From assembly GCF_014284175.1 (NCBI RefSeq), contig NZ_JACOGA010000008.1, forward strand, positions 62,001 to 126,000: a stretch of 64,000 nucleotides of DNA, read 5' to 3'. The position numbers and the translations under genes are program-made. The DNA comes from Affinundibacterium flavidum (GTDB lineage Bacteria > Pseudomonadota > Gammaproteobacteria > Burkholderiales > Burkholderiaceae_D). Numbering within the stretch: the stretch's first letter is position 1; every line of letters starts with the position of its first letter. The notes beneath the pieces are model-generated. The model searched no databases, had not been told where the DNA came from, and saw only the letters and a list, made by a program, of their open reading frames with translations. Positions 1 through 64,000 of this stretch are shown here, in pieces.

Positions 1-1052
1 GTATGGAAATTTTACGTCAACACGCTGGCCCTATCCATGCGATTTTCGTCGCGATTGGTGGCGGTGGTTTGATCGCTGGTGTTTCTGCGTATGTCAAAGC
101 TGTGCGTCCTGATATCAAAATCATCGGTGTACAAACTGTCGATTCGGATGGCATGTATCGCAGCTTGAAAGCTGGCAAACGCGTGACCTTGACGGACGTC
201 GGTTTATTTTCAGATGGCACGGCAGTCAAACTCGTCGGCGAAGAAACTTTCCGTTTGGCGAAACAGTATGTGGACGAAGTCATCTTGGTCGATACAGATG
301 AAGTCTGTGCTGCGATTAAAGATGTATTTCAAGATACACGCTCTATCTTAGAGCCTGCGGGTGCGTTGGCTGTCGCGGGATGCAAAGCCTATATTGAACG
401 TGCCAAGGCGAATAAGAAACCATTAAAAAATGAAACGATGGTAACGATTGCCTGTGGCGCGAACATGAATTTTGATCGTCTGCGTTTTGTCGCGGAACGT
501 GCGGAAGTCGGTGAAGCGCGTGAAGCCGTTTTTGCAGTGACTATCCCGGAAGTACAAGGTAGTTTCAAACGCTTTTGCGAACTGGTTGGCGCGCGCAATG
601 TGACTGAATTTAATTACCGTATCAGCGATAAAAAAGAAGCCCATATTTTCGTCGGCGTGCAAGTCACGAACCGCGAAGAATCCAGCAAAATTGCCAAGAA
701 TTTTGTCAAACATGGCTTCCCGACTTTAGATTTAACCGACGATGAATTAGCAAAACTACATATTCGTCACTTAGTTGGCGGCAAGAGTGAATTGGCCGAA
801 AATGAATTACTGTATCGCTTTGAATTTCCAGAACGTCCTGGCGCATTAATGCGCTTTTTAAATAGTATGGCACCGAACTGGAATATCAGCCTGTTCCACT
901 ATCGCAATCATGGTGCTGACTATGGTCGTACTTTGGTAGGACTACAAGTACCAAAGAAAGAAATGAAGGCGTTTAAAGAATTTTTGAATGGCCTCGGATA
1001 TCGCTATTGGGATGAGAGCGATAATCCGGTTTATAAACTTTTCCTGGGATGA
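1..1052 (+). CDS. ilvA: Threonine ammonia-lyase (threonine deaminase), biosynthetic; 5' partial
   Basis: The C-terminal 349 or so residues of the PLP enzyme that deaminates threonine to 2-oxobutanoate, the first committed step of isoleucine synthesis. The reading frame is open to the left edge, so the gene starts outside the window; the family is about 500 residues long. The glycine-rich PLP-phosphate loop IGGGGLIAG lies near residue 19, and the end of the fold-type II catalytic domain is visible. It is followed by two consecutive ACT-like regulatory regions (about residues 175-255 and 265-345, the second containing YRFEFPERPGALMRFL), as expected for the allosteric, isoleucine-inhibited biosynthetic form. 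The short catabolic form lacks this tail. The identification is secure; regulation by isoleucine and valine is family knowledge. Confidence 0.95.
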   Translation, partial: MEILRQHAGPIHAIFVAIGGGGLIAGVSAYVKAVRPDIKIIGVQTVDSDGMYRSLKAGKRVTLTDVGLFSDGTAVKLVGEETFRLAKQYVDEVILVDTDEVCAAIKDVFQDTRSILEPAGALAVAGCKAYIERAKANKKPLKNETMVTIACGANMNFDRLRFVAERAEVGEAREAVFAVTIPEVQGSFKRFCELVGARNVTEFNYRISDKKEAHIFVGVQVTNREESSKIAKNFVKHGFPTLDLTDDELAKLHIRHLVGGKSELAENELLYRFEFPERPGALMRFLNSMAPNWNISLFHYRNHGADYGRTLVGLQVPKKEMKAFKEFLNGLGYRYWDESDNPVYKLFLG

Positions 1053-1081
1053 AAACTGGGACGCTGGGTATCATTTATTGA

Positions 1082-1117
1082 GCTAAGAAATAAGCTAAGA
1101 AATAAATTAAGAAATGT
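1082..1117. repeat. 12-bp tandem repeat downstream of ilvA
   Basis: Two exact copies of GCTAAGAAATAA (1082-1093 and 1094-1105) are followed by a diverged third copy, ATTAAGAAATGT (1106-1117). It lies 29 bp after the ilvA stop codon and runs into the palindrome that starts at 1116. It is one of many short tandem duplications at gene ends in this window. Confidence 0.85.
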
Positions 1118-1197
1118 AGGGCGGGTGCAACCCGCGCCGCCAGAACGTAGTGCAACGCTAACCGACCTATGTGCGGCGCGGGTTGCATCCGCCCTAC
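1116..1197. repeat. 82-bp palindromic intergenic repeat (GTAGGG...CCCTAC)
   Basis: Two 25-bp arms, 1116-1140 and 1173-1197, are inverted copies with 24 of 25 positions matching. The outer ends are GTAGGGCGGGTGCAACCCGC and its complement, and about 32 bp separate the arms. It sits between ilvA and queF. The transcript would fold into a long hairpin but lacks a following T-run, so it is a REP-like or MITE-like unit rather than a classical terminator. Two relatives that share the GTAGGG/CCCTAC ends occur at 39539-39598 and 62907-62991. Confidence 0.8.
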
Positions 1198-1258
1198 ATG
1201 AGTACCTAAACTTGAAGTTCAATATCCAGCTTTTTTTTTTGATTGAAACACACGCACC

Positions 1259-2119
1259 ATGAGCACTTCCAATAATTCACCTGAACAATCACAACTAGGC
1301 AAGACTTCTGCGTATCAAACGCAATACGACCCTAGTTTAATTTTCCCAATTCCCCGCGCTGAAAAACGCGCGGAAATCGGTTTAAAAATTGTCGATGGTA
1401 AAGCGATCAATCTGCCATTTTTTGGGATGGATTTTTGGAATGCGTATGAAGTTTCGTGGTTGAATATGCGTGGCAAGCCACAAGTTGCGATCGTCAGTGT
1501 TTTCGCACCGGCGGATTCTCCCAATATCGTCGAATCAAAATCTTTTAAGCTCTATCTGAATTCATTTAATCAGACCAAGTTAGCGGGAACTGATGCGCTA
1601 CTAAGTTTATTGCAAACTGATTTATCGAATGGTTTCGGTGCACCAGTACAGGTCACAATAACGCCGCAAGAACAATTCGGTAAAGCGGGATTTCAAGAAC
1701 TCGATGGCATGTTACTAGATCGCTTGGATATCGAAGTTGACCAATACTCCCCTATTCCAGAAATTCTGCATGCTGATCACAGCCAGCCTGCAATCGAAGA
1801 AACCTTAGTATCGCACTTACTCAAATCCAATTGTCTGGTAACAGGTCAGCCCGATTGGGCTAGCGTGCAAATTCGCTACGTCGGGGCGCCGATTGATCAG
1901 GAAGCTTTGTTACGCTATCTGATTGGTTTTAGAAATCACAATGAATTTCACGAGCAATGTGTGGAAAGGATTTTTTGCGACATCATGCACTATTGCAGAC
2001 CGCAAAAGCTGTCTGTATATGCACGTTACACCCGTCGTGGTGGCTTAGATATCAATCCTTGGCGTAGTAATTTTTCCACAGGGAAAATGCCGTCTAATCT
2101 GCGTAGTGCACGGCAATAA
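1259..2119 (+). CDS. queF: NADPH-dependent 7-cyano-7-deazaguanine reductase QueF
   Basis: Reduces preQ0 to preQ1 with NADPH, a step in queuosine tRNA modification. The 286-residue length matches the long, two-half (E. coli-type) subfamily. The family motif [14 protein letters not shown] starts at residue 92. The catalytic cysteine is in [11 protein letters not shown] (Cys192), with the acid-base Asp199 seven residues on. The C-terminal [16 protein letters not shown] is typical. There is no clear Shine-Dalgarno sequence before the ATG; a run of T residues lies 20-30 bp upstream. It stands alone between ilvA and a signalling gene, which is common for queF. Confidence 0.95.
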
Positions 2120-2355
2120 ATTGAATAAGAAGCCTTGTTTCAACCTAAGCTCTTATTGCGACAGAACAAGGTTCAAGTTCACAAGTTTTCCATAATGGAA
2201 CTTCAGATTGGAAATCAAGCGGGACTTATCGATAGAAGACCATAAAAACCTGTTCCGTGTGTTAGCATAGAGTACATTTATTTGTTTTTTAATTAGCTTA
2301 TCTGTGATTCTTTTCTCGCTAAGCTATTTTGTTCCTCTTCGATTTTATTGGTCTT
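2120..2355. other. Intergenic spacer without a gene
   Basis: About 235 bp between queF and the GGDEF-EAL gene. It holds a 7-bp inverted pair (CCTTGTT near 2133, AACAAGG near 2164) with a long loop and no T-run. The promoter of the following gene should lie here, but no convincing -35/-10 pair was found by eye. Confidence 0.4.
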
Positions 2356-4992
2356 ATGTATCCCGTTAATTGGCAAGCGCTTCTACAACAGCATCCGCAA
2401 GATGCCGTCATCGTCTTAATTGATGGAACCATAGTCCATGCAAACTCTTTGGCCATAGAGTTATTGCATGCAAAGAACCTCAACGAAATTTCGGGTTTAC
2501 GCTGGAATGCTTTTTTGGACTTCTCCCATCCGAATCAAGTCAAAACGCATTTGCAAGCTGGCAGCAGTTTATTGCCGCAAGCGATTGCTGAGTTCTGTCA
2601 GCTAAAGACGCGCTCGGGTCAATTATTCGATGTAGAAGTTCGCTTACATAGCTTCCCGATTCAGCGGCAAACAGCATACGTACTACGCCTGCGCAACCTG
2701 CAAACGCAGCCTATCGCGAAATCCTTTCATGTCAATACAGGTCTGACTGGCTTACCCAAAAATAGCTTAAGTCACGAGGCCCTGCATCACGAAAAAGAAA
2801 TTCTGGAAATGATTGCGCTCGACAATCCTTTAACCCAGATTTTGCAAGATGTGTGTGACCGTATGGAGCGCTTACTCGATAACGGCTCTATGTGCGCCAT
2901 CATGCTACTCGATCAGGAAACACAAAAATTAAAATTGGCAGCGGCGCCAGGAATGGATCCCGATTTTCTCAATGAGATGGATCATTTAGAGATAGGATTG
3001 GGACAATGGACATGCGGCGTTGCCATACAATCGGCCAAGATCAAGATCACCGAGAATATCGCCAGCAGCGATCTGTGGCATCACCACCGCGAAATACCGC
3101 TACGCTATGACATGCATTCTTGCTGGTCTGTACCAATCAAAACAGCCTTCAATACTTTGCTCGGCACTGTCGATATTTATCACAACAGTCAAAGACATCC
3201 TAGCGATGACGAACAGACTTTGATTATGGATGCGATGCATGTAATCGCTCTTGCCATCGATAAAAAGAACATGGAGCATAGCCTCGCGACCAGCGAAGAT
3301 CGCTATCGCTCGGTGGTAAATAATTTAACCGAAGGCATTATGGTGATTGCACCAGGTGGCAAGATTCTTACTTGCAATCCTAGTGCCAAACGTATCTTAA
3401 AAATTCAAGATATTGATACAACCGGACGACGTCATCGCTATTTCAAACGTATTTTTAGAGAAGATAGCAGCGAGATTCAAATCGGCGATGATCCTGCTTC
3501 TATCGTACTACGTACTGGCGAAGCAATCGCCAATCTATCGATAGGCATGCAATTGCACGACAATGCCATCGTCTGGTTATTGGTCAATGTGCAGCCCATT
3601 CATCATTCTCGCAGCATCAATAAAACTGAAGCAGTCTTAATCTCGTTTACCGACACTACTGAAGTTCGCGAAACTGAGCGCCAATTGCAATACATCGCGA
3701 CACACGATGCCTTAACTGGTTTGCCGAATCGCCATCAACTACAACAACGCTTGGCGACCGCATTGGCGCATGCTTATGAACAAAAAGTCGCGGTCATCTT
3801 TTTGGATCTGGATCATTTCAAGAACGTGAACGATACTGCCGGCCACGCAGCGGGTGATGGCCTATTATGCGATGTCGCTAAGCGTCTGAGTTCATGTATC
3901 CGCGCCACTGACATGCTGGCTCGTCTGGGTGGTGATGAGTTTGTGATTGTGGTGGAAGAATTCGATACGGCACAGCACTTAAAAGAACTCGCGGATCGCA
4001 TCTTAACCAAAATGCGCGAACCATTTGTGATCGACCAACATCAATATCATCTCGGTACGTCTATCGGCATTAGTGTTTTCCCGCACGATGGCACCGACGG
4101 CCCGACACTACTACGTTGCGCGGATTCCGCCATGTATCTGGCGAAAGAATTGGGGCGTAACAATTATCAGTTCTTTACCTCGGATTTAATGATACGTGCC
4201 CAGCATCGCTATACGCTGGAAAGAAATCTGCGACGCGCTTTGGTTGATGAAGAATTTCTCTTGTATTACCAGCCCAAAGTCAGTTTAGACGACGGCAAAA
4301 TTGTTGGTGCGGAAGCCTTGATTCGCTGGCACATGCCCGAGATGGGCGTGATTGAACCAAACGAGTTCGTTCCGTTCTCAGAAGAGATTGGTCTGATTGT
4401 ACCTATGGGGCGCTGGGTTTTATCCAAAGCATGCGAGCAAGCACAAAAATGGCGTCAGCAATTTAATATTGATTTTAAAATCAGCGTTAACATCTCTCCT
4501 AAACAGTTCCAAGATCCCAAGCTGCCGCAATTTATCTTAGATGTCTTGTTGGCCTCCGGCTTACCAGCCCATGCTTTGCAGCTGGAAATTACTGAAGGCT
4601 TATTGATGGTCGAAGCAGAACATTTAAGCTTGGTGTTCGATGCGATCAAGACCTTGGGGATCAGTATTTCTCTGGATGATTTTGGAACAGGATTTTCTTC
4701 TTTATCGTATTTACAACGCTTCCCTATCGACAACTTAAAAATTGATCGGTCCTTCATTCACGAAATTCCGGAAAATCAAGATTCCGTCGTATTAACTAAG
4801 GCAATTATCGCGATGTCCAGTGCCTTGGGGATGAGCGTCACCGCGGAAGGTGTAGAAAATTTAGCACAGCAAAACTTCTTAAAAGAAGCAGGCTGTGATG
4901 AGATTCAGGGCTTTTATTTCAGCAAACCCATTTCCGTTGAGGACTTTTCACAACTACTCAGTCAACATACCTCCACAAGCTCGGCAAATTGA
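2356..4992 (+). CDS. PAS-GAF-PAS-GGDEF-EAL cyclic-di-GMP signalling protein
   Basis: A large cytoplasmic protein of about 878 residues that should make and/or break cyclic-di-GMP. No transmembrane segment is visible. Order of domains, counted from the ATG: N-terminal PAS (about 5-115), GAF (about 150-300), second PAS (about 305-435), GGDEF (about 445-605), EAL (about 620-870). The GGDEF active site is intact (LGGDEF, 524-529) with an RATD I-site five residues upstream, so product inhibition of the cyclase is likely. The EAL half has AEALIRW, NISPKQF, DDFGTGFSSLSYL and AEGVEN, as in active phosphodiesterases. The ATG at 2356 is preferred; an in-frame TTG at 2329 would add nine residues, and neither has a clear ribosome binding site. 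Which activity dominates cannot be told from sequence. Confidence 0.9.
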   Translation: MYPVNWQALLQQHPQDAVIVLIDGTIVHANSLAIELLHAKNLNEISGLRWNAFLDFSHPNQVKTHLQAGSSLLPQAIAEFCQLKTRSGQLFDVEVRLHSFPIQRQTAYVLRLRNLQTQPIAKSFHVNTGLTGLPKNSLSHEALHHEKEILEMIALDNPLTQILQDVCDRMERLLDNGSMCAIMLLDQETQKLKLAAAPGMDPDFLNEMDHLEIGLGQWTCGVAIQSAKIKITENIASSDLWHHHREIPLRYDMHSCWSVPIKTAFNTLLGTVDIYHNSQRHPSDDEQTLIMDAMHVIALAIDKKNMEHSLATSEDRYRSVVNNLTEGIMVIAPGGKILTCNPSAKRILKIQDIDTTGRRHRYFKRIFREDSSEIQIGDDPASIVLRTGEAIANLSIGMQLHDNAIVWLLVNVQPIHHSRSINKTEAVLISFTDTTEVRETERQLQYIATHDALTGLPNRHQLQQRLATALAHAYEQKVAVIFLDLDHFKNVNDTAGHAAGDGLLCDVAKRLSSCIRATDMLARLGGDEFVIVVEEFDTAQHLKELADRILTKMREPFVIDQHQYHLGTSIGISVFPHDGTDGPTLLRCADSAMYLAKELGRNNYQFFTSDLMIRAQHRYTLERNLRRALVDEEFLLYYQPKVSLDDGKIVGAEALIRWHMPEMGVIEPNEFVPFSEEIGLIVPMGRWVLSKACEQAQKWRQQFNIDFKISVNISPKQFQDPKLPQFILDVLLASGLPAHALQLEITEGLLMVEAEHLSLVFDAIKTLGISISLDDFGTGFSSLSYLQRFPIDNLKIDRSFIHEIPENQDSVVLTKAIIAMSSALGMSVTAEGVENLAQQNFLKEAGCDEIQGFYFSKPISVEDFSQLLSQHTSTSSAN

Positions 4993-5143
4993 GCGCCGAA
5001 ATTCGCTACACCCGCAAAAGAAGCCTATAATCGCGCTCTAAGATGCACCGTATGACGCGCGATTTAGGTTTAATAGCTAAAGAACAAGCTCAAACTTAAG
5101 TCACCGCTCTGCAAGAAATTTAGTCCACGCGCACAGGCCTCAT

Positions 5144-5219
5144 ATTCCGCTGTGAATTCGGCTGTGAATTCGGCTTTGAATTCCGCGTTGTATTCCGTTC
5201 TGTAATTCGCTTTGTATTC
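5144..5219. repeat. Degenerate 12-bp tandem repeat upstream of ptsN
   Basis: Six consecutive 12-bp units: ATTCCGCTGTGA (5144), ATTCGGCTGTGA (5156), ATTCGGCTTTGA (5168), ATTCCGCGTTGT (5180), ATTCCGTTCTGT (5192) and AATTCGCTTTGT (5204), then a remnant up to 5219. The repeat ends 15 bp before the ptsN start and lies in its likely leader. One frame reads YSAVNSAVNSALNSALYSVL then stop; it has no start codon context and is not proposed as a gene. The rest of the 241-bp spacer (4993-5233) shows nothing recognisable. Confidence 0.85.
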
Positions 5220-5233
5220 ATATTCAGCTACAT

Positions 5234-5698
5234 ATGACCAATATCGCAAAAATTCTGTCCCTAGATAATGTCTTATTAGATTTAGATGTATCGAGTAAAA
5301 AACGGGCTTTCGAGCAAGCTGGTTTATTGTTTGAAAATAATTGCAGTATCGCCCGTTCTACAGTTTCGGAGAATCTATTTGCCCGCGAGCGTTTGGGCTC
5401 CACCGGCTTAGGACACGGCGTTGCTGTCCCCCATGGTCGCATTAAAGGCTTAAAGAATCCGATCGCAGCCTTTGTGCGTTTGCATGAGGCCATTCCTTTC
5501 GAGTCCCCTGATGGACAAGCCGTCAACCTCTTAATATTTTTGCTCATGCCTGATAACGTCACGCAGCAGCATCTGGAAATTTTGTCAGAAATTGCCGAGA
5601 TGTTGTCAGATGATGAGTTTCGTACCGCTTTGCAAACAGAACAGGATGCAAGTTTAGTGTACAAACACATCATCACCTGGGAACCTAAGAGCCTGTAA
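5234..5698 (+). CDS. ptsN: PTS EIIA-type nitrogen regulatory protein PtsN (EIIA-Ntr)
   Basis: A phosphoryl-accepting regulatory protein of the nitrogen PTS, 154 residues, cytoplasmic. The phosphorylation site motif GHGVAVPHGR is present with His67 as the acceptor. The fold-typical LLIFLLMPDNVTQQHLEIL and LSEIAEMLSDDEFR follow. It precedes hprK and rapZ in the same direction, the usual betaproteobacterial order. The rpoN and hpf genes that commonly precede ptsN are not upstream; a GGDEF-EAL gene is there instead. No Shine-Dalgarno sequence is obvious; the leader carries the 12-bp repeat. Confidence 0.95.
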   Translation: MTNIAKILSLDNVLLDLDVSSKKRAFEQAGLLFENNCSIARSTVSENLFARERLGSTGLGHGVAVPHGRIKGLKNPIAAFVRLHEAIPFESPDGQAVNLLIFLLMPDNVTQQHLEILSEIAEMLSDDEFRTALQTEQDASLVYKHIITWEPKSL

Positions 5699-5741
5699 GC
5701 AGGTACTATCTCTGATAGATCCACGCCGCGATTAATTCCGT

Positions 5742-5765
5742 AATACTGCAATACCGCAATACAGT
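5742..5765. repeat. 8-bp tandem repeat between ptsN and hprK
   Basis: Three 8-bp units: AATACTGC, AATACCGC, AATACAGT. The ends also form an inverted pair (AATACTG and CAGTATT), so the stretch could fold into a small hairpin. It lies about 30 bp before the hprK start. Confidence 0.6.
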
Positions 5766-5797
5766 ATTCTCATCTTCCTCAATGCCGGATAAGCACC

Positions 5798-6742
5798 ATG
5801 CCACTGACGACAGAATTAACGATACAGAAAATCTTTGACGACAATCGCGACACCTTGCAATTGGGCTGGTTTGCCGGTTTTTCTGGCGGCGACAAACAAA
5901 TTACGGACGATGCTACGGCATCTTCAGATCAGGTTGGACATTTAAACTTAATTCATCCTGGTCGTATCCAAGTATTGGGTCATCAGGAAATTAATTACTT
6001 CCATCGACTATCTCCTGGTTCACGCGCAAACCTGATTAAAGAATTAGTCGCTGGTCAACCGCCTGCCTTGATCGTTGCTCAGGGCTTAGAATCTCCACAG
6101 ACTTTCTTAAGTGTGTGTGACGATAATAATATTCCGCTGTTCTCGACGACTTTACCTGCAGCGCAAGTGATTGATTATCTGCGCGTCTACCTATCCAAAA
6201 AGCTAGCACCACAAGTCACTATGCACGGCGTATTTATGGACGTGCTGGGCGTTGGCGTGTTGATTACAGGTGAGTCTGGCTTGGGCAAAAGCGAACTCGG
6301 TCTGGAGTTGATTTCGCGTAGCCACGGCTTGGTCGCAGATGATGCGGTGGAGTTCTCGCGCATCGCACCGAATATGATAGAAGGTCGCTGCCCGCCTATC
6401 TTACAAAATTTATTGGAAGTTCGTGGATTAGGCTTACTCGATATTAAGGCTATTTTTGGTGAGACTTCAGTCCGCCGCAAAATGCGCTTGAAGTTGATTG
6501 TGCATTTAGTGAAGCGCAGCACCTTAGAAGAAAATTACGAACGCTTGCCTATCGATTCTCAATCTGAAGATGTCTTAGGTCTGCAGATTAAAAAAGTCGT
6601 CATTCCAGTGGCAGCAGGTCGAAATATCGCGGTACTGTTAGAAGCCGCTGTACGCAATACTATCCTGCAATTACGCGGCATCAACACCTTAGAAGAATTC
6701 ATGGAACGTCAACGTCGCGCTATGGATGAAACGCTGGGATAA
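5798..6742 (+). CDS. hprK: HPr kinase/phosphorylase
   Basis: A bifunctional enzyme that phosphorylates and dephosphorylates a serine of HPr-type PTS proteins. It has 314 residues, the usual length. The Walker A motif GESGLGKS is at 158-165, with the upstream MHGV histidine (143). The family signature [17 protein letters not shown] lies at 205-221. In proteobacteria it is typically found with ptsN and rapZ, as here, and is thought to act in regulation rather than classical carbon catabolite repression. The stop codon falls inside an 11-bp duplicated sequence shared with the leader of rapZ. Confidence 0.95.
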
Positions 6743-6754
6743 AGCTGGGATAAA
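6733..6754. repeat. 11-bp exact tandem duplication at the hprK/rapZ junction
   Basis: GCTGGGATAAA occurs twice in a row (6733-6743, 6744-6754). The first copy contains the hprK stop codon TAA; the second lies just before the rapZ ATG at 6757. Confidence 0.9.
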
Positions 6755-6756
6755 GT

Positions 6757-7620
6757 ATGCGTATTTTATTGATTTCAGGAATTTCAGGTTCAGGCAAATC
6801 GGTTGCATTAAATGTCGTCGAAGATGCAGGATACTATTGCGTTGATAACTTGCCGCCGAGTTTGCTGATTGACTTGGTAAAAACACTGGAGTCTGAAGGC
6901 ATCAAGAATGCCGCGATGGCGATCGATTCGCGTAGCGCGCACCAATTACAAAGTGTTGCAGACACAGTAGAAAAACTGCGGCAATTGGGGCATGAAGTAA
7001 AGATTTTATTCTTGACCGCCAGCTCAGAAACCTTAATCGCACGTTTTTCCGAAACTCGTCGCAGCCATCCTCTGTCCCATCTTTTGCAAGCGCCAAATCT
7101 ACCCTGTACGCCGCTAAGCCTGACTGAATGCATAGATGCAGAACGTCAGCTGGTCTCACCATTACAGTTTCTTGGGCATGTGATTGACACCTCAAATTTA
7201 AGTGCCAATCATTTACGCAATTGGATTAAAGATGAAATCTGCGTTGAGCACGCCTCTTTGATCTTAATGTTTGAGTCCTTTGCCTTCAAAGTCGGCGTAC
7301 CTCTGGATGTCGATTTTGTATTCGATGTCAGGATACTGCCAAATCCTCACTACGATCATGCACTGCGTCCACTGACCGGGCGTGATCAGGCGGTGGTTGA
7401 TTTCCTTGAAGCACAAGCTATGGCGCAAGATCTCTATCAAGACATACGAAATTTCATCGACAAATGGTTGCCTTCATTTAAGCAAGACAATCGCAGTTAT
7501 TTAACGATAGGTATAGGCTGCACGGGAGGTCAACATCGCTCTGTGTATATGGTAGAAAAACTGGCTCGTCATTTCCAGCAATCAGAGCGGGTATTGATTC
7601 GCCATCGTCAAAATCATTAA
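6757..7620 (+). CDS. rapZ: RNase adapter protein RapZ
   Basis: A nucleotide-binding RNA-binding adaptor; in E. coli it delivers the sRNA GlmZ to RNase E and so controls amino-sugar synthesis. It has 287 residues, the family length. The Walker A motif GISGSGKS is at 8-15, followed by VVEDAGYYCVDNLPPSLL. The conserved C-terminal domain contains FDVRILPNPHY and IGCTGGQHRSVYMVEKLA. It starts 14 bp after hprK and is clearly in the same operon. The role in amino-sugar control is family knowledge; no target sRNA was identified here. Confidence 0.95.
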   Translation: MRILLISGISGSGKSVALNVVEDAGYYCVDNLPPSLLIDLVKTLESEGIKNAAMAIDSRSAHQLQSVADTVEKLRQLGHEVKILFLTASSETLIARFSETRRSHPLSHLLQAPNLPCTPLSLTECIDAERQLVSPLQFLGHVIDTSNLSANHLRNWIKDEICVEHASLILMFESFAFKVGVPLDVDFVFDVRILPNPHYDHALRPLTGRDQAVVDFLEAQAMAQDLYQDIRNFIDKWLPSFKQDNRSYLTIGIGCTGGQHRSVYMVEKLARHFQQSERVLIRHRQNH

Positions 7621-7763
7621 TTCTAAATGATTAGTTTTTAAGAATTAAGCTTGAAAAACAAATTCAGGCTAACTGAGTGTACTGGGTGAGTGTGGCGGGT
7701 GAATCGCCAGTTAAGTCCACCTCTTTCGCCATGGTCAGAGTCGAGCCAATTAAGGCTCTTTCC

Positions 7764-9056
7764 TCAGTGGCGGGATGCCCAATCCGAAAGCATGTCAATC
7801 GCTTTGACTATTTGACCCGCGGTGCCGCGATAATCTCCCGAACCTTGCTTAATACCTTCTCTGGTATACCACTCGTAAAAACCTTCATCTCGCACGACCC
7901 TATCAAGTATGGGGGCGAGCTCTTGATAGGCGAGTTGAACTTCACCTGCGGCGACCATTTGTTGCACTATGCGCGCACCAAACCAAGCCCAGTCACCGCC
8001 ATTTTGATAGACATAAACGCCTCCCATATATTCTCTATTTTTAAAAAAATCAGCAGGGTAAGTCGGATACAAGCTAACCCCGATACTGCCAGATCCTGAC
8101 TCGATCTTATTTTTGATCATACGTGAAAACGCTTGCTTTACCTCAGTCGGCAAGAGTAGGCCGGCTTCGATAGCAACGGCAGTTCCCCCTTGAAAATAGA
8201 TAGCCGATTCATCAAAGCCAGATGGCATCGGTGATCCTTTTTCAAGATATAGATGAGGAATAAATTTAACACCATTCCAAAGATAAGTCCTTATGGCACC
8301 GCGTAAATCACGCTCTCGCCCCGCCCATAAAGAGCTATCACGTGTATTGGCTTTTGCCAGCGTTTGCAAGCCTTGCAATGCTAAGGTAAGCATCGCATTA
8401 TCATAAATACTGATGCTTGGATGACTAGCATCATTTAACGCCGTGCCTGGCGTGTCTTCGGGTTGCACATCACCCCAATCCGCTCTCGTACCACCGAAAA
8501 CTAAACCGTACTTACTTGAATAACGTTGCGTATATAAGAAAGTTAAGGCATTTTCCAACCTGACAATCACCGGGATTCCACGTATCTCTTCGAGTAGAAA
8601 TGCCTTATCTCCACTGATAGTCACATATTTCGTGACCGCCTGCACCAAAGAACTTTCTTGATCGCTTTCTACGGTCGTCTTAATCGTTGAGTCGTCCAAC
8701 ACGGCGATTGCATCAACTATATTGCCATCCTCACTTTGATGAACCAAAAAATTCTTTAATTGAGCGCGTACAGCTGGTGCACCGTGTACTTCGATAGCCA
8801 GTTCGACAAAAGTATTCAGGTCACGAATAAAAACATAGGGATAAACACTGCCCGCAGCAAAGCTTTTTCCTACCAGTTGCTTTGCCTTGGCGCGCACTAA
8901 GGTAAACCGACTATCATTGCGTATCGCTGTTGCCAGCTTAGCATCGGCTGAAACGTCCACCGGAGTTTGACTTGAGCTACCTCCTCCAGAAGAACACGCT
9001 GTTAATAAAATAAGCAAAGCAAATGACAAATAAAATCGTAAGTAAAAATATTGCAT
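7764..9056 (-). CDS. Lipoprotein with probable (alpha/alpha)6 glycosidase fold
   Basis: Last gene of a five-gene minus-strand operon. The ATG at 9056 has a GAGGG ribosome binding site six bases upstream and gives a classical lipoprotein signal: MQYFYLRFYLSFALLILL then the lipobox LTAC, followed by a Ser/Gly linker. A TTG further upstream is rejected. The mature part (about 400 residues) is rich in aromatic and acidic helical repeats: YPYVFIRDLNTF, TRADWGDVQPED, NGGDWAWFGARI and GSGDYRGTAGQ. These resemble six-hairpin glycosidases (amylo-glucosidase, GH37/GH63-like groups), but no family can be fixed by eye. The likely site is the periplasmic face of a membrane. The substrate is unknown; the neighbouring glycosyltransferase-like gene fits a glycan context. 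Confidence 0.65.
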   Translation of the reverse strand: MQYFYLRFYLSFALLILLTACSSGGGSSSQTPVDVSADAKLATAIRNDSRFTLVRAKAKQLVGKSFAAGSVYPYVFIRDLNTFVELAIEVHGAPAVRAQLKNFLVHQSEDGNIVDAIAVLDDSTIKTTVESDQESSLVQAVTKYVTISGDKAFLLEEIRGIPVIVRLENALTFLYTQRYSSKYGLVFGGTRADWGDVQPEDTPGTALNDASHPSISIYDNAMLTLALQGLQTLAKANTRDSSLWAGRERDLRGAIRTYLWNGVKFIPHLYLEKGSPMPSGFDESAIYFQGGTAVAIEAGLLLPTEVKQAFSRMIKNKIESGSGSIGVSLYPTYPADFFKNREYMGGVYVYQNGGDWAWFGARIVQQMVAAGEVQLAYQELAPILDRVVRDEGFYEWYTREGIKQGSGDYRGTAGQIVKAIDMLSDWASRH

Positions 9057-9102
9057 ACCAGCCCTCAAAATTTTCTCTTCTGCCAAAGAGTAAAGGAAAT
9101 AT

Positions 9103-9942
9103 TTACCTGCACAGCTTTAACTGATCCAGCCAGGCCAAAAGGCATTCAGTCTCAGTTAAAAATGAAGTCTGTGCGGCATAACGCCCAGGAGCCGTGTGAT
9201 CGACTTCTATTTTCATCCAATCATTTTTACTCTCAACAAACTGCACGTATTGCTGCCAATCCTGAACCAATTTTTCGTCCCCCCCACGCTCTGAAATGAC
9301 TGGCGTACCGAGGCACAATGAATGCCAGATCCGGTAGACCTCAAGCACACTAGCATCGAATTTTCCAATATTAATCGTCGCTTTGGCAGTCGCTATGCGT
9401 AAATCCCTTTCGTGCCCCCAGCAATTGTGCAAAATACGCAGCGGCATTTTCAGTTCTTCCCGCAAGTATTTGAGGGTAGGAATACGATGCTCATTCACCT
9501 TGCCGTAAAACACATAGTGAAGGTTCTTACTAGGGAATTGAAATGCGCTTAGAGGCAAATAACCAAATTTAAATAAAGAGTTTTGTGTATTGCCGATGCG
9601 TGTCAGTATCTCCACATTATTATGCGAATAATCCAGTACAGGCGTGTCCTTCAAACACTTTATATAGCGCTCTAACCACGGGGCTTTTTCAACGCCGGAT
9701 AAAGGCGCCAAATTCACGATCACACAATTTGATGGCAGCTTTTGTAACGGTCGTTGTTCATCAATGAACTGTCGATACCATGCAAAAACCAGACATGGCA
9801 TATCGTGCCTGATTCTATCCAGCTCAAAATGGACCTGGACTCCGAGTTGACTCAACGCGGTCGACAGCGCACCTATCAACTCAACATAGACGGCGCTATA
9901 GGCACCGTTAGTGGAAATCTCCACCAGACATATTTCACGCAT
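9103..9942 (-). CDS. Glycosyltransferase-like protein (GT-B type)
   Basis: 279 residues, no signal peptide or membrane segment. The C-terminal half reads like the donor-binding domain of GT-B glycosyltransferases: GKFDASVLEVYRIWHSL followed by LGTPVISERGGDEKLV, where an acidic residue and the CLGTPVI segment are typical of group-1-like enzymes. The N-terminal half (ISTNGAYSAVYVELIGAL) would be the acceptor domain, shorter than usual. It starts 27 bp after the P450 stop and lies 46 bp before the lipoprotein gene, so all are probably co-transcribed. The sugar and acceptor are unknown. Confidence 0.6.
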   Translation of the reverse strand: MREICLVEISTNGAYSAVYVELIGALSTALSQLGVQVHFELDRIRHDMPCLVFAWYRQFIDEQRPLQKLPSNCVIVNLAPLSGVEKAPWLERYIKCLKDTPVLDYSHNNVEILTRIGNTQNSLFKFGYLPLSAFQFPSKNLHYVFYGKVNEHRIPTLKYLREELKMPLRILHNCWGHERDLRIATAKATINIGKFDASVLEVYRIWHSLCLGTPVISERGGDEKLVQDWQQYVQFVESKNDWMKIEVDHTAPGRYAAQTSFLTETECLLAWLDQLKLCR

Positions 9943-9969
9943 ACGAAAATTTGATGTAGTAAGCGGTGC

Positions 9970-11175
9970 TCATGCAAAACTCACCGACAGTTTTTCCAAA
10001 CTACGAAGGAAAGAATTCTTGCGCCACGTGAAGCTTGACTCTGCCAGAACTAAACCAGGACAACGTTTCAGTAAAGTCGCAAACGCTATTTTTGCTTCTG
10101 CACGAGAAAGCGTCTTACCCAAACAATGATGGATGCCGATTCCAAAAGCAAGATGAGGATTATGTTGGCGTCGGATATCGAACTCTTCAGCGCGTTCAAA
10201 TACAGCGGGGTCGCGATTTGCCGAGCCAATAAAAACACCGATTTGTTGGCCTGCAGGTATGGTAAAACCAGAGATTTCCGTGTCCTCACTGGTGATACGA
10301 AATGAGGTTCTTTGCTCAGGGCTTTCAAAGCGCAACATCTCTTCAATCGCACTAGGTAGTAGCTCTGGCTGCGCTTGCAGCAAAGCCCATTGCTCTGGAT
10401 GGCTTAACAGCAAACTCGCGCCACTACCTAAGAGATTAATCGTCGTTTCATGTCCTGCGAATAAGATAAACAAAGACATGCCAATTAACTCTTCACTCGA
10501 AATTAATTGCTGCCCTTCTCGTTCCAATAAGTACGACAACATACTATCGTCAGGCTGATCTCGCTTTGTTTGAATTAAATACTGAACGTAGGATATGAAT
10601 TCATTCAAAGCTGTTCTGCGCTCATCCAAATTGGTATGTTTTACCAGTAAGGAATCAAAACTATCGCCCAAAATCAACGACCAGCGACGTACTTTTTGCA
10701 TGTCGTTCTGAGGTACACCAAACATATGGGCAATTACAAAGACGGGCAAAGGATCGCAAAACTCAGTGATGAAATCGAATGACTGTTGATCAGCAAAATT
10801 ATCTATCAAAGCATCAATCAAATAGTCTGTTTGTTGCTGGATGATAGGCTCCAGCTGAGCAATCGCTTTCAGTGAAAAAAATTCAGCAATCATGCGTCGC
10901 AAGCGCAAATGATCTGCGCCATCTCTATGTAAGAGATGTAAGTCAAATGGATGCTGTATCGTACTCGGGCGTACCGTACGTATATGTTTTGAAATGGTAA
11001 GATTGTTCTTAAAAATCGCCAAAGCATCCGCATAGTGCGCAAACAACCACACGCCTTGACTCGTACTATCTTGCTCGTGAGGCAGCCACAGTGGCTCCCC
11101 TGCACGGCGAATTTCTGCGTAATATGGATAAGGATTTTGAAAAAATTCCTCTTCCCGTATATTCACTGTCATCAT
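9970..11175 (-). CDS. Cytochrome P450
   Basis: A soluble bacterial class I P450 of 401 residues. All catalytic motifs are present: the I-helix AGHETT (240-245), the K-helix ExxR (Glu279-Arg282), and the heme loop FGIGIHHCLG with the axial cysteine at 351. The AGHETT acid/threonine pair implies normal oxygen activation. No ferredoxin or reductase gene is adjacent, so electrons must come from elsewhere. Position within the CphA-like operon suggests tailoring oxidation of a small molecule or acyl/peptidyl intermediate; this is inference. Two adjacent ATG codons (11175, 11172) could start it. It begins 39 bp after the upstream putative hotdog gene. Confidence 0.92.
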   Translation of the reverse strand: MMTVNIREEEFFQNPYPYYAEIRRAGEPLWLPHEQDSTSQGVWLFAHYADALAIFKNNLTISKHIRTVRPSTIQHPFDLHLLHRDGADHLRLRRMIAEFFSLKAIAQLEPIIQQQTDYLIDALIDNFADQQSFDFITEFCDPLPVFVIAHMFGVPQNDMQKVRRWSLILGDSFDSLLVKHTNLDERRTALNEFISYVQYLIQTKRDQPDDSMLSYLLEREGQQLISSEELIGMSLFILFAGHETTINLLGSGASLLLSHPEQWALLQAQPELLPSAIEEMLRFESPEQRTSFRITSEDTEISGFTIPAGQQIGVFIGSANRDPAVFERAEEFDIRRQHNPHLAFGIGIHHCLGKTLSRAEAKIAFATLLKRCPGLVLAESSFTWRKNSFLRSLEKLSVSFA

Positions 11176-11214
11176 TATTTCAATCGATAAAATCGTAGAC
11201 TAAACATCTCAGAT

Positions 11215-11667
11215 CTAAACTAAAAACCCTTTTAGGCGCACTTCAAACAAGCCATCCAGTGCATCGGTAATCGTAAAATCGGCGATGCAATAACAACTTT
11301 CATTCCGACGGCGCATGGTGTTGACTTTCATGTCAACACGAATTCCTTGCGTACTACGAATCGCGCGTATGGTTTTTGTATGGCTTTCGACCATCCAGGC
11401 TTCTTTGGTTTTTTTATTCTGACCGGACCAGACGTGTCCATAAATAATCATTAACTGGGATAAAAATTCTAAGGTCGAAAAAATACTCAAATGAAATCCG
11501 CCTACATCTGTTTCAGAAGTATAGATAGATCGCATGCCGACGACTGCTTGTAAGCGATCATCTTCAATTTCTATCTCGCTTAATTGCCATTGTTCTTGTT
11601 GACGCCCCTCATTCAGATAGTGCGAAGACATTTGCTCAACCGCGGCCTCATCTAGTCGATATTTCAT
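11215..11667 (-). CDS. Small protein, possibly hotdog-fold (dehydratase/thioesterase-like)
   Basis: 150 residues, cytoplasmic. The pattern of a central hydrophobic helix (GGFHLSIFSTLEFLSQLMIIYG, about residues 56-77) followed by long amphipathic strands ending in FTITDALDGLFEVRLKGFL resembles the hotdog fold of FabZ-like dehydratases and acyl thioesterases. No family-specific active-site motif was recognised, so the fold call is tentative. It is the second gene of the operon, 121 bp after the ATP-grasp gene and 39 bp before the P450. If correct, it hints at an acyl intermediate in the pathway. Confidence 0.45.
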   Translation of the reverse strand: MKYRLDEAAVEQMSSHYLNEGRQQEQWQLSEIEIEDDRLQAVVGMRSIYTSETDVGGFHLSIFSTLEFLSQLMIIYGHVWSGQNKKTKEAWMVESHTKTIRAIRSTQGIRVDMKVNTMRRRNESCYCIADFTITDALDGLFEVRLKGFLV

Positions 11668-11788
11668 GTTTAAATCAATTTCCTTTTTTACTTATGTGCT
11701 GTCAATGTTGCTACGACGATCAAGCCTCACGATGCATTTTGATTCTTTGCCACCGGTCGTCACAAAATATTCCTAACTTCAACACCTG

Positions 11789-13753
11789 CTATCCTATGCT
11801 ACGTTGAAATTGCCTTTGTAGCTCTTGGCTCAAGTGCGATACGAGTCCGCCCTCAAAATAGTCTTTGATTGTATCGTCTGGCAGCTTTATCGCGCCAGTA
11901 AGTTGTTGTAGATGGCTAGGAATACTGAGCTTTTCTACCCGCATTTTCATCAAAAATTGCGCACAGAACATCCATTCCTTCAAATCAGCATTGTTTTTGT
12001 GTTGCCGGTCTTTATACAAAACAAGGTTTGCTATTCTATCGACTGCTAATCCAGAATTTAGAAATTGGCCTCCCGAAAAATTCAACACTACCGCCGCCAC
12101 ATCAGGATCAGATAGCAATGCCAGGCTGCCTATATACGGATCGATTGGTGTTGCCATGATAGATACACCGGCAATCCGACACGCATGTGCATCTAAAGTG
12201 CCAATTTTCAAAGTTTGTTCAGGGAATAATTTGTTCAAGTGCTCTTGCAAATCCTGGGACCAATTCACATCGTCAATCTCGCCCAACACAACAATAATCG
12301 GGATCAAGCCTTTTTGATGGACTAATTTTCCCAGTATTTCAAGTGGTAGATGCGGCGACATCTGCGGCTGTGCATTGACCTCACAAATAGCGGCGCCAGT
12401 TTCCAACCAAGATTGTCGAATGTCGGGGATCAACAAATCAATACCCGCCAAATCAAGACGCAACATGCGTGCCGCACGTTCAGCCAAGCGCAAATTATCA
12501 GGATGCGCGATGTCCAATACCGGCACGATACTTCCACCCGACGCGACGTTGGCAGCCTGACGTAATCGTACATATTGGCCCACTGCAGGGATGGAATTCA
12601 ATTCCAACCCTTGCTCGTCCAAGAGCGACTCCGCTTCTTGATTGATATAAATCCGCTTTAGCAAGGCATTGCTGCCGGGCTCACCACGCGCTGGTTGCGC
12701 ATTTTGGATGTCGAGTAATTCTTGAACCGAATGTTGACCGTCGCCAGTCACGCCTCCAGGTATTCTATGAACCGCCCAATAAACCTGTCCTTGATAAACC
12801 TGAATCCGGTAGTCACGACCAATGAACTGCTGCTCAAGTAAGATCGTATTCGATAATTTACTAGCTTCTGCAAAAGCGTAACGCACTTCCGCTACATTTT
12901 TTAAGCCGACATGAACGCCGCGCCCGCCATCTTGATCTGAAGGTTTGATGACAACCGGGAATTGCATTTTCGCCGCATGTTCAGCCGCTTCATCCGCATT
13001 CTTGACTATGAATTGTTGGCAGACAGGGATGCCGACATTTCGCAAAAACCGCGAAGTGGCCACCTTGTTGCGCGCAATACGGGTTGAAATATTCGGCGTC
13101 TCATCGGTGAATGAACTATCTAACCAACGTGCGTACCGCCCCCAACCAAATTGAAAGACGTTAGCATTGATCCTCACATACGGGATATCTAATTGTTGAG
13201 CAGCTTGAATAAAGCGTAAAGAATTTTGCCCTGTAGGCGCATATACGGCCATTTGCTGAATGAGCTTGCGTAAGCTGTCCTCTAAAGCCGCTTGCCGTAC
13301 ATCTTCTTCATATTTTTCTGGGTTGAAATGATTGTGCAAAAAATTCATGCGCGTCATTAACCAATTGAGCGCCAAGTGATTCGCCGAGTAGCTCATGCTC
13401 AGCGCCGGCATAATCAAGGATTTTATCGAGCTCGATGGACTTGTACGCTCGTCAATCACCATTTCATCAATTACCGGAAAACCAGCCATGACCAACACAC
13501 CCATACAAGCTGAGAATAATTGGCGTAAGGGATAGTCGTGAAGGACGGATAACTTGTCGAATTTTTCCTGATAGGCAGGAATTAAGCGTAAGAACTCGGC
13601 GTGAGCAACATTCAGGATTTGCTGGTCGAATGCCTTGGTATTGAGTTCAACACTAACGACAATCGCTGCTTGCCGCATTTTTGGGAAATATCCGGGCACA
13701 TTTCTGTATCCTACAATTTTAAGAATATCTTTCGTCAGGCCAGGAGCTGTCAT
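11789..13753 (-). CDS. Cyanophycin-synthetase-like ATP-grasp ligase with degenerate Mur-ligase half
   Basis: First gene of the five-gene operon; ATG at 13753, about 654 residues (a GTG two codons upstream is possible; residue numbers below are counted from that GTG). Residues 1-165 resemble the CphA N-terminal domain. Residues 225-475 are a clear CphA-type ATP-grasp: RIARNKVATSRFLRNVGIPV, then VVIKPSDQDGGRGV (269-282), GRDYR (314-318), and Glu460 in ICEVNAQP. Residues 486-585 align with the start and middle of the CphA Mur-ligase domain (IPIIVVLG, then DPDVAAVVLNFSGGQFLNSG), but the P-loop GTNGKTTT is replaced by GEIDDVNW and the protein stops about 220 residues short of normal CphA. This matches the CphA2 layout, in which only the ATP-grasp site works. 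The expected reaction is ATP-dependent amide bond formation between amino acids or dipeptides; the substrate is unknown. Confidence 0.8.
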   Translation of the reverse strand: MTAPGLTKDILKIVGYRNVPGYFPKMRQAAIVVSVELNTKAFDQQILNVAHAEFLRLIPAYQEKFDKLSVLHDYPLRQLFSACMGVLVMAGFPVIDEMVIDERTSPSSSIKSLIMPALSMSYSANHLALNWLMTRMNFLHNHFNPEKYEEDVRQAALEDSLRKLIQQMAVYAPTGQNSLRFIQAAQQLDIPYVRINANVFQFGWGRYARWLDSSFTDETPNISTRIARNKVATSRFLRNVGIPVCQQFIVKNADEAAEHAAKMQFPVVIKPSDQDGGRGVHVGLKNVAEVRYAFAEASKLSNTILLEQQFIGRDYRIQVYQGQVYWAVHRIPGGVTGDGQHSVQELLDIQNAQPARGEPGSNALLKRIYINQEAESLLDEQGLELNSIPAVGQYVRLRQAANVASGGSIVPVLDIAHPDNLRLAERAARMLRLDLAGIDLLIPDIRQSWLETGAAICEVNAQPQMSPHLPLEILGKLVHQKGLIPIIVVLGEIDDVNWSQDLQEHLNKLFPEQTLKIGTLDAHACRIAGVSIMATPIDPYIGSLALLSDPDVAAVVLNFSGGQFLNSGLAVDRIANLVLYKDRQHKNNADLKEWMFCAQFLMKMRVEKLSIPSHLQQLTGAIKLPDDTIKDYFEGGLVSHLSQELQRQFQRSIG

Positions 13754-14123
13754 TGCCACACTTTCAAAATCACGTGATTACCTCTTCAAAACTACAGAAG
13801 CAGTGCTCCATTACCCTATGAATGAAGCACTTGCTAAGCACATTCTATACGGACAATACGCGATTGAGAAAAATTGCAATTATTATCTGCTCATTCAGAT
13901 GCAGAAACACTACATGCTGGAATACTGTGATAAGAAATGATAGAAAAAGTCATCTAGACTGTATCTGGGTGACGCTAGTCTGCACAGATCTAACCGAATC
14001 ATAAGCTGTGTAGCTTGTTATCAGTCTTTTGACTTAAATGCGCCCCCACTTCCTGATCAAAACGAGCGTTTTTCAGGCAAAAATTGAGTGCGGGGGATGT
14101 TTGACAAATCTTGCGGATTCAGG

Positions 14124-14157
14124 CTGACAACGACGGGTTGAATCGAGTCGTTGTCAG
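14124..14157. repeat. Perfect 11-bp inverted repeat downstream of the ABC permease
   Basis: CTGACAACGAC (14124-14134) and its exact complement GTCGTTGTCAG (14147-14157) with a 12-bp loop. It lies about 60 bp after the permease stop on the minus strand. No T-run follows on either strand, so it is either a factor-independent-terminator-like remnant, an mRNA-stabilising hairpin or a protein-binding dyad. Confidence 0.75.
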
Positions 14158-14188
14158 TTGAAATTGCAGTTCACTTCGGTATTTAACT

Positions 14189-14212
14189 CAATATGCACTT
14201 CAATATGCACTC
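14189..14212. repeat. 12-bp tandem duplication next to the permease stop codon
   Basis: CAATATGCACTT (14189-14200) and CAATATGCACTC (14201-14212), 11 of 12 identical, ending six bases from the stop codon of the ABC permease. Confidence 0.85.
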
Positions 14213-14218
14213 GAAAGT

Positions 14219-15382
14219 TTACTCCATCACCACATCCCGCATTTTGCGTGATACGAATAACAAACTACCACTCACGATTACGCAAGAAACCAACAACGCG
14301 ATACCAATCGAATTCGCACCCACTAATTCACCTTTGAGCACTTGATTCATCATCTGCGTCTGCGCCATCACTGGTACCCATCCTAACCAAGCTGGTTCTT
14401 TGCCCGGATTTAAAATAAAAAACAACGGCAAGAACGAGACTGTCAAACTCAATAGCTGATTTCTGACATTTGCTTCCTTAAAAGTCTTGCAGGTTAATGA
14501 CAAAGCGACCTGCAAAGAAGACAGTGCAGCTGCTAATGGCACAAGCACCAATAAAAAAGCTAAAGCATCTTTCACACCGAACTGAAATTCAGCTCGTAAG
14601 GCTTCATTGGCAATCACCGATTGTGCGGGAAAGAAACTACTGACGGTCAACACCACGATCAAGATACTCACCGTTGCCACTGCCGCCGTTTTGCCGATAG
14701 CCAATTGCAAGCCTGATACCGGATTCATCATCAAAGGTTCAAGTGAGCCACGCTCACGTTCGCCCGCTGTACTATCAATCGCTGCAAACATTCCGCCCAT
14801 CACGATGGCCATAATCAAGACCATAGGCAACATGCCGGTAATTGTCACGCGTCGCTCATCTGGCCGGCTGATGTGACGCTCTTTAACCACGACCGCCTGC
14901 AGCAATTCTGCGGACACACCACGCATCATCAAATTCAAACCACTACGTTCTTGCACATAACCATTCAACAAGCGTCGTAAAGGATTAAGGCCCATTTCTG
15001 CTTGACGGTTTGAAGTATCATAGGCGATCTCCAACTCGACACGCTTGAGTTGAGCGACATCGTCTTCAAAATGTGCTGGAATCAATAAGACGGGTTTGAT
15101 TAATTCTTTACTGCGAGATTTTTCTTCATAGTCCACAGGCGCTTGCTTGATTTGATAGCCTTGGCGCAGAATGTAATTTTCCAGGCCTGGCGCATCTTTC
15201 ATGTTCACCGCCATCACGCTACGATCAACTGCCTGCGACTCAACCTGCGACATCACGGTCGAAAACACAAACAACAACATAGGCACGAGTAATAATGAAC
15301 TCGCCAAGACCATCATCAAAGTGCGGCGATCACGCATCGCATCTGAGATTTCTTTCCAATAAATTGCGAATATTTCTCTCAT
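14219..15382 (-). CDS. ABC-2 type (NatB-like) permease
   Basis: The membrane subunit of an ABC transporter, 387 residues. An N-terminal membrane segment (about 21-45) is followed by a roughly 130-residue extracytoplasmic region and then five or so membrane helices (from about 178 to 380). The cytoplasmic motif STAGERERGSLEPLMMNPVS (about 205-224) is diagnostic of the NatB/ABC-2 group. Its start codon overlaps the end of the ATPase gene by 4 bp, showing translational coupling. Family members export sodium, drugs or other compounds; the substrate here is unknown. Confidence 0.85.
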   Translation of the reverse strand: MREIFAIYWKEISDAMRDRRTLMMVLASSLLLVPMLLFVFSTVMSQVESQAVDRSVMAVNMKDAPGLENYILRQGYQIKQAPVDYEEKSRSKELIKPVLLIPAHFEDDVAQLKRVELEIAYDTSNRQAEMGLNPLRRLLNGYVQERSGLNLMMRGVSAELLQAVVVKERHISRPDERRVTITGMLPMVLIMAIVMGGMFAAIDSTAGERERGSLEPLMMNPVSGLQLAIGKTAAVATVSILIVVLTVSSFFPAQSVIANEALRAEFQFGVKDALAFLLVLVPLAAALSSLQVALSLTCKTFKEANVRNQLLSLTVSFLPLFFILNPGKEPAWLGWVPVMAQTQMMNQVLKGELVGANSIGIALLVSCVIVSGSLLFVSRKMRDVVME

Positions 15383-16212
15383 GCGAGACTCCCTTGATTC
15401 AAAGTTGACTGGCCATTAGAAGTAGAGGATGCAGGGGCTTGGTCCAGAAATGCCAGCTTCACAAAAGCATCTTCAAAATCGTGCTCCTGCGCCTGCTGCA
15501 TTAATTCAGTGACAGTACCTTTGGCAACGGTCTTACCCTGCGCAACAATCACAACGGTATCGCACAGACGCTCCACTTCTTGCATGATATGGGTAGAAAA
15601 TACGATGCACTTACCGCCACCTTCTGCGCTTCTGAGCCAGCGTAAAAACTCACGTAGCGCGCGTGTCGCAACCACATCTAAGCCATTGGTCGGTTCATCC
15701 AAAATAATATTCTTAGGATCGTGAATCAAGGCACGTGCTAAGGCAATTTTCATGCGCTCCCCCTGACTGAATCCTTCCGTGCGGCGATCAAGTAAATTGT
15801 GAATTTCTAACCAATGTGCCAATTGATCGGTACGTTGCTCGATCGCGCCTTTATCCATGCCGTGTAACTTACCGTAATATTGAATATTTTCACGGGCGGT
15901 TAAGCGTGGATACAAACCGCGTGCATCAGATAAAATACCTAATCTAGCCTGTGCTGCGGTCTGCCCTTCTTTCACTTGCACATCATCAATCTTGATCATG
16001 CCGCTATCCATTTTCAACATGGAAGCAACCATACGCAAACTGGTCGTTTTACCCGCGCCATTGGCTCCTAGCAAACCCAAAATCGCACCGTCTTGCGCGG
16101 TGAAACTGACCCCGTTCACGGCCTTCACTTTTTCGCTACTACGCTTGCCGATACCAAATTTCGGCTTACCTAATTTGACGAATTCTTTATGCAGATCTTC
16201 AACAATAATCAT
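15379..16212 (-). CDS. ABC transporter ATP-binding protein (NatA-like)
   Basis: The ATPase partner of the downstream permease, 277 residues from the ATG at 16212, which has an AGGAG ribosome binding site seven bases upstream. Longer in-frame starts inside the upstream gene are rejected. Walker A GANGAGKTT, signature FSQGERMKIALARAL and Walker B IILDEPTNGLD are all intact. The D-loop and H-loop (FSTHIM) are also present. The start lies one base after the stop of the upstream hydrolase gene, so the three genes form a tightly coupled operon. Confidence 0.9.
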   Translation of the reverse strand: MIIVEDLHKEFVKLGKPKFGIGKRSSEKVKAVNGVSFTAQDGAILGLLGANGAGKTTSLRMVASMLKMDSGMIKIDDVQVKEGQTAAQARLGILSDARGLYPRLTARENIQYYGKLHGMDKGAIEQRTDQLAHWLEIHNLLDRRTEGFSQGERMKIALARALIHDPKNIILDEPTNGLDVVATRALREFLRWLRSAEGGGKCIVFSTHIMQEVERLCDTVVIVAQGKTVAKGTVTELMQQAQEHDFEDAFVKLAFLDQAPASSTSNGQSTLNQGSLA

Positions 16213-16213
16213 T

Positions 16214-17695
16214 TTATTCTCCTGCTTTCTTGACTTCGCTAACAGCGGCATTATCCGTACCAAGTACAGGAGGAAGCCAGACCAAAGGGCGTGGGATTTG
16301 ACGAACGCAACTTGCATCAACTTTTAATGCCTCGTCATCGGTTTTCGCGGCAAGGAATTTATCTACCACTTCACGTACGCAGCCTTGCATCAACAAGCCA
16401 TGGCCAGCATTCTCGATGCTGATATGACGCGCCTTGCTCCCCAAGGCTTTGGCGATTTGCTCACCATTGCGGGTCGGTGTCACAGGATCAATGCCACCAC
16501 TTAACAAGAGCACGGGCGACTTGGTATTTGGTGTCGTGAAAAACTCTTTAGGAATTTGTGCTCGTGGCCAGCTTGCACAAATTTTGTCATACATATTACC
16601 CATTACTTCGGTGAACTCGTCGCCTTTACCTGCTGCAGCGCGCGGATTGGCATACGCCTCGCCGCACCAGACTGAGTAATGCATACCCATTACCAGGCCA
16701 CCAGGACCAGCTTGATTAAAGCTACCACTCATAGTCAGCAAAGGATCGAGCTTACCTTTTTCTGCCTGCGTGATTGCATAAGGCAATACTGCCGTAGTGG
16801 TCGGTGAATAAAGACCTTTAAACACCATACCGATCAAATCATCACGACCAATTTGCGCACTCATACTATTTCCAAGACGTGGATGCGTAAAGCTAAACTG
16901 ACGTGGTGTGCTCGCTAGCAAGCGCTTCCAGCTTCCCGCCAAATCTGGATACGCTGTATTACAGCGTGCATTTTTTAGGCAATCAGCAAAAATCCCTTCT
17001 AAGGCCGGTTTTGCATCCGAAGCGAGTAAGCTCAAATCGGGTGGCACCACGCCATCAATCACAAGGCGGCGCACAGACTGTGGAAATTGACGTAAGAATT
17101 CCAAACCAACCCGTGTACCATACGAAGCGCCCACCAAGTTAATCGGACCATAATTTTGCGCCAGTCGAACTGCTTCTAAATCCTGTACGGCGATACTGGT
17201 ACTAAAAAATTGCAAATCACCATAAGGTAGTTTTTGCAAATTTTGCTGACAGCTCTGGATTATTTTAAGTGTCGCTTCTTTATCGAGAATCTTATTACTC
17301 TCTTCTAATTCGGGACAACGCAAAGGTGCGCTCTTACCAGTGCCGCGCTGATCAACAAACACCAGATCCCGACGTCGATTGAGTTTACCTAACACAGTTT
17401 CACCAAAGCTCGCAGCCGCGACTGCGCTTTGCCCTGGGCCGCCCGCCAGCAAAAACACGGCATCGGGTAATTTATTCCTGTCTTGCGAAGGCAAAACTAC
17501 GTAATGCACGGCTATCTTCTTGCCATCGGGGTTGGCGGGATCAAGCGGTCGCTGAACTTGTCCGCACTTCACCTCCTGCGGAAAACTATCGATACGACAA
17601 GGCTTGGTCTGTGCCTGTGCCCACAGCGGAAGGCTCAATATTGTCACCCCAAACAAACGGGCTAAGGCGGTTTTGGTAGTCATAGAATCAATCAA
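16214..17695 (-). CDS. Secreted alpha/beta hydrolase (TAP-like C-terminal, tripeptidyl-aminopeptidase type)
   Basis: 493 residues with a signal peptide (ALARLFGVTILSLPLWAQAQ). Alpha/beta-hydrolase features: the oxyanion loop AGGPGQSA, the DQRGTGKS turn, the nucleophile elbow GASYGTR, and the C-terminal TAP-like region SGGIDPVTPTRNGEQ and NAGHGLLMQGC carrying the catalytic Asp and His. The family cleaves N-terminal peptides or related amides and proline substrates. A TTG at 17695 is the preferred start because AGGAG lies six bases before it; the ATG four codons in has no close ribosome binding site. First gene of the hydrolase/ABC operon, which suggests a joint role in export or resistance; this is inference. 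Confidence 0.85.
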   Translation of the reverse strand: MIDSMTTKTALARLFGVTILSLPLWAQAQTKPCRIDSFPQEVKCGQVQRPLDPANPDGKKIAVHYVVLPSQDRNKLPDAVFLLAGGPGQSAVAAASFGETVLGKLNRRRDLVFVDQRGTGKSAPLRCPELEESNKILDKEATLKIIQSCQQNLQKLPYGDLQFFSTSIAVQDLEAVRLAQNYGPINLVGASYGTRVGLEFLRQFPQSVRRLVIDGVVPPDLSLLASDAKPALEGIFADCLKNARCNTAYPDLAGSWKRLLASTPRQFSFTHPRLGNSMSAQIGRDDLIGMVFKGLYSPTTTAVLPYAITQAEKGKLDPLLTMSGSFNQAGPGGLVMGMHYSVWCGEAYANPRAAAGKGDEFTEVMGNMYDKICASWPRAQIPKEFFTTPNTKSPVLLLSGGIDPVTPTRNGEQIAKALGSKARHISIENAGHGLLMQGCVREVVDKFLAAKTDDEALKVDASCVRQIPRPLVWLPPVLGTDNAAVSEVKKAGE

Positions 17696-17882
17696 AATGA
17701 ACTCCTTTCATTAGGTTCTTTCCATACTAATCATTGATAAGAAATCGATGCCGCAAGTGTCGCCTGATCAGGATTTGAAGTAAACACTGATGTGATGAAA
17801 TCCCCTGATTCGTGATGAAACACGAATCAGGCAGGACGAAAATGGAGATGACTTTTTGTATGGCTTCGGCGTGGAGCGACTT

Positions 17883-17942
17883 GACTCAATACGTTACTCA
17901 ATACTTGATTCAAAACACGCGTCAATACACGACTCAAATAAG
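17883..17942. repeat. Degenerate 12-bp tandem repeat at the 3' end of mutY
   Basis: Five units of 12 bp: GACTCAATACGT, TACTCAATACTT, GATTCAAAACAC, GCGTCAATACAC, GACTCAAATAAG. The last unit overlaps the mutY stop region (17934). It is similar in unit length and copy number, but not in sequence, to the repeat upstream of ptsN. The rest of the 17696-17933 spacer shows a short inverted pair (GATTCGTG near 17807 and CACGAATC near 17820). Confidence 0.85.
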
Positions 17943-19172
17943 AGACTGGTAGTGCGAAAGCAATAAGGACTTTACCGGTGCAGGCAATGCTAACTGTTCT
18001 ATCTGCGTCATCGGCGTCCACGCATATCGTGTTTCACCCAGCATGGCGTGACGTTGAGAAAGACTGAAGTGAATCACATGCACATGCAATCTGAAATGGG
18101 TGAACACATGGTCAAAGGAAGCGAAAGCACGAGCTGCCACTGATTCACCAAAACTGCTCACAAAGCTAAGCATATAGTCTCGCTCTGACGATGCGCTATC
18201 GGTGCCAGGAGTAGAGCCAGGAACAGTATCAGAAGCGTCAGAAATCAATACATCAATTCCATGGGCACTCAAGTGATTTCCCTCTCGCATGCCATCTAAT
18301 TCTGGTAATGACACCAAGCCACCCCAGATACCAGTCATCGGCCTTTGCTCCAACAAGACTTCACCCGCATGCTCAAGCAAAAGCATGACCGTGTGCTTTT
18401 CTTTTTGTTGAATTTTTGGTTTGCGTATCGGCAGCTCTGCTGTGCGCCCTTGCGCATGAGCGATACATCGGTTTTGAAATGGGCAACGCGGGCAATCTGG
18501 CTTACTACGTGTACAAAGCGTGGCACCTAAATCCATCAGACCTTGGGTATAGGCGCCAATATCCTTGGTAGGTAACAGAGCCTCCGCGCGCAACCATAAA
18601 TCATCTTCGACCGCTTTCACTCCGGGATAGGCTTCTACACCGAATACCCGTGCAAATACACGTTTGACATTGCCATCCAAAATCGCCGCCACGCTGCCAT
18701 AGGAAAATGCGGCCACCGCCGCTGCCGTTGAACGTCCGATACCCGGCAACTCTTGCAGCAACTTGGGATCGCTAGGGAAAATTCCCTGATACTCATCCAC
18801 CACCCTCTTTGCACACTGATGCAAATTACGGGCGCGCGTGTAATACCCCAAGCCAGCCCACGAGGCCATGACCTCTTCCACTGGCGCTGCGGCTAAGGTC
18901 TGTACAGTAGGAAATTTTTCCAAGAAGCGCTGATAGTAAGGAATCACCGCGGTGACTTGCGTCTGCTGCAGCATAATTTCAGACAACCAAACTTTGTAAG
19001 CGTCCCCAGTATTTTGCCAAGGCAAACTATGACGCCCATGCTGTTGCTGCCAGCCAATCAATGCTGCGGAAAAACTCGGATCGTAATAAACCGAATCGCT
19101 TGCAGAACTGCGTTGACGGTGTTGGCTGCCTTGCCTGCCTTGATTGGGTACTTCTACACTTTTCTTCTTCAT
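17934..19172 (-). CDS. mutY: A/G-specific adenine glycosylase MutY
   Basis: Removes adenine mispaired with 8-oxoguanine; partner of MutM in the GO repair system. The ATG at 19172 gives about 412 residues; a TTG five codons upstream is less likely. The helix-hairpin-helix LPGIGRSTAAAVAAF, the catalytic glutamate in SEIMLQQTQV and the aspartate in ILDGNVKRV are present. The iron-sulfur cluster ligands follow the Cx6Cx2Cx5C pattern (CTRSKPDCPRCPFQNRC). The C-terminal NUDIX-like recognition domain begins near residue 240; it contains a somewhat long acidic/Ser-Thr loop (SDASDTVPGSTPGTD). The gene's end overlaps the 12-bp repeat array, so the last residues may vary between strains. Confidence 0.95.
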   Translation of the reverse strand: MKKKSVEVPNQGRQGSQHRQRSSASDSVYYDPSFSAALIGWQQQHGRHSLPWQNTGDAYKVWLSEIMLQQTQVTAVIPYYQRFLEKFPTVQTLAAAPVEEVMASWAGLGYYTRARNLHQCAKRVVDEYQGIFPSDPKLLQELPGIGRSTAAAVAAFSYGSVAAILDGNVKRVFARVFGVEAYPGVKAVEDDLWLRAEALLPTKDIGAYTQGLMDLGATLCTRSKPDCPRCPFQNRCIAHAQGRTAELPIRKPKIQQKEKHTVMLLLEHAGEVLLEQRPMTGIWGGLVSLPELDGMREGNHLSAHGIDVLISDASDTVPGSTPGTDSASSERDYMLSFVSSFGESVAARAFASFDHVFTHFRLHVHVIHFSLSQRHAMLGETRYAWTPMTQIEQLALPAPVKSLLLSHYQSLI

Positions 19173-19203
19173 TTTTTGCTCAGGCAATCTGCGCTTTATG
19201 TAT

Positions 19204-20316
19204 TTATTTAGCTGAACTCAGATTGCTGACCAGACGTTTACCTGCATATTTCATCACAAGACCTTTAGGTCCGACTGCCCAGCCATGCAGTGCATCGGCA
19301 AAACCTATCGCATTCAATGGCGTCTCACCTAAGACTTCCCACGACTTACCGCCATCTTTCGTCACACCCGAGCCGGCTAAACCACCCACTACAAAAGTTT
19401 TTTCCTGCCCTGGTACCGCAATGACTACAGATAAAAATCCCACTGGTAATGCAGGTGATGCAGCCCAAGTCTTACCGCCATCTTGGCTGACAACCGCATT
19501 CAAGCCTTCTGCTTTGGCCTTTTGATAATCACCACCAACAGCAAATCCATATTGCGTATCCGAAAAAGCGACGGAGAACAAACCTTTCGGCGGCACACCA
19601 GCGGCAATCGCTGTTTCTGCAAAAGTCCACGTCATGCCACGATCCGCCGAATGGAATACGCGCGTTTTTTCTGCACCGCCAGTCGCAAACCACACATCTT
19701 TTTTGCCACTCACAGAAATGCAAGTGCCACTCGCCGCAAATGCACCTTCATTCGCCAGAGCGCCCAATTGACTTAAATCTTGTGCAGAATTTTTCCAAGT
19801 CTTACCGCCATCATGCGTAATCAATACTTGAAATTGCCCATTCACAGGATCGCCAAGAATCACGCCATTTTGCGCATCCCAAAAATCAATCGCATCCCAA
19901 AAGCCCGTAGCTTCACCGTTCACGGTCATTAATTCCCAATGTGTGCCGCCATCGATCGTCTTGTAAATCGTCGATGCCTTACCCGGACCGGCACTCATCG
20001 CAATCGCAGTAAATTTATCAAAGCCTTGGATATCACGAAAATCTAAAACACTAGTTTCTGGCAATTTGGCACTGATGGAAACATTTTCCCAATTCTCGCC
20101 GTCCACAGTACGAATCACGGTACCTTTAGCACCGCTGGCCCACGCCACATTGCGGTTAACGACAGACAGGCCTCGCAGCTCAACACTGATTCCTGCGTCA
20201 ATTTTTTTCCATGCATCTTGTGCTGATGCAGTGAATGACAAACCACAAGCCAAGATCGTACATAGTAAAGTTTTAGGGAGTGCTTGCAGCAATGTCGCAG
20301 GGTTAAATTTGTTCAT
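19204..20316 (-). CDS. Exported YCF48-like beta-propeller protein
   Basis: 370 residues with a signal peptide ending FTASAQ. Repeated Asp-box-like turns (TIDGGTHW, THDGGKTW, SADRGMTW, SQDGGKTW, TKDGGKSW) mark a six- or seven-bladed propeller of the YCF48/BNR class. In cyanobacteria and plants YCF48 is a photosystem II assembly factor; in heterotrophic bacteria members are secreted proteins of unclear role, some described as oxidoreductases or glycosyl hydrolases. An AAGAAG ribosome binding site precedes the ATG. It ends 31 bp upstream of mutY and may share its transcript. Confidence 0.8.
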   Translation of the reverse strand: MNKFNPATLLQALPKTLLCTILACGLSFTASAQDAWKKIDAGISVELRGLSVVNRNVAWASGAKGTVIRTVDGENWENVSISAKLPETSVLDFRDIQGFDKFTAIAMSAGPGKASTIYKTIDGGTHWELMTVNGEATGFWDAIDFWDAQNGVILGDPVNGQFQVLITHDGGKTWKNSAQDLSQLGALANEGAFAASGTCISVSGKKDVWFATGGAEKTRVFHSADRGMTWTFAETAIAAGVPPKGLFSVAFSDTQYGFAVGGDYQKAKAEGLNAVVSQDGGKTWAASPALPVGFLSVVIAVPGQEKTFVVGGLAGSGVTKDGGKSWEVLGETPLNAIGFADALHGWAVGPKGLVMKYAGKRLVSNLSSAK

Positions 20317-20389
20317 CGTTTTTCTTCTTTTAAAATAGAAAAACGCTGATAAAGATTTCTATCAGCGTTTAGGTTTATCAATTTAAGAT

Positions 20390-22315
20390 TTAGCTGGTAC
20401 TAGTATCTGCAGCCAGCGCCTTATGTATATTATTACGTAAGCTTTCTAAAGATTTTTTCTGCGCTTCGACTTCCTTCATCATTGCTTCAAAGCTGGCGAT
20501 TTTCTCTTCCAAACTATCAGTCGCTACATGAATTCTTTGAATTGACTGCATACGATTTTTTAACTGATTCTTATGTTCACGTATCTGCGCTTCAATCGGC
20601 GCCATAACGACTTTTTGCCAAGCTTCAACATCGCGATTCGCCTGTGAAAAACTTTGTTTAACGCGTGCCGAAATTGAATCAAAAAACTTTTGTATCAAGA
20701 CTTTTTTCTCTGTCGTCAACAAAGTAATCGCACTAAATTGACGATGAAAAACTGACTCGATTGCCTCAATCTCTTGCATGTATTTATTCAAGGAAAATGG
20801 CATAGGCGCCGTCAATGCCAAACCATGTTCGGTTGAAAATTTACGGTACATGATCGCCATCATTTCGGATATTTCGTCGGTCTTACGATTGGATGCTTGC
20901 AGGTTTTGTTTGACCTGCGTGAAGAAATTTTTAATCGCCTCTTTCAAGCCCAAAGAAAATTTACTCGACTCCATTTCTTCACGGGCAGTCTTAATTTCTT
21001 CTTTCAAAATATCCATACCCAAGGTGGTGTACACCTCGGTCGACAAACGCGTAAAGACTGAACGGGTGCCCTGCATTTTCATCAAACTGGCATCAAATTC
21101 TTGCTTCTCAAGCGTGACGCGTTTCATCATGTGTTCAATCACATTTTGATTCTTACCACGCAGGCTTTGTAATTCGTGCAGTTGCTCATTGACACCACGA
21201 CCACGTGCATTAATCACCGCATATTGACCATCGGTGATTTCTTGAATATCACTCGCTAATTGCGCGCGGATGATGTTCTTTTTGGAAGGAATCAATTCGT
21301 TCGATAAGGCATATTCCAATTTCGGCAAACGGCTCTTGGCCAGCAAAGGCGCGTCTTTATTGATTTTTGCAACCAAGCCTTTTTGCGCAGAAATCGGGAA
21401 AACTTGTTTTTCTTCCAGGCTCAAGGTGTGCGCGACGGAAGTGATTTGATTTTGAATTTGCGTTTCGATTTCTTCCGGCGTACGCAACTCATCCCACATA
21501 CTATCGATTTTATTTAACACCACCATACGACCCGGGCCGCTGCCGATATGATCGCGCCAGACTTCGACATCGCTCTTCGTCACACCCGTATCGGCCGCCA
21601 GAATAAATAAAACCGCGTGCGCATTTGGGATCAGATTTAAGGTCAATTCAGGCTCAGTACCAATCGCGTTTAAACCCGGCGTATCGACAATGATTAAGCC
21701 TTGCTTTAATAGGGGATGAGGAAAATTGACGATTGCATGACGCCATTGCGAAATTTCGACCAAACCATTTTCATCGACTTCCAAAGCTGCATCCGGATCT
21801 GATTCGTCATACAAGCCATAGGACTTGGCGACTTCTTTACTCACCTTCTTGGTCAAACTCACTTGCTTAAAAGCTTCGAGCATACCGTCACCAGACTTGG
21901 TGTCTAACGGCAACACCGTCCAAATATGTTGATTGCCTTTATATTCAGTCGTACTAAGAGTTTCGCTGCGAGTTTCTATCGGTAACAAGCGTATACAAGG
22001 CGGCATGCCCTCGTCATACAAAAGTTCGGTCGGACACATGGTGGTGCGACCAGCGGCGGATGGCAGAATTCTTTGCCCATAATCCGCAAAGAAAATCGCA
22101 TTAATTAATTCCGACTTGCCGCGCGAAAATTCGGCGACAAAGGCAATAGTCAACTTATCGTCTATCAGCCGCTCTTTCAGACGCATAATGCGTTGATCAA
22201 GAATACCGTCAGCGAAATCAGAACCAGCAATCCAGGCGCGATATTGCTCTATCGCCTGGGCGACGCCTTTGCGCCAGCCGCTGTATTCTTCAAAATTCTG
22301 AACCAAATTACTCAT
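20390..22315 (-). CDS. Dynamin-like GTPase
   Basis: 641 residues. The GTPase motifs are G1 AEFSRGKS (61-68), a G2 threonine region around GRTTMCPTE (89-97), G3 DTPG (211-214) and G4 NKID (268-271). The C-terminal half is a long helical and coiled-coil region (about 350-640) with a basic amphipathic stretch, as in bacterial dynamin-like proteins. Family members bind and remodel membranes; some act in membrane stress or phage response. It is a single copy here, not the usual head-to-tail pair. No transmembrane helix is evident. The gene is isolated, with a miniature element directly upstream. Confidence 0.85.
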   Translation of the reverse strand: MSNLVQNFEEYSGWRKGVAQAIEQYRAWIAGSDFADGILDQRIMRLKERLIDDKLTIAFVAEFSRGKSELINAIFFADYGQRILPSAAGRTTMCPTELLYDEGMPPCIRLLPIETRSETLSTTEYKGNQHIWTVLPLDTKSGDGMLEAFKQVSLTKKVSKEVAKSYGLYDESDPDAALEVDENGLVEISQWRHAIVNFPHPLLKQGLIIVDTPGLNAIGTEPELTLNLIPNAHAVLFILAADTGVTKSDVEVWRDHIGSGPGRMVVLNKIDSMWDELRTPEEIETQIQNQITSVAHTLSLEEKQVFPISAQKGLVAKINKDAPLLAKSRLPKLEYALSNELIPSKKNIIRAQLASDIQEITDGQYAVINARGRGVNEQLHELQSLRGKNQNVIEHMMKRVTLEKQEFDASLMKMQGTRSVFTRLSTEVYTTLGMDILKEEIKTAREEMESSKFSLGLKEAIKNFFTQVKQNLQASNRKTDEISEMMAIMYRKFSTEHGLALTAPMPFSLNKYMQEIEAIESVFHRQFSAITLLTTEKKVLIQKFFDSISARVKQSFSQANRDVEAWQKVVMAPIEAQIREHKNQLKNRMQSIQRIHVATDSLEEKIASFEAMMKEVEAQKKSLESLRNNIHKALAADTSTS

Positions 22316-22334
22316 AGTATCCTCAAAATTATTC

Positions 22335-22464
22335 TTAGGATTTACGCAAAACAGACGTTGGCGTCGTTATGCTCGCTTCGCCCCCTGCCTTCGCAGGGGC
22401 AGGCCAAGCAATCATACTGTCTTCGGCTCCACGCCTAGCTAACGCAATTTTGCGTAAGCCCTAA
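22335..22464. mobile_element. 130-bp miniature inverted-repeat element (TTACGCAAAA ends)
   Basis: The 17-bp terminal inverted repeats are at 22335-22351 (TTAGGATTTACGCAAAA) and 22448-22464 (TTTTGCGTAAGCCCTAA), matching at 15 of 17 positions. Inside is a strong hairpin, CCCCTGCCTTCGCAGGGG (22382-22399). No open frame is present, so it is non-autonomous. It sits between the dynamin-like gene and mutM, within 20 bp of the dynamin start, and could affect its promoter. A second copy type with the same ends is at 39439-39638. No transposase that recognises these ends is in the window. Confidence 0.7.
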
Positions 22465-22532
22465 TTTTTATACTGCGCAGCCGAGCTTCGCCTTTATTCT
22501 TCTTAAGAAACTCAACAATATGACATTCTGGC

Positions 22533-23354
22533 TCATTTTTGACAATTTACACAATAAAAGCTACTACGTTGGCCTTGTGTTATGTGTCTAATTGTCCCTT
22601 GACAAACTCGGCAAGCTTCTCCCGCTCGGTCGTAGACAAAATAAGATTGTTGAAAATACCCCGTTTTACCATCAGCGCCAACAAAATCTTTCAAGGTGCT
22701 GCCACCCTGTTTGATTGCTTCTGCCAGAATCTGCCGAATCGCAACACTTAATACCTGATAACGCTTGCGGCTGATACGATCTGCTGCGATTTTCGGATTA
22801 ATGCCTGCTCTAAACAGACTCTCACAGGCGTAAATATTGCCGACGCCAACAACCACATCTCCTGCCAGCAAGACTTGTTTGATCGGCGCTGAGCGTTGCC
22901 TGGTTTGCTGAAACATCAGGTCATCAGTAAATCGATCGCTGAGTGGTTCTACGCCTAGCTTTCTTAATAAGAGGTGCTCTTCCAAGGCGCCGTCGGCATG
23001 GTCGTGCCACAAAACCGCACCAAATCGACGCGGATCAGTCAGTCTGAGCATTTGATCTCCGAGCACAATATCCACGTGATCATGTTTTTGTGCCGGTGTA
23101 TGGGGCGGCATGATTCTTAGGTTTCCCGACATGCCTAAATGAATAAGCAAAGATCCATGACTGAAGTGCAATAGCAAATACTTACCGCGACGTCCGGTCG
23201 ATACCACTGTTTGACCCACAATTAACTGCTGCAAATTCGCTGGGAATGGCCAGCGCAATCCATCCCGACGCAATATGAGCCCAGTTACTTTGCGCCCCTC
23301 AATATAGGGATGAATGCCCAATCGGGTTACTTCTACTTCCGGCAATTCCGGCAT
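22533..23354 (-). CDS. mutM: Formamidopyrimidine-DNA glycosylase MutM (Fpg)
   Basis: Excises 8-oxoguanine and formamidopyrimidines, with AP-lyase activity. 273 residues. The invariant N-terminus MPELPEVEVT supplies the catalytic proline and glutamate. The H2TH region contains VGVGNIYACESLFRAGI, and the C-terminal zinc finger is CRVCQG...FYCVNCQ. It follows the betaproteobacterial order next to mutY, although here the two are separated by a YCF48 protein, a dynamin and a miniature element. It is divergent from the TPR gene. Confidence 0.96.
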   Translation of the reverse strand: MPELPEVEVTRLGIHPYIEGRKVTGLILRRDGLRWPFPANLQQLIVGQTVVSTGRRGKYLLLHFSHGSLLIHLGMSGNLRIMPPHTPAQKHDHVDIVLGDQMLRLTDPRRFGAVLWHDHADGALEEHLLLRKLGVEPLSDRFTDDLMFQQTRQRSAPIKQVLLAGDVVVGVGNIYACESLFRAGINPKIAADRISRKRYQVLSVAIRQILAEAIKQGGSTLKDFVGADGKTGYFQQSYFVYDRAGEACRVCQGTIRHITQGQRSSFYCVNCQK

Positions 23355-23394
23355 AAATCACTCTCTAAATTAGCATCAAAAGCAGGGTTTCGTT

Positions 23395-23421
23395 ACAAGA
23401 CAATTACAAGTTAAATACAAG
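23395..23421. repeat. 11-bp spaced direct repeats in the mutM/TPR divergent region
   Basis: ACAAG recurs at 23395, 23406 and 23417, an 11-bp period, within TTACAAGACAA, TTACAAGTTAA and ATACAAGTTGA. It lies in the divergent promoter region of mutM and the TPR gene. It could be a duplicated spacer or an array of regulator sites on one face of the helix. Confidence 0.5.
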
Positions 23422-23542
23422 TTGACACAAAACACCGACTGCCTTGCCCCCGCCAAGACAAGATTTCAGCGTAAAATCATTTCAACTAACACAAAGTATT
23501 GTACCCAGACTTTGCATTTCCCTTACTGATTACCTCTTGCGC

Positions 23543-25399
23543 ATGAAAAAAAATCCACCTCAGCTTCGTCACATCCATATTCTCGTATCTACACTCTGCC
23601 TTGGTTTATTCGGTATCGCCAGCAATTCGGCATGGGCACAAACTGCGAATGAGCAAATACCCCTTACTAAACCCGTCAAGCCCACCAAACCTGCTAAACC
23701 TACCAAAGCACAAACTCAGCAGGCTACGTCGCCGACCAAAGCCGATAGCAACCAAAACGAATCAGGCCTAAGCAAAGACATACTCTACAAATTAACTGCC
23801 TCGGATATCGCGTTGCAGCGTGGCGAGTGGCAGAGTCCGTTTATTACCATCATGGGATTGGCACAACAAACCCGTGATCCGCGACTAGCCAAGCGTGCGG
23901 CGGAAATTGCGATGTCCGCACAACAAGTCGATGAATCTCTGGCAGCAGTTCGTTTATGGCGCGAACTCGCGCCGGGTACGCCTGAAGCGGAGCAATACTA
24001 TCTAAGCCTGTTGGTCATCAAGAGCGATTACACGGGGATTGAACAGTTCTTCCTAAAGCTTCTGGAACAAAGTTCAGGGGAGGAAAGAAACGGACTCATC
24101 CACCAAGCACAAATAACTTTGAACCGCACTGGCGACAAGAAAGCCGCCTTACAAAGCTTAGAAAAAATATTAGTGAAGGACAAAGAATCACTCGCCGGTC
24201 ATATCGCACTGTCACGCGCCGCCTACCGTAGTGGCGACTCTGGCAGAGCACAACAAGAAGCGCAGGCGGCTTTAGCGATAGAGCCCAGTTCAGAATTGGG
24301 CATCTTGACTCTGGCACATGCTTCAGAGAAAAATGCAGCATTTACGCTGGTCGCCGACTTCTTAAAACGCTATCCACAAGCAAAAGAAGTTCATCTGGCA
24401 TACGCAACAATGCTGCTAGAAAGCAAGCAGCTCAGTCAGGCGAAAGTAGAATTTCTAAGCTTTTTGCAAAGCCCTGAGAAGGTCGCTATGCCACGCACGC
24501 AAGTACTCTATACCTTGGGCAGTATAGAGATGGAGATGGGGCAACTCGATACAGCAGAAAATTATTTCAAAGAGATGATAGACAAAATCAGCGTCAACGA
24601 AGACAGCAGCTCTGCGTATATCAGCCTCGCACAAATCGCCCTACAGCGCAAAGACAAGCAAAAAGCCGACCTATGGCTTAGCAAAATAAATAAGATCAAC
24701 AAGATCAACGATAAAGACGAGCCAAATCCAGTCTGGTTCAATATACAAATGCGCCGAGCTTTGCTGTTAGCCAGTGACGGCAAGTCTCGCGAGGCACGTC
24801 AATTTTTACAAACGATCAGTACTTCCAAGGACAGTGAACAAGCCTTGCTGTTACAAACTGAAGCGCAAATTATGCGTGATGCCGGGCAAACAACCGAAGC
24901 CTTTGTCTTACTACAGATGGCGCTCGGTGAATTACCTGGAAGTCCCGATCTGCTATATGACTTTGCGATGCTGTCAGAATCTCTGAAGTATTATCCCGAA
25001 ATGGAAATGGCGCTCAAGCAATTGATTCAGATTGCGCCGAATAATGCTCTAGCCTATAACGCTTTAGGATATTCGTATGCAGATAGAAACGTCAATTTAA
25101 ATGATGCCTTATCGCTGTTAGAAATTGCTAATCAACTTAATCCAAATGACCCCTACATTCTAGACAGTTTAGGCTGGGTGAAATTTCGATTGAAGAGCTA
25201 TAGCGAAGCGGAGAAATTTCTGCGCCAATCACTGAGCATGCGACAAGATGCTGATGTGTCGATTCATTTAGCCGAAATTTTATGGGTTCAAGATAAGAAA
25301 GATGAAGCGATGCGCTTATTCGCCGACGCGAATAAAAAAGATCCGCAAAATGTTTTGTTGAAAAATACTTTGCAAAGATTGGCACTGACGCTGCCATAA
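23543..25399 (+). CDS. Exported tetratricopeptide-repeat protein
   Basis: About 618 residues from the ATG at 23543, which gives a good signal peptide (hydrophobic ILVSTLCLGLFGIAS, then NSAWAQ). A TTG 99 bp upstream is rejected. A Lys/Pro/Thr-rich linker (KPVKPTKPAKPTKAQ) follows the signal. The rest is TPR-like helical repeats, clearest at the C-terminus (AYNALGYSYADRNVNLNDAL and ILDSLGWVKFRLKSYSEAE). In betaproteobacteria this protein commonly precedes lolB and ispE. It probably acts in the periplasm or outer membrane as a scaffold; the partner is unknown. Confidence 0.85.
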   Translation: MKKNPPQLRHIHILVSTLCLGLFGIASNSAWAQTANEQIPLTKPVKPTKPAKPTKAQTQQATSPTKADSNQNESGLSKDILYKLTASDIALQRGEWQSPFITIMGLAQQTRDPRLAKRAAEIAMSAQQVDESLAAVRLWRELAPGTPEAEQYYLSLLVIKSDYTGIEQFFLKLLEQSSGEERNGLIHQAQITLNRTGDKKAALQSLEKILVKDKESLAGHIALSRAAYRSGDSGRAQQEAQAALAIEPSSELGILTLAHASEKNAAFTLVADFLKRYPQAKEVHLAYATMLLESKQLSQAKVEFLSFLQSPEKVAMPRTQVLYTLGSIEMEMGQLDTAENYFKEMIDKISVNEDSSSAYISLAQIALQRKDKQKADLWLSKINKINKINDKDEPNPVWFNIQMRRALLLASDGKSREARQFLQTISTSKDSEQALLLQTEAQIMRDAGQTTEAFVLLQMALGELPGSPDLLYDFAMLSESLKYYPEMEMALKQLIQIAPNNALAYNALGYSYADRNVNLNDALSLLEIANQLNPNDPYILDSLGWVKFRLKSYSEAEKFLRQSLSMRQDADVSIHLAEILWVQDKKDEAMRLFADANKKDPQNVLLKNTLQRLALTLP

Positions 25400-25437
25400 T
25401 CACGTCCTTTGATCTTCCTCCATTTTTTCGGAAAAGC

Positions 25438-26073
25438 ATGACTCACCTAGCACTGTACCAAGCATCAACAAAGTTCATCACTGCTTTGAAAGTATTATTG
25501 TTGCTGTCATTTGGCGCGCTGCTAGGCGCATGCAGCACGACCAAGGCCTTAAATTCCGCTCAACAAAATCAAAGCCGAAGCTTGCAGCCACAAGTTCAAC
25601 TGCAAGGTCGTATTTCCATTCAATATCAGCAAAATGATCAGCCACAAACCGTGATCGTGGGCTTTGATTGGCAACAAACGCCACAAGACTTACACATCAC
25701 CTTGAGTTCGCCACTAGGTCAAACCATCGCGACCATTCAAGAAAATGCATCGGGAGCGCGCTTAGAACAAGCAAAGCAAGAACCTAAAGTCGCGGCGAAT
25801 ATTGAATCTTTATTGATAGAAAATTTGGGCTGGACAATTCCTGTGAGCGGATTAAAAGCCTGGCTGCAAGGATTTGACTTGGCGGCGAATGGACAAGCAA
25901 TCGCTTTGCCTGCAAGCGATTACTATCGCCTGCAATCACAAGGCTGGCAATTAGATTTTGTTAGCTGGCAAGCTGATGCAGGGATTATTCATCCGAAACG
26001 TATCGATTTATATAAAAACACCGAGCAAGTAGGCGAAATGAAAATTCGTATTGTGATTGAAGAGTGGCAATAA
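25438..26073 (+). CDS. lolB: Outer-membrane lipoprotein receptor LolB
   Basis: Accepts lipoproteins from LolA and inserts them into the outer membrane. 211 residues with a type II signal peptide and lipobox LLGAC (Cys32). The mature domain shows the family pattern QGRISIQYQQNDQPQTVIVGFDW, then LSSPLGQTIATI and a long C-terminal strand region. It lies between the TPR gene and ispE, the conserved betaproteobacterial order. The very end of the gene, AGAGTGGCAATAAT, is duplicated 52 bp downstream. Confidence 0.9.
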   Translation: MTHLALYQASTKFITALKVLLLLSFGALLGACSTTKALNSAQQNQSRSLQPQVQLQGRISIQYQQNDQPQTVIVGFDWQQTPQDLHITLSSPLGQTIATIQENASGARLEQAKQEPKVAANIESLLIENLGWTIPVSGLKAWLQGFDLAANGQAIALPASDYYRLQSQGWQLDFVSWQADAGIIHPKRIDLYKNTEQVGEMKIRIVIEEWQ

Positions 26074-26126
26074 TGAGCGGCGATAAAAAGTGATAATAAA
26101 ATGTGACGATAAAGAGTTGCAATAAT
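26061..26126. repeat. Duplicated 3' end of lolB with A-rich degenerate repeats between
   Basis: AGAGTGGCAATAAT (26061-26074, containing the lolB stop) recurs as AGAGTTGCAATAAT (26113-26126). Between them are three related units of 10-13 bp, GCGATAAAAAGT, GATAATAAAATG and GACGATAAAGAGT. The whole looks like a decayed tandem array born from the gene end. Confidence 0.7.
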
Positions 26127-26155
26127 TCCCCTCCAGCATCAAGCATATCGACCAA

Positions 26156-27043
26156 ATGAACGCGCCAACCAATATCACTGCTACCAAACTCACTAGCTGC
26201 CCTGCGCCAGCTAAGTTAAATTTATTCTTACATATTACAGGTCGTCGTGAAGACGGCTATCACTTACTACAAAGTGTTTTTCAGCTAATCGATCGATGCG
26301 ATCATTTAGATTTTCAAGTGCGCGAAGATGGTGCTATTCGTCGCATCAACACTATTACAGGGGTACCGGAGCAATCCGATTTAGTCATCAGGGCCGCGCG
26401 CCTGTTGCAGCAACATTGCAAAATTTCCTTGGGTGCTGATATTCACTTGCACAAACAATTGCCCATGGGCGGTGGAGTTGGCGGTGGCTCATCCGATGCG
26501 GCAACGACTTTGATGGCGCTGAATCATCTCTGGCAGTGCCATTTAAATAAGCAGCAAGTGATGCAACTAGGCTTACAACTAGGTGCGGATGTGCCCTTCT
26601 TTATCTTTGGGCAAAATGCTTTTGTCGAAGGCATAGGCGAGCAAATGCAGGCGATCACGACGCCAGAGCAGTGGTTTGTTGTGATAGAACCAGGCGTGCA
26701 CGTCCCCACTCCCACAATTTTTTCAGCCGAGGAGTTGACAAGAGACACGAAGCCCGTCAGAATAACGGACTTTTCCAATGCAGCGAAAGTTGAATGGAAA
26801 AATGATCTGCAAGCTGTTGCTTGTGCTTTACATCCTGAAATTGCAAACGCTATTAACTGGCTCAAGCAACATGAAATAAATCAGGATGATGCCAAGATGA
26901 CGGGATCTGGTTCTTGTGTTTTTTGCGCTTTTCCAAGTGAAGAAGCAGCAAAAAAAGTAGCTGAGCAAGTACCACATCACTGGACATCATGGATTGCTAA
27001 AGCCTTACAACAACATCCTATAAATTTAGAAGTTAATTTATAG
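26156..27043 (+). CDS. ispE: 4-diphosphocytidyl-2-C-methyl-D-erythritol kinase
   Basis: The ATP-dependent kinase of the MEP isoprenoid pathway; 295 residues. The GHMP kinase signature is PMGGGVGGGSSDAATTLMAL (106-125). The N-terminal CPAPAKLNLFLHITGRREDG and the C-terminal MTGSGSCVFCAF glycine-rich motif are both intact. It comes directly before tRNA-Gln and prs, a conserved betaproteobacterial arrangement. The length is normal. Confidence 0.96.
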   Translation: MNAPTNITATKLTSCPAPAKLNLFLHITGRREDGYHLLQSVFQLIDRCDHLDFQVREDGAIRRINTITGVPEQSDLVIRAARLLQQHCKISLGADIHLHKQLPMGGGVGGGSSDAATTLMALNHLWQCHLNKQQVMQLGLQLGADVPFFIFGQNAFVEGIGEQMQAITTPEQWFVVIEPGVHVPTPTIFSAEELTRDTKPVRITDFSNAAKVEWKNDLQAVACALHPEIANAINWLKQHEINQDDAKMTGSGSCVFCAFPSEEAAKKVAEQVPHHWTSWIAKALQQHPINLEVNL

Positions 27044-27140
27044 CTTGCATCACAAAAAATTTGGTTGATTGCTGATTTCAAGATAAAATAGCGGCTTCGC
27101 TGATTATCAAAAGAAATAAGCAATTGATAAAAAGTTGTGT

Positions 27141-27217
27141 AGGGGAATCGCCAAGCTGGTTAAGGCACCGGATTTTGATTCCGGCATGCGAAGGTTCGAA
27201 TCCTTCTTCCCCTGCCA
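27141..27217 (+). tRNA. tRNA-Gln (anticodon UUG)
   Basis: A 77-nt cloverleaf with the CCA end encoded. The acceptor stem is AGGGGAA with TTCCCCT. The anticodon arm is CCGGA-TTTTGAT-TCCGG, giving anticodon TTG. The T arm is GAAGG-TTCGAAT-CCTTC. It lies between ispE and prs, as in many Burkholderiales, and is followed by a strong terminator. Confidence 0.96.
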
Positions 27218-27227
27218 TATAATTCCC

Positions 27228-27270
27228 AAGCCGCCGCATACAAAATGATGCGGCGGCTTTTCGGTTTTTT
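27228..27270 (+). terminator. Rho-independent terminator after tRNA-Gln
   Basis: A 12-bp perfect stem, AAGCCGCCGCAT (27228-27239) with ATGCGGCGGCTT (27248-27259), an 8-nt loop, and a T-rich tail TTCGGTTTTTT. Confidence 0.9.
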
Positions 27271-27365
27271 ACGGCAGTATTTTCAGTAATCATTACAACA
27301 AGAATTCTAAACGTAATGCTGTAATTTCTGTCTTGCTTGGCTTTTTTATTCCCTTAGGTGATCTC

Positions 27366-28322
27366 ATGGCACACGCTCTCGACAACATGATGGTCTTTAC
27401 CGGTAATGCCAATCCTGCTTTAGCTGCAGGTGTTGCAAAGCAACTTGGTATTCGCCTCGGTAAGGCAGACGTTTCCAAGTTTTCTGACGGCGAGGTGATG
27501 GTCGAAATCAATGAAAACGTCCGCGGTAAAGATGTTTTCGTGTTGCAATCGACTTGTGCGCCGACAAATGACAATTTAATGGAAATTATGTTGATGGTCG
27601 ACGCTCTGAAGCGCGCCTCAGCTGGCCGCATCACTGCAGCGATTCCTTACTTTGGTTATGCGCGTCAAGATCGCCGTCCACGCTCTGCTCGTGTGGCGAT
27701 TTCTGCCAAAGTAGTGGCAAATATGTTGGAAGAAGCGGGTGTTGGCCGTGTCTTGATTATGGATCTGCATGCAGATCAAATTCAGGGCTTCTTTGATATT
27801 CCAGTAGACAATATTTACGCATCACCGATTTTGTTGGGTGATCTGGTGGCGAAGAACTACGATGACTTATTAGTCGTTTCTCCTGACGTTGGTGGTGTGG
27901 TACGTGCCCGTGCTTTGGCAAAACGCCTGGGTTGCGATTTGGCGATTATTGATAAGCGCCGTCCAAAAGCCAATGTTTCCGAAGTAATGAATATTATTGG
28001 TGAAGTTGAAGGCCGTAACTGCGTAATCATGGATGACATGGTCGATACAGCAGGTACTTTGACGAAAGCTGCAGAAGTATTAAAAGAACGCGGTGCGAAA
28101 AAAGTATTGGCTTACTGTACGCACGCGGTCTTGTCTGGCCCGGCGATTGATCGTATCAACAATTCCCCGCTCGATGAGTTGGTAGTGACAGATACTATTC
28201 CTTTATCGGCTGCGGCACAGGCTTGCACTAAGATTCGTCAATTGTCTTGCGATAGTTTGCTGGCTGAGACTTTCCGCCGCATTACTAAAGGTGAGTCAGT
28301 TATTTCTTTGTTCTCTGATTAA
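27366..28322 (+). CDS. prs: Ribose-phosphate pyrophosphokinase
   Basis: Makes PRPP from ribose 5-phosphate and ATP, the precursor for nucleotides, histidine and tryptophan. 318 residues from the ATG at 27366, which has AGGTGA five bases upstream; a TTG 33 bp earlier is rejected. Motifs: [20 protein letters not shown], the [13 protein letters not shown] loop, [12 protein letters not shown], and the PRPP-binding [14 protein letters not shown]. It is separated from rplY by its own terminator. Confidence 0.97.
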
Positions 28323-28359
28323 TTTCAGTACAGTTATTGGAACAAAGATAAAGTTTTCG

Positions 28360-28395
28360 GCTTGCGAGTATTTCGATATTCGCAAGCATTTTTCA
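28360..28395 (+). terminator. Probable terminator between prs and rplY
   Basis: An 11-bp stem with one wobble, GCTTGCGAGTA (28360-28370) with TATTCGCAAGC (28377-28387), followed by ATTTTTC. Confidence 0.75.
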
Positions 28396-28444
28396 CTTTC
28401 CTGGTCGCGGGAAAGTCAACGCCGGGTTTCTCAAAAGACTCGGC
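28395..28444 (+). promoter_or_regulatory. Two consecutive hairpins in the rplY leader
   Basis: The first hairpin is ACTTTCC (28395-28401) with GGAAAGT (28410-28416). The second is GCCGGGT (28421-28427) with ACTCGGC (28438-28444), one wobble. The TTGGAGT ribosome binding site follows directly. The layout is compatible with a structured leader controlling L25 synthesis, but no known RNA family was recognised. Confidence 0.4.
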
Positions 28445-28462
28445 TTAATTTGGAGTATTAAA

Positions 28463-29050
28463 ATGAAAGTAGTCGCATTTGCACGTAAAGAACAGGGCAC
28501 CGGAGCGAGCCGCCGCCTGCGTAATGCTGGTCAAACACCAGGCATCATCTACGGTGGTACAGAGCCAGCAGTGAGCATCTCATTGGATCACAATGCATTG
28601 TTCCATGCATTGAAAAAAGAAGTTTTCCACTCTTCCATTCTCGACATGGATGTTGATGGTAAAGTTGAAAAAGTATTGTTGCGCGATTTCCAGATGCACG
28701 CGTTTAAACAATTGGTATTGCACGCTGATTTCCAACGCGTCGATGCAAACAAAAAGATCCACGTTAAAGTACCTTTGCACTTCATCAACGCTGAAGTTTC
28801 TCCAGCGGTGAAATTGTCTGCTGCAGTAATCAGCCACGTTGCTGTTGAACTCGACGTAGAATGCTTGCCAGCAGACTTGCCAGAATTCATCGAAGTTGAC
28901 TTGTCTAAAGTTGAAGCTGGTCAATCCGTACACGTATCTGCATTGAAATTGCCAAAAGGCGTTTCTGCTGTAGTACACGGTGATGACGCAACTGTTGCTA
29001 TCGCTATTAAACCAGCTGGCGCAACTTCTGCAGAAGCTGATGCAAAATAA
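28463..29050 (+). CDS. rplY: Large-subunit ribosomal protein bL25 (Ctc/TL5 type)
   Basis: Binds 5S rRNA in the large ribosomal subunit. 195 residues, the long form: an N-terminal L25 domain ([20 protein letters not shown], then GIIYGG) and a C-terminal beta domain of the Ctc/general stress type. A GGAG ribosome binding site precedes the ATG. The gene usually next in line in related genomes, pth, is absent; an ATPase gene on the opposite strand follows. Confidence 0.95.
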
Positions 29051-29071
29051 TTGCAATATAGTTTAAGAGAC

Positions 29072-29099
29072 TAGTTTCTAGTTCTTAGTTTCTAGCTCT
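29072..29099. repeat. 14-bp tandem duplication after rplY
   Basis: TAGTTTCTAGTTCT (29072-29085) and TAGTTTCTAGCTCT (29086-29099), 13 of 14 identical, between the rplY stop and its terminator. Confidence 0.85.
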
Positions 29100-29108
29100 T
29101 AAATTGAA

Positions 29109-29137
29109 AAGCCACCCTCGCAGGTGGCTTTTTTTTT
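29109..29137 (+). terminator. Rho-independent terminator of rplY
   Basis: Stem AAGCCACC (29109-29116) with GGTGGCTT (29123-29130), a 6-nt loop, then a run of T residues to 29137. Confidence 0.92.
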
Positions 29138-29171
29138 GCCCAATTTCAGGGCAGTCATTCGCGGTATTTCT

Positions 29172-31601
29172 TCAAATACAAACCATACGAATTTCCGCTA
29201 AATCGGTAGTGCCTTGCAAGACTTTTTCAATCGCATCTTGTCGCAAAGTCTTCATTCCCTCTTTCACCGCTAATTTAAAAATCTCTGAACTGCTGGCACC
29301 AGAGGTAATTAAGCGCCGGGTCTCGGCACTCATCACCAATAACTCATGAATACCCATACGACCTTTATAGCCAGTGCCATGGCAAGCGGCACATCCTAGA
29401 CCACGACGACCATAGATATGCGCATTGTCGCCAAACTCTGATTGCCAGCGGGTTATCATCTTTTGCCGTTCTTGCTTGCTCAAAGATTTCTCCACCGTAT
29501 TCAGCGTATATTCATTGACCAATTGCTCCAGATCGTCAGGTGTGAATTCAAAACGCTCTGCACATTCAGTGCATACGCGCCGCGCCAATCGTTGCGATAA
29601 GATCGCCTGTGTCGCATCCGCCAGATTAAATGCCGCCACTTCCAAATCCATCATACGCATCAAGGTTTCTGACGCAGAATTAGTATGCAAAGTTGAAAGC
29701 ACCAGATGTCCAGTCATTGACGCTTCCACCGCTACTTTTGCTGTCTCTGAATCCCGAATTTCACCGACCATGATGACATCTGGATCGGCCCTCAAGAATG
29801 AACGTAAGGCCTTTGCAAAAGTCCATCCTATCTTAGGCAAGACCTGCACTTGCGAAATATTTTTTTGTACGATCTCGACCGGATCTTCAGCCGTCCAGAT
29901 CTTCTTGTCACTGCTATTTAATTCGCGCAAGACCGAATGCAGCGTTGTGGTTTTACCGCTGCCCGTCGGACCACATACCAAGATCAAACCGTGCGGCTTA
30001 TTGATCTGCAGCTTAAATTTCTCCAGTGAATCTGGATGCATGCCAATTTTTGAAAGGGGTAATGGTTTTCCAGCGCCAAGTATCCTGACGGTGACCACCT
30101 CCAATGCATTCGAGGTGGGAATACTCGACACTCTGAGATCAAGTTTCTTATTCGCATAACCAAAGGTGATCTTGCCATCCTGAGCTTTTCTTTTTTCAGA
30201 AATATCCAATGAGGCCATAATCTTGATACGCGACACCACAGCAGGATGGAAGTTAATTGGATAGGTCGCACTGACCTCTAATTTGCCATCTTTACGAAAA
30301 CGAATTTGCGAATTTCTAGTGCGCGGAAATGCTTCAAAATGAATATCAGAAGCACCAAAACGTACTGCATCATTAATCGTTTTATTAATGAGGCCTATAA
30401 CAGTTTCGTCGTTCTCATCGATTTTTTTCAGCAATGGACTTTCACTTGCCTGAGTCGAAAAATCATCATTTTGCTCATCCAAATCATCATCTTCTGATTG
30501 ATTGTCGGCATAAGCCGATAAATCTGGCCTTTCGATTCCATTGAGCCCTTCGGTTTTTTGTTTTCTACCATTCAATTCGCTCGGCATCGTCGCACCATTG
30601 CTGGCGGCACGATTGTCTTTTTTTGCACCATTCAGTTCAGTATGATTCACGACTCCGCGCTTCGATTCGGTGTAGCTACTCAGCGCGGCATTGATCTGCT
30701 CGTTACTAGAATACACAAGGATGGCACGATATCCAGACAAAAATGAAAAGTAGCGCTGCACCTCAGAATCAAAGGGATTTTCGACCGCCACCACGATACG
30801 ATTATCAAATATCGTAATCGGCATCGCGTGTTTCGCGTGAGCGATCTTGAGTGGGATCAAGCGTACCGCTTCTGGTGAAATTTCCAGGTTCGAAACATCG
30901 ACAATAGGAATTCCGCGTTGCCGACTGAGCGCCCAATTTAGCTGAGCCTCATTGATGCTGTGATCCGCGATTAATATCTCGCCTAACAAATGCCTGGTGC
31001 GCAACTTACTTTGCAAATTAAGTGCTTCAGCGAGTGCTGTGTCACTCAGAATGCCATTCTCCACGAAATACTGGCCTAGCAATTCCCGCTTGGCGCCTTT
31101 CGGATAAGCATTGTTTTCCATCATAGAGACATTGTTGCGTAAAGTCTGATGTGAATCGACTTCGTGCTGATGCTTCTTTTCATTGAAAACGCGTTCTTTT
31201 AACTTGCCTTGAATTTCAGAAAATCCAGCGACCTCAACCTCCTTGTCCACACCACTCACAATTTCTTGTATGTGCCCACGTATCTCTTCAATTTTATTTT
31301 TGCTAATCGGGTCGTTACGGTTAACCGCGAACTGAGGATGACTAAATTCAAAAATGTTTTTAATAAAAACAATTTCATCTAAGACATCGGTAGGAAAACC
31401 CTGTCTGCCGGGTCGTTCAGAAAACAAAAGGCTATCTAAGTAATGCAAACAATCGATACTGCCCCAGGTACTGTCAATGATCGTCACAATGCGCGGATAT
31501 TGGGTGGCTAATTGTTTGACCTCAACACCGTAAAGAGCAAGTGCCCTGCTGACATTGGGGAAAGTGGCGCCAGACGCCTGTGCTTGCGTTACGTTATTCA
31601 T
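29172..31601 (-). CDS. GspE/PilB-type secretion ATPase with MshEN-like N-terminal motifs
   Basis: About 809 residues from the ATG at 31601; the earlier in-frame starts give an unlikely N-terminus. Residues 1-150 match nothing recognised. Residues 172-228 carry two tandem 24-residue motifs (LLGQYFVENGILSDTALAEA and LLGEILIADHSINEAQLNWA), the pattern that binds cyclic-di-GMP in MshEN domains. An acidic Ser/Asn-rich linker (about 320-390) leads to the ATPase: Walker A GPTGSGKT (544-551), Asp box, Walker B DVIMVGEIRD, His box STLHTNSA, and the zinc-binding CTEC (677-680) and CAACHGTG (737-744). Such ATPases power type II secretion or type IV pilus extension. No gsp or pil genes adjoin, so it must serve a machine encoded elsewhere. 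Confidence 0.88.
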   Translation of the reverse strand: MNNVTQAQASGATFPNVSRALALYGVEVKQLATQYPRIVTIIDSTWGSIDCLHYLDSLLFSERPGRQGFPTDVLDEIVFIKNIFEFSHPQFAVNRNDPISKNKIEEIRGHIQEIVSGVDKEVEVAGFSEIQGKLKERVFNEKKHQHEVDSHQTLRNNVSMMENNAYPKGAKRELLGQYFVENGILSDTALAEALNLQSKLRTRHLLGEILIADHSINEAQLNWALSRQRGIPIVDVSNLEISPEAVRLIPLKIAHAKHAMPITIFDNRIVVAVENPFDSEVQRYFSFLSGYRAILVYSSNEQINAALSSYTESKRGVVNHTELNGAKKDNRAASNGATMPSELNGRKQKTEGLNGIERPDLSAYADNQSEDDDLDEQNDDFSTQASESPLLKKIDENDETVIGLINKTINDAVRFGASDIHFEAFPRTRNSQIRFRKDGKLEVSATYPINFHPAVVSRIKIMASLDISEKRKAQDGKITFGYANKKLDLRVSSIPTSNALEVVTVRILGAGKPLPLSKIGMHPDSLEKFKLQINKPHGLILVCGPTGSGKTTTLHSVLRELNSSDKKIWTAEDPVEIVQKNISQVQVLPKIGWTFAKALRSFLRADPDVIMVGEIRDSETAKVAVEASMTGHLVLSTLHTNSASETLMRMMDLEVAAFNLADATQAILSQRLARRVCTECAERFEFTPDDLEQLVNEYTLNTVEKSLSKQERQKMITRWQSEFGDNAHIYGRRGLGCAACHGTGYKGRMGIHELLVMSAETRRLITSGASSSEIFKLAVKEGMKTLRQDAIEKVLQGTTDLAEIRMVCI

Positions 31602-31899
31602 AGCATTTTCTTTCAAAAAGAACATGTAACAACGATGCGACATGAGACTAATTGTAGTTTCCAAAAGGGAAAATACCAATGTCGATAGATAAAAAAAGCA
31701 AGTTAGCAGAAGGAAATGTTTGTAAGCATTGAATGAATCTGATGTTCACCTGAGTCACAAGTCGGAATCAAGTCTCGACTTATGTCGCATAGTTAGCGAC
31801 AATCAAGTTTCTGCAAAGTAAAAATTTTTACAAAAAGCTTGACCTGATGTGTACCTAATGTGCTTCTGGTCAAACTTGCCTCGAATAAGGAAGCTCGCT

Positions 31900-33651
31900 G
31901 TGTTTTCATTCAAAAAAGTCCATCTCGCTCTAATCACGACCGTCTTCACTGTTTCACAAATTGCATATTCACCGCTCAGTCTTGCACAAGGCACTGGCGC
32001 ACAGATTCAATATGACACCAGTTACGATATTCTCAGCCCAGTGCGTGCCAAGAATGGCGTTGTATCAAGTGAACAAGGATTGGCCAGCCAAGTTGGGCTG
32101 GATGTCTTAAAGCGTGGTGGCAATGCGGTCGATGCCGCCGTGGCGGTTGGCTTTGCGTTAGCTGTGGTGTTACCACATGCTGGCAACATTGGCGGCGGTG
32201 GTTTTATGCTGATCCATGATGCTAAGAGTGGGAAAGACATCGCTTTGGATTTTCGTGAGCTAGCACCTGCTTTGGCACATCGCGATATGTTTTTAGACGC
32301 GAATGGTGAGATCGTTCCGCGCCGCTCAACCTCAACGCACCTAGCGGTAGGCGTACCCGGCACAGTTGCAGGTTTAGACTTAGCTTTACGAAAATACGGC
32401 ACGATGTCATTGAAAGACTTGATTGCACCGTCTATCAAACTAGCTGAGCAAGGCGTTGAAGTCACACCGTATTTGGCGCAATTACTAGAAGCAAGTCGGA
32501 ATCAACTCGGCAAATGGGCTTCTAGCCGAGCGATTTTTTTCAGCGGCGAGCGCCCTTTGCGGGCAGGTGAAAAACTCGTACAGAAAGACCTGGCACAGTC
32601 TTTACGCTTGATTGCTGAACAAGGGCCGAAGGCGTTTTATGAAGGCGCAATCGCACAAAAAATCGTCGCTGAAATGAAAAATCACGGTGGTCTGATTAGC
32701 ACTGAAGATATGAAAAATTATCAGGCTGTTGAGCGCACTGCGGTCACCGGCAACTATCGCGGATACCAAGTCGTATCGATGCCGCCACCAAGCTCCGGCG
32801 GTGTACACATCATCCAAATGCTGAATATGTTGGAACACTTCCCACTCGCCAAGCTCGGGGTAAATAGCGCACAGACGATTCATAACATGACGGAAGTGAT
32901 GAAGTTAGCCTACGCAGATCGCGCTGAGTATTTGGGCGACCCTGATTTTGTGAAAGTGCCAGTCGCTGGTTTAACCTCTAAGAAATATGCGGATGAATTG
33001 GTGAGAAAAATTGATCCAAATCGTGCCACACCATCCGCGCAAATCAAACCAGGTAAGCCCGTGCCTTATGAGAGCGACCAAACCACGCACTACTCCGTGG
33101 TCGACAAATTTGGCAATGTCGTCGCGACCACCTATACCTTAAATCTGTTATTCGGCAGCGGCATCGTTGCGACCGGTACCGGTATCACATTGAACAATGA
33201 AATGGATGATTTCTCGGTCAAAGCTGGCGTACCAAATGCATTTGGATTAATCGGCGGCGCAGCCAATGCCGTCGCGGCCAAGAAACGCCCACTTAGTTCG
33301 ATGACACCGACCATGGTATTGAAAGATGGGAAGCCTTTCCTCGTCACCGGCAGTCCGGGCGGTAGCCGGATCATCACCACCACACTACAAATTATTTTGA
33401 ACGTGATTGACCATCAACTCAATGCCGCGGAAGCGACGATCACACCGCGCATACACCACCAGTGGGAGCCGGATATGATACGTCTGGAGCGCGGCTTCAA
33501 TGTCGATACGCTGGAACTACTAAAACAGAAAGGTCATCAATTCAAGCTTGGTCCTTCTATGGGTAGAACCCAAACGATTAAAATCACACCAGAAGGCTTT
33601 GAAGCCTTTGCCGATCCACGTAATCCAGATGGTCGCGCACTCGGCTACTAG
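31900..33651 (+). CDS. ggt: Gamma-glutamyltransferase
   Basis: A periplasmic N-terminal-nucleophile enzyme that cleaves the gamma-glutamyl bond of glutathione and transfers the glutamyl group. The GTG at 31900 is the best start: AAGGAAG lies six bases upstream and the product begins with a clean signal peptide (FSFKKVHLALITTVFTVSQ, ending SLAQ). GTG 31849 and ATG 31858 upstream lack ribosome binding sites. About 583 residues. The autoprocessing and catalytic threonine is in SDQTTHYSVVD; the substrate-binding region GGGGFMLIHD and SSMTPTMV...SPGGSRI are conserved. A terminator follows. Confidence 0.93.
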   Translation: MFSFKKVHLALITTVFTVSQIAYSPLSLAQGTGAQIQYDTSYDILSPVRAKNGVVSSEQGLASQVGLDVLKRGGNAVDAAVAVGFALAVVLPHAGNIGGGGFMLIHDAKSGKDIALDFRELAPALAHRDMFLDANGEIVPRRSTSTHLAVGVPGTVAGLDLALRKYGTMSLKDLIAPSIKLAEQGVEVTPYLAQLLEASRNQLGKWASSRAIFFSGERPLRAGEKLVQKDLAQSLRLIAEQGPKAFYEGAIAQKIVAEMKNHGGLISTEDMKNYQAVERTAVTGNYRGYQVVSMPPPSSGGVHIIQMLNMLEHFPLAKLGVNSAQTIHNMTEVMKLAYADRAEYLGDPDFVKVPVAGLTSKKYADELVRKIDPNRATPSAQIKPGKPVPYESDQTTHYSVVDKFGNVVATTYTLNLLFGSGIVATGTGITLNNEMDDFSVKAGVPNAFGLIGGAANAVAAKKRPLSSMTPTMVLKDGKPFLVTGSPGGSRIITTTLQIILNVIDHQLNAAEATITPRIHHQWEPDMIRLERGFNVDTLELLKQKGHQFKLGPSMGRTQTIKITPEGFEAFADPRNPDGRALGY

Positions 33652-33681
33652 CCTAAGAAAATCAAGATCCACACACGCGAT

Positions 33682-33709
33682 AGCCCGGATCATTCATCCG
33701 GGCTTTTTC
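33682..33709 (+). terminator. Rho-independent terminator of ggt
   Basis: Stem AGCCCGGAT (33682-33690) with ATCCGGGCT (33696-33704), a 5-nt loop, then TTTT. Confidence 0.92.
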
Positions 33710-33824
33710 ATCTGTGATGTTTGCGCCTATTTTGTGCATTAGCAGCAAAAACTTAATCCACATCAAATTTCCTTTTATTGCTTGACCTAAAATAAGTTTT
33801 TAGTGACCTATAACGGGAGTCTGT

Positions 33825-34613
33825 GTGGCAATTGAACTATTTAGTAATGGCAAACATCGTTGCATCATGTTCAATGATCTGGTGACTGACAGCAGTGAAG
33901 AAGCCGTGCAAGCCAATCAGTTCCTGATCGTTTCACATGATCAGGGTGCCCTGATCGACCCGTCAGGCAACATTACCTACAACGCATTGACGCTGGCAAT
34001 GCAGAAATACCTGCCCAAGAAAAATCTGGCATTCCTATTCGCTTCACATCAGGACCCCGACATTATCGGTGCGCTCGACAAATGGTTATACAGCACAGAT
34101 TGCCATTTATATGTATCGCAATTGTGGTCGCGCTTTGTGCCGCATTTTTGCAATCTGAACCGAGCCGATGGACGCATTATTGGTATTCCAGATGAAGGGT
34201 TGCCGATTCCCATGCTGGGCTCAACGCTGTATGCGATTCCCGCCCACTTCTTACATGCAGAAGGCAACTTCCAATTTTACGACAGCACCTCGAAGATTTT
34301 ATTCTCTGGAGATATGGGCGCCTCACTGGTTGACGCAAAAAGCATCAGTACACCAATCACGACCAAGGCCGAATTCTACGATCAACTCCACACCATGAGC
34401 AGCTTTCACAAACGCTATATGGTTTCAAATAAAGTATGTCGCTTTTGGGTGAATATGGTGCGCCAGATGGATATCGACATGCTAGTGCCACAACATGGAC
34501 GCTATATGCAAGGCGAGGCAATCGCTTGCTTCTTGGATTGGATAGAAAACCTGCAATGCGGTATAGATTTATTCACGCAAGAGCATTATCGCTTTCGCCC
34601 GCTCTTAGGCTAA
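33825..34613 (+). CDS. Metallo-beta-lactamase-fold protein of the ODP (oxygen-binding diiron) type
   Basis: 262 residues, cytoplasmic. The metal-binding series is SHQDPD (74-79), HFLHAEGNF (about 140-148), SGDMGA (about 160-165) and PQHGR (about 222-226). This is the pattern of stand-alone flavodiiron-like MBL domains, which bind a diiron site and act as oxygen sensors or carriers in some bacteria. There is no flavodoxin or rubredoxin domain. It starts with GTG; GGGAG lies five bases upstream. No regulatory or chemotaxis gene adjoins to show its partner. Confidence 0.8.
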   Translation: MAIELFSNGKHRCIMFNDLVTDSSEEAVQANQFLIVSHDQGALIDPSGNITYNALTLAMQKYLPKKNLAFLFASHQDPDIIGALDKWLYSTDCHLYVSQLWSRFVPHFCNLNRADGRIIGIPDEGLPIPMLGSTLYAIPAHFLHAEGNFQFYDSTSKILFSGDMGASLVDAKSISTPITTKAEFYDQLHTMSSFHKRYMVSNKVCRFWVNMVRQMDIDMLVPQHGRYMQGEAIACFLDWIENLQCGIDLFTQEHYRFRPLLG

Positions 34614-34795
34614 TTACCAAACTCAACAACGCTGCAGTAAGCTATGCCACACAATCATGGAGACATTGTGTGCGAAGCGCTGTGAACGCAAAATAAACCT
34701 CAAACGCACCACAAATCTCATTCCTGGTTAATAAAGCGCTTGGCGTGAGCAGCTCAAAACTCTACACTGCGATCTTTATCCGTCGGAATCGCAAG

Positions 34796-36451
34796 GTGAA
34801 AATTTCTATCGGTTGGCGTCTATTTTTTGCCGTGCTGCTATCGCTGATCACGATAGTCGCCGCCGCACTATTTTTGATGCGTGAAAAAGTCAGTAATAGT
34901 TTTGCCGACTATGCGCTTAAGATTGAACTGGATAGATTACAAGAAGTTGGCGACGCCATACAAGAACAGTACGCGCAACATGGGGATTGGTCTTTCTTAC
35001 CGAAAGATACACAGAAAAAACAAAGTTGGATCAATCAAGAGTTACTTCGACTATATCAAATCAAGACAAATCCACAGCTCTCCAGTCAAGAGCACCCGAT
35101 TGAAAAAATTGCACGAGTGGTCATCGCTGCACCCGTTGCCCCGGCCGCACCCGCCACGCCTTCCGCACCGGCAAGCCCCGCAAAAGCTGCAGCGGTAACT
35201 GAATCAAGCGTCGCCAAGAAATCGATATTACCGCCACTGCCGCCTCCACCTCCGCTACCACCACCGCCGCCCTTGGAACTACCGGCAGCGCCATCCAGTA
35301 TCGATCTCCCTCCCGAGCCTGATCTTGCTGGTGAGACTGAAGTTGAACCAGAATTTCAGAGCTTGAATAGCCGTATCAGCTTAATCAATACTGCCCAACA
35401 ATATTTAGCAGGACGAGTACCGGATCAAAGTCCAAGTGGCCAGCGCCCACTAATTCACCAAGGCAAAATCATTGGGTATTTGAAGGTACAAAAATCGCGT
35501 GTACCGAGTGATGCAATGTCAAAAGATTTTCTACAGGAGCAAGCCGATACCATCGCGATTATTATCGTCATCAGTATCAGCCTAAGTGCATTGGCATCAT
35601 TACTGTTAGCCTTGCATTTCCGCCGACCTATTCATCGTTTGGTCGACGGCGCACGTGCTTTAGCGGACGGCCATTTTGATACGCGTTTAAATACACAACG
35701 CAGTGATGAACTAGGCGAGCTGGCGCAAAGTTTTAATCAACTGGCAGAAAAACTCGCGCAAGCGGAACAGAGCCGACGTCAATGGGTAGCGGATACGTCA
35801 CATGAATTACGTACACCGATTTCTGTCTTACGCGCGCAATTGGAAGCACTGCAAGACGGCATACGCAGTGCCACCCCTGAAAACATCGCCTTGATGTTGC
35901 GTCAGGTTCTATCGCTGAACAAATTAATTGATGAACTATATGCACTTTCCAAAGCCGACGTTGGCGCTTTGGAATACCAAATGCAAACAATCGCACTAGC
36001 AACTTTAATTCAGGAAGAAGCAGATAATTTTCATGAAAAAATTCTCGCCGCCAATCTGCAGTTGCAACTCGATCTGATATCTCACATTCATGCAAGCGAC
36101 ATCCATGGCGACAGTGAGCGCCTGCGTCAGGTTTTGCATAATTTATTTGAAAACTCATTACGCTATACCGATGCTGGCGGACACATTCGCATCAGCCTAT
36201 ACCAGCAAGGACAACAATTAGCATTATTGTGGGAAGATAGCTCGCCAGCAGTGCCTGCCGATGCATTACAGAGATTGGGTGAACGCTTCTTTCGCGTCGA
36301 CAATTCACGCAATCGCGCTTTCGGCGGCTCGGGTTTGGGACTCGCTTTATGTCGCCGTATTTTGGAAGCACATCAAGCCAGTATCAGTTTTGCGCCATCC
36401 ACATTGGGCGGCTTAGCAATCACCATCGTTTTCAATCGCACTGCAAATTGA
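34796..36451 (+). CDS. BaeS-like sensor histidine kinase with a polyproline periplasmic insert
   Basis: An inner-membrane sensor kinase of about 551 residues from the GTG at 34796, which has GGAA upstream and gives MKISIGWRLFFAVLL; an in-frame GTG at 34745 adds 17 residues. Order (numbered from 34745): TM1 at 25-45, a large periplasmic region at 46-268, TM2 at 269-290, HAMP at about 291-345, HisKA with His353 in DTSHELRTP, and HATPase with HNLFENSLRYTD and GGSGLGLAL. The periplasmic part is longer than in BaeS and contains an Ala/Pro tract (130-147) and a near-continuous polyproline tract (162-177, LPPLPPPPPLPPPPPL), then an acidic stretch. It is followed by its response regulator and by a small exported polyproline protein. 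Confidence 0.88.
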   Translation: MKISIGWRLFFAVLLSLITIVAAALFLMREKVSNSFADYALKIELDRLQEVGDAIQEQYAQHGDWSFLPKDTQKKQSWINQELLRLYQIKTNPQLSSQEHPIEKIARVVIAAPVAPAAPATPSAPASPAKAAAVTESSVAKKSILPPLPPPPPLPPPPPLELPAAPSSIDLPPEPDLAGETEVEPEFQSLNSRISLINTAQQYLAGRVPDQSPSGQRPLIHQGKIIGYLKVQKSRVPSDAMSKDFLQEQADTIAIIIVISISLSALASLLLALHFRRPIHRLVDGARALADGHFDTRLNTQRSDELGELAQSFNQLAEKLAQAEQSRRQWVADTSHELRTPISVLRAQLEALQDGIRSATPENIALMLRQVLSLNKLIDELYALSKADVGALEYQMQTIALATLIQEEADNFHEKILAANLQLQLDLISHIHASDIHGDSERLRQVLHNLFENSLRYTDAGGHIRISLYQQGQQLALLWEDSSPAVPADALQRLGERFFRVDNSRNRAFGGSGLGLALCRRILEAHQASISFAPSTLGGLAITIVFNRTAN

Positions 36452-36484
36452 TTTTATATTTCCCATCACAATGACCGTCTATTT

Positions 36485-37270
36485 ATGGCAATGACACACA
36501 CACCGACTGACATTCTCATCATCGAAGACGAACCCGATCTGGCATCCTTGATTGCAGACTATGCAACAGCCTCCGGTTATCAGCCCCAAATCATAGCTAA
36601 CGGCCGCATAGCGCTAGAGCACATACAGCGTCAAGCTCCTGACCTGATCGTGCTCGATCTGATGCTACCCGGATTAGATGGCATTAGTTTGTGTCGGGCA
36701 GTGCGTGAATTTTCTCAAGTACCTATCATCATGGTGACAGCCAAAGTGGAAGAAATTGACCGCCTGCTTGGTCTGGAAATCGGTGCGGATGATTACTTAT
36801 GCAAACCCTTTAGTCCGCGCGAATTGATGGCGCGCATCAAGGTGATTTTACGTCGTAGTCAAAATGTAGCCCAGGTAGATGAGGCAACGCTTAGTTCAGC
36901 AGATAGTTCAACACATAAGCCAATCAATCACAGCAAAGTCAGTGCCCAAGTTGATGTAGAGGGATTCAAAATTTACGTACATCAGCAAGCACTCGAATTG
37001 ACTCGCAGCGAATTTGTTTTACTGCGTCATTTTATTGAACATCCGGGACAAGTATTTTCACGCTCGCAATTACTTGATTTTGTTGTGCAAGATAATTTGG
37101 ACGTGACCGACCGGGCGATCGATAGTCATATCAAGAACCTGCGTAAAAAAATCAATCAAGTACTACCTGATTGCAATCCTATTCATGCAATTTATGGACT
37201 GGGTTATCGCTTTGATGGTTTCGACAGTTTTAAAGATATTGAGACATCAGCGACGAAACTATCTAACTAA
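36485..37270 (+). CDS. OmpR-family response regulator (BaeR-like)
   Basis: 261 residues. The receiver domain has the acidic pocket IIEDEPD (13-19) and the phospho-acceptor Asp58 in LIVLDLMLPG, with the conserved Thr (VTAK) and Lys (CKPFSPRE). A longer-than-usual linker (about 128-155) leads to a winged-helix DNA-binding domain (LTRSEFVLLRHFIEHPGQVF and VTDRAIDSHIKNLRKKI). It lies 33 bp after the sensor kinase gene, in kinase-then-regulator order as in E. coli baeSR. Its targets are unknown; the next genes are candidates. Confidence 0.92.
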   Translation: MAMTHTPTDILIIEDEPDLASLIADYATASGYQPQIIANGRIALEHIQRQAPDLIVLDLMLPGLDGISLCRAVREFSQVPIIMVTAKVEEIDRLLGLEIGADDYLCKPFSPRELMARIKVILRRSQNVAQVDEATLSSADSSTHKPINHSKVSAQVDVEGFKIYVHQQALELTRSEFVLLRHFIEHPGQVFSRSQLLDFVVQDNLDVTDRAIDSHIKNLRKKINQVLPDCNPIHAIYGLGYRFDGFDSFKDIETSATKLSN

Positions 37271-37396
37271 CAATATTCGACATCTAATTTTTAACATTCG
37301 TTGCTCATTATTTCTCCACAATTACACGGCATCATGAATTCGTTGGCAAGCTAACCATGCTAACTAAGTGAACCAAGTAATCAATCAGGAGAAATA

Positions 37397-37864
37397 ATGA
37401 AACCTATCGCCTTAACTGTTTTGCTGGCAACTCTTGGCGCAACAGGATTGAGCTTAGCGCAATCGAATATTGACATAGACTTGAACGGCATCCACAGTAA
37501 AGTCGTCAGTGTTAAATGCACACAAAACTCGACAAAGAAATCCTGTGCAAAATTATTACCGCCCCCAATTCCACCTGCGCCGCCTGCGCCACCCGCACTA
37601 CCATCACCTATGGCACCGCTTCCACCGCCACCTCCACCGCTACCAGATCTGCCTTCTATTGCAGATTTGCCTGAGCCACCTGAGCCGCCAGAACCACCAG
37701 AAATTGTCATCCCTGATGAAGTTCATCAAGCTTGCAAAAACAAAAGTGTCGGGGCTAGCGCGAGCTGGCAGCCGAATAAGTCAACCTACTATGGCGGCAC
37801 CTGTGTAAAACGTGATGGCAAGATGATTTTGGATGTCCATCAAATTTCTCTACACAAATCTTAA
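37397..37864 (+). CDS. Small exported proline-rich protein with four cysteines
   Basis: 155 residues. A signal peptide (MKPIALTVLLATLGATGLSL then AQ) precedes a short N-terminal domain (23-52) with Cys41 and Cys50. A proline-rich middle (54-102) contains LPPPPPPLPDLP and the repeat PEPPEPPEPPE, and the C-terminal domain has Cys113 and Cys136 and a basic end. The even number of cysteines suits disulfides in the periplasm. AGGAG precedes the ATG. No family was recognised. It lies 126 bp after a two-component pair whose sensor has a similar polyproline periplasmic tract, so it may be a ligand or a target of that system; this is inference. Confidence 0.75.
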   Translation: MKPIALTVLLATLGATGLSLAQSNIDIDLNGIHSKVVSVKCTQNSTKKSCAKLLPPPIPPAPPAPPALPSPMAPLPPPPPPLPDLPSIADLPEPPEPPEPPEIVIPDEVHQACKNKSVGASASWQPNKSTYYGGTCVKRDGKMILDVHQISLHKS

Positions 37865-37992
37865 GCCCTCTGATTAAGCCGTCTGAAACAATTTTATTGT
37901 GGCATGTCATTTTTCGCTATGTCAGATCTGAGATCGTCAAACTTGGCGTGGCGAAAATTGCCTTCGTCTGCAATCACAATTAAAGGAAAAAT

Positions 37993-39388
37993 ATGTATTT
38001 GTCTCGCTCCATACAACTACTGCTGGTTGCCAGCGCCGTATACCTCGTACCAAATTCTGTTATGGCTCAAGTGGCAGATGCAAAAAACGATTTGACGCTC
38101 AATGCCAGTGATCGAACCATGGTGATACAAAATCTACAGAAAAGTATGTCCAAGAAATATGTCTTTCCTGAGGTAGCAACGAAGGTCAATGCAATGCTGG
38201 CGCAGCATTTGAAAAATGGTGACTACGACAAATTAGGGCCTGTTAACACTTAAATCGGGAGATGCGTTCAAGCCAAAAGGCGGGATGGCAAGGCGTAGTT
38301 CGCTGCCGAGGCTGGTGCCTCGGCAAGAGCTACAACGCTGTCCATCGCGCCTTTTGGCTTGAACCCTTCGGGAATGGGTAAAACGGGCACATGGCGTTGT
38401 TGCAAGTCGCTTACAGTGCGGTAGTTTAAAATTAGCTGCGGCGCGCCTTGACGCCTAGCCCTGTGCCCGTTTTTCCGCATTCGCACTCCCGATTTAAGTG
38501 TTAACAGGCCCTAGTAGCGCAAAAGAATTCTCGAAATTGCTCACCGAACAATTGCGCCTACAAACGAAAGACAAGCATCTGGGTGTAGGTTTTGAAGCTG
38601 ATGAAATCCCAGCAACCGACGACAACGGTGAACCAAGCGTTGAAGAAAAATCGAAGATGGATGCCGAAGAACGTCAATTCATGCAAGCAGTGAATTTTGG
38701 CGTAGAACGTATCGAAAGACTGCCTGGAAATGTAGGTTATTTTGAGCTACGCGGTTTTGGCAATACTGAAATTGTCGGACATGCGATTAGTGCCGCCATG
38801 ACTCTGATCAATGCCAGTGATGCCTTGATTATTGATTTACGTAAAAATGGTGGCGGTTCACCTCAAACAGTAGCCTTAATCGCCAGCTATTTCACCGCAC
38901 CAGAAACCCATCTAAACGACATCTACAATCGATCTGAAAATAAGACCACGCAAATTTGGACTACCCCGTATACAGCGGGTCCGCGCTATGACAAAAATAA
39001 ACAGGTTTATATCTTGACTAGCTCACGCACATTTTCTGCAGCCGAAGATCTGACCTATACCTTACAGAGTCTAAAGCGCACAATCACCGTTGGCGAAGTC
39101 ACTGGCGGCGGCGCGCACCCTGTAGAGTCTGAACGCATTCATCCACATTTTATGGCAAACATTCCGTTTGGACGCTCAATTAACCCCATTACCAAAACCA
39201 ATTGGGAAGGAACTGGCGTACAACCCGATATCCTCAGCAAAGCCGATGCCGCTTTAACGATTGCGCATCGCAAAGCATTGGAAAATTTATTGGAAAAAGA
39301 AAAGCACCCAGGTAAAAAAGCGGATGTTCAACGCGCCTTGAATTCACTCAATTCAATCAAGGAAAATAAAGACGAAGCAAAAAAATAG
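37993..39388 (+). pseudogene. S41-family (C-terminal processing protease-like) peptidase, split by a miniature element
   Basis: The 5' part (37993-38235) encodes a signal peptide (LLLVASAVYLVPNSVMAQ) and the start of the S41 N-terminal domain (DRTMVIQNLQKSMSKKYVFP). The 3' part (38514-39388) continues with SSAKEFSKLLTEQLRLQTKD and the catalytic domain, including IDLRKNGGGSPQTV and the serine loop LTSSRTFSAAEDL. A 276-bp element (38236-38511) sits between and brings a stop codon after 86 residues. Joining the 'tta' at 38233 to the 'agt' at 38514 restores one frame of about 373 codons. The 3' part still has a reading frame opening inside the element, but it lacks the signal peptide, so function is probably lost. 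Other bases in the reading frame look intact, suggesting a recent event. Confidence 0.88.
38236..38511. mobile_element. 276-bp miniature inverted-repeat element inserted in the S41 gene
   Basis: Perfect 26-bp terminal inverted repeats, at 38236-38261 (starting GGGCCTGTTAACACTTAAAT) and 38486-38511. TA flanks both ends (38234-38235 and 38512-38513), consistent with a TA target duplication. Inside are nested inverted repeats: TTCAAGCCAAAAGGCG (38268-38283) with its complement at about 38349-38364, the hairpin CCGAGGCTGGTGCCTCGG (38308-38325), and ACGGGCACA/TGTGCCCGT arms. No transposase gene is present, so it is non-autonomous. Confidence 0.88.
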
Positions 39389-39438
39389 TTCGCACAAATA
39401 CCAGAATCTGTTGACATAAAGAGCTCATCTTCATTTTC

Positions 39439-39638
39439 TAAGGCTTACGCAAAATTGATACTGGCCTCGCTGCGTTCCTTTGTAGCGCGCGACAAAGAGA
39501 GCGAAAGTCGTATTGGTCTTAGGAATCAATGGAGTTAGGTAGGGTGCGCCGTGCGCACCTCAGTCACCAATATGTTTGGTGCGCGCGGCGCGCCCTACTT
39601 AATGAAGCTCTAGTCAGATTAATTTTGCGTAAACCCTA
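39439..39638. mobile_element. 200-bp miniature inverted-repeat element (TTACGCAAAA ends) containing a second palindrome
   Basis: Terminal inverted repeats TAAGGCTTACGCAAAA (39439-39454) and TTTTGCGTAAACCCTA (39623-39638) match at 14 of 16 positions. They are the same ends as the element at 22335-22464. A GTAGGG-type palindrome (39539-39598) lies inside, so one element may have inserted in another. It sits between the broken S41 gene and a GIY-YIG-like gene, and has no coding capacity. Confidence 0.7.
39539..39598. repeat. 60-bp palindromic repeat (GTAGGGTGCGCC type)
   Basis: Arms of 21 bp: GTAGGGTGCGCCGTGCGCAC (39539 onward) and the complementary right arm ending GCGCCCTAC (39598), 19 of 21 matching. 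It is nested in the 200-bp element. Relatives are at 1116-1197 and 62907-62991. Confidence 0.8.
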
Positions 39639-39676
39639 TTTTTTATATTTACAGAATACGCGCAACATTGAATCGT

Positions 39677-40216
39677 TCAATTCATCACGCCCGACATCCA
39701 GGAAAAAGCTTTCTTGAATATTCCTTCGCGCACTACGGGTGTGCTTGGACTTGTAAATTGTGTGTCGACTGCCTGCTCTGCGTTTGCTGCATTTTCTTTT
39801 TCCAAATACTCACGCAAGGCCGACTCTTGTCGAAAGCGGTTTTGAAATTTTAAGTCTGCATCGCGGATGCATTGATCAATAATAATTTCGGCTCGACGCA
39901 CATCCACTTCAAAAAAATCTTGCTCGCGGCGACCACATCGCACGTTTTGCAAAGCTTGAAATATGCCCTCAATCGCCCCGCCACCATCCTGCGCGCGCAT
40001 TTCAAATATGCACTCATAATTGCCCGGAATAGTATTCGTCTTATCGCGATTAAGTTCTAAAGCCTTCGCCCAGCCAGAGCGCCGACTCAATCCTATCTGC
40101 AATAAACCTTCCTTCAAGCCAGAATTACGCAAGATATAGACATTCCCAGGAACACCGTGCAAAGGCTTAGATTCACGATACTGCGCACGCTGCTGGGCCG
40201 TGGAACTGGACTGCAT
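39677..40216 (-). CDS. GIY-YIG-like (T5orf172/MUG113-type) protein
   Basis: About 179 residues from the ATG at 40216, which has GAGG six bases upstream; an ATG five codons earlier lacks one. The core GNVYILRNSGLKEGLLQIGL followed by WAKALELNRDKT and FQALQNVRCGRREQDFFEV is the pattern of the T5orf172 branch of the GIY-YIG nuclease superfamily, found in phage, mobile and some host proteins. The C-terminal 60 residues are a charged helix then a Ser/Thr-rich tail. Catalytic activity is uncertain. It stands alone beside miniature elements. Confidence 0.65.
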   Translation of the reverse strand: MQSSSTAQQRAQYRESKPLHGVPGNVYILRNSGLKEGLLQIGLSRRSGWAKALELNRDKTNTIPGNYECIFEMRAQDGGGAIEGIFQALQNVRCGRREQDFFEVDVRRAEIIIDQCIRDADLKFQNRFRQESALREYLEKENAANAEQAVDTQFTSPSTPVVREGIFKKAFSWMSGVMN

Positions 40217-40424
40217 AAAGCACCTCACCATTGTTTAGCTAATTGATATTGGCTCCAGTGTAAGAAAAGTATCTAAACTCCCATCGTTGGAATAAGCACG
40301 GAAATACCGGCTAATTCCGCCATAAGCATTGCGATATCTAAGAAATGAGGGGATTTATTGAAATTGTGGCGATTTCTGCATGCAAATCAAGGCATGGCGC
40401 ATAAACCAAAAAGCCGTGCTGCCC

Positions 40425-40430
40425 TATAAT
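40425..40430 (+). promoter_or_regulatory. Candidate -10 box of aroG promoter
   Basis: A perfect TATAAT 64 bp before the DAHP synthase ATG. No good -35 element was found at the 16-18 bp spacing, so the call is moderate. Transcription from here would place the 12-bp repeat at 40449-40484 in the 5' untranslated region. Confidence 0.5.
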
Positions 40431-40448
40431 AGAAGCCAACTTATTACC

Positions 40449-40484
40449 TTCTCACTTACTCTCTCACTTACTCTCCTACTTGGA
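40449..40484. repeat. 12-bp tandem repeat in the aroG leader
   Basis: TTCTCACTTACT (40449-40460), CTCTCACTTACT (40461-40472) and CTCCTACTTGGA (40473-40484). The array ends ten bases before the ATG and overlaps where a ribosome binding site would be (TTGGA). Confidence 0.85.
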
Positions 40485-40493
40485 TTACCCACG

Positions 40494-41567
40494 ATGAATA
40501 GCCAGGATTTAGAAAATATCAATGTCACCTCGTTCGCTCCCATGCCAACGCCGGAAGAATTACATGCCAAGCTACCACTGTCAGAACATGCAGCAACCGT
40601 AGTCGATGCAGGACGTGAAAGCTTAAAGAATATTTTGGATCGTAAAGATCAGCGATTGATCGTGGTGGTCGGTCCCTGCTCCATTCACGATCCGGTCGCA
40701 GGTTTGGACTATGCACGTCGCCTAAAAAATTTACAGGAAGAAGTCAAAGACAGCATGCTCTTGGTCATGCGCGTGTACTTTGAAAAACCACGCACCACCA
40801 CGGGCTGGAAAGGTTATATCAATGATCCTTTGATGGATGATTCTTTTCAAGTCGATTTGGGTATGGAAAAAGCCCGTCAATTTTTACTCGATATTTGCGA
40901 ACTTGGTTTGCCAACCGCCACCGAAGCGCTCGATCCTATCTCTCCACAATATCTGGGCGATTTAATCGCCTGGACCGCGATCGGCGCCCGCACCACAGAA
41001 TCTCAAACGCATAGAGAAATGTCTTCCGGCTTATCCACACCGGTAGGTTTTAAGAATGGTACCGACGGCGATATCAGTATCGCGATCAATGCGATTTTAT
41101 CGGCTTCCCATCCGCACTCTTTCTTGGGTTTAAATGGTCAGGGGAAAGTATCGGTAGTACGCACGCGTGGTAATCAATATGGTCACGTCGTCTTGCGTGG
41201 TGGTGATGGTCGTCCAAACTACGATACGGTCTCGGTCGCAATGGCGGAACAAGCCTTAAAGAAAGCAAAATTACCAGCGAATATCATCGTCGATTGTTCA
41301 CATGCGAATAGTTATAAAAAGCCTGAACTACAACCGCTGGTAATGGCCGATGTCATCAATCAAGTCGTCAATGGCAATCAAGCTTTAGTTGGCCTAATGA
41401 TAGAGTCGAACATCGTTGCCGGGAATCAAAAAATTCCCGAAGATTTAAGTCAATTGATTTACGGTTGCTCCGTGACAGATGCATGTGTAGATTGGACGAC
41501 GACGGAGACGATGATACGGGATGCAGCAGCACGTTTGCGCCAGCGCCAAACAACAATTCAGGCATAA
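40494..41567 (+). CDS. aroG: 3-deoxy-7-phosphoheptulonate (DAHP) synthase, class I
   Basis: Condenses phosphoenolpyruvate and erythrose 4-phosphate, the first step of aromatic amino acid synthesis. The ATG at 40494 gives about 357 residues, normal for the class I (AroFGH) family; longer in-frame starts run through the leader repeat and are rejected. Motifs: VVVGPCSIHDP, MRVYFEKPRTTTGWKG, the IGARTTESQTHREM substrate region and IVDCSHANSYKKPELQ. Feedback control is not evident by eye. It is alone on the plus strand, with a DUF2242 lipoprotein gene following. Confidence 0.93.
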   Translation: MNSQDLENINVTSFAPMPTPEELHAKLPLSEHAATVVDAGRESLKNILDRKDQRLIVVVGPCSIHDPVAGLDYARRLKNLQEEVKDSMLLVMRVYFEKPRTTTGWKGYINDPLMDDSFQVDLGMEKARQFLLDICELGLPTATEALDPISPQYLGDLIAWTAIGARTTESQTHREMSSGLSTPVGFKNGTDGDISIAINAILSASHPHSFLGLNGQGKVSVVRTRGNQYGHVVLRGGDGRPNYDTVSVAMAEQALKKAKLPANIIVDCSHANSYKKPELQPLVMADVINQVVNGNQALVGLMIESNIVAGNQKIPEDLSQLIYGCSVTDACVDWTTTETMIRDAAARLRQRQTTIQA

Positions 41568-41599
41568 TCCAGTTCTGATTGATCAAACAAATTACGTTC

Positions 41600-42199
41600 A
41601 TGCAAAGTCTCAAACAACTTCTCTTGATCACAAGTGCCATCTTATTGACAGGTGGCCTCACTGCCTGCAATACAACACCGAAAAAAACCATCATGCATAA
41701 AGATGAATTCGGGATGGCAGAGATGTTCACCTATGCTGTTCCCGGTAACGAGCAAGAAGCGTGCGAAGCATCACGTCGCGCTTTGCTCAGTCAGGGTTAT
41801 ATCATTCATGAGGCAAATGAAAATAATGTCAAAGGACGACGTAAATTTCAATCCGATGATGAAACCCACGTGGAGATAGAGTTCAATATCGTCTGTGCGG
41901 CGAATAGCAAAGGTAGTAATAGCGCGACAATTTTTGCGAATGCGGTGCGTGACCGCTATGCGCTCAAGAAAAATAGTTCCAACGCCAGTCTTGGCGTGGG
42001 TGGTATAGGTTCAATCTCATTACCTTTTGGCGCAAGTAACGATTCTATGGTGAAGGTGGCGAGTGAAACGATTTCCGAAGCCAAATTGTACGAACGCTTT
42101 TATGATTTAGTCGAACGCTATCTGGATGATGTAAAAGTGCCTGAACCTGAATCCACGAAGGCCGAAACTGGTTCTGCTAACGGGCGATCTCAACCGTAA
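41600..42199 (+). CDS. DUF2242-family lipoprotein
   Basis: About 199 residues from the ATG at 41600 (a TTG seven codons upstream is possible). The signal peptide ends in the lipobox LTAC. The mature protein has a conserved cysteine pair (EACEASRRAL and NIVCAANSKG), a glycine-rich loop (SLGVGGIGSISLPFG) and a helical C-terminus (YERFYDLVERYLDD). The pattern corresponds to a betaproteobacterial lipoprotein family of unknown function (DUF2242). It lies 32 bp after DAHP synthase and is probably co-transcribed. Confidence 0.75.
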   Translation: MQSLKQLLLITSAILLTGGLTACNTTPKKTIMHKDEFGMAEMFTYAVPGNEQEACEASRRALLSQGYIIHEANENNVKGRRKFQSDDETHVEIEFNIVCAANSKGSNSATIFANAVRDRYALKKNSSNASLGVGGIGSISLPFGASNDSMVKVASETISEAKLYERFYDLVERYLDDVKVPEPESTKAETGSANGRSQP

Positions 42200-42240
42200 T
42201 TCAATAGCGGAAAAATCCACGTGCAGCAGATTGCGCAGGT

Positions 42241-42264
42241 AGGTGGAAGGATAGTTGGAAGTAT
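42241..42264. repeat. 12-bp tandem duplication after the DUF2242 gene
   Basis: AGGTGGAAGGAT (42241-42252) and AGTTGGAAGTAT (42253-42264), 10 of 12 identical. Confidence 0.7.
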
Positions 42265-42356
42265 GGAGGGCAGCAAGATCGGCAAGTCATCATGGCGTCA
42301 TAAACGATCGCTATGATGAAGGCTCATCTGACTACTCCTCCAAGGGTGTGGATTTT

Positions 42357-42384
42357 GCCCGCAAGCTATTGCGGGCTTTTTTTT
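42357..42384 (+). terminator. Rho-independent terminator for the plus-strand transcript
   Basis: Stem GCCCGCAA (42357-42364) with TTGCGGGC (42369-42376), loop GCTA, then eight T residues. It lies just before the convergent PBP1A stop codon. Confidence 0.9.
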
Positions 42385-42386
42385 GC

Positions 42387-44630
42387 TTACTGTTCAGGTG
42401 GAACGACTGCAGGCACTTCATCGATATCCAAAGTCTTCACACCCGCGCCATTCTGATATTCGGCATACATCCATTTACCATCAACAAAGACCAAATTTTC
42501 CGGTGCTGGACGAACAAATTCTGGCTTGCCTTTAAGTGCATGACGCATGGCATCAATCCAGATCGGCAAGGCCACAGTTGCGCCGAACTCTCTACCGCCT
42601 AAAGATTTTGGATCATCAAAACCCATCCAAGACACTGCCACGACACTCCCTGCATAACCAGCGAACCAGCCATCAACGGCATCGCTAGTGGTGCCTGTTT
42701 TACCCGCCAAATCGCGACGTCCCAGTTTTTGCGTCGCAGCAGCACCCGTGCCTGAGCGTACAACTTCACGTAACATACTGTCCATCACAAACGCGTTACG
42801 GCTGTCCAATACACGGGCATCTTCGCCCGGCAATTCGGCGACTTTTGCATCAAACAAGACCGCACCTTTGCCATCGATCACTTTTTGAATCAACCAAGGC
42901 TTGATTTGATAACCACCGTTCGCAAATACCGCGTAAGCACTCGCTAATTGCAATGGTGTGACCGAACCAGTACCCAGAGCCAAAGTCAAATTCACCGGGT
43001 GCTTATTCTGATCAAACCCGAAACGGGGCAAATAGTCTCGGCCATAACTGGCGCCGATCGCTTTCAAGGTACGTACTGCCACCACATTTTTTGATTGTGC
43101 GAGAGCACGTTGCATATCGACGGGGCCATCGTATTTGCCATCATCATTTCGTGGGTCCCACTTCAATTCTTCTTCGGTTGTGTGGGACAAAGGCACGTCA
43201 TTGATCAAGGTTTCTGGTGAAAATCCTTTTTCCAACGCAGCGGAATAAATGAAAGGCTTAATCGACGAACCTGGTTGGCGCCAGCCGCTCGTCACATGGT
43301 TAAATTTCTTGCGATTAAAATCAAAACCACCGACCAAAGCACGATAAGCACCATCATTCGCATTCAGTGACACATAGGCCGCTTCGACTTCGGGCACTTG
43401 CGTGACCGACCACTTTCCTTTGGCATCTTGCATCACGCGTATCAAGGCACCGACACGAATTTTTAAATCGCGATTCGCTTTCGGCTGTAATGCTGCATTC
43501 GCTAAACGCAAGCCTTCACCACTGATTTCTACCGATTCACCAGTCGCTAAATCAGCTTTAATGAGTTTAGGCGACACGGCTGTGACGACAGCAGAAATCA
43601 AGCCTTCGCTGGAAGGAAATTTTTGCAGAAATTCATCAATCGCATCATCGCGCAAATCCTCTGCGGTCGGTAATTCTACGAAAGCTTCAGGGCCGCGATA
43701 ACCGTGCCGCTGATCATAGGTCAAGACATTACGGCGCAGCGATTCATAGGCGGCATCTTGCTCGTCTCTGTCGATGGTCGTGATGACCTTGATGCCTGCA
43801 GTGTAAGTGTCTTCTTTGAACTGCTCGTAGATTTTTTGACGCACCATTTCGGCAACATACGCCGCATGTGATTCAAACTGCGCAACCTTGCTCACGTGCA
43901 GCCGTTCTTTGCTCGCGACATCAAACTGTGCCTGCGTAATATCACCATGTTTCAACATACTTTTTAATACTAAAACCTGACGTTGCTTGGCGCGCTCAAA
44001 ATTGACTGCTGGATTATGCCGCGCTGGATTTTGCGGAATACCCGCCAGCATCGCAGTCTCTGCAATCGTTAATTCCTTTAAACTCTTATTAAAGTAAGTG
44101 CGTGCCGCACTAGAAAAACCATGCGTGCGCTGGCCGAGATAAATCTGATTCATATACAGCTCTAAAATCTGATCTTTGCTCAGTGCGTTTTCAATACGTC
44201 GCGCCAACATCATTTCACGTAACTTACGAGTGACAGATTTTTCGCGGGTTAAGAAAAAGTTGCGCGCAACTTGCATCGTAATTGTCGATGCTCCTTGTTG
44301 CACGCCACCAGTAACGGTAGCAACCACAGCTCTTGCCACACCGATGTAATCGACACCGCCATGCTCATAAAATCGTGCATCTTCGATGGATAACACGGCT
44401 TTTTTCATGGATTCCGGGATTTCTTTAATCGGCACAAAATCTCGATGTTCTTCGCCAAATTCACCGATTAAGGTATTGTCAGCGGTATAAATTCGCAGAG
44501 GAATTTTCGGTTTGTAATCCGTCACCGCAGTCAATTCTGGTAAACCAGGTGCCAAGATCAAGAAAACATAAGCCAGTAGCGCCAGAACAAAAATCGTAGC
44601 GGCAGCAGCAAAAGCAAGTAACCATTTCAT
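42387..44630 (-). CDS. mrcA: Penicillin-binding protein 1A (bifunctional transglycosylase/transpeptidase)
   Basis: A class A PBP that polymerises and cross-links peptidoglycan; 747 residues. An N-terminal membrane anchor (4-30) is followed by the GT51 domain with the catalytic glutamate in SIEDARFYEHGGVD and the motif QGASTITMQVARNFF. An OB-like insert comes next (about 290-390), then the transpeptidase domain with SxxK in PGSSIKPFIYSAA, SxN in QSKN and KTG in GKTGTTSDAVDGW. All motifs are intact. It is divergent from a TonB-N-like gene. Confidence 0.95.
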   Translation of the reverse strand: MKWLLAFAAAATIFVLALLAYVFLILAPGLPELTAVTDYKPKIPLRIYTADNTLIGEFGEEHRDFVPIKEIPESMKKAVLSIEDARFYEHGGVDYIGVARAVVATVTGGVQQGASTITMQVARNFFLTREKSVTRKLREMMLARRIENALSKDQILELYMNQIYLGQRTHGFSSAARTYFNKSLKELTIAETAMLAGIPQNPARHNPAVNFERAKQRQVLVLKSMLKHGDITQAQFDVASKERLHVSKVAQFESHAAYVAEMVRQKIYEQFKEDTYTAGIKVITTIDRDEQDAAYESLRRNVLTYDQRHGYRGPEAFVELPTAEDLRDDAIDEFLQKFPSSEGLISAVVTAVSPKLIKADLATGESVEISGEGLRLANAALQPKANRDLKIRVGALIRVMQDAKGKWSVTQVPEVEAAYVSLNANDGAYRALVGGFDFNRKKFNHVTSGWRQPGSSIKPFIYSAALEKGFSPETLINDVPLSHTTEEELKWDPRNDDGKYDGPVDMQRALAQSKNVVAVRTLKAIGASYGRDYLPRFGFDQNKHPVNLTLALGTGSVTPLQLASAYAVFANGGYQIKPWLIQKVIDGKGAVLFDAKVAELPGEDARVLDSRNAFVMDSMLREVVRSGTGAAATQKLGRRDLAGKTGTTSDAVDGWFAGYAGSVVAVSWMGFDDPKSLGGREFGATVALPIWIDAMRHALKGKPEFVRPAPENLVFVDGKWMYAEYQNGAGVKTLDIDEVPAVVPPEQ

Positions 44631-44824
44631 AGGTGACGACCAGAATATCTGGTGAAGAATGAAAACGCACAGTGTAAACGGACTAAATCTGACCGCAAGG
44701 CTTTTCTTTGATGGGTATCGTGATTTAGTACCAGATAGTGCGTGTTCCTAGCCAAGGCAATCAATCCACGGTCAGAATTATCAAAACGCTTAGGCTAGCG
44801 CATGTTTATTTTTCGTGGTTTACT

Positions 44825-45487
44825 ATGCCTGCATCTTCACGCCATCAATTGCTTGTATTTCTTCTCATATTATTGCTACATTTATCAGCAATTTGGCTGT
44901 TCAGTCATCTGCATCGCTCGCAGCCCGCTGCTTCCAAGACGAATATGCAATTAGTGTTTATACAAACTGAAAAACTCGTCTTATCAACGACCTCTCCTAC
45001 GATGCCAATGCAGCAAAACCAGCACAAAGCTGAGCAAACGAGAACAAGATCCAAAGCAACCCCGCCCTTATCAATTACTAGCAACAAAGCGTTCGACAAT
45101 ATCACTACGGAAACGAAACGAGATAATCCGCCTGGTAGTGAGGTTCCCGTTAAAAGCCCCGAACTAAACCGCGATGTCGGTCGCATCAGCCAATTATTAG
45201 AACGCGATTTGCGATTCGACGAACAGAAATTACAAGCAGCCAAACCACCGAACCAAATCGTGCGCGAATACTGGAGCAAACAAAACCATCCATACAAAGA
45301 CAAATGGGATGAGCTTGCCCACAAAATAGAAAAAGCAGGCAAGCCGCGAGATTTACAGATAGAAACTTTTAAAGCCATGGATGGAACACAGATCAGCAAG
45401 ATTGATGGGCGCTGTTACAAAGCGCCCGATCCTGGACGGACTTACTTACATCAGGAAGAGGTGCGGCAAGTCATTTGTCCGCGCTGA
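44825..45487 (+). CDS. Hypothetical single-pass membrane protein (TonB-N-like)
   Basis: 220 residues from the ATG at 44825. One N-terminal membrane helix (LLVFLLILLLHLSAIWLF) is followed by a Ser/Thr/Pro/Lys-rich linker of about 80 residues and a charged C-terminal domain (about 105-220) with two cysteines (DGRCYKAP and VICPR). The layout recalls TonB N-termini, but no TonB C-terminal domain is seen. No function is proposed. It is divergent from PBP1A and convergent with an ABC exporter gene. Confidence 0.65.
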   Translation: MPASSRHQLLVFLLILLLHLSAIWLFSHLHRSQPAASKTNMQLVFIQTEKLVLSTTSPTMPMQQNQHKAEQTRTRSKATPPLSITSNKAFDNITTETKRDNPPGSEVPVKSPELNRDVGRISQLLERDLRFDEQKLQAAKPPNQIVREYWSKQNHPYKDKWDELAHKIEKAGKPRDLQIETFKAMDGTQISKIDGRCYKAPDPGRTYLHQEEVRQVICPR

Positions 45488-45500
45488 TTATTTCTTAAGA

Positions 45501-47246
45501 TTATTCTTCCAAAGTCTGTAATAGATAGAGTTTTTGATACACGCCGTTTTCTATCGTCATTAACTCAGTGTGATTGCCCTGCTCGATCAAACGCCCATGA
45601 TTGAGAACGACGATCTGATCGGCTTCACGTATTGTTGAAAGACGATGTGCGATCGCGACGATAGTCACTGTACCGCGCAAAGCATTCAGTGCAAGCTGCA
45701 CCACTTGTTCAGTCTCGCTATCAATATGGGATGTCGCTTCGTCTAAGAATAAAATTTTTGGCTTACCGACTAAAGCACGGGCGATCGCGATCAATTGCTT
45801 TTGGCCGGTTGAAAGCTTCGCCCCACCTTCGCCCAATGGCGTCAAATAGCCATGCTCGAGCTGTAGTATGAAGTCGTGAACACGCGCCGCTTTGGCCGCG
45901 GCGATAATATCTTCCTCGCTGATATCACGACCCATGGCGATATTCTCACGTGCGTTCGCTGCCAGTAAAAATGGCTCTTGCGGCACCAGACCGACGCTGG
46001 CGCGGAAATGCTCGTCGCTGAGTTCTGCCAAGTCCAAATCATCGATCCATATCTTGCCACTCTGCGCAGTATAAAAACGGAGTAACAAACTAAGTAAGGT
46101 CGACTTACCACTACCGGTATGTCCGACGATCCCATAAAAACTGCCAGCAGGAATCTGCAAATCAATATCATGCAAAACCTGCTGGACGGGGTCGTAGCCG
46201 AAACCCACTTTTTCCAAACGTAATTCGCCGCGGCTAATTTCAGCGTCATTATCTTTAACCAGCGCCGCTGGTTCTTGCAGCAAAGTATTAACACGCGCTG
46301 CGGAAATCACTGCTTGCTGAATTTGTCCAAATTGCAAAGTAATTTGTATCAAAGGATCCACCACGCGCGCGATGTAACTGACAAAGGCATACAAAATACC
46401 GATTTCTAAACCGGAGAAATTACGCTGGCCAAACACAAAAATCACCACGACCAATAACAGAGAATTGAGTAAATCCAAAGCTGGACGCAGGAGCCAGGCA
46501 TTCGCGCGCAACTCATCCACACGCGCTCCATAATGCTGTTGATTAGTTGCTTCAAAACGTGCACCAAAAGCGCGTTCGGCATTACATGCCTGCAGCGCAC
46601 TCATACCATTAATACTTTCCGCCACTTGTGCATTAATATCGCTGCGCATCTGACGCGCACGGGTCACTGCAGGCGCACTCCAGCGCTGGTAAAACCAGAC
46701 AATGACGACCACCGCAGGTATCAGCATTAAGACTATCAACATCAAACGCCAATCCAACCATGCCATCGCCAACAAAGCGCCGAGCACCACGATAGAACTG
46801 TCGAGCATCACAAACAGTACTTGCACATAAAGATTTTTGACTGCTTCGGTATCATTCGTGACGCGACTGACCAATTGTCCTGTAATCGCTTTATCAAAAA
46901 AACTCATCGGTAAGCGCAGTACGTGGGCATAGACTTGTTCGCGTAAACGACGCACGGAACGCATCGCAACACCCGCCAAGCGCGTCAACTGTAAATAGCG
47001 CAGCCAGGTTGCCCACCAACCGGTCAAAATAAAAGTGAGCAATAAAGTCGCCATCATCCACACATCGTTTTTTCGTGGCAGCAAATAATGGTCAATGAAG
47101 GCTTTGCCTAGTATCGGCCCCAAGGCTTCTAATCCTGACGCTAAAAACAAGAATAGAATTCCCAGCACGACGTGACGCTTTTCCGGTTGCGCGGCTTGCA
47201 AGAGTAGCTGTACAGCGAGTTTCTTTTCGGAGGCGATTTGTTTCAT
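45501..47246 (-). CDS. ABC exporter half-transporter (MdlB-like)
   Basis: 581 residues: six membrane helices (about 25-310), then an ATPase domain. Walker A is GHTGSGKST, Walker B ILFLDEATSHID has a normal catalytic glutamate, but the signature is LSTGQ rather than LSGGQ. It lies 87 bp downstream of a second half-transporter gene and pairs with it, as in MdlAB-type heterodimers. The substrate is unknown; related pairs export lipids, peptides or drugs. Confidence 0.88.
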   Translation of the reverse strand: MKQIASEKKLAVQLLLQAAQPEKRHVVLGILFLFLASGLEALGPILGKAFIDHYLLPRKNDVWMMATLLLTFILTGWWATWLRYLQLTRLAGVAMRSVRRLREQVYAHVLRLPMSFFDKAITGQLVSRVTNDTEAVKNLYVQVLFVMLDSSIVVLGALLAMAWLDWRLMLIVLMLIPAVVVIVWFYQRWSAPAVTRARQMRSDINAQVAESINGMSALQACNAERAFGARFEATNQQHYGARVDELRANAWLLRPALDLLNSLLLVVVIFVFGQRNFSGLEIGILYAFVSYIARVVDPLIQITLQFGQIQQAVISAARVNTLLQEPAALVKDNDAEISRGELRLEKVGFGYDPVQQVLHDIDLQIPAGSFYGIVGHTGSGKSTLLSLLLRFYTAQSGKIWIDDLDLAELSDEHFRASVGLVPQEPFLLAANARENIAMGRDISEEDIIAAAKAARVHDFILQLEHGYLTPLGEGGAKLSTGQKQLIAIARALVGKPKILFLDEATSHIDSETEQVVQLALNALRGTVTIVAIAHRLSTIREADQIVVLNHGRLIEQGNHTELMTIENGVYQKLYLLQTLEE

Positions 47247-47251
47247 TATGC

Positions 47252-47281
47252 GATTGGTCGATTTCTGATTGGTCGATTTCT
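47252..47281. repeat. 15-bp exact tandem duplication between the two ABC half-transporters
   Basis: GATTGGTCGATTTCT occurs twice without change (47252-47266 and 47267-47281). On the minus strand it ends five bases before the start codon of the downstream half-transporter and leaves no clear ribosome binding site. Confidence 0.92.
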
Positions 47282-47333
47282 GTACAGAGAGGTTCTGAAA
47301 CGTGCGCTGGCAATTTCAGGCGGCGAAGAAAAC

Positions 47334-49085
47334 TTAAGCTGCTTCCAGTGCCGCTTCCAGCTGTTGATATTTCCATTGACTGGCGTACCAGCCTTCTAGC
47401 GCCAATAATTGCTGATGACTACCTTGTTCAATTAAGACGCCCTCACGCAACACGATAATATGATCGGCTTCAGCGACAGCACTTAAGCGATGACTAACGA
47501 TAATCGCGCTACGCTCCGGACGTGCGGCACGCAATTCTGCCAGATGACGCAGAATGCGTGTCTCGGTATCCGTATCAACCGCAGACAGTGCGTCGTCTAA
47601 TAGCAGTAAAGGGCTTTCAGTCAACAGAGCACGGGCAATCGCTACGCGTTGTTTTTGTCCACCCGACAAAGTCACGCCACGTTCACCTACCGGCGTGTCG
47701 TAGCCCTCTGGAAAACGCATAATATCCTCATGTATCGCCGCCAGTTCAGCAGCGTGCATAATCTGTTCTCGCGTCGCCTGTGGATTCGATAATGCGATAT
47801 TGCTGGCGATCGATGCAGAAAATAAAAATGGCTCCTGCGCGACCCAATTGATCGCATTGCGCAAACGCTGCAAAGGATAGGCATCTATACGATACTGTCC
47901 CCACAGGACTTGCCCTTGCTGAGTTTCAAACTGACGTAATAAAAGTCGTATGACTGTCGATTTACCTGCACCGGTTGGGCCAACAATCCCCAAGGTCTGA
48001 CCAGCTTCCACACGAAAACTTAAATTCTTTAGTGCAAGATGGGTTTGTGCGGGATAGGCAAAACTAAGGTTTTCAAATTGTACGCTACCAAGCGGATCAC
48101 TCTGTATCTGACCTGCATCTTGTATCACCAAATCAGCTTCTAACACTGGACGCAAACGTCCCCACGCTGCTTTGCCACGTTCTAATAAAGATAAGACCCA
48201 GCCAGCGGCAAACATAGGCCAGATCAGTTGCCCCAGATACATGCTAAAAGCGGTCAAATTACCTATCGTCATTTCATCATGCCAGACCAGATAAGCGCCG
48301 ACACCCAAGGTCAACGCGCCAGCGGCAGTGAGGGTCACGCCCACAGCCGGTTCATATGCTGCCTCCCAGCGTTGTGAACTCAAACTCGCGGCGGCGGCAT
48401 CTTCAGCCAACTGTGCAAACTGTGCTGCACTACGTTGCTCTAAACCCAGTGCACGTAAAATGCGCACACCAGAAATCGTTTCCTGCACCTGATCATTCAA
48501 CTTACTAAAGCGTTCTAAAGAATCTTTCGAAGCATCATGCACGTGATGCGTAATTTTACGAAATGCCCATGCCATAAACGGGAATGGCAACAAGGTCGCT
48601 AAGGCGAGACGCCAATCCACGCCCAAAGTCATCATGCTTATCACTAAGGTAAATGTCATCACCCCATCAAAACCGGCCAGAGCCGCTTCACCGGCTGCCA
48701 GTTCTATCGCATCCGCATCATTCGTGCCAAGCGCCATCAAATCACCAATACGCTGCTGCTGAAAAAATGCCGATCCCTGCAAGCTTAAGCGTTGGTACAA
48801 GCGCAGACGCAGCTGTGCACCTAATTTGTAGGAAGCTGCAAATAATTGTAAGCGCCAACCGACGCGTAAAAAGTAAATCGCTACGCCCATCATCACAACG
48901 GTCGCCAATTCCCAGATCAAGGCTTCACCGCCTAAATTTTGCTGCACCATCGCATCAATGATGTGCCCGATTTTACGTGGAATTAAAATCGTGAACGTCG
49001 CTACCAAAAATAACATCACTGCCGACGCACTGTAGGCACGCCAATGTTGGCGCATAAATTGTCCAAGGAGTTGGTACAGGGTCAT
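47334..49085 (-). CDS. ABC exporter half-transporter (MdlA-like)
   Basis: 583 residues with six membrane helices and one ATPase domain. Walker A is GPTGAGKST and the signature LSGGQ is canonical, but Walker B reads LLLLDDALSAVD: the catalytic glutamate is aspartate, as usual in the degenerate half of heterodimeric ABC exporters such as MdlA. With the partner's LSTGQ signature, the dimer would have one full and one weak ATP site. The strong match of complementary changes supports heterodimer formation. Confidence 0.88.
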   Translation of the reverse strand: MTLYQLLGQFMRQHWRAYSASAVMLFLVATFTILIPRKIGHIIDAMVQQNLGGEALIWELATVVMMGVAIYFLRVGWRLQLFAASYKLGAQLRLRLYQRLSLQGSAFFQQQRIGDLMALGTNDADAIELAAGEAALAGFDGVMTFTLVISMMTLGVDWRLALATLLPFPFMAWAFRKITHHVHDASKDSLERFSKLNDQVQETISGVRILRALGLEQRSAAQFAQLAEDAAAASLSSQRWEAAYEPAVGVTLTAAGALTLGVGAYLVWHDEMTIGNLTAFSMYLGQLIWPMFAAGWVLSLLERGKAAWGRLRPVLEADLVIQDAGQIQSDPLGSVQFENLSFAYPAQTHLALKNLSFRVEAGQTLGIVGPTGAGKSTVIRLLLRQFETQQGQVLWGQYRIDAYPLQRLRNAINWVAQEPFLFSASIASNIALSNPQATREQIMHAAELAAIHEDIMRFPEGYDTPVGERGVTLSGGQKQRVAIARALLTESPLLLLDDALSAVDTDTETRILRHLAELRAARPERSAIIVSHRLSAVAEADHIIVLREGVLIEQGSHQQLLALEGWYASQWKYQQLEAALEAA

Positions 49086-49150
49086 AAATCAATTTCCATT
49101 TTCAGTATCTCTCCTTTTCAGCAGTGCTTCAGAAATTCAATTATAGGGAT

Positions 49151-49220
49151 GCTGCGCTAGGCGCGAGGCGGAGCAATTAAGTCGATATTGCTCGCATTCG
49201 CAACAACGCGCAGCGCCCTA
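49151..49220. repeat. GC-rich hairpin unit between the ABC exporter and prolyl oligopeptidase genes
   Basis: GAGCAAT (49171-49177) and ATTGCTC (49187-49193) form a perfect stem, flanked by GC-rich imperfectly complementary arms (CTGCGCTAGGCGCG and CGCGCAGCGCCCTAG). It could be a repeat-derived element or part of the 5' leader of the exporter. No T-run is present. Confidence 0.5.
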
Positions 49221-49242
49221 GAATTGAATTTATGGAGTGCTG

Positions 49243-51327
49243 CTACTTCAGCGTATTCCACAGGAACGAATACGTGATTGCGCTCATATCCGCACGTTGC
49301 GCATTGTTTGCCGCGCCACCATGACCGCCTTCTGTGTTCTCGTAGTACCAAACATTTTGATGACCTTGTTCCAACATTTTTGCCGCCATCTTACGCGCAT
49401 GACCTGGATGTACGCGATCATCACGAGTCGATGTAATGAACAAGACATTCGGATATTTCACTTCAGCTTTGACGTTTTGGTAAGGCGAATATTGTTTGAT
49501 GTAATCCCATTCAGCAGGCACATCAGGGTTACCGTACTCGCCCATCCACGATGCACCCGCTAACAACTTATTAAAACGCTGCATATCAAGCAAAGGCACT
49601 TGACTCACCACAGCGTTAAATAAATCAGGGCGCTGAGTTAAAGCGACACCTGCTAACAAACCACCATTACTGCCACCCATTGCCCCCAAGTGCTGCGGCG
49701 TGGTGATTTTGCTGCTGATCAAATCCTCTGCTACGGCAGCGAAATCTTCATAAGCGCGCTGGCGATTTTGCTTCAATGCAGCCTGATGCCAACGTGGACC
49801 ATATTCGCCACCACCACGAATATTCGCGACGACATACACACCACCTTTTTCTAACCAAGCTTTGCCGGTGCCGCCAGAATAAGACGGTGTCAGAGAAACC
49901 TGAAAGCCACCATACCCATAAAGCAGTGTAGGATTACTGCCATCAAGTTTGAGATCTTGCTTGTGCACCATGAAATAAGGCACTCGAGTGCCGTCTTTGG
50001 AGTTAGCAAATTTTTGTACGATTTTATAGTTCTTCGCGTCAAAAAATTCTGGTGCGGATTTTAGTAATTCGCGTTGATCACTACCCGCTTTAGCTAATTG
50101 CAAAACACTAGGTGTCAAGTAATCTGAATAGCTGAGTAAATACTCATCTGATTTATCCGCATCCAAAGCGCTCACACCAACCGCACCCATAGTCGGTAAA
50201 TTCACGCTACGTGCCAGCCATTTACCATCGGCAAATTTCAATTCAACTAATTTACTTTTCACGTCTTGCAGCAACTGCATCAACAGAACATTTTTTGTCG
50301 CCGTCATACCGGTGAATGAGGCTACTTCCGTTGGTTGAAACAAGATCGTAAAGTTGCGATCACCTTTCAAAAAGGCATCGAAATCAATCGCTAGCACACT
50401 ACCTTGCGGATAAGTCTTGCCGCCTGTAGTCCAAGCTTCATTCGGCGTCACAATAAATTGTTTGCCGAAAAATTCATAGCCAGTTTGTGCCGGGATATCA
50501 AGCTTTTGCAACTTACTGCCACGCATCAAAAATACTTCTGAGGTATAAAAAGTCACCGCGCGATTCACGATTTCATGCGTAATTCCACGGTGACTGACAC
50601 GTGAAGCCGACACACTGATGTCCTCTTTCTGTCCCTCGAAAATCGTTTTCGCAGTACTAATCGGTGTACCGCGCGCCCATTCTTTGACGATGCGTGGATA
50701 ACCAGAATCAGTTAAAGATCCGGGGCCAAAATCAGTCCCAATGAACAAGGTATTTTTATCGCGCCAGGACACGTTCATCTTTGCTTCAGGCAAAGAGAAG
50801 CCGTCTTTCACGAATTGTTTTGTCTTCAAATCAAATTCACGTATGGTCACAGCATCCGCACCACCACGTGAGAGATTGATAATGCAGCGATCATATTCAG
50901 GTTCACGGCATTGGCTGCCTTTAAAAACCCAATTTTCATTTTCTGTTTTGGCAATCGCATCGATATCCAATACGGTTTCCCATTTTGGCTGAGGCTTACG
51001 ATATTCTGCCATGCTGGTTTTACGCCATACGCCGCGCGGATGCTCGGCATCCATCCAGAAGTTGTACACAGCGTTGCCGATTTTTTGTATACCGGGAATA
51101 CGATCTTTAGAATCAAGAATCACTTGCAAATCGCTGCGCAACTTCACAAATCCTGCGTCATTGTCTAATTTTTGGCGAGTCTCTTGATTGCGTGCTTTGA
51201 CCCAGTCTAAAGCCTTCTCACCACCGACATCTTCTAGCCACTGATGTTTATCTTCGACCTGTGCCATTGCGCCATACGTGCAACTCAGTAATACCGTAGC
51301 GGCAATTAACTTCATTTTTGTTTTCAT
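49243..51327 (-). CDS. Prolyl oligopeptidase family (S9A) serine peptidase, exported
   Basis: About 694 residues from the ATG at 51327; an ATG 12 codons upstream gives a longer n-region. The signal peptide (MKLIAATVLLSCTYGAMAQ) directs export. The N-terminal propeller domain (about 60-400) starts after HQWLEDVGGEKALDWV. The catalytic domain has GGFQVSLTPSYS, NIRGGGEYG, the serine in MGGSNGGLLAG, the aspartate in TSTRDDRVHP and the histidine in TEGGHGG. The substrate is probably small proline-containing peptides. It lies convergent to nothing and upstream of the M14-type peptidase gene's end; the two peptidases may work on similar substrates. Confidence 0.92.
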   Translation of the reverse strand: MKTKMKLIAATVLLSCTYGAMAQVEDKHQWLEDVGGEKALDWVKARNQETRQKLDNDAGFVKLRSDLQVILDSKDRIPGIQKIGNAVYNFWMDAEHPRGVWRKTSMAEYRKPQPKWETVLDIDAIAKTENENWVFKGSQCREPEYDRCIINLSRGGADAVTIREFDLKTKQFVKDGFSLPEAKMNVSWRDKNTLFIGTDFGPGSLTDSGYPRIVKEWARGTPISTAKTIFEGQKEDISVSASRVSHRGITHEIVNRAVTFYTSEVFLMRGSKLQKLDIPAQTGYEFFGKQFIVTPNEAWTTGGKTYPQGSVLAIDFDAFLKGDRNFTILFQPTEVASFTGMTATKNVLLMQLLQDVKSKLVELKFADGKWLARSVNLPTMGAVGVSALDADKSDEYLLSYSDYLTPSVLQLAKAGSDQRELLKSAPEFFDAKNYKIVQKFANSKDGTRVPYFMVHKQDLKLDGSNPTLLYGYGGFQVSLTPSYSGGTGKAWLEKGGVYVVANIRGGGEYGPRWHQAALKQNRQRAYEDFAAVAEDLISSKITTPQHLGAMGGSNGGLLAGVALTQRPDLFNAVVSQVPLLDMQRFNKLLAGASWMGEYGNPDVPAEWDYIKQYSPYQNVKAEVKYPNVLFITSTRDDRVHPGHARKMAAKMLEQGHQNVWYYENTEGGHGGAANNAQRADMSAITYSFLWNTLK

Positions 51328-51513
51328 AAATATTCTCGAAAAAATTAATTTGATTGAATTCATTTCTGAAAATGAATCGAGCAGTATAAACGCAAGTTTA
51401 ATTTGACAGGTAGATTGCAGAAAAGTGCAGAGAAAAATACAGAAAATTTGAAAAATTTAATGATAAGAAAAAAAGCTTAGAAATACTTTACTGGTAGCAA
51501 ATCGCGCTAAAAA

Positions 51514-52371
51514 CTACGACTTACGTCGAGCGACATTATTTCGTATCCAACCCTGCATGTCTTGCCAGATACGGATAATTTCATTCTGATTCGGCATGTT
51601 TAACGCGTGTGGCAACTCTATCGTCAGCACTGGAATTTCTTGATGCATACCGCTGTAATTACCAAGTGAACCGGGATAAACGCCAACCCGATTAAAATGC
51701 AGACGACCAAAGCGCGTTGGCGGTTGTGCCGGCCCATCCAAATCGAGTACGCCAAATGGTGCATGCACTGAAATGATGACATCGGGTTTAAAAGATTTGA
51801 TGGTATTAAAAACCCACAAACTCTCAGGCTCTGAAATGGGTTTTTTACCTGGGTAACGACGCGGATCGCTTTTCGTCTTTTGCTCCCAATATTGCAAAGC
51901 TTCTTGATCCCAATCTGGTGTCGGGAAATTACGGTTTAAATCAACGCCACGGGCGTTCACGCGCGTCGCTTTGCTTGCCAGCAATCCATCAGGGTTGATC
52001 AAAGGAGCGACTTTCCATTGAAATTCTTGCTGGCCAGTCTTATGCATGCTGGCTAACCATTTGAACACGACTGCAGTCGCGGTTTTTTCATCGCCGTGGA
52101 TACCGCCTATCAGTAACACACGTATCGCTTTTTTCTGACGTGGATCAACTTGAAAATCACGTGTCATTAAAGGCTGACCTTTGTACGACTTAGCGCCACT
52201 TGGAATGAGCTTACTATTGCGACAATCGTTCAGAGAAATTTTAGGTAAGCGTGGCGTAATTTGCTTGCACCAATCACCTACAATCTTACTCTGTGCACTG
52301 GCAGTCTGCGCCAGAACTGGCGTAGCGCCTAAATACAAAACGCAAAAGAGCGATGTACTCAACAGTAGCAT
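51514..52371 (-). CDS. M14-family zinc carboxypeptidase-like protein, exported
   Basis: 285 residues from the ATG at 52371, which follows an AGAGAG ribosome binding site and gives a signal peptide (MLLLSTSLFCVLYLGATPV then LAQ). Much longer in-frame starts lack a signal and are rejected. Zinc ligands: GGIHGDEKTA (His and Glu of HxxE) and VSVHAPFGVLDLDGP-like later histidine (read IISVHAPFG here). The substrate-binding RGVDLNRNFP and the catalytic glutamate region LTIELPHA are present. Related proteins include murein-peptide amidases; substrate uncertain. Confidence 0.82.
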   Translation of the reverse strand: MLLLSTSLFCVLYLGATPVLAQTASAQSKIVGDWCKQITPRLPKISLNDCRNSKLIPSGAKSYKGQPLMTRDFQVDPRQKKAIRVLLIGGIHGDEKTATAVVFKWLASMHKTGQQEFQWKVAPLINPDGLLASKATRVNARGVDLNRNFPTPDWDQEALQYWEQKTKSDPRRYPGKKPISEPESLWVFNTIKSFKPDVIISVHAPFGVLDLDGPAQPPTRFGRLHFNRVGVYPGSLGNYSGMHQEIPVLTIELPHALNMPNQNEIIRIWQDMQGWIRNNVARRKS

Positions 52372-52444
52372 CGCTCTCTTAGTTTGCTCTATCGTTTTCA
52401 ACAACACGGGAAAATAGTTAGAAAACAAAAAATTTCCAATGAAC

Positions 52445-53623
52445 TTACAGACCCGCAGCAGCACGCAGGGCTTGCGCCTTATCCGTACGTTCCCAAGTAA
52501 ATTCCGGCTCTTCACGACCAAAGTGACCGTAAGCCGCTGTCTTGGTATAAATAGGACGCAACAAATCCAGCATTTGAATAATGCCACGTGGACGCAAGTC
52601 AAACATGTCGTTCACCAAAGCAGCGATTTGCTCATCTGGTATCACTCCTGTACCTTCAGTGTAGACAGTGACGTTCATAGGGCGTGCTACGCCAATCGCA
52701 TACGCAACTTGAATCTGACATTGCTTCGCCAAACCAGCCGCCACAATATTCTTCGCCACATAACGTGCCGCGTAAGCAGCGGAACGATCGACTTTAGTGG
52801 GATCTTTACCAGAGAATGCACCACCGCCATGAGGGCAAGCGCCGCCGTAAGTATCAACAATAATCTTACGACCAGTTAAACCGCAATCGCCTTGTGGACC
52901 ACCAACGACAAAACGACCTGTAGGATTGATCAGGAACTTTGTATCTTTCAACCATTCTGCGGGCAATACCGGACGGATAATTTCTTCAACAATCGCCTCG
53001 ATAAAAGAAGGCTTCATTTTATTGCCGTCGCTTTGATCCGGGCTATGCTGGGTTGACAGTACCACCGTATCAATACTATGTGGTTTGCCATCGACATAAC
53101 GCATCGTGACCTGACCTTTAGCATCCGGACGCAAGAATGGCAAACGCCCGTCTTTACGCAGCTGTGCTTGACGCTCGACTAGGCGGTGCGCATAGTAAAT
53201 CGGTGCTGGCATGAGTTCTGGCGTTTCATCACAAGCATAACCAAACATCAAACCCTGATCGCCAGCGCCGATATTTAAGTGATCATCAGAAGCGTGATCG
53301 ACACCTTGTGCAATATCGTTAGATTGCTTGTCGTAAGCGACTAAAACCGCGCAACCTTTGTAATCGATACCGTATTCGGTATTGTCATAACCGATACGTT
53401 TAATCGTATCGCGCGCAACCTGAATGTAGTCAACGTGCGCGTTCGTCGTAATTTCACCTGCCAATACGACTAAGCCAGTATTGACTAAAGTTTCAGCAGC
53501 AACGCGAGAACGTGGGTCTTGTTCAAAAATGGCATCCAAAATCGCATCAGAAATCTGATCCGCAACTTTGTCTGGGTGACCTTCAGAAACTGATTCTGAA
53601 GTGAAGAGAAAATCATTTGCCAT
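52445..53623 (-). CDS. metK: S-adenosylmethionine synthetase
   Basis: Makes SAM from methionine and ATP; 392 residues, normal length. Motifs: [20 protein letters not shown], the [12 protein letters not shown] signature and [21 protein letters not shown] lies seven bases before the ATG. It is divergent from the lipid A acyltransferase genes, a conserved Burkholderiales arrangement. The leader is about 300 bp shared with the divergent promoter. Confidence 0.97.
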
Positions 53624-53936
53624 CGCAGGCTCCTATAAGTGGCGTAAGTGACATTAAGCCGCAGTCAACAAAGAGATCCTGCGACGCTTTAGCGAAATTT
53701 ATTACCCGCTTCGCAAGTTGTCTGTTTAACTCGGCGGGGGCATCTTTAGTTATCTGGAGTTACCTAGATATTATGTCCACAGATAGCTCTGCGTCATTTC
53801 TTTCGGATGCCAATATGTGCTATTTTACGCCTCTTACAGGATTCATGTCGAATTGCCTTAGATTTTTGAGGTGTATCAATATGAAAGAATCCATCATTCT
53901 TAGCAATTCACTATTTTCACTTACGCTCCCAGACTC
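53624..53936. other. 313-bp divergent region between metK and the acyltransferases
   Basis: No gene is proposed; the open frame on the plus strand here has no ribosome binding site or family features. On the metK strand the leader contains small hairpins (for example GCGAAGCGGG...TTCGC, and CGCAG/CTGCG around a 14-nt loop). No known SAM or SAH riboswitch consensus was recognised by eye. Promoters for both directions must lie here. Confidence 0.5.
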
Positions 53937-54797
53937 ATGCTAATTCGTCTGTTCCGCTTTTTGTCGGTCTTTCCCCTGCCTTTTTTACACTTAATAGGTG
54001 TCGTTCTCGGCTATCTGGTTTTTGCTTTATCGCCAACCTATCGCAAACGCATGCGTAGCAATATAGCATTGGCTGGGTACGAATCCAGCCTCGGTATCGC
54101 ATTGCGCGAAGCGGGCAAAAACATTATGGAGCTGCCTTTAGTTTGGCTAGGTAAGCCAGAACGCCTCGCTGCTAAAGTCACTTTAGAAAACTGGAAAATT
54201 GCGCAAGATGCCATCGATGCAAAAAAAGGCGTGATCTTCTTGACCCCACATTTAGGATGCTTTGAATTATCCGGCAAATCAATTGCTCTCCGTACCAAAA
54301 TGACGGTTTTGTATCGCCCGCCACGCAAAGAATCGCTCAAACCTTTACTTGAAGATGCACGAGCCTCTAGCGGCATGTTGCTGGCACCAGCGAATCTTTC
54401 CGGTGTGCGTGCTTTAGCCAAAGCTTTAAAAAAAGGCGAAGCCATCGGCTTGTTACCCGATCAGGTGCCGCAAGAAGGCGAAGGTGTCTGGGCAGATTTT
54501 TTCGGCAAACCGGCTTACACCATGACTTTGTCGGCCAAGTTGGCGGCAATGACGGGGGCACCGATTATTTTGACCTATGCAGAACGCCTGCCTTTCGGGC
54601 ACGGCTTCGTGCAACGCTTTGTTCCCTTTGAAGAATCTTTGGATGGCGATGCGGCACAGCAAGCACGAGCGATTAACACGGCGATGGAAAAACTCATCGC
54701 AAACGCGCCTAGCCAATATTTCTGGAGCTATCACCGCTACAAAAAGCCCGACGGAGTGACCGGCCCAGATGAAGTCAGTTCACAGGAAAACACATGA
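53937..54797 (+). CDS. LpxL/HtrB-type lysophospholipid acyltransferase (first of two)
   Basis: Adds a secondary acyl chain to lipid A or a related acceptor at the inner membrane. 286 residues with an N-terminal hydrophobic anchor (FRFLSVFPLPFLHLIGVVLG). The catalytic motif is HX4E (PHLGCFE), as in E. coli LpxL, and the downstream LPDQVPQEGEGVW loop is typical. The stop overlaps the start of the second acyltransferase by 4 bp, so the two are translationally coupled. No clear ribosome binding site precedes its ATG. Confidence 0.9.
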   Translation: MLIRLFRFLSVFPLPFLHLIGVVLGYLVFALSPTYRKRMRSNIALAGYESSLGIALREAGKNIMELPLVWLGKPERLAAKVTLENWKIAQDAIDAKKGVIFLTPHLGCFELSGKSIALRTKMTVLYRPPRKESLKPLLEDARASSGMLLAPANLSGVRALAKALKKGEAIGLLPDQVPQEGEGVWADFFGKPAYTMTLSAKLAAMTGAPIILTYAERLPFGHGFVQRFVPFEESLDGDAAQQARAINTAMEKLIANAPSQYFWSYHRYKKPDGVTGPDEVSSQENT

Positions 54798-55693
54798 GGT
54801 TCGCCGTATTCATTATGTGGCTGTTGCACTGGTTGCCGCTGCCAATATTGGCACGCATAGGTGAAGGCATAGGTAGTCTGCTGTATTTGCTACTGAGTCG
54901 GCGTCGGCATATTTGTCTGACCAATTTGCGCCTGTGTTTTCCACAAATGCCTGAGTCGGAACGAAAAGAAATTACTCGCCGCCATTTCCAAGTCTATGTA
55001 CGCAGCGTATTAGAACGCGGAATCTTATGGTGGTCATCAGAAAGTCGCTTACGCAAATTAATTCACGTCAGCTATGCAATGCCAATGGCAGAGATGGTCA
55101 GCAGCCCGACTATCTTCATGTGTCCGCATTTCGTTAGCTTAGACGTCGCTGGTGTCGCGGTCATGTTGGAATCATCGCTGTGCTCTATTTACACCACGCA
55201 GAGAAATAAAAGTTTTGATAAAGCTTTGCGCAAAGGTCGTTCACGTTTTCGTCCAGTGAAATTGTTTTCGCGCGCGGAAGGCGTCAAACCCATCATACGC
55301 GCAATGAAAGAGAACCTGCCCTTCTTCATGCTGCCGGATATGGATTTTGGTGCCAAAGATGCCGAGTTCGTGCCCTTTTTCGGCGTTCCTGCTGCCACCT
55401 TAACTGCACTACCACGCATCGCTGCAGCGACTCATGCCAAAGTTATTCCGGTGATTGCAAGCATACGTCCGGGTTACGATGGTTGGGATGTTAAATTTGA
55501 CCACGCCTGGTCCGATTATCCGCATGCTGACATCGTTAGTTCTACGCGCCAGATGAACGCGTATATCGAAACTGAAATTCTGAAAATGCCAGCGGAATAT
55601 TTTTGGACTCATAGGCGTTTCAAAACACGTCCAGAAGGCGAAGCCAGCGTCTACCGCGCCAGCAAAGGAAGTTTTCAAGACACGCAGCATTAA
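54794..55693 (+). CDS. LpxL/HtrB-type lysophospholipid acyltransferase (second of two)
   Basis: 299 residues, an inner-membrane acyltransferase paralogous to the preceding gene. N-terminal anchor (FIMWLLHWLPLPILARIGEG), catalytic HX4D (PHFVSLD), and MLPDMDFGAKDAEFVPFFG as the second conserved block. The different catalytic acid (D instead of E) suggests the pair adds different chains or acts at different positions; this is inference. It starts within the ATGA overlap with the first gene. Confidence 0.9.
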   Translation: MRFAVFIMWLLHWLPLPILARIGEGIGSLLYLLLSRRRHICLTNLRLCFPQMPESERKEITRRHFQVYVRSVLERGILWWSSESRLRKLIHVSYAMPMAEMVSSPTIFMCPHFVSLDVAGVAVMLESSLCSIYTTQRNKSFDKALRKGRSRFRPVKLFSRAEGVKPIIRAMKENLPFFMLPDMDFGAKDAEFVPFFGVPAATLTALPRIAAATHAKVIPVIASIRPGYDGWDVKFDHAWSDYPHADIVSSTRQMNAYIETEILKMPAEYFWTHRRFKTRPEGEASVYRASKGSFQDTQH

Positions 55694-55703
55694 TTACTTT
55701 CGC

Positions 55704-55723
55704 GGATTTTCGTGAATTTTCGT
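55704..55723. repeat. 10-bp tandem duplication before the alpha/beta hydrolase gene
   Basis: GGATTTTCGT (55704-55713) and GAATTTTCGT (55714-55723), 9 of 10 identical, followed by a third GGAT start. It lies 20 bp before the ATG of the next gene. Confidence 0.7.
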
Positions 55724-55743
55724 GGATCCATCAAGGAGTCGTT

Positions 55744-56715
55744 ATGAAGTTTGCCCATAAATCTTTTCTGGCGGTAGCACTGATTGCCGCTAGCTTATTC
55801 GGCTATTACCAAGTTAAGAATCCTGAGAAACAAGTCATTGATGAAGCTGCGCGCCAAGGTGCGAGCGGTGCATTTGTCAAACTCAGCGATGGCGTTACGC
55901 ATTACGAAGAAGCGGGACCGAAAGATGGGCGGGTAGCGGTTCTAGTACACGGCTTCTCCGTTCCATCTTACATCTGGGATCCGACATTTGCAGCCTTGCG
56001 CGATGCAGGTTATCGCGTGATTCGCTTGGATCTGTACGGTCGTGGTTTATCAGATCGCCCGGATGGACAATACGATGGCGCGATGTATGCACGTCAAATT
56101 AATGAACTACTCGATCACCTGCACATCACTCAGCAAATTGACTTATTTGGCTTATCGTTCGGTGGCTATGTCGTAGCGCATTTCGCCGCCAATCATCCAC
56201 AACGAATTCGTAGCTTGGTATTAGTCGATCCTAGCACTACCCGTTCAACCCCACCTGCCATTTTGAAAACACCATTATTGGGTGCATATCTGTTTCAGGT
56301 CCTCGATTTACCCGGCAAAGCGGAGGGACAAAATTCTGACTTCCTGCATCCTGAACAATTCCCAGGCTGGGCGGATCGCTATCGCCCGCAAATGCAATAC
56401 CATGGCTTCGGACGCGCATTACGACGCTCGGCCTTGCGTCTATCAACTGCTGACTTCGCTGGCATGTACGCGGCAATCGATCAGGCAAAATTACCAGTGA
56501 TGTTGGTTTGGGGAAAACAAGATCCGACCTTGCCAGTAGCGAATGCGGCAATCGTGAAAGCGGCAATTAAGAATCTGGAGTATGTAGAAATTGATCAATC
56601 TGGTCATTTACCGCAGATGGAACAAACGACGATTTTCAATGCCAGCATGTTTGTTTTTCTGAATAAGCATGCAGTTGTGAGCAACGATATTGCCCCTGCG
56701 ACACAGGCTAAATAA
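55744..56715 (+). CDS. Alpha/beta hydrolase with N-terminal membrane anchor or signal
   Basis: 323 residues. The N-terminus (FLAVALIAASLFGYYQV) is a signal anchor or uncleaved signal. Alpha/beta-hydrolase motifs: the oxyanion VHGFSVPSYIW, nucleophile elbow GLSFGGYV, Asp in VWGKQDPTLP and His in DQSGHLPQME. The closest pattern is that of C-C bond hydrolases/esterases of the MhpC group; substrate not known. AAGGAG precedes the ATG. It follows the acyltransferases by 50 bp and ends at a strong terminator. Confidence 0.85.
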   Translation: MKFAHKSFLAVALIAASLFGYYQVKNPEKQVIDEAARQGASGAFVKLSDGVTHYEEAGPKDGRVAVLVHGFSVPSYIWDPTFAALRDAGYRVIRLDLYGRGLSDRPDGQYDGAMYARQINELLDHLHITQQIDLFGLSFGGYVVAHFAANHPQRIRSLVLVDPSTTRSTPPAILKTPLLGAYLFQVLDLPGKAEGQNSDFLHPEQFPGWADRYRPQMQYHGFGRALRRSALRLSTADFAGMYAAIDQAKLPVMLVWGKQDPTLPVANAAIVKAAIKNLEYVEIDQSGHLPQMEQTTIFNASMFVFLNKHAVVSNDIAPATQAK

Positions 56716-56723
56716 TCAAAAAA

Positions 56724-56758
56724 AGCAGTGCCCGATATTTTCGGGTACTGCTCTTTTC
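56724..56758 (+). terminator. Rho-independent terminator after the alpha/beta hydrolase
   Basis: A 12-bp stem with one mismatch, AGCAGTGCCCGA (56724-56735) with TCGGGTACTGCT (56741-56752), then CTTTTCTT. It ends the acyltransferase/hydrolase transcript. Confidence 0.88.
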
Positions 56759-56823
56759 TTAGAGTAAATCACTGTATTTTAGATCAGCCTCACTGACACT
56801 TCAATAATGGTTCAATAAGAGTG

Positions 56824-57618
56824 CTAACCCATACTTTGATATAAGCCAGTCACAATATCCATCTGCTGCAAAATACGTTCACTCGTAGTCGCCACTGTGG
56901 TTGCATATTGCTGACGCAGACGCGGATCAGGTGCCTGGCGGATCGCATGATCAAAAAACGCCCATTGTTGTTTGGCGAATTTCAATTCATTTTGTATCGC
57001 TTTGGTATTGTCTGCATTTGTTTCTAACAAACTCAAATTGCTATTGAATTCTTTACGTGCGGCTTCCAGCGCATTCGCCGTATCAGCGCTGGCGATTTCC
57101 CACTGTATGGCTTGATACATTTTCGCCATACGTTGCGATAACATACGTTGGCGACCCGAAATGTTCACTAATTTACCGGCTTTGGAATTCGCGTGTATTT
57201 CCAATTGTTGCGTGACCTTATCGGTCATTTCCAACAAAGTATCACTGGCACGCAAAATCTGTTTGGCATCACCAGTGTTGGGCGCTTTCCCTAGTAATAA
57301 ATCTTTATACGCGATCCAGGATTTGTCGATATTCAATAACGCGGATTTAATTTCCGCTGTGGTCGAAAAATTCTTCAACTCTATCAATTGGCGGTCGAAT
57401 AGAGACAGTGAAGCATCAAGTATTTTCTTAGACGGCTCAAGATCGACGTTCATACCGATTTGCAAATAAGCTTTCGCCATACGTTGCGACAACATACGCT
57501 GACGGCCTGCTTTATTGATTGCATCATTCAGATTGAGTATCTGCGCCAAAGATGGAGTTACAAAACTCCAACCCGCACTACAAACCAGCGCCGCCTTCAA
57601 GATGTCTCTGCGATTCAT
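56824..57618 (-). CDS. Exported PilJ N-terminal-domain protein (two repeats, Tat-like signal)
   Basis: 264 residues from the ATG at 57618, which has GGAG six bases upstream. The N-terminus MNRRDILKAALVCSAGWSF has a twin-arginine-like pattern (NRRDILK), then a cleavable region ending PSLAQ. The mature part holds two PilJ-N (type IV pili methyl-accepting transducer N-terminal) repeats, each with the signature AGRQRMLSQRMAK or SGRQRMLSQRMAK (about residues 38-50 and 153-165). These all-helical domains are sensors in PilJ and NarX-like proteins; here no signalling domain follows, so it may bind a small ligand or partner in the periplasm. A related protein is at 61868-62698. Confidence 0.82.
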   Translation of the reverse strand: MNRRDILKAALVCSAGWSFVTPSLAQILNLNDAINKAGRQRMLSQRMAKAYLQIGMNVDLEPSKKILDASLSLFDRQLIELKNFSTTAEIKSALLNIDKSWIAYKDLLLGKAPNTGDAKQILRASDTLLEMTDKVTQQLEIHANSKAGKLVNISGRQRMLSQRMAKMYQAIQWEIASADTANALEAARKEFNSNLSLLETNADNTKAIQNELKFAKQQWAFFDHAIRQAPDPRLRQQYATTVATTSERILQQMDIVTGLYQSMG

Positions 57619-57763
57619 ACACACTCCAGGGAAATTAGTGTGCATAGTAGAACTAGCGCATGACACAAGCTATCCGTCGATAGAACTACGACGGCAATAT
57701 TTTAGAGCTAGAGACTGCATGAAATATTTGAAGGTACACAAACCACATGTAAGCTACGGCATC

Positions 57764-57800
57764 TCAAAATTAAACCCCTCAACGCCGAGACCTTGAGGGG
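57764..57800 (-). terminator. Terminator of the phhA transcript (minus strand)
   Basis: An 8-bp perfect stem, CCCCTCAA (57775-57782) with TTGAGGGG (57793-57800). On the minus strand it is followed by TTTAATTTT. It lies 42 bp past the phhA stop. Confidence 0.82.
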
Positions 57801-57841
57801 CTTATCACTACTTCTCGTACCGAGAACGACCGCAATAAATT

Positions 57842-58726
57842 TTATGGCGCTGGCAACAATTCAACTTCGCCATCCAGCAAAGAATTCGCTGGCAACACAT
57901 CCATCGATTTCAGCTTCTCATAAATCGGCGTGAAATCTGGCGCCGTGCCATCGAATAATTGCTGATAGCTATCAATCACAAAATACGTTTCTTGATACGA
58001 ATCGATTTTGTACAAAGTCCGCAGGCAGCGTTCAATATCTAAACGTATATGACGCGATTTCGTACCCGGTGTCAGGCAATATTCGACCTCACCACCCGAA
58101 GACAAAATACCTGCGCCATAGATACGTACACCGGCGGGTGTATTGATCAAGCCAAACTCTACCGTGTACCAATACAAACGCGCTAATTCATCCAAACCAC
58201 CAAGGCGCATCGCTTTCAAACCGCCCTGACCGTAGCGCTGCATATAGTCCGCAAATACAGGATTAAATAGCAAAGGCACGTGCCCAAAGAAATCATGGAA
58301 CACATCGGGTTCCACGATGTAATTGAATTCCTCTGGAGTGCGCAACCACACTGTCACTGGAAAACGGCGGTTCGCCAGATGATCAAAGAAAGTTAATTCT
58401 GGGATTAGACCTGGCACCGCCACGATAGTCCAGCCAGTGGCCGCAAATAATTCTTTCGAGGTTTTTTCAAACACAGGAATACCTGCGCTGATATCCATCT
58501 TTGCCAAGGCTTCGATGAATTCGTCACAGGCACGTCCTGGCAGTAAAGCTGACTGACGCTGATACAACTTACGCCAAAGATCATGCTCGGCCTCGGTATA
58601 GGAGTTCCAATCTTGCTGCACGACATAATGTGCATCCATGCGCTGGTAGTCGCCGCGTAAGGCAGCGCCATCCGACTTCTCTGCGACGGTGGCGAGAAAG
58701 TCTTCATTTGAAACTGAGGTTTCCAT
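57842..58726 (-). CDS. phhA: Phenylalanine 4-monooxygenase
   Basis: Iron- and tetrahydropterin-dependent hydroxylation of phenylalanine to tyrosine. 294 residues, the bacterial catalytic-domain length. Iron ligands are His144 and His149 in PDVFHDFFGHVPLL and Glu190 in WYTVEFGL. The pterin-binding GLIPELTFFDHLANRRFPV is conserved. GGAG precedes the ATG, directly after the T-run of a hairpin, which may attenuate expression. It is downstream of hppD on the same strand. Confidence 0.96.
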   Translation of the reverse strand: METSVSNEDFLATVAEKSDGAALRGDYQRMDAHYVVQQDWNSYTEAEHDLWRKLYQRQSALLPGRACDEFIEALAKMDISAGIPVFEKTSKELFAATGWTIVAVPGLIPELTFFDHLANRRFPVTVWLRTPEEFNYIVEPDVFHDFFGHVPLLFNPVFADYMQRYGQGGLKAMRLGGLDELARLYWYTVEFGLINTPAGVRIYGAGILSSGGEVEYCLTPGTKSRHIRLDIERCLRTLYKIDSYQETYFVIDSYQQLFDGTAPDFTPIYEKLKSMDVLPANSLLDGEVELLPAP

Positions 58727-58735
58727 GTTATCTCC

Positions 58736-58760
58736 AAAAAAAAGCCAACGTGATGTCAGC
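58736..58760 (-). terminator. Hairpin with T-run between hppD and phhA
   Basis: On the minus strand: GCTGAC (58760-58755), 5-nt loop, GTTGGC (58749-58744; two wobble pairs), then eight T residues (58743-58736) and at once the phhA ribosome binding site GGAGA. It is a weak intrinsic terminator that could lower phhA expression relative to hppD. Confidence 0.55.
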
Positions 58761-58807
58761 TTTTTTCTTTTTCTTTATGCGGACTAAATTTTCAAATCAC
58801 TTAAAAA

Positions 58808-59926
58808 TTATGCCGTTGTTGTTGAATCGTCTTTTAACACACCACGACGGATCTGATCCAATTCGATAGATTCAAACAAGGCGCGGAAGTTACCTTCGCC
58901 GAAACCTTGATCGCCCTTGCGTTGAATAACTTCAAAGAAGATAGGACCAATGACAGTGGTAGTGAAAATCTGCAATAACAATTCACGGGAAGTTTCTGTG
59001 CTCTTACCATCCATCAAGATACGCAATTTGCGCAATTCTTCGACGTTTTCACCATGACCTGGCAAACGACGATCGACCAGATCGTAGTAAGTATCGATCG
59101 TATCTTGGAAAGAAACGCCAGCAGCTTTCATATCACGGATAGTTTGGTACACGTCATCGGTACCCATCGCGATATGTTGTACGCCTTCGCCGTGATACAA
59201 GTCGAGATATTCAGAGATCTGAGATTTGTCATCAGAAGATTCATTAATAGGGATACGAATCTTGCCGCACGGTGAAGTCATTGCTTTGGACTTCAAACCA
59301 GTCAATTTACCTGCTATGTCGAAGTAACGAATTTCGCGGAAGTTAAACAAAGTTTCGTAGAAATCCGACCATTCAGCCATACGACCACGATGTACATTGT
59401 GCGTTAAGTGATCGATATAAGTTAAGCCATGACCTTTAGGATTAGGATCAACGCCAGGAATCGCCACGAAGTCGGCATCATAGATACTGATGTTGCCGAT
59501 AGCACCGGGGGCGGCGCCGTCTTTGCCTTGCCAACGGTCGACGAAATACACCAAAGAATCACCAATACCCTTAATCGCAGGGATATTCAATTCCATAGGA
59601 CCAGTTTGATTGTCGAAGCCCCATGCACCCAATTCCAAAGCACGTTTGTATGCATGGTTTGCATCTTTAACACGGATTGCAAATGCACATACAGAAGGGC
59701 CATGCTTACGTGCAAAACGTTGTGCAAATGAATCTGGTTCGGCATTGATAATGAAATTGACGCCGCCCTGACGATACAAAGTGACATTCTTAGTACGATG
59801 CTTAGCGATCGCCGTAAAGCCCATCTCGATAAACAGCTTTTCTAATTCTTTTGGTTCTGGCGCAGCGTATTCGATAAATTCGAAGCCATCTGTCCCCATC
59901 GGGTTTTCCCAAGTTTGGATTGTCAT
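58808..59926 (-). CDS. hppD: 4-hydroxyphenylpyruvate dioxygenase
   Basis: The Fe(II) enzyme that converts 4-hydroxyphenylpyruvate to homogentisate in tyrosine breakdown. 372 residues. Iron ligands: His173 in YIDHLTHNVHRG, His251 in GVQHIAMGTDD and Glu332 in FFEVIQRKGDQGFGEGN. The C-terminal GFGEGNFRALFESIE is diagnostic. GGAG lies before the ATG. It is the first gene of the minus-strand unit with phhA and is divergent from an Lrp-type regulator. Homogentisate dioxygenase is not in this window. Confidence 0.97.
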   Translation of the reverse strand: MTIQTWENPMGTDGFEFIEYAAPEPKELEKLFIEMGFTAIAKHRTKNVTLYRQGGVNFIINAEPDSFAQRFARKHGPSVCAFAIRVKDANHAYKRALELGAWGFDNQTGPMELNIPAIKGIGDSLVYFVDRWQGKDGAAPGAIGNISIYDADFVAIPGVDPNPKGHGLTYIDHLTHNVHRGRMAEWSDFYETLFNFREIRYFDIAGKLTGLKSKAMTSPCGKIRIPINESSDDKSQISEYLDLYHGEGVQHIAMGTDDVYQTIRDMKAAGVSFQDTIDTYYDLVDRRLPGHGENVEELRKLRILMDGKSTETSRELLLQIFTTTVIGPIFFEVIQRKGDQGFGEGNFRALFESIELDQIRRGVLKDDSTTTA

Positions 59927-60127
59927 TTGTTATCTCCGGTTAAATTCAATTGTTATGACGTGCAGCTTTATTTCAAATGACCAATGATTTGATCAAAACA
60001 AAAAAACCTTGCGCCAGGTCAATCCGCAAGTATAAAGCCTGTATTACGCCATAAAATACCAAAATACCGCACAAATACAGCTATTTGAGCAATAATATTG
60101 CTACCAAATCTAACATGGAGGCAGAAT
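59927..60127. promoter_or_regulatory. Divergent regulatory region hppD / Lrp-type regulator
   Basis: 201 bp, AT-rich near 59990-60120, with A- and T-tracts (for example CAAAACAAAAAAACC and GCCATAAAATACCAAAATACC). Such tracts suit Lrp-type binding. The promoters of both units must lie here; no exact boxes are claimed. Confidence 0.5.
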
Positions 60128-60628
60128 ATGTCTCAAATAGAACTCGATAAAATTGATCGCAAAATTTTAGCTATTTTACAAGCCGATGGTAGGCTTACGA
60201 ATCAAGAAGTTGCCGAGCGAGTCAATCTGTCGCCATCACCTTGCTTACGTCGTATCAAAAGACTAGAAGACGCCGGAGTAATACGCAAGTACGTGGCACT
60301 AATAGAAGCGGAAAAAATTGGCTTGGGCCTATTAGCCTACATCAACGTGCGCCTGGAGAAACACACCGACACCCCAGCCAAAGGCAGCTCACGCTCGCCG
60401 CGTATTGACTTCGCGGCTTCAGTGGAGCAATGGCCAGAGGTGGTTGCCTGCTATGCGATGACTGGTGAAATGGACTATTTACTGCGCGTAAGAGTCGAAG
60501 ATATGAACCACTTCTCACGTTTCATGATGGAAACCTTGCTTAAGCATCCTGCGGTACTCGATGTGAAATCTAGCTTCGCGTTACAACAGATTAAAGATAC
60601 GACGGCCCTGCCAGTGGGAAATGCATAG
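60128..60628 (+). CDS. Lrp/AsnC-family transcriptional regulator
   Basis: 166 residues from the ATG at 60128, preceded by GGAGG seven bases upstream. N-terminal helix-turn-helix (LDKIDRKILAILQADGRLTN and NLSPSPCLRRIKRLEDAGVI), then the AsnC ligand-binding (RAM) domain (about 70-150) with an extra loop (HTDTPAKGSSRSPR) not seen in every family member. Divergence from hppD and phhA suggests it responds to phenylalanine or tyrosine and controls them; that role is inferred from position. Confidence 0.9.
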   Translation: MSQIELDKIDRKILAILQADGRLTNQEVAERVNLSPSPCLRRIKRLEDAGVIRKYVALIEAEKIGLGLLAYINVRLEKHTDTPAKGSSRSPRIDFAASVEQWPEVVACYAMTGEMDYLLRVRVEDMNHFSRFMMETLLKHPAVLDVKSSFALQQIKDTTALPVGNA

Positions 60629-60692
60629 AAACGAACTGGGCAGCGTTGCTGCGGTGATCGATTTGAACCGCCCATTCCTTATTCGCAATAGC

Positions 60693-60722
60693 GAACAAAA
60701 ACGAACAATAATGAACAATAAA
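60693..60722. repeat. 10-bp tandem repeat after the Lrp-type gene
   Basis: GAACAAAAAC, GAACAATAAT, GAACAATAAA (60693-60722), three units, running into the terminator. Confidence 0.75.
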
Positions 60723-60745
60723 AAAACCGATCCTGAGATCGGTTT
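60718..60745 (-). terminator. Terminator of pstS (minus strand)
   Basis: A perfect stem AAACCGATC (60724-60732) with GATCGGTTT (60737-60745). On the minus strand it is followed by TTTTTTTATTG, and it lies about 30 bp past the pstS stop. It may also end the convergent Lrp transcript. Confidence 0.85.
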
Positions 60746-60775
60746 ATAAAGAGTGGACTAAATCTATATCTGCAT

Positions 60776-61792
60776 TTAGTTTTTTGGTTCGCGCTTCAAT
60801 AATTCTTCGATGGTCACACCGACTTCGGCTTCACCGCCAAATGCTGTACCGGTCTTTTTCACTTTGTAATTCACCATAGTGTGACGATAATCTTTCATCG
60901 ACAAAGGAATGTATTTCACTTGTTTCACCACCGCTTCAGCATTATTGAGGTAGTAGTCAACAAAAGCATGCACTTCTGGACGTTCATTGGCTTTTGCATT
61001 CACGTAAATGAATAGTGGACGCGCCAATGGTTTATAGCTGGCATCCATCACCGCTTTCACTGAAGGTAATACCGCATTCTTACTATCTTTAGCCACAATC
61101 GCAGCGGCTTTCAACTTCTTACTATTTTCCGAATAGTAAGCAAAGCCCAGATAGCCTAAAGCATTCACATCACGCGATACCGCTTGCACGATCACATTGT
61201 CGTCTTCTGAAGTCGTAAAATCGGTACGGCTAGACTTGGCTTTACCGTTGATCGCTTCGGTAAAATAATCGAAAGTGCCGGAGTCTGCACCCGGGCCATA
61301 CAATTTAATCGGTGTTGCTGGCCATGCTGGGTTAACCTGATCCCAAGTTGTAATCACACCTTGCGCTGCGGGCTCCCACAATTTCTTCAATTCCTCGACT
61401 GTAATTTTGCTGAGAAATTTATTCTTAGGATTGACCACCAGCGTCACGGCATCAAATGCGACTGGAAGCTCCATGTAGTAGATACCATTCTTGCTGCATT
61501 CTGCCATTTCCTTTTTCAGGATAGGACGCGATGCGTCTGAAATATCGGTTTCGCCTTTACAGAATTTTTTGAATCCACCGCCAGTACCGGCGATACCAAT
61601 CGTAAATTTCGTTGCAGGATTTTTTTCACGGAAACTTTCAGACATCGCTTCTGTAATCGGAAATACGGTGCTGGAACCATCGATTTTAATCATGGTCTGC
61701 GCTTGCGCCTTGAGTGGGTGCGCAGTCAATGCACTCGCCAACATCAATAAAGACATCGAAGCCAGGATTTTTTTCGGTAGCGAAGGTTTCAT
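60776..61792 (-). CDS. pstS: PstS-type phosphate-binding periplasmic protein
   Basis: 338 residues with a signal peptide ending KAQAQ. The phosphate-binding pattern is intact: DGSSTVFPITEAMSE, GTGGGFKKFCKGETDI, SDASRPI and GPGADSGTFDYF. AGGA precedes the ATG. It is the high-affinity binding protein of a phosphate ABC transporter, but pstC, pstA, pstB, phoU and phoBR are not adjacent. The upstream neighbour in the same direction is a PilJ-N protein, an unusual pairing. No Pho box was recognised upstream. Confidence 0.88.
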   Translation of the reverse strand: MKPSLPKKILASMSLLMLASALTAHPLKAQAQTMIKIDGSSTVFPITEAMSESFREKNPATKFTIGIAGTGGGFKKFCKGETDISDASRPILKKEMAECSKNGIYYMELPVAFDAVTLVVNPKNKFLSKITVEELKKLWEPAAQGVITTWDQVNPAWPATPIKLYGPGADSGTFDYFTEAINGKAKSSRTDFTTSEDDNVIVQAVSRDVNALGYLGFAYYSENSKKLKAAAIVAKDSKNAVLPSVKAVMDASYKPLARPLFIYVNAKANERPEVHAFVDYYLNNAEAVVKQVKYIPLSMKDYRHTMVNYKVKKTGTAFGGEAEVGVTIEELLKREPKN

Positions 61793-61867
61793 AGTAATTC
61801 CTGATTGAATTGAGCTGAAATTGTGTGAATTTAAATGGGGTGATAAGAAAGTAAGAGGCAGAACAAA

Positions 61868-62698
61868 TTAACGTTCGGCGATAATGCTAGGGTCTGGCGG
61901 CAAGCCATAACCGAGACGCACAATTTCGACCATCATCTGCGCAATTCTGTCGCTGGTAGATGAGATATTACGCAAGTCTTCTGCACGCAAAGCTGTTGCA
62001 CTCAAAGCCTTTTCATAAAACATCCATTGCTGTTGCGCCAAATTTAGACGCGACTTCAATGCCTTATCATCTTGCGCTTCGTCTGCTAACAAATTCATTC
62101 CATTCACAAACTCAATCCGTGATTGCGCCAAATCGACTTGCAAACCCTGCTTCGCTTGCATATTTTTATCCATGGAACGCAGCAAGACAATTTTTGCCAT
62201 GCGCTGCGCGAGTGATGCCTGACGCAATGCGAGACCCGTGATGCGCGATGTTGTGTCATTCGTTTCGGATTCGATCGCGAAAGAAAGGAAGTTCATCTTA
62301 ATCAAGAGATCTTCGTTGACGTCATACATCGCTGCTGCGGTTTTTGCATTCAGCTTAGGTAAAGATTCGACCTGATCATTTAAGGCAAGATTAACGCGGT
62401 TAAATGCCTTACCCGATTTTTCGGTTTTCATCTGGCGCGACAAATCTTTGCGTAAGCGTGCGATGGTTTCAAATGAACGAGAGCGTTCAACCTCTGTATG
62501 TCCGCTCAAAATACCAAGTGCCATTTGCAAGCTGAGTTTGTAGCTGCGTTCCGATTCTAGGCGGAACATGCCAGCCGTCAATAAAGCTGGTGTAGCGTTC
62601 GATCCGGGTGCGGTAACAGGTCTATAGTCGGCGCTAGCCGCAGTCCCGCAAAGGCATATAGAAATGAAGGCGAATTTTAGGGATTTTTGTAACATCAT
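61868..62698 (-). CDS. Exported PilJ N-terminal-domain-like protein
   Basis: 277 residues from the ATG at 62698 (a second ATG follows directly), with GAG upstream; longer in-frame starts lack a signal peptide. Signal peptide: SLKFAFISICLCGTAASA. The mature protein is all-helical. It carries one clear PilJ-N signature, LALRQASLAQRMAKIVLL (about residues 157-174), and a weaker N-terminal repeat (LSLQMALGILSGHTEVERS). It resembles the protein at 56824-57618. It lies 75 bp before pstS in the same direction, so the two may be co-transcribed and work together in the periplasm. Confidence 0.75.
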   Translation of the reverse strand: MMLQKSLKFAFISICLCGTAASADYRPVTAPGSNATPALLTAGMFRLESERSYKLSLQMALGILSGHTEVERSRSFETIARLRKDLSRQMKTEKSGKAFNRVNLALNDQVESLPKLNAKTAAAMYDVNEDLLIKMNFLSFAIESETNDTTSRITGLALRQASLAQRMAKIVLLRSMDKNMQAKQGLQVDLAQSRIEFVNGMNLLADEAQDDKALKSRLNLAQQQWMFYEKALSATALRAEDLRNISSTSDRIAQMMVEIVRLGYGLPPDPSIIAER

Positions 62699-63055
62699 GT
62701 TCTCAGTCATCTGCAATTGAAATCGATTTATACGCACTGAAATCCAATTGAATCGAATCAAATATGAACCAGAGTCAGATTCGTTTCAGTGCTTTATTTT
62801 GTATGTGAATTGTAATGAGGAGATGTGACGAGATTATTACAACGATGTCGTAGAGCTTATGCAAATAAGATGCACTGCATTTTTGAAAGGCAGAAGGGAT
62901 TGAACCTTAGGGTGCGCCGTGCGCACCAGAGTATCGATGCGATCATGATCACTTTCGGGTACGCGGTCATGGTGCGCATGGAGCACCCTACGAAATACGG
63001 TGACGAGTAGAGGCTGAGGCAGACACGACGACTGCGGCGTCTTTTGACATCAATT
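62699..63055. other. Intergenic region between the PilJ-N protein and cca
   Basis: About 357 bp without a convincing gene. It contains the promoter region of the PilJ-N/pstS unit near 62700-62830 (direct repeats of GAAATC/GAATCGAATCAAAT type), and the palindrome at 62907-62991. The short open frames here are not supported. Confidence 0.5.
62907..62991. repeat. 85-bp palindromic repeat (GTAGGGTGCGCC type)
   Basis: Left arm TTAGGGTGCGCCGTGCGCAC (from 62907) and right arm complement ending GAGCACCCTAC (62991), about 21 bp each with few mismatches, and a 43-bp spacer. The arm sequence is almost identical to that at 39539-39598, so this is a dispersed family. Confidence 0.8.
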
Positions 63056-64000
63056 CTATGTAGGCAAGGCTTCGTCGCGTTCATTGATAAGCTGACGTAT
63101 CGCATCAATTCTGGCGATACGAATCGCTTCCGCAATTTTTTGCGCTTGTCCTAAATATTGTTGCGCAACTGCGCCAGCATTGACTGACAGCGCGGCATTC
63201 AACACGGAAGTCAGAAACGCGACTTGCGGAAATTGAATATTTTCTAAACCAGGGCGGCCAAAGCAATCCGCTTCGGAGGCTTTTAACATATCGAGAAAGC
63301 GCTGGGGCTTACGAAAAGCATCGTTACGTTCCAACATGGTTTGTAGGGTCGCTGCACGCATTTCTTGACTACGTCCTACATTACCATGATCACGTGCGGT
63401 CATGAGTGCCAGATCGCGACAATCTGTCGGCACTTTCCAGCGTTCACACACCGTTTTTACCAAATCTACACTGCGCTCTTCATGTCCGTGATGACGTGGC
63501 CAGATGGCTGGATCGGTTGTGCCTTTACCGAGATCATGTAAGAGTGCTGCGAAGCGTATGGGTAAAGAAAAGCCTTGCTCCGCCGCATAATCAATCACTG
63601 CCATGATGTGCACGCCAGTATCGATTTCGGGATGGTATTTCGCTGGTTGCGGCACGCCCCAGAGCGCGTTTAGTTCAGGAATAATGCGCTCTAAGGCACC
63701 GCATTCACGCAAGACTTCAAACATGCGTGAAGGTTTTTTTTCCATCAAGCCTTTTGAAATTTCTTGCCAAATACGCTCAGGAACTAAGGCATCAACCTCG
63801 CCTTTTTCTACCATCATGCGCATCAAATTCATGGTCTCTGGCGCGACCGCAAACGCGTGAGGTACTACCGAAAAGCGCGCAGCAAATCGCGCCAGTCTTA
63901 ATATCCTGACTGGGTCTTCTTCGAACGCTGCTGATACGTGGCGAAACACGCCATTCTGTAAATCTTGACGGCCATTGAAAGGGTCAATCAGCACGCCATG
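63056..64000 (-). CDS. cca: Multifunctional CCA tRNA nucleotidyltransferase; 5' partial
   Basis: The C-terminal 314 or so residues of the enzyme that adds or repairs the tRNA CCA end; the frame is open to the right edge, and the nucleotidyltransferase head lies outside the window. Visible: LIDPFNGRQDLQNGVFRHVS, then EDPVRILRLARFAARF, and an HD-type phosphohydrolase domain (HHGHEERS, ALLHDLGKGTTDP), the mark of the multifunctional gammaproteobacterial/betaproteobacterial form. It stops in an ordinary position for that form. Confidence 0.93.
   Translation of the reverse strand, partial: HGVLIDPFNGRQDLQNGVFRHVSAAFEEDPVRILRLARFAARFSVVPHAFAVAPETMNLMRMMVEKGEVDALVPERIWQEISKGLMEKKPSRMFEVLRECGALERIIPELNALWGVPQPAKYHPEIDTGVHIMAVIDYAAEQGFSLPIRFAALLHDLGKGTTDPAIWPRHHGHEERSVDLVKTVCERWKVPTDCRDLALMTARDHGNVGRSQEMRAATLQTMLERNDAFRKPQRFLDMLKASEADCFGRPGLENIQFPQVAFLTSVLNAALSVNAGAVAQQYLGQAQKIAEAIRIARIDAIRQLINERDEALPT

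Follow-up and report, generated by a model that had tools for sequence, protein, structure and literature searches.

A possible NRPS- and PKS-free metabolite cassette built around a cyanophycin synthetase-like ligase in Affinundibacterium flavidum

The described enzymes closest to the ligase considered here are the cyanophycin synthetases. In the available part of PMC9262961, H267 is given as a G-domain residue of SuCphA1, and its replacement in H267A inactivates the enzyme. CphA2, the cyanobacterial beta-Asp-Arg repolymerase, works with a single active site according to the available part of PMC10206079. Stand-alone ATP-grasp amide synthesis outside NRPS is represented by N-acetylglutaminylglutamine synthetase and other small ATP-grasp ligases. 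As for sugar transfer coupled to sugar removal, excerpts of PMC8657839 describe how the glycosyltransferases OleI and OleD of Streptomyces antibioticus inactivate oleandomycin, which is restored by an extracellular enzyme. The portion of PMC11915815 available to us discusses CphA in the context of how ATP-grasp and Mur ligases evolved and, within that portion, mentions no cluster like the one described below. Our searches of the open literature found no paper joining cyanophycin synthetase, cytochrome P450 and partner terms. A preliminary description of this DNA could name no matching pathway.

The window, that is, the whole stretch of 64,000 nucleotides analysed here, contains a block of five minus-strand genes between rapZ and a transporter gene pair:

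6757-7620, plus strand: rapZ, flanking gene, named by eye
7621-14218, no strand: accessory block, from rapZ to natB
7764-9056, minus strand: predicted exported (alpha/alpha)6 glycosidase-like lipoprotein, 430 aa from ATG; the TTG-started ORF begins at 9086
9103-9942, minus strand: short GT-B-like putative glycosyltransferase (GT), 279 aa
9970-11175, minus strand: cytochrome P450, 401 aa
11215-11667, minus strand: hotdog-like protein, 150 aa
11789-13759, minus strand: CphA-derived ATP-grasp ligase, 656 aa; GTG start, alternative ATG at 13753
14219-16320, minus strand: NatB/NatA-type ABC transporter pair, flanking genes, named by eye

The ORF list bears out the layout given in the preliminary description, namely five minus-strand genes flanked by rapZ and NatAB, with intergenic gaps of 121, 39, 27 and 46 bp from ligase to glycosidase. 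The accessory character of the block is also supported: rapZ and natB adjoin without it, 33-260 bp apart, in 15 of the 29 other loci of the genus that were read, and in other species the gap between them is filled by different DNA. NatAB is thus an old neighbour that lies outside the cassette, and the idea of a dedicated product exporter was rejected for the same reason. The absence of NRPS and PKS genes holds as well, none being found among the five by Pfam or NCBIfam; the hotdog-like, GT-like and glycosidase-like proteins have no significant match in these collections. Among ORFs of at least 80 aa in the block, we saw neither a carrier protein nor a ferredoxin nor a dedicated exporter. Promoter-like and terminator-like signals in the block were no commoner than in shuffled sequences and thus give no indication of a single transcript, and the base composition of its genes is unremarkable (GC 0.42-0.47). 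Mobile-element ends were considered and set aside: long terminal repeats were not observed, and the window's one tRNA is located at 27141. Anti-phage defence was dismissed as well, PADLOC matching none of the five proteins.

The ligase contains an ATP-grasp domain and matches the cyanophycin synthetase models of NCBIfam well below their cut-offs (274 and 300 bits; cut-offs 850 and 877). With N-acetylglutaminylglutamine synthetase it would share stand-alone amide synthesis by an ATP-grasp enzyme, but its match to TIGR03103, at 146.7 bits, is far below the cut-off of 569. The ATP-grasp region (approximately residues 160-480) is conserved with CphA, and the Mur domain (approximately residues 485-600) is a degenerate, P-loop-less remnant in which the Mur-ligase P-loop GTNGKT is replaced by GEIDDVNW. 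Both regions align with solved CphA1 chains (7lg5, 7lgm, 7lgn, 7wac) over about 430-470 positions. However, unlike CphA1, the ligase is more than 200 residues shorter than these chains, has Gly278 in place of His267 and lacks HxxEH, the N-domain motif of primer-independent enzymes; this last difference is a weak test, since 19 of 27 ordinary CphA-family rows also lack the motif. The resemblance to CphA2 is one of layout only, with one live ATP site expected and the Mur active site lost, whereas the ligase is non-cyanobacterial and is accompanied in the genome by a P450 and a hotdog-like protein.

Comparison across the family separates the ligase further. Two outlying clades comprise seven CphA-like proteins, all of which lack GTNGKT; of the 27 other rows, 26 have it, and the sole ordinary row without it is the 726-aa L052 protein. 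The position aligned to H267 is His in 8 and Gln in 19 of the ordinary rows (L012 being a Gln row), and Gly (four) or Arg (three) in the seven short CphA-like proteins; the relative from G923, a genome of the same class and another order, has Gly. In a tree of 34 of the 38 extracted rows (four fragments of the window or G923 copies were omitted), the window ligase, G923 and G717 form a separate clade, with long branches that make deep placements unsure. Judged by the glycine position, the lost P-loop and this clade, the ligase looks unlike a cyanophycin synthetase. Cyanophycin synthesis was considered unlikely from the motif tests, with the caution that Gln takes the place of His267 in those 19 ordinary rows. 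Other P-loop-less CphA-like proteins adjoin a 2OG oxygenase (G354), an ornithine cyclodeaminase-family protein (G940) or a methyltransferase (G717). In G347 the neighbour has no Pfam match, and the second P-loop-less CphA-like protein of the own genome has GNAT and transglutaminase-like genes nearby; the neighbours of these two show no clear biosynthetic theme. A ligase-only scan of genome contigs gave 21 pattern matches, none of them a relative. Plasmid searches with two ligases gave 103 and 19 records, none spanning 80% of the query, and among the matches listed nearly all were annotated as cyanophycin synthetase.

The P450 passes Pfam PF00067 (116.9 bits; cut-off 22.8) and has AGHET at 240, the ExxR motif as EMLR at 279 and the haem motif FGIGIHHCLG with C351. 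Its best solved relatives, tied in score, are an entry named as a biotin-biosynthesis P450-like enzyme and PikC entries. The second protein had been put forward as a possible hotdog protein. Nearly all the Foldseek matches listed are hotdog thioesterases or dehydratases by name, whereas the single-sequence AlphaFold2 model is poor (pLDDT 39.8) and the E values are at least 0.029, the best being 0.029. The model points weakly to a hotdog assignment. The hotdog-like protein was found in none of 397 other genomes of the phylum sample and in one of six genomes of the order of G923. Among 300 genomes of its own order it gave, besides the own genome, one weak match (E 6.4e-5), whose neighbours in the 3.4 kb read are GNAT- and TetR-like by eye. 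Searches of plasmids with both hotdog proteins returned no match, and nothing useful came from a viral-contig scan with the pair or from the hotdog profile against solved structures.

The strongest comparative evidence concerns these three genes. A class search with the ligase covered 369 genomes, the own genome included, with at most three candidates scored per genome, and gave one full-length relative besides that of the window. The core in G923 was discovered because of this single relative, beside which the hotdog-like protein was matched (E 2.9e-50). In G923 the genes for the ligase, the hotdog-like protein and the P450 sit side by side on a single strand, ordered as in the window, with identities to the window proteins of 41%, 53% and 52%, respectively. 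The P450 there is followed 9 bp away by a TauD-type oxygenase; next come a PaaK-like protein and then a family-2 glycosyltransferase, which showed no relation to the GT of the window in the tblastn used. The TauD-type and PaaK-like genes give the core biosynthetic-looking surroundings. Neither the GT nor the glycosidase of the window lies alongside. A search for further core holders among 166 genomes around G923 returned only G923, G717 and G751, and G923 is the one genome besides that of the window in which our searches found the three-gene core. Conservation of the genes in the same order therefore exists as a three-gene version in one other genome, and the five-gene unit is absent from every other genome searched. 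By the refutation criterion that the preliminary description set, the five-gene claim fails in the genomes searched, while a three-gene version survives in one of them. The preliminary proposal is thus supported in part: the ligase, the possible acyl-handling protein and the P450 recur together, but conservation of all five genes as a single unit is not supported. The recurrence of three genes in order in one distant bacterium suggests that the core is a real but undescribed pathway making a small molecule.

The identity of the 279-aa protein as a GT-B-like glycosyltransferase is weakly indicated by its relatives, all of which are weak (22-35% identity). The protein itself has no direct match to PF13524; four of the eight relatives scanned match this family, three of them above the cut-off, one matches methyltransferase families only and three match nothing. 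A plasmid search with the GT gave four weak records, and nothing useful came from a viral-contig scan or from comparison with solved structures. The fold of the fifth protein is well supported. As the preliminary description had supposed, structure prediction gave a glycosidase-like protein: its model (pLDDT 89.5) is of (alpha/alpha)6 type, the best match to known structures having Z 33.7 and rmsd 3.1 over 372 residues, and residues 18-21 from the ATG form the lipobox LTAC. Across (alpha/alpha)6 enzymes (GH94 phosphorylases, GH100 invertases, GH63 and GH116), the fold agrees with Z of about 31-34 and rmsd 2.6-3.6 over 327-374 residues, whereas the lipoprotein is only 13-17% identical to them and has no Pfam family. 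The assignment of the structure entries compared to GH100 is our assumption. The family search found 79 loci, and the folding alignment took in 45 of the 78 stop-free ones; 68 positions are invariant in 46 sequences, including D193, D196 and E395. A glycosidase search of solved structures returned nothing useful.

Overall, we tentatively favour, with somewhat less than even confidence, the reading of the block as a compact, laterally acquired NRPS/PKS-free metabolite cassette, with the GT and the exported glycosidase acting on the core product. Going by its family, the CphA-derived ATP-grasp ligase would form an amide from a carboxylate and an amino acid or amine, the hotdog-like protein would handle or release an acyl thioester, and the P450 would oxidize the product or its acyl part. 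The cytosolic GT-B-like enzyme would glycosylate the product, a step that the lipoprotein glycosidase would reverse outside the membrane. A masked form would then be kept in the cell and an active form released, or else the glycoside would be used. Such masking and unmasking by the GT and glycosidase may be read from gene content, fold and lipobox. Such a role would liken the pair to the oleandomycin scheme, with its inactivating sugar transferase and extracellular restoring enzyme; the host of that scheme, Streptomyces antibioticus, is a different one.

Could the pathway be the three-gene core only? The GT and glycosidase would then be separate accessories in a variable rapZ-natB site, acting on cell-surface or environmental glycans, a possibility we regard as serious though doubtful. 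The different DNA in this site in other species and the G923 core are consistent with it. The glycosidase is 73% identical in U. terreum, where the 17 kb read contains none of the other four genes, and it occurs without these four in the stretches read from Noviherbaspirillum and Ramlibacter. A GH92- or GH38-like frame accompanies 47 of its 79 family loci, indicative of glycan use, but none of the tested mannosidase-type neighbours occurs at its three closest relatives. The glycosidase has its own history, apart from the core, and its association with the core may be fortuitous because it occurs elsewhere without the core and the G923 core lacks both it and the GT. However, the GT and glycosidase follow close behind the P450 on the same strand (27 and 46 bp), which speaks against this reading, as does the shuffle-level frequency of terminator-like signals.

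The block might also serve the catabolism of an aromatic or acyl glycoside taken up from outside, with the glycosidase cutting it externally and the P450 and ligase processing the aglycone. Catabolism is often begun by P450s, and the glycosidase is exported by its lipobox and a glycosidase by its fold. However, anabolism is the usual setting of a GT or an ATP-grasp amide ligase, and neither an importer nor a CoA-pathway gene was seen in the block, so that this reading is improbable. Least credible, and very improbable in our view, is an envelope or storage role as a CphA2-type repolymerase of a cyanophycin-like dipeptide or in surface-polymer decoration: the CphA2-like layout, the non-universal His267 and two ordinary CphA-family genes elsewhere in the genome (contig C9) speak for it, but the window and G923 ligases have neither His nor Gln at that position, the solved entry 8fxh, which we take to be a CphA2, scores below the CphA1 entries against the ligase, CphA2 is described, in the text available, as a cyanobacterial enzyme, and we know of no place for a P450 and a hotdog protein in cyanophycin turnover.

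What would a metabolite cassette of this kind mean for the family? Cluster-finding programs mainly seek NRPS, PKS, RiPP and terpene signatures, and a cyanophycin synthetase-like ligase is easily mistaken for storage metabolism and hence overlooked. A broader proposal, which we consider unlikely to hold as a whole, is that P-loop-less CphA-like proteins form a class of stand-alone amide ligases that were drawn from cyanophycin synthetase into NRPS-free pathways for small molecules, each with its own tailoring enzymes (P450 and hotdog protein here and in G923, a methyltransferase in G717), and that the product here is kept in glycosylated form until an exported lipoprotein glycosidase, belonging to an unnamed (alpha/alpha)6 family, unmasks it, which would be the oleandomycin scheme in a Gram-negative version. 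If the P-loop-less relatives are small-molecule amide synthases, overlooked pathways could be found with a single simple sequence rule derived from the 34 rows: a CphA-like protein that lacks GTNGKT, has a residue other than His or Gln at the G-domain position, and adjoins a tailoring enzyme. The idea of masking and unmasking would be directly testable in an environmental bacterium.

The preliminary description placed five minus-strand genes, separated by gaps of 121, 39, 27 and 46 bp, between rapZ and a NatB/NatA pair, and reading of the ORFs in the window bore out both arrangement and spacing. The genes encode a CphA-like ligase (start GTG 13759 or ATG 13753), a hotdog-like protein, a P450, a GT-B-like putative glycosyltransferase (GT) and a glycosidase-like lipoprotein (best start ATG 9056).

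7621-14218, five genes on the minus strand: accessory block in the rapZ-natB gap

rapZ was present in 37 of the 39 genus genomes, the window's own included, and 30 rapZ loci were returned, the window's among them, so that 29 others were compared. In 15 of these 29, natB was found 33-260 bp from rapZ, and thus NatAB is an old neighbour of rapZ; at the remaining loci natB was at least 0.9 kb away or past the end of the stretch read. Among the three genomes with the rapZ closest to the window's (89%), the gap measures 114 bp in G008 and G030, and in G032 holds about 2 kb with a serine-hydrolase-like gene (by eye). Longer stretches were read for 13 genomes, five of which contain 0.9-3.9 kb of other DNA between rapZ and natB (L085, L087, L089, L091 and L096). 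The length and content of the gap vary across Undibacterium, many species having a short one; in the window, about 6.5 kb of additional DNA occupies this site. Elsewhere in the window, 20390-22315, near mutM, was read by eye as the gene of a 641-aa dynamin-like GTPase; its G030 counterpart is 94% identical. Also by eye, 34745-36451 encodes a sensor kinase whose sensor part includes a segment rich in proline and alanine; the gene of its response regulator comes next, and then, at 37397, that of a small proline-rich exported protein.

The ligase was searched in 369 class genomes, own included, with up to three candidates scored per genome. Besides the window's own, the sole full-length relative was that of G923, a class-mate from another order (42%, residues 6-640, 460 bits), followed by a match in G717 (318 bits, residues 19-581); the rest reached at most 237 bits, mostly in CphA-sized frames. 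When 60 genomes were searched, the own and 35 genus mates among them, CphA-family matches outside the own genome were all at or below 187 bits, versus 1476 for self, so no orthologue was seen in those 60 genomes. In G923, a hotdog match lies directly beside the ligase relative (E 2.9e-50) and a P450 match adjoins the hotdog gene; order and strand are identical to those in the window, with global identities of 41% (ligase), 53% (hotdog) and 52% (P450). The surroundings of this three-gene core in G923 are as follows.

After the P450, 9 bp on: TauD-type oxygenase
Next: PaaK-like protein, just below the Pfam AMP-binding cut-off and clearer in NCBIfam
Next: family-2 glycosyltransferase
Other side of the core: two frames, PaaK-like by eye, without Pfam match
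Other side of the core: chorismate-binding enzyme

The two adjacent PaaK-like frames (L190 10631-12013) could be pieces of a single gene that is broken or frame-shifted. Of six genomes from the G923 order, G923 alone has the hotdog gene. A phylum sample that did not include G923 gave no match in any of its 397 genomes besides the own, and 300 genomes of the window's order gave the own gene plus one weak match (G200, E 6.4e-5); the core is therefore rare. Its occurrence across orders suggests lateral transfer. The GC content is about 0.60 in the G923 stretch read versus about 0.45 in Undibacterium.

The ATP-grasp region of the ligase is alignable with CphA1 (cyanophycin synthetase 1) entries. 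However, His267 of CphA1 is Gly278 in the window's ligase and Gly in G923, and in the window's protein the Mur P-loop GTNGKT is replaced by other sequence and the HxxEH motif is missing. PMC9262961 reports that His267 to Ala inactivates the CphA1 G domain. Neither the His nor the HxxEH test is as strong as it looks, since the His267 position is His in 8 and Gln in 19 of 27 ordinary CphA-family rows and HxxEH occurs in 8, whereas GTNGKT is present in 26. Seven rows have neither P-loop nor His or Gln at that position (Gly in four, Arg in three): the window's, G923, a second own-genome protein and the four proteins below.

G717: adjoins a methyltransferase
G354: adjoins a 2OG-Fe(II) oxygenase
G940: adjoins an ornithine cyclodeaminase-family protein
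G347: neighbour without Pfam match

The tree groups the window with G923 (support 100/98), G717 joining next (99/92); the 27 ordinary rows (100/100) and the remaining four P-loop-less rows (100/99) stand separately. Its deeper part is unsure because of long branches. The layout of the ligase resembles that of CphA2, a related cyanobacterial enzyme, but a window plus G923 profile gave 8fxh, which we take to be a CphA2, a lower score than the CphA1 entries. CphA2 is described as acting on beta-Asp-Arg with a single active site (PMC10206079).

The own genome also encodes that second P-loop-less protein (585 aa; contig C30, L051 6429-8186), with Gly at the G-domain position and GNAT and transglutaminase-like genes close by. 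On contig C9 (L052), two neighbouring CphA-family genes have complementary motifs: an 856-aa protein with the P-loop and Gln at the His267 position, and a 726-aa protein with His and HxxEH, lacking the P-loop. Judging from these motifs, the two may split the work between them.

For the hotdog-like protein of the block, structure prediction gave a poor model, with listed Foldseek matches that were nearly all hotdog thioesterases/dehydratases and weak (E at least 0.029). These matches, together with an H59-E67-Q71 pattern common to the window and G923 proteins and presumably of a type known from FabZ and AfsA enzymes, point to a putative hotdog protein. By its motifs the P450 is intact; 3ejb (237 bits; a biotin-biosynthesis P450-like enzyme by name, which we take to be BioI, acting on acyl-ACP) and PikC (236 bits) score best among its solved relatives. 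Two further P450 genes are present in the own genome. Relatives of the GT (22-35% identity) were found in 20 other genomes of the order sample (n=300); four of eight scanned matched PF13524, one methyltransferase families only, and three nothing.

The fifth protein carries a lipobox, and its glycosidase-type assignment held up: a model built from 46 sequences (pLDDT 89.5) has an (alpha/alpha)6 fold and aligns with GH94, GH100, GH63 and GH116 structures (Z about 31-34, rmsd 2.6-3.6, 327-374 residues). D193-W-G-D196 and E395-W396, invariant in all 46, would provide the acid and base by analogy with GH94 and GH100 motifs. This family (7764-9056 and L098-L176), without Pfam match, is widespread; in the genome collection at least 594 stretches match its pattern and at least 565 encode a relative. 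A GH92- or GH38-like frame occurs in 47 of the 79 loci kept, in stretches of varying length, and the three Burkholderiales loci show none of the tested neighbours. Among the matches listed, the closest glycosidases, all from Burkholderiales, are those of U. terreum (73%), Noviherbaspirillum (67%) and Ramlibacter (64%), and the other four block genes were not found around them (17.2, 9.4 and 17.2 kb). In the genomes searched, co-occurrence of the five families stands for ligase, hotdog and P450, in one other genome (G923), and fails for the GT and the glycosidase. Only two of 39 genus genomes hold the latter (own and U. terreum); it therefore has a separate history and came to the core in this genome.

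The observations themselves comprise the gene order, the core's recurrence in G923, the ligase's missing CphA1 motifs, and the lipobox and (alpha/alpha)6 model of the fifth protein; the enzymatic steps are inferred. In the proposed pathway, the ligase would form an amide, the hotdog protein would handle an acyl group and the P450 would oxidize the product. The product would then be glycosylated and its sugar removed outside the membrane, as modelled on oleandomycin, whose antibiotic activity is abolished by glycosyltransferases and restored by an extracellular enzyme (PMC8657839). The main alternative for GT and glycosidase is that they are passengers.

No paper on this gene combination was found in the open literature with the words used. 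ATP-grasp-based, NRPS-free synthesis is of a known kind; what appears to be new is the CphA-derived ligase with a Mur half lacking the P-loop. The oxygenase, cyclodeaminase-family and methyltransferase neighbours of the related proteins (L192, L193 and L191) may mean that ligases of this type have been recruited more widely.
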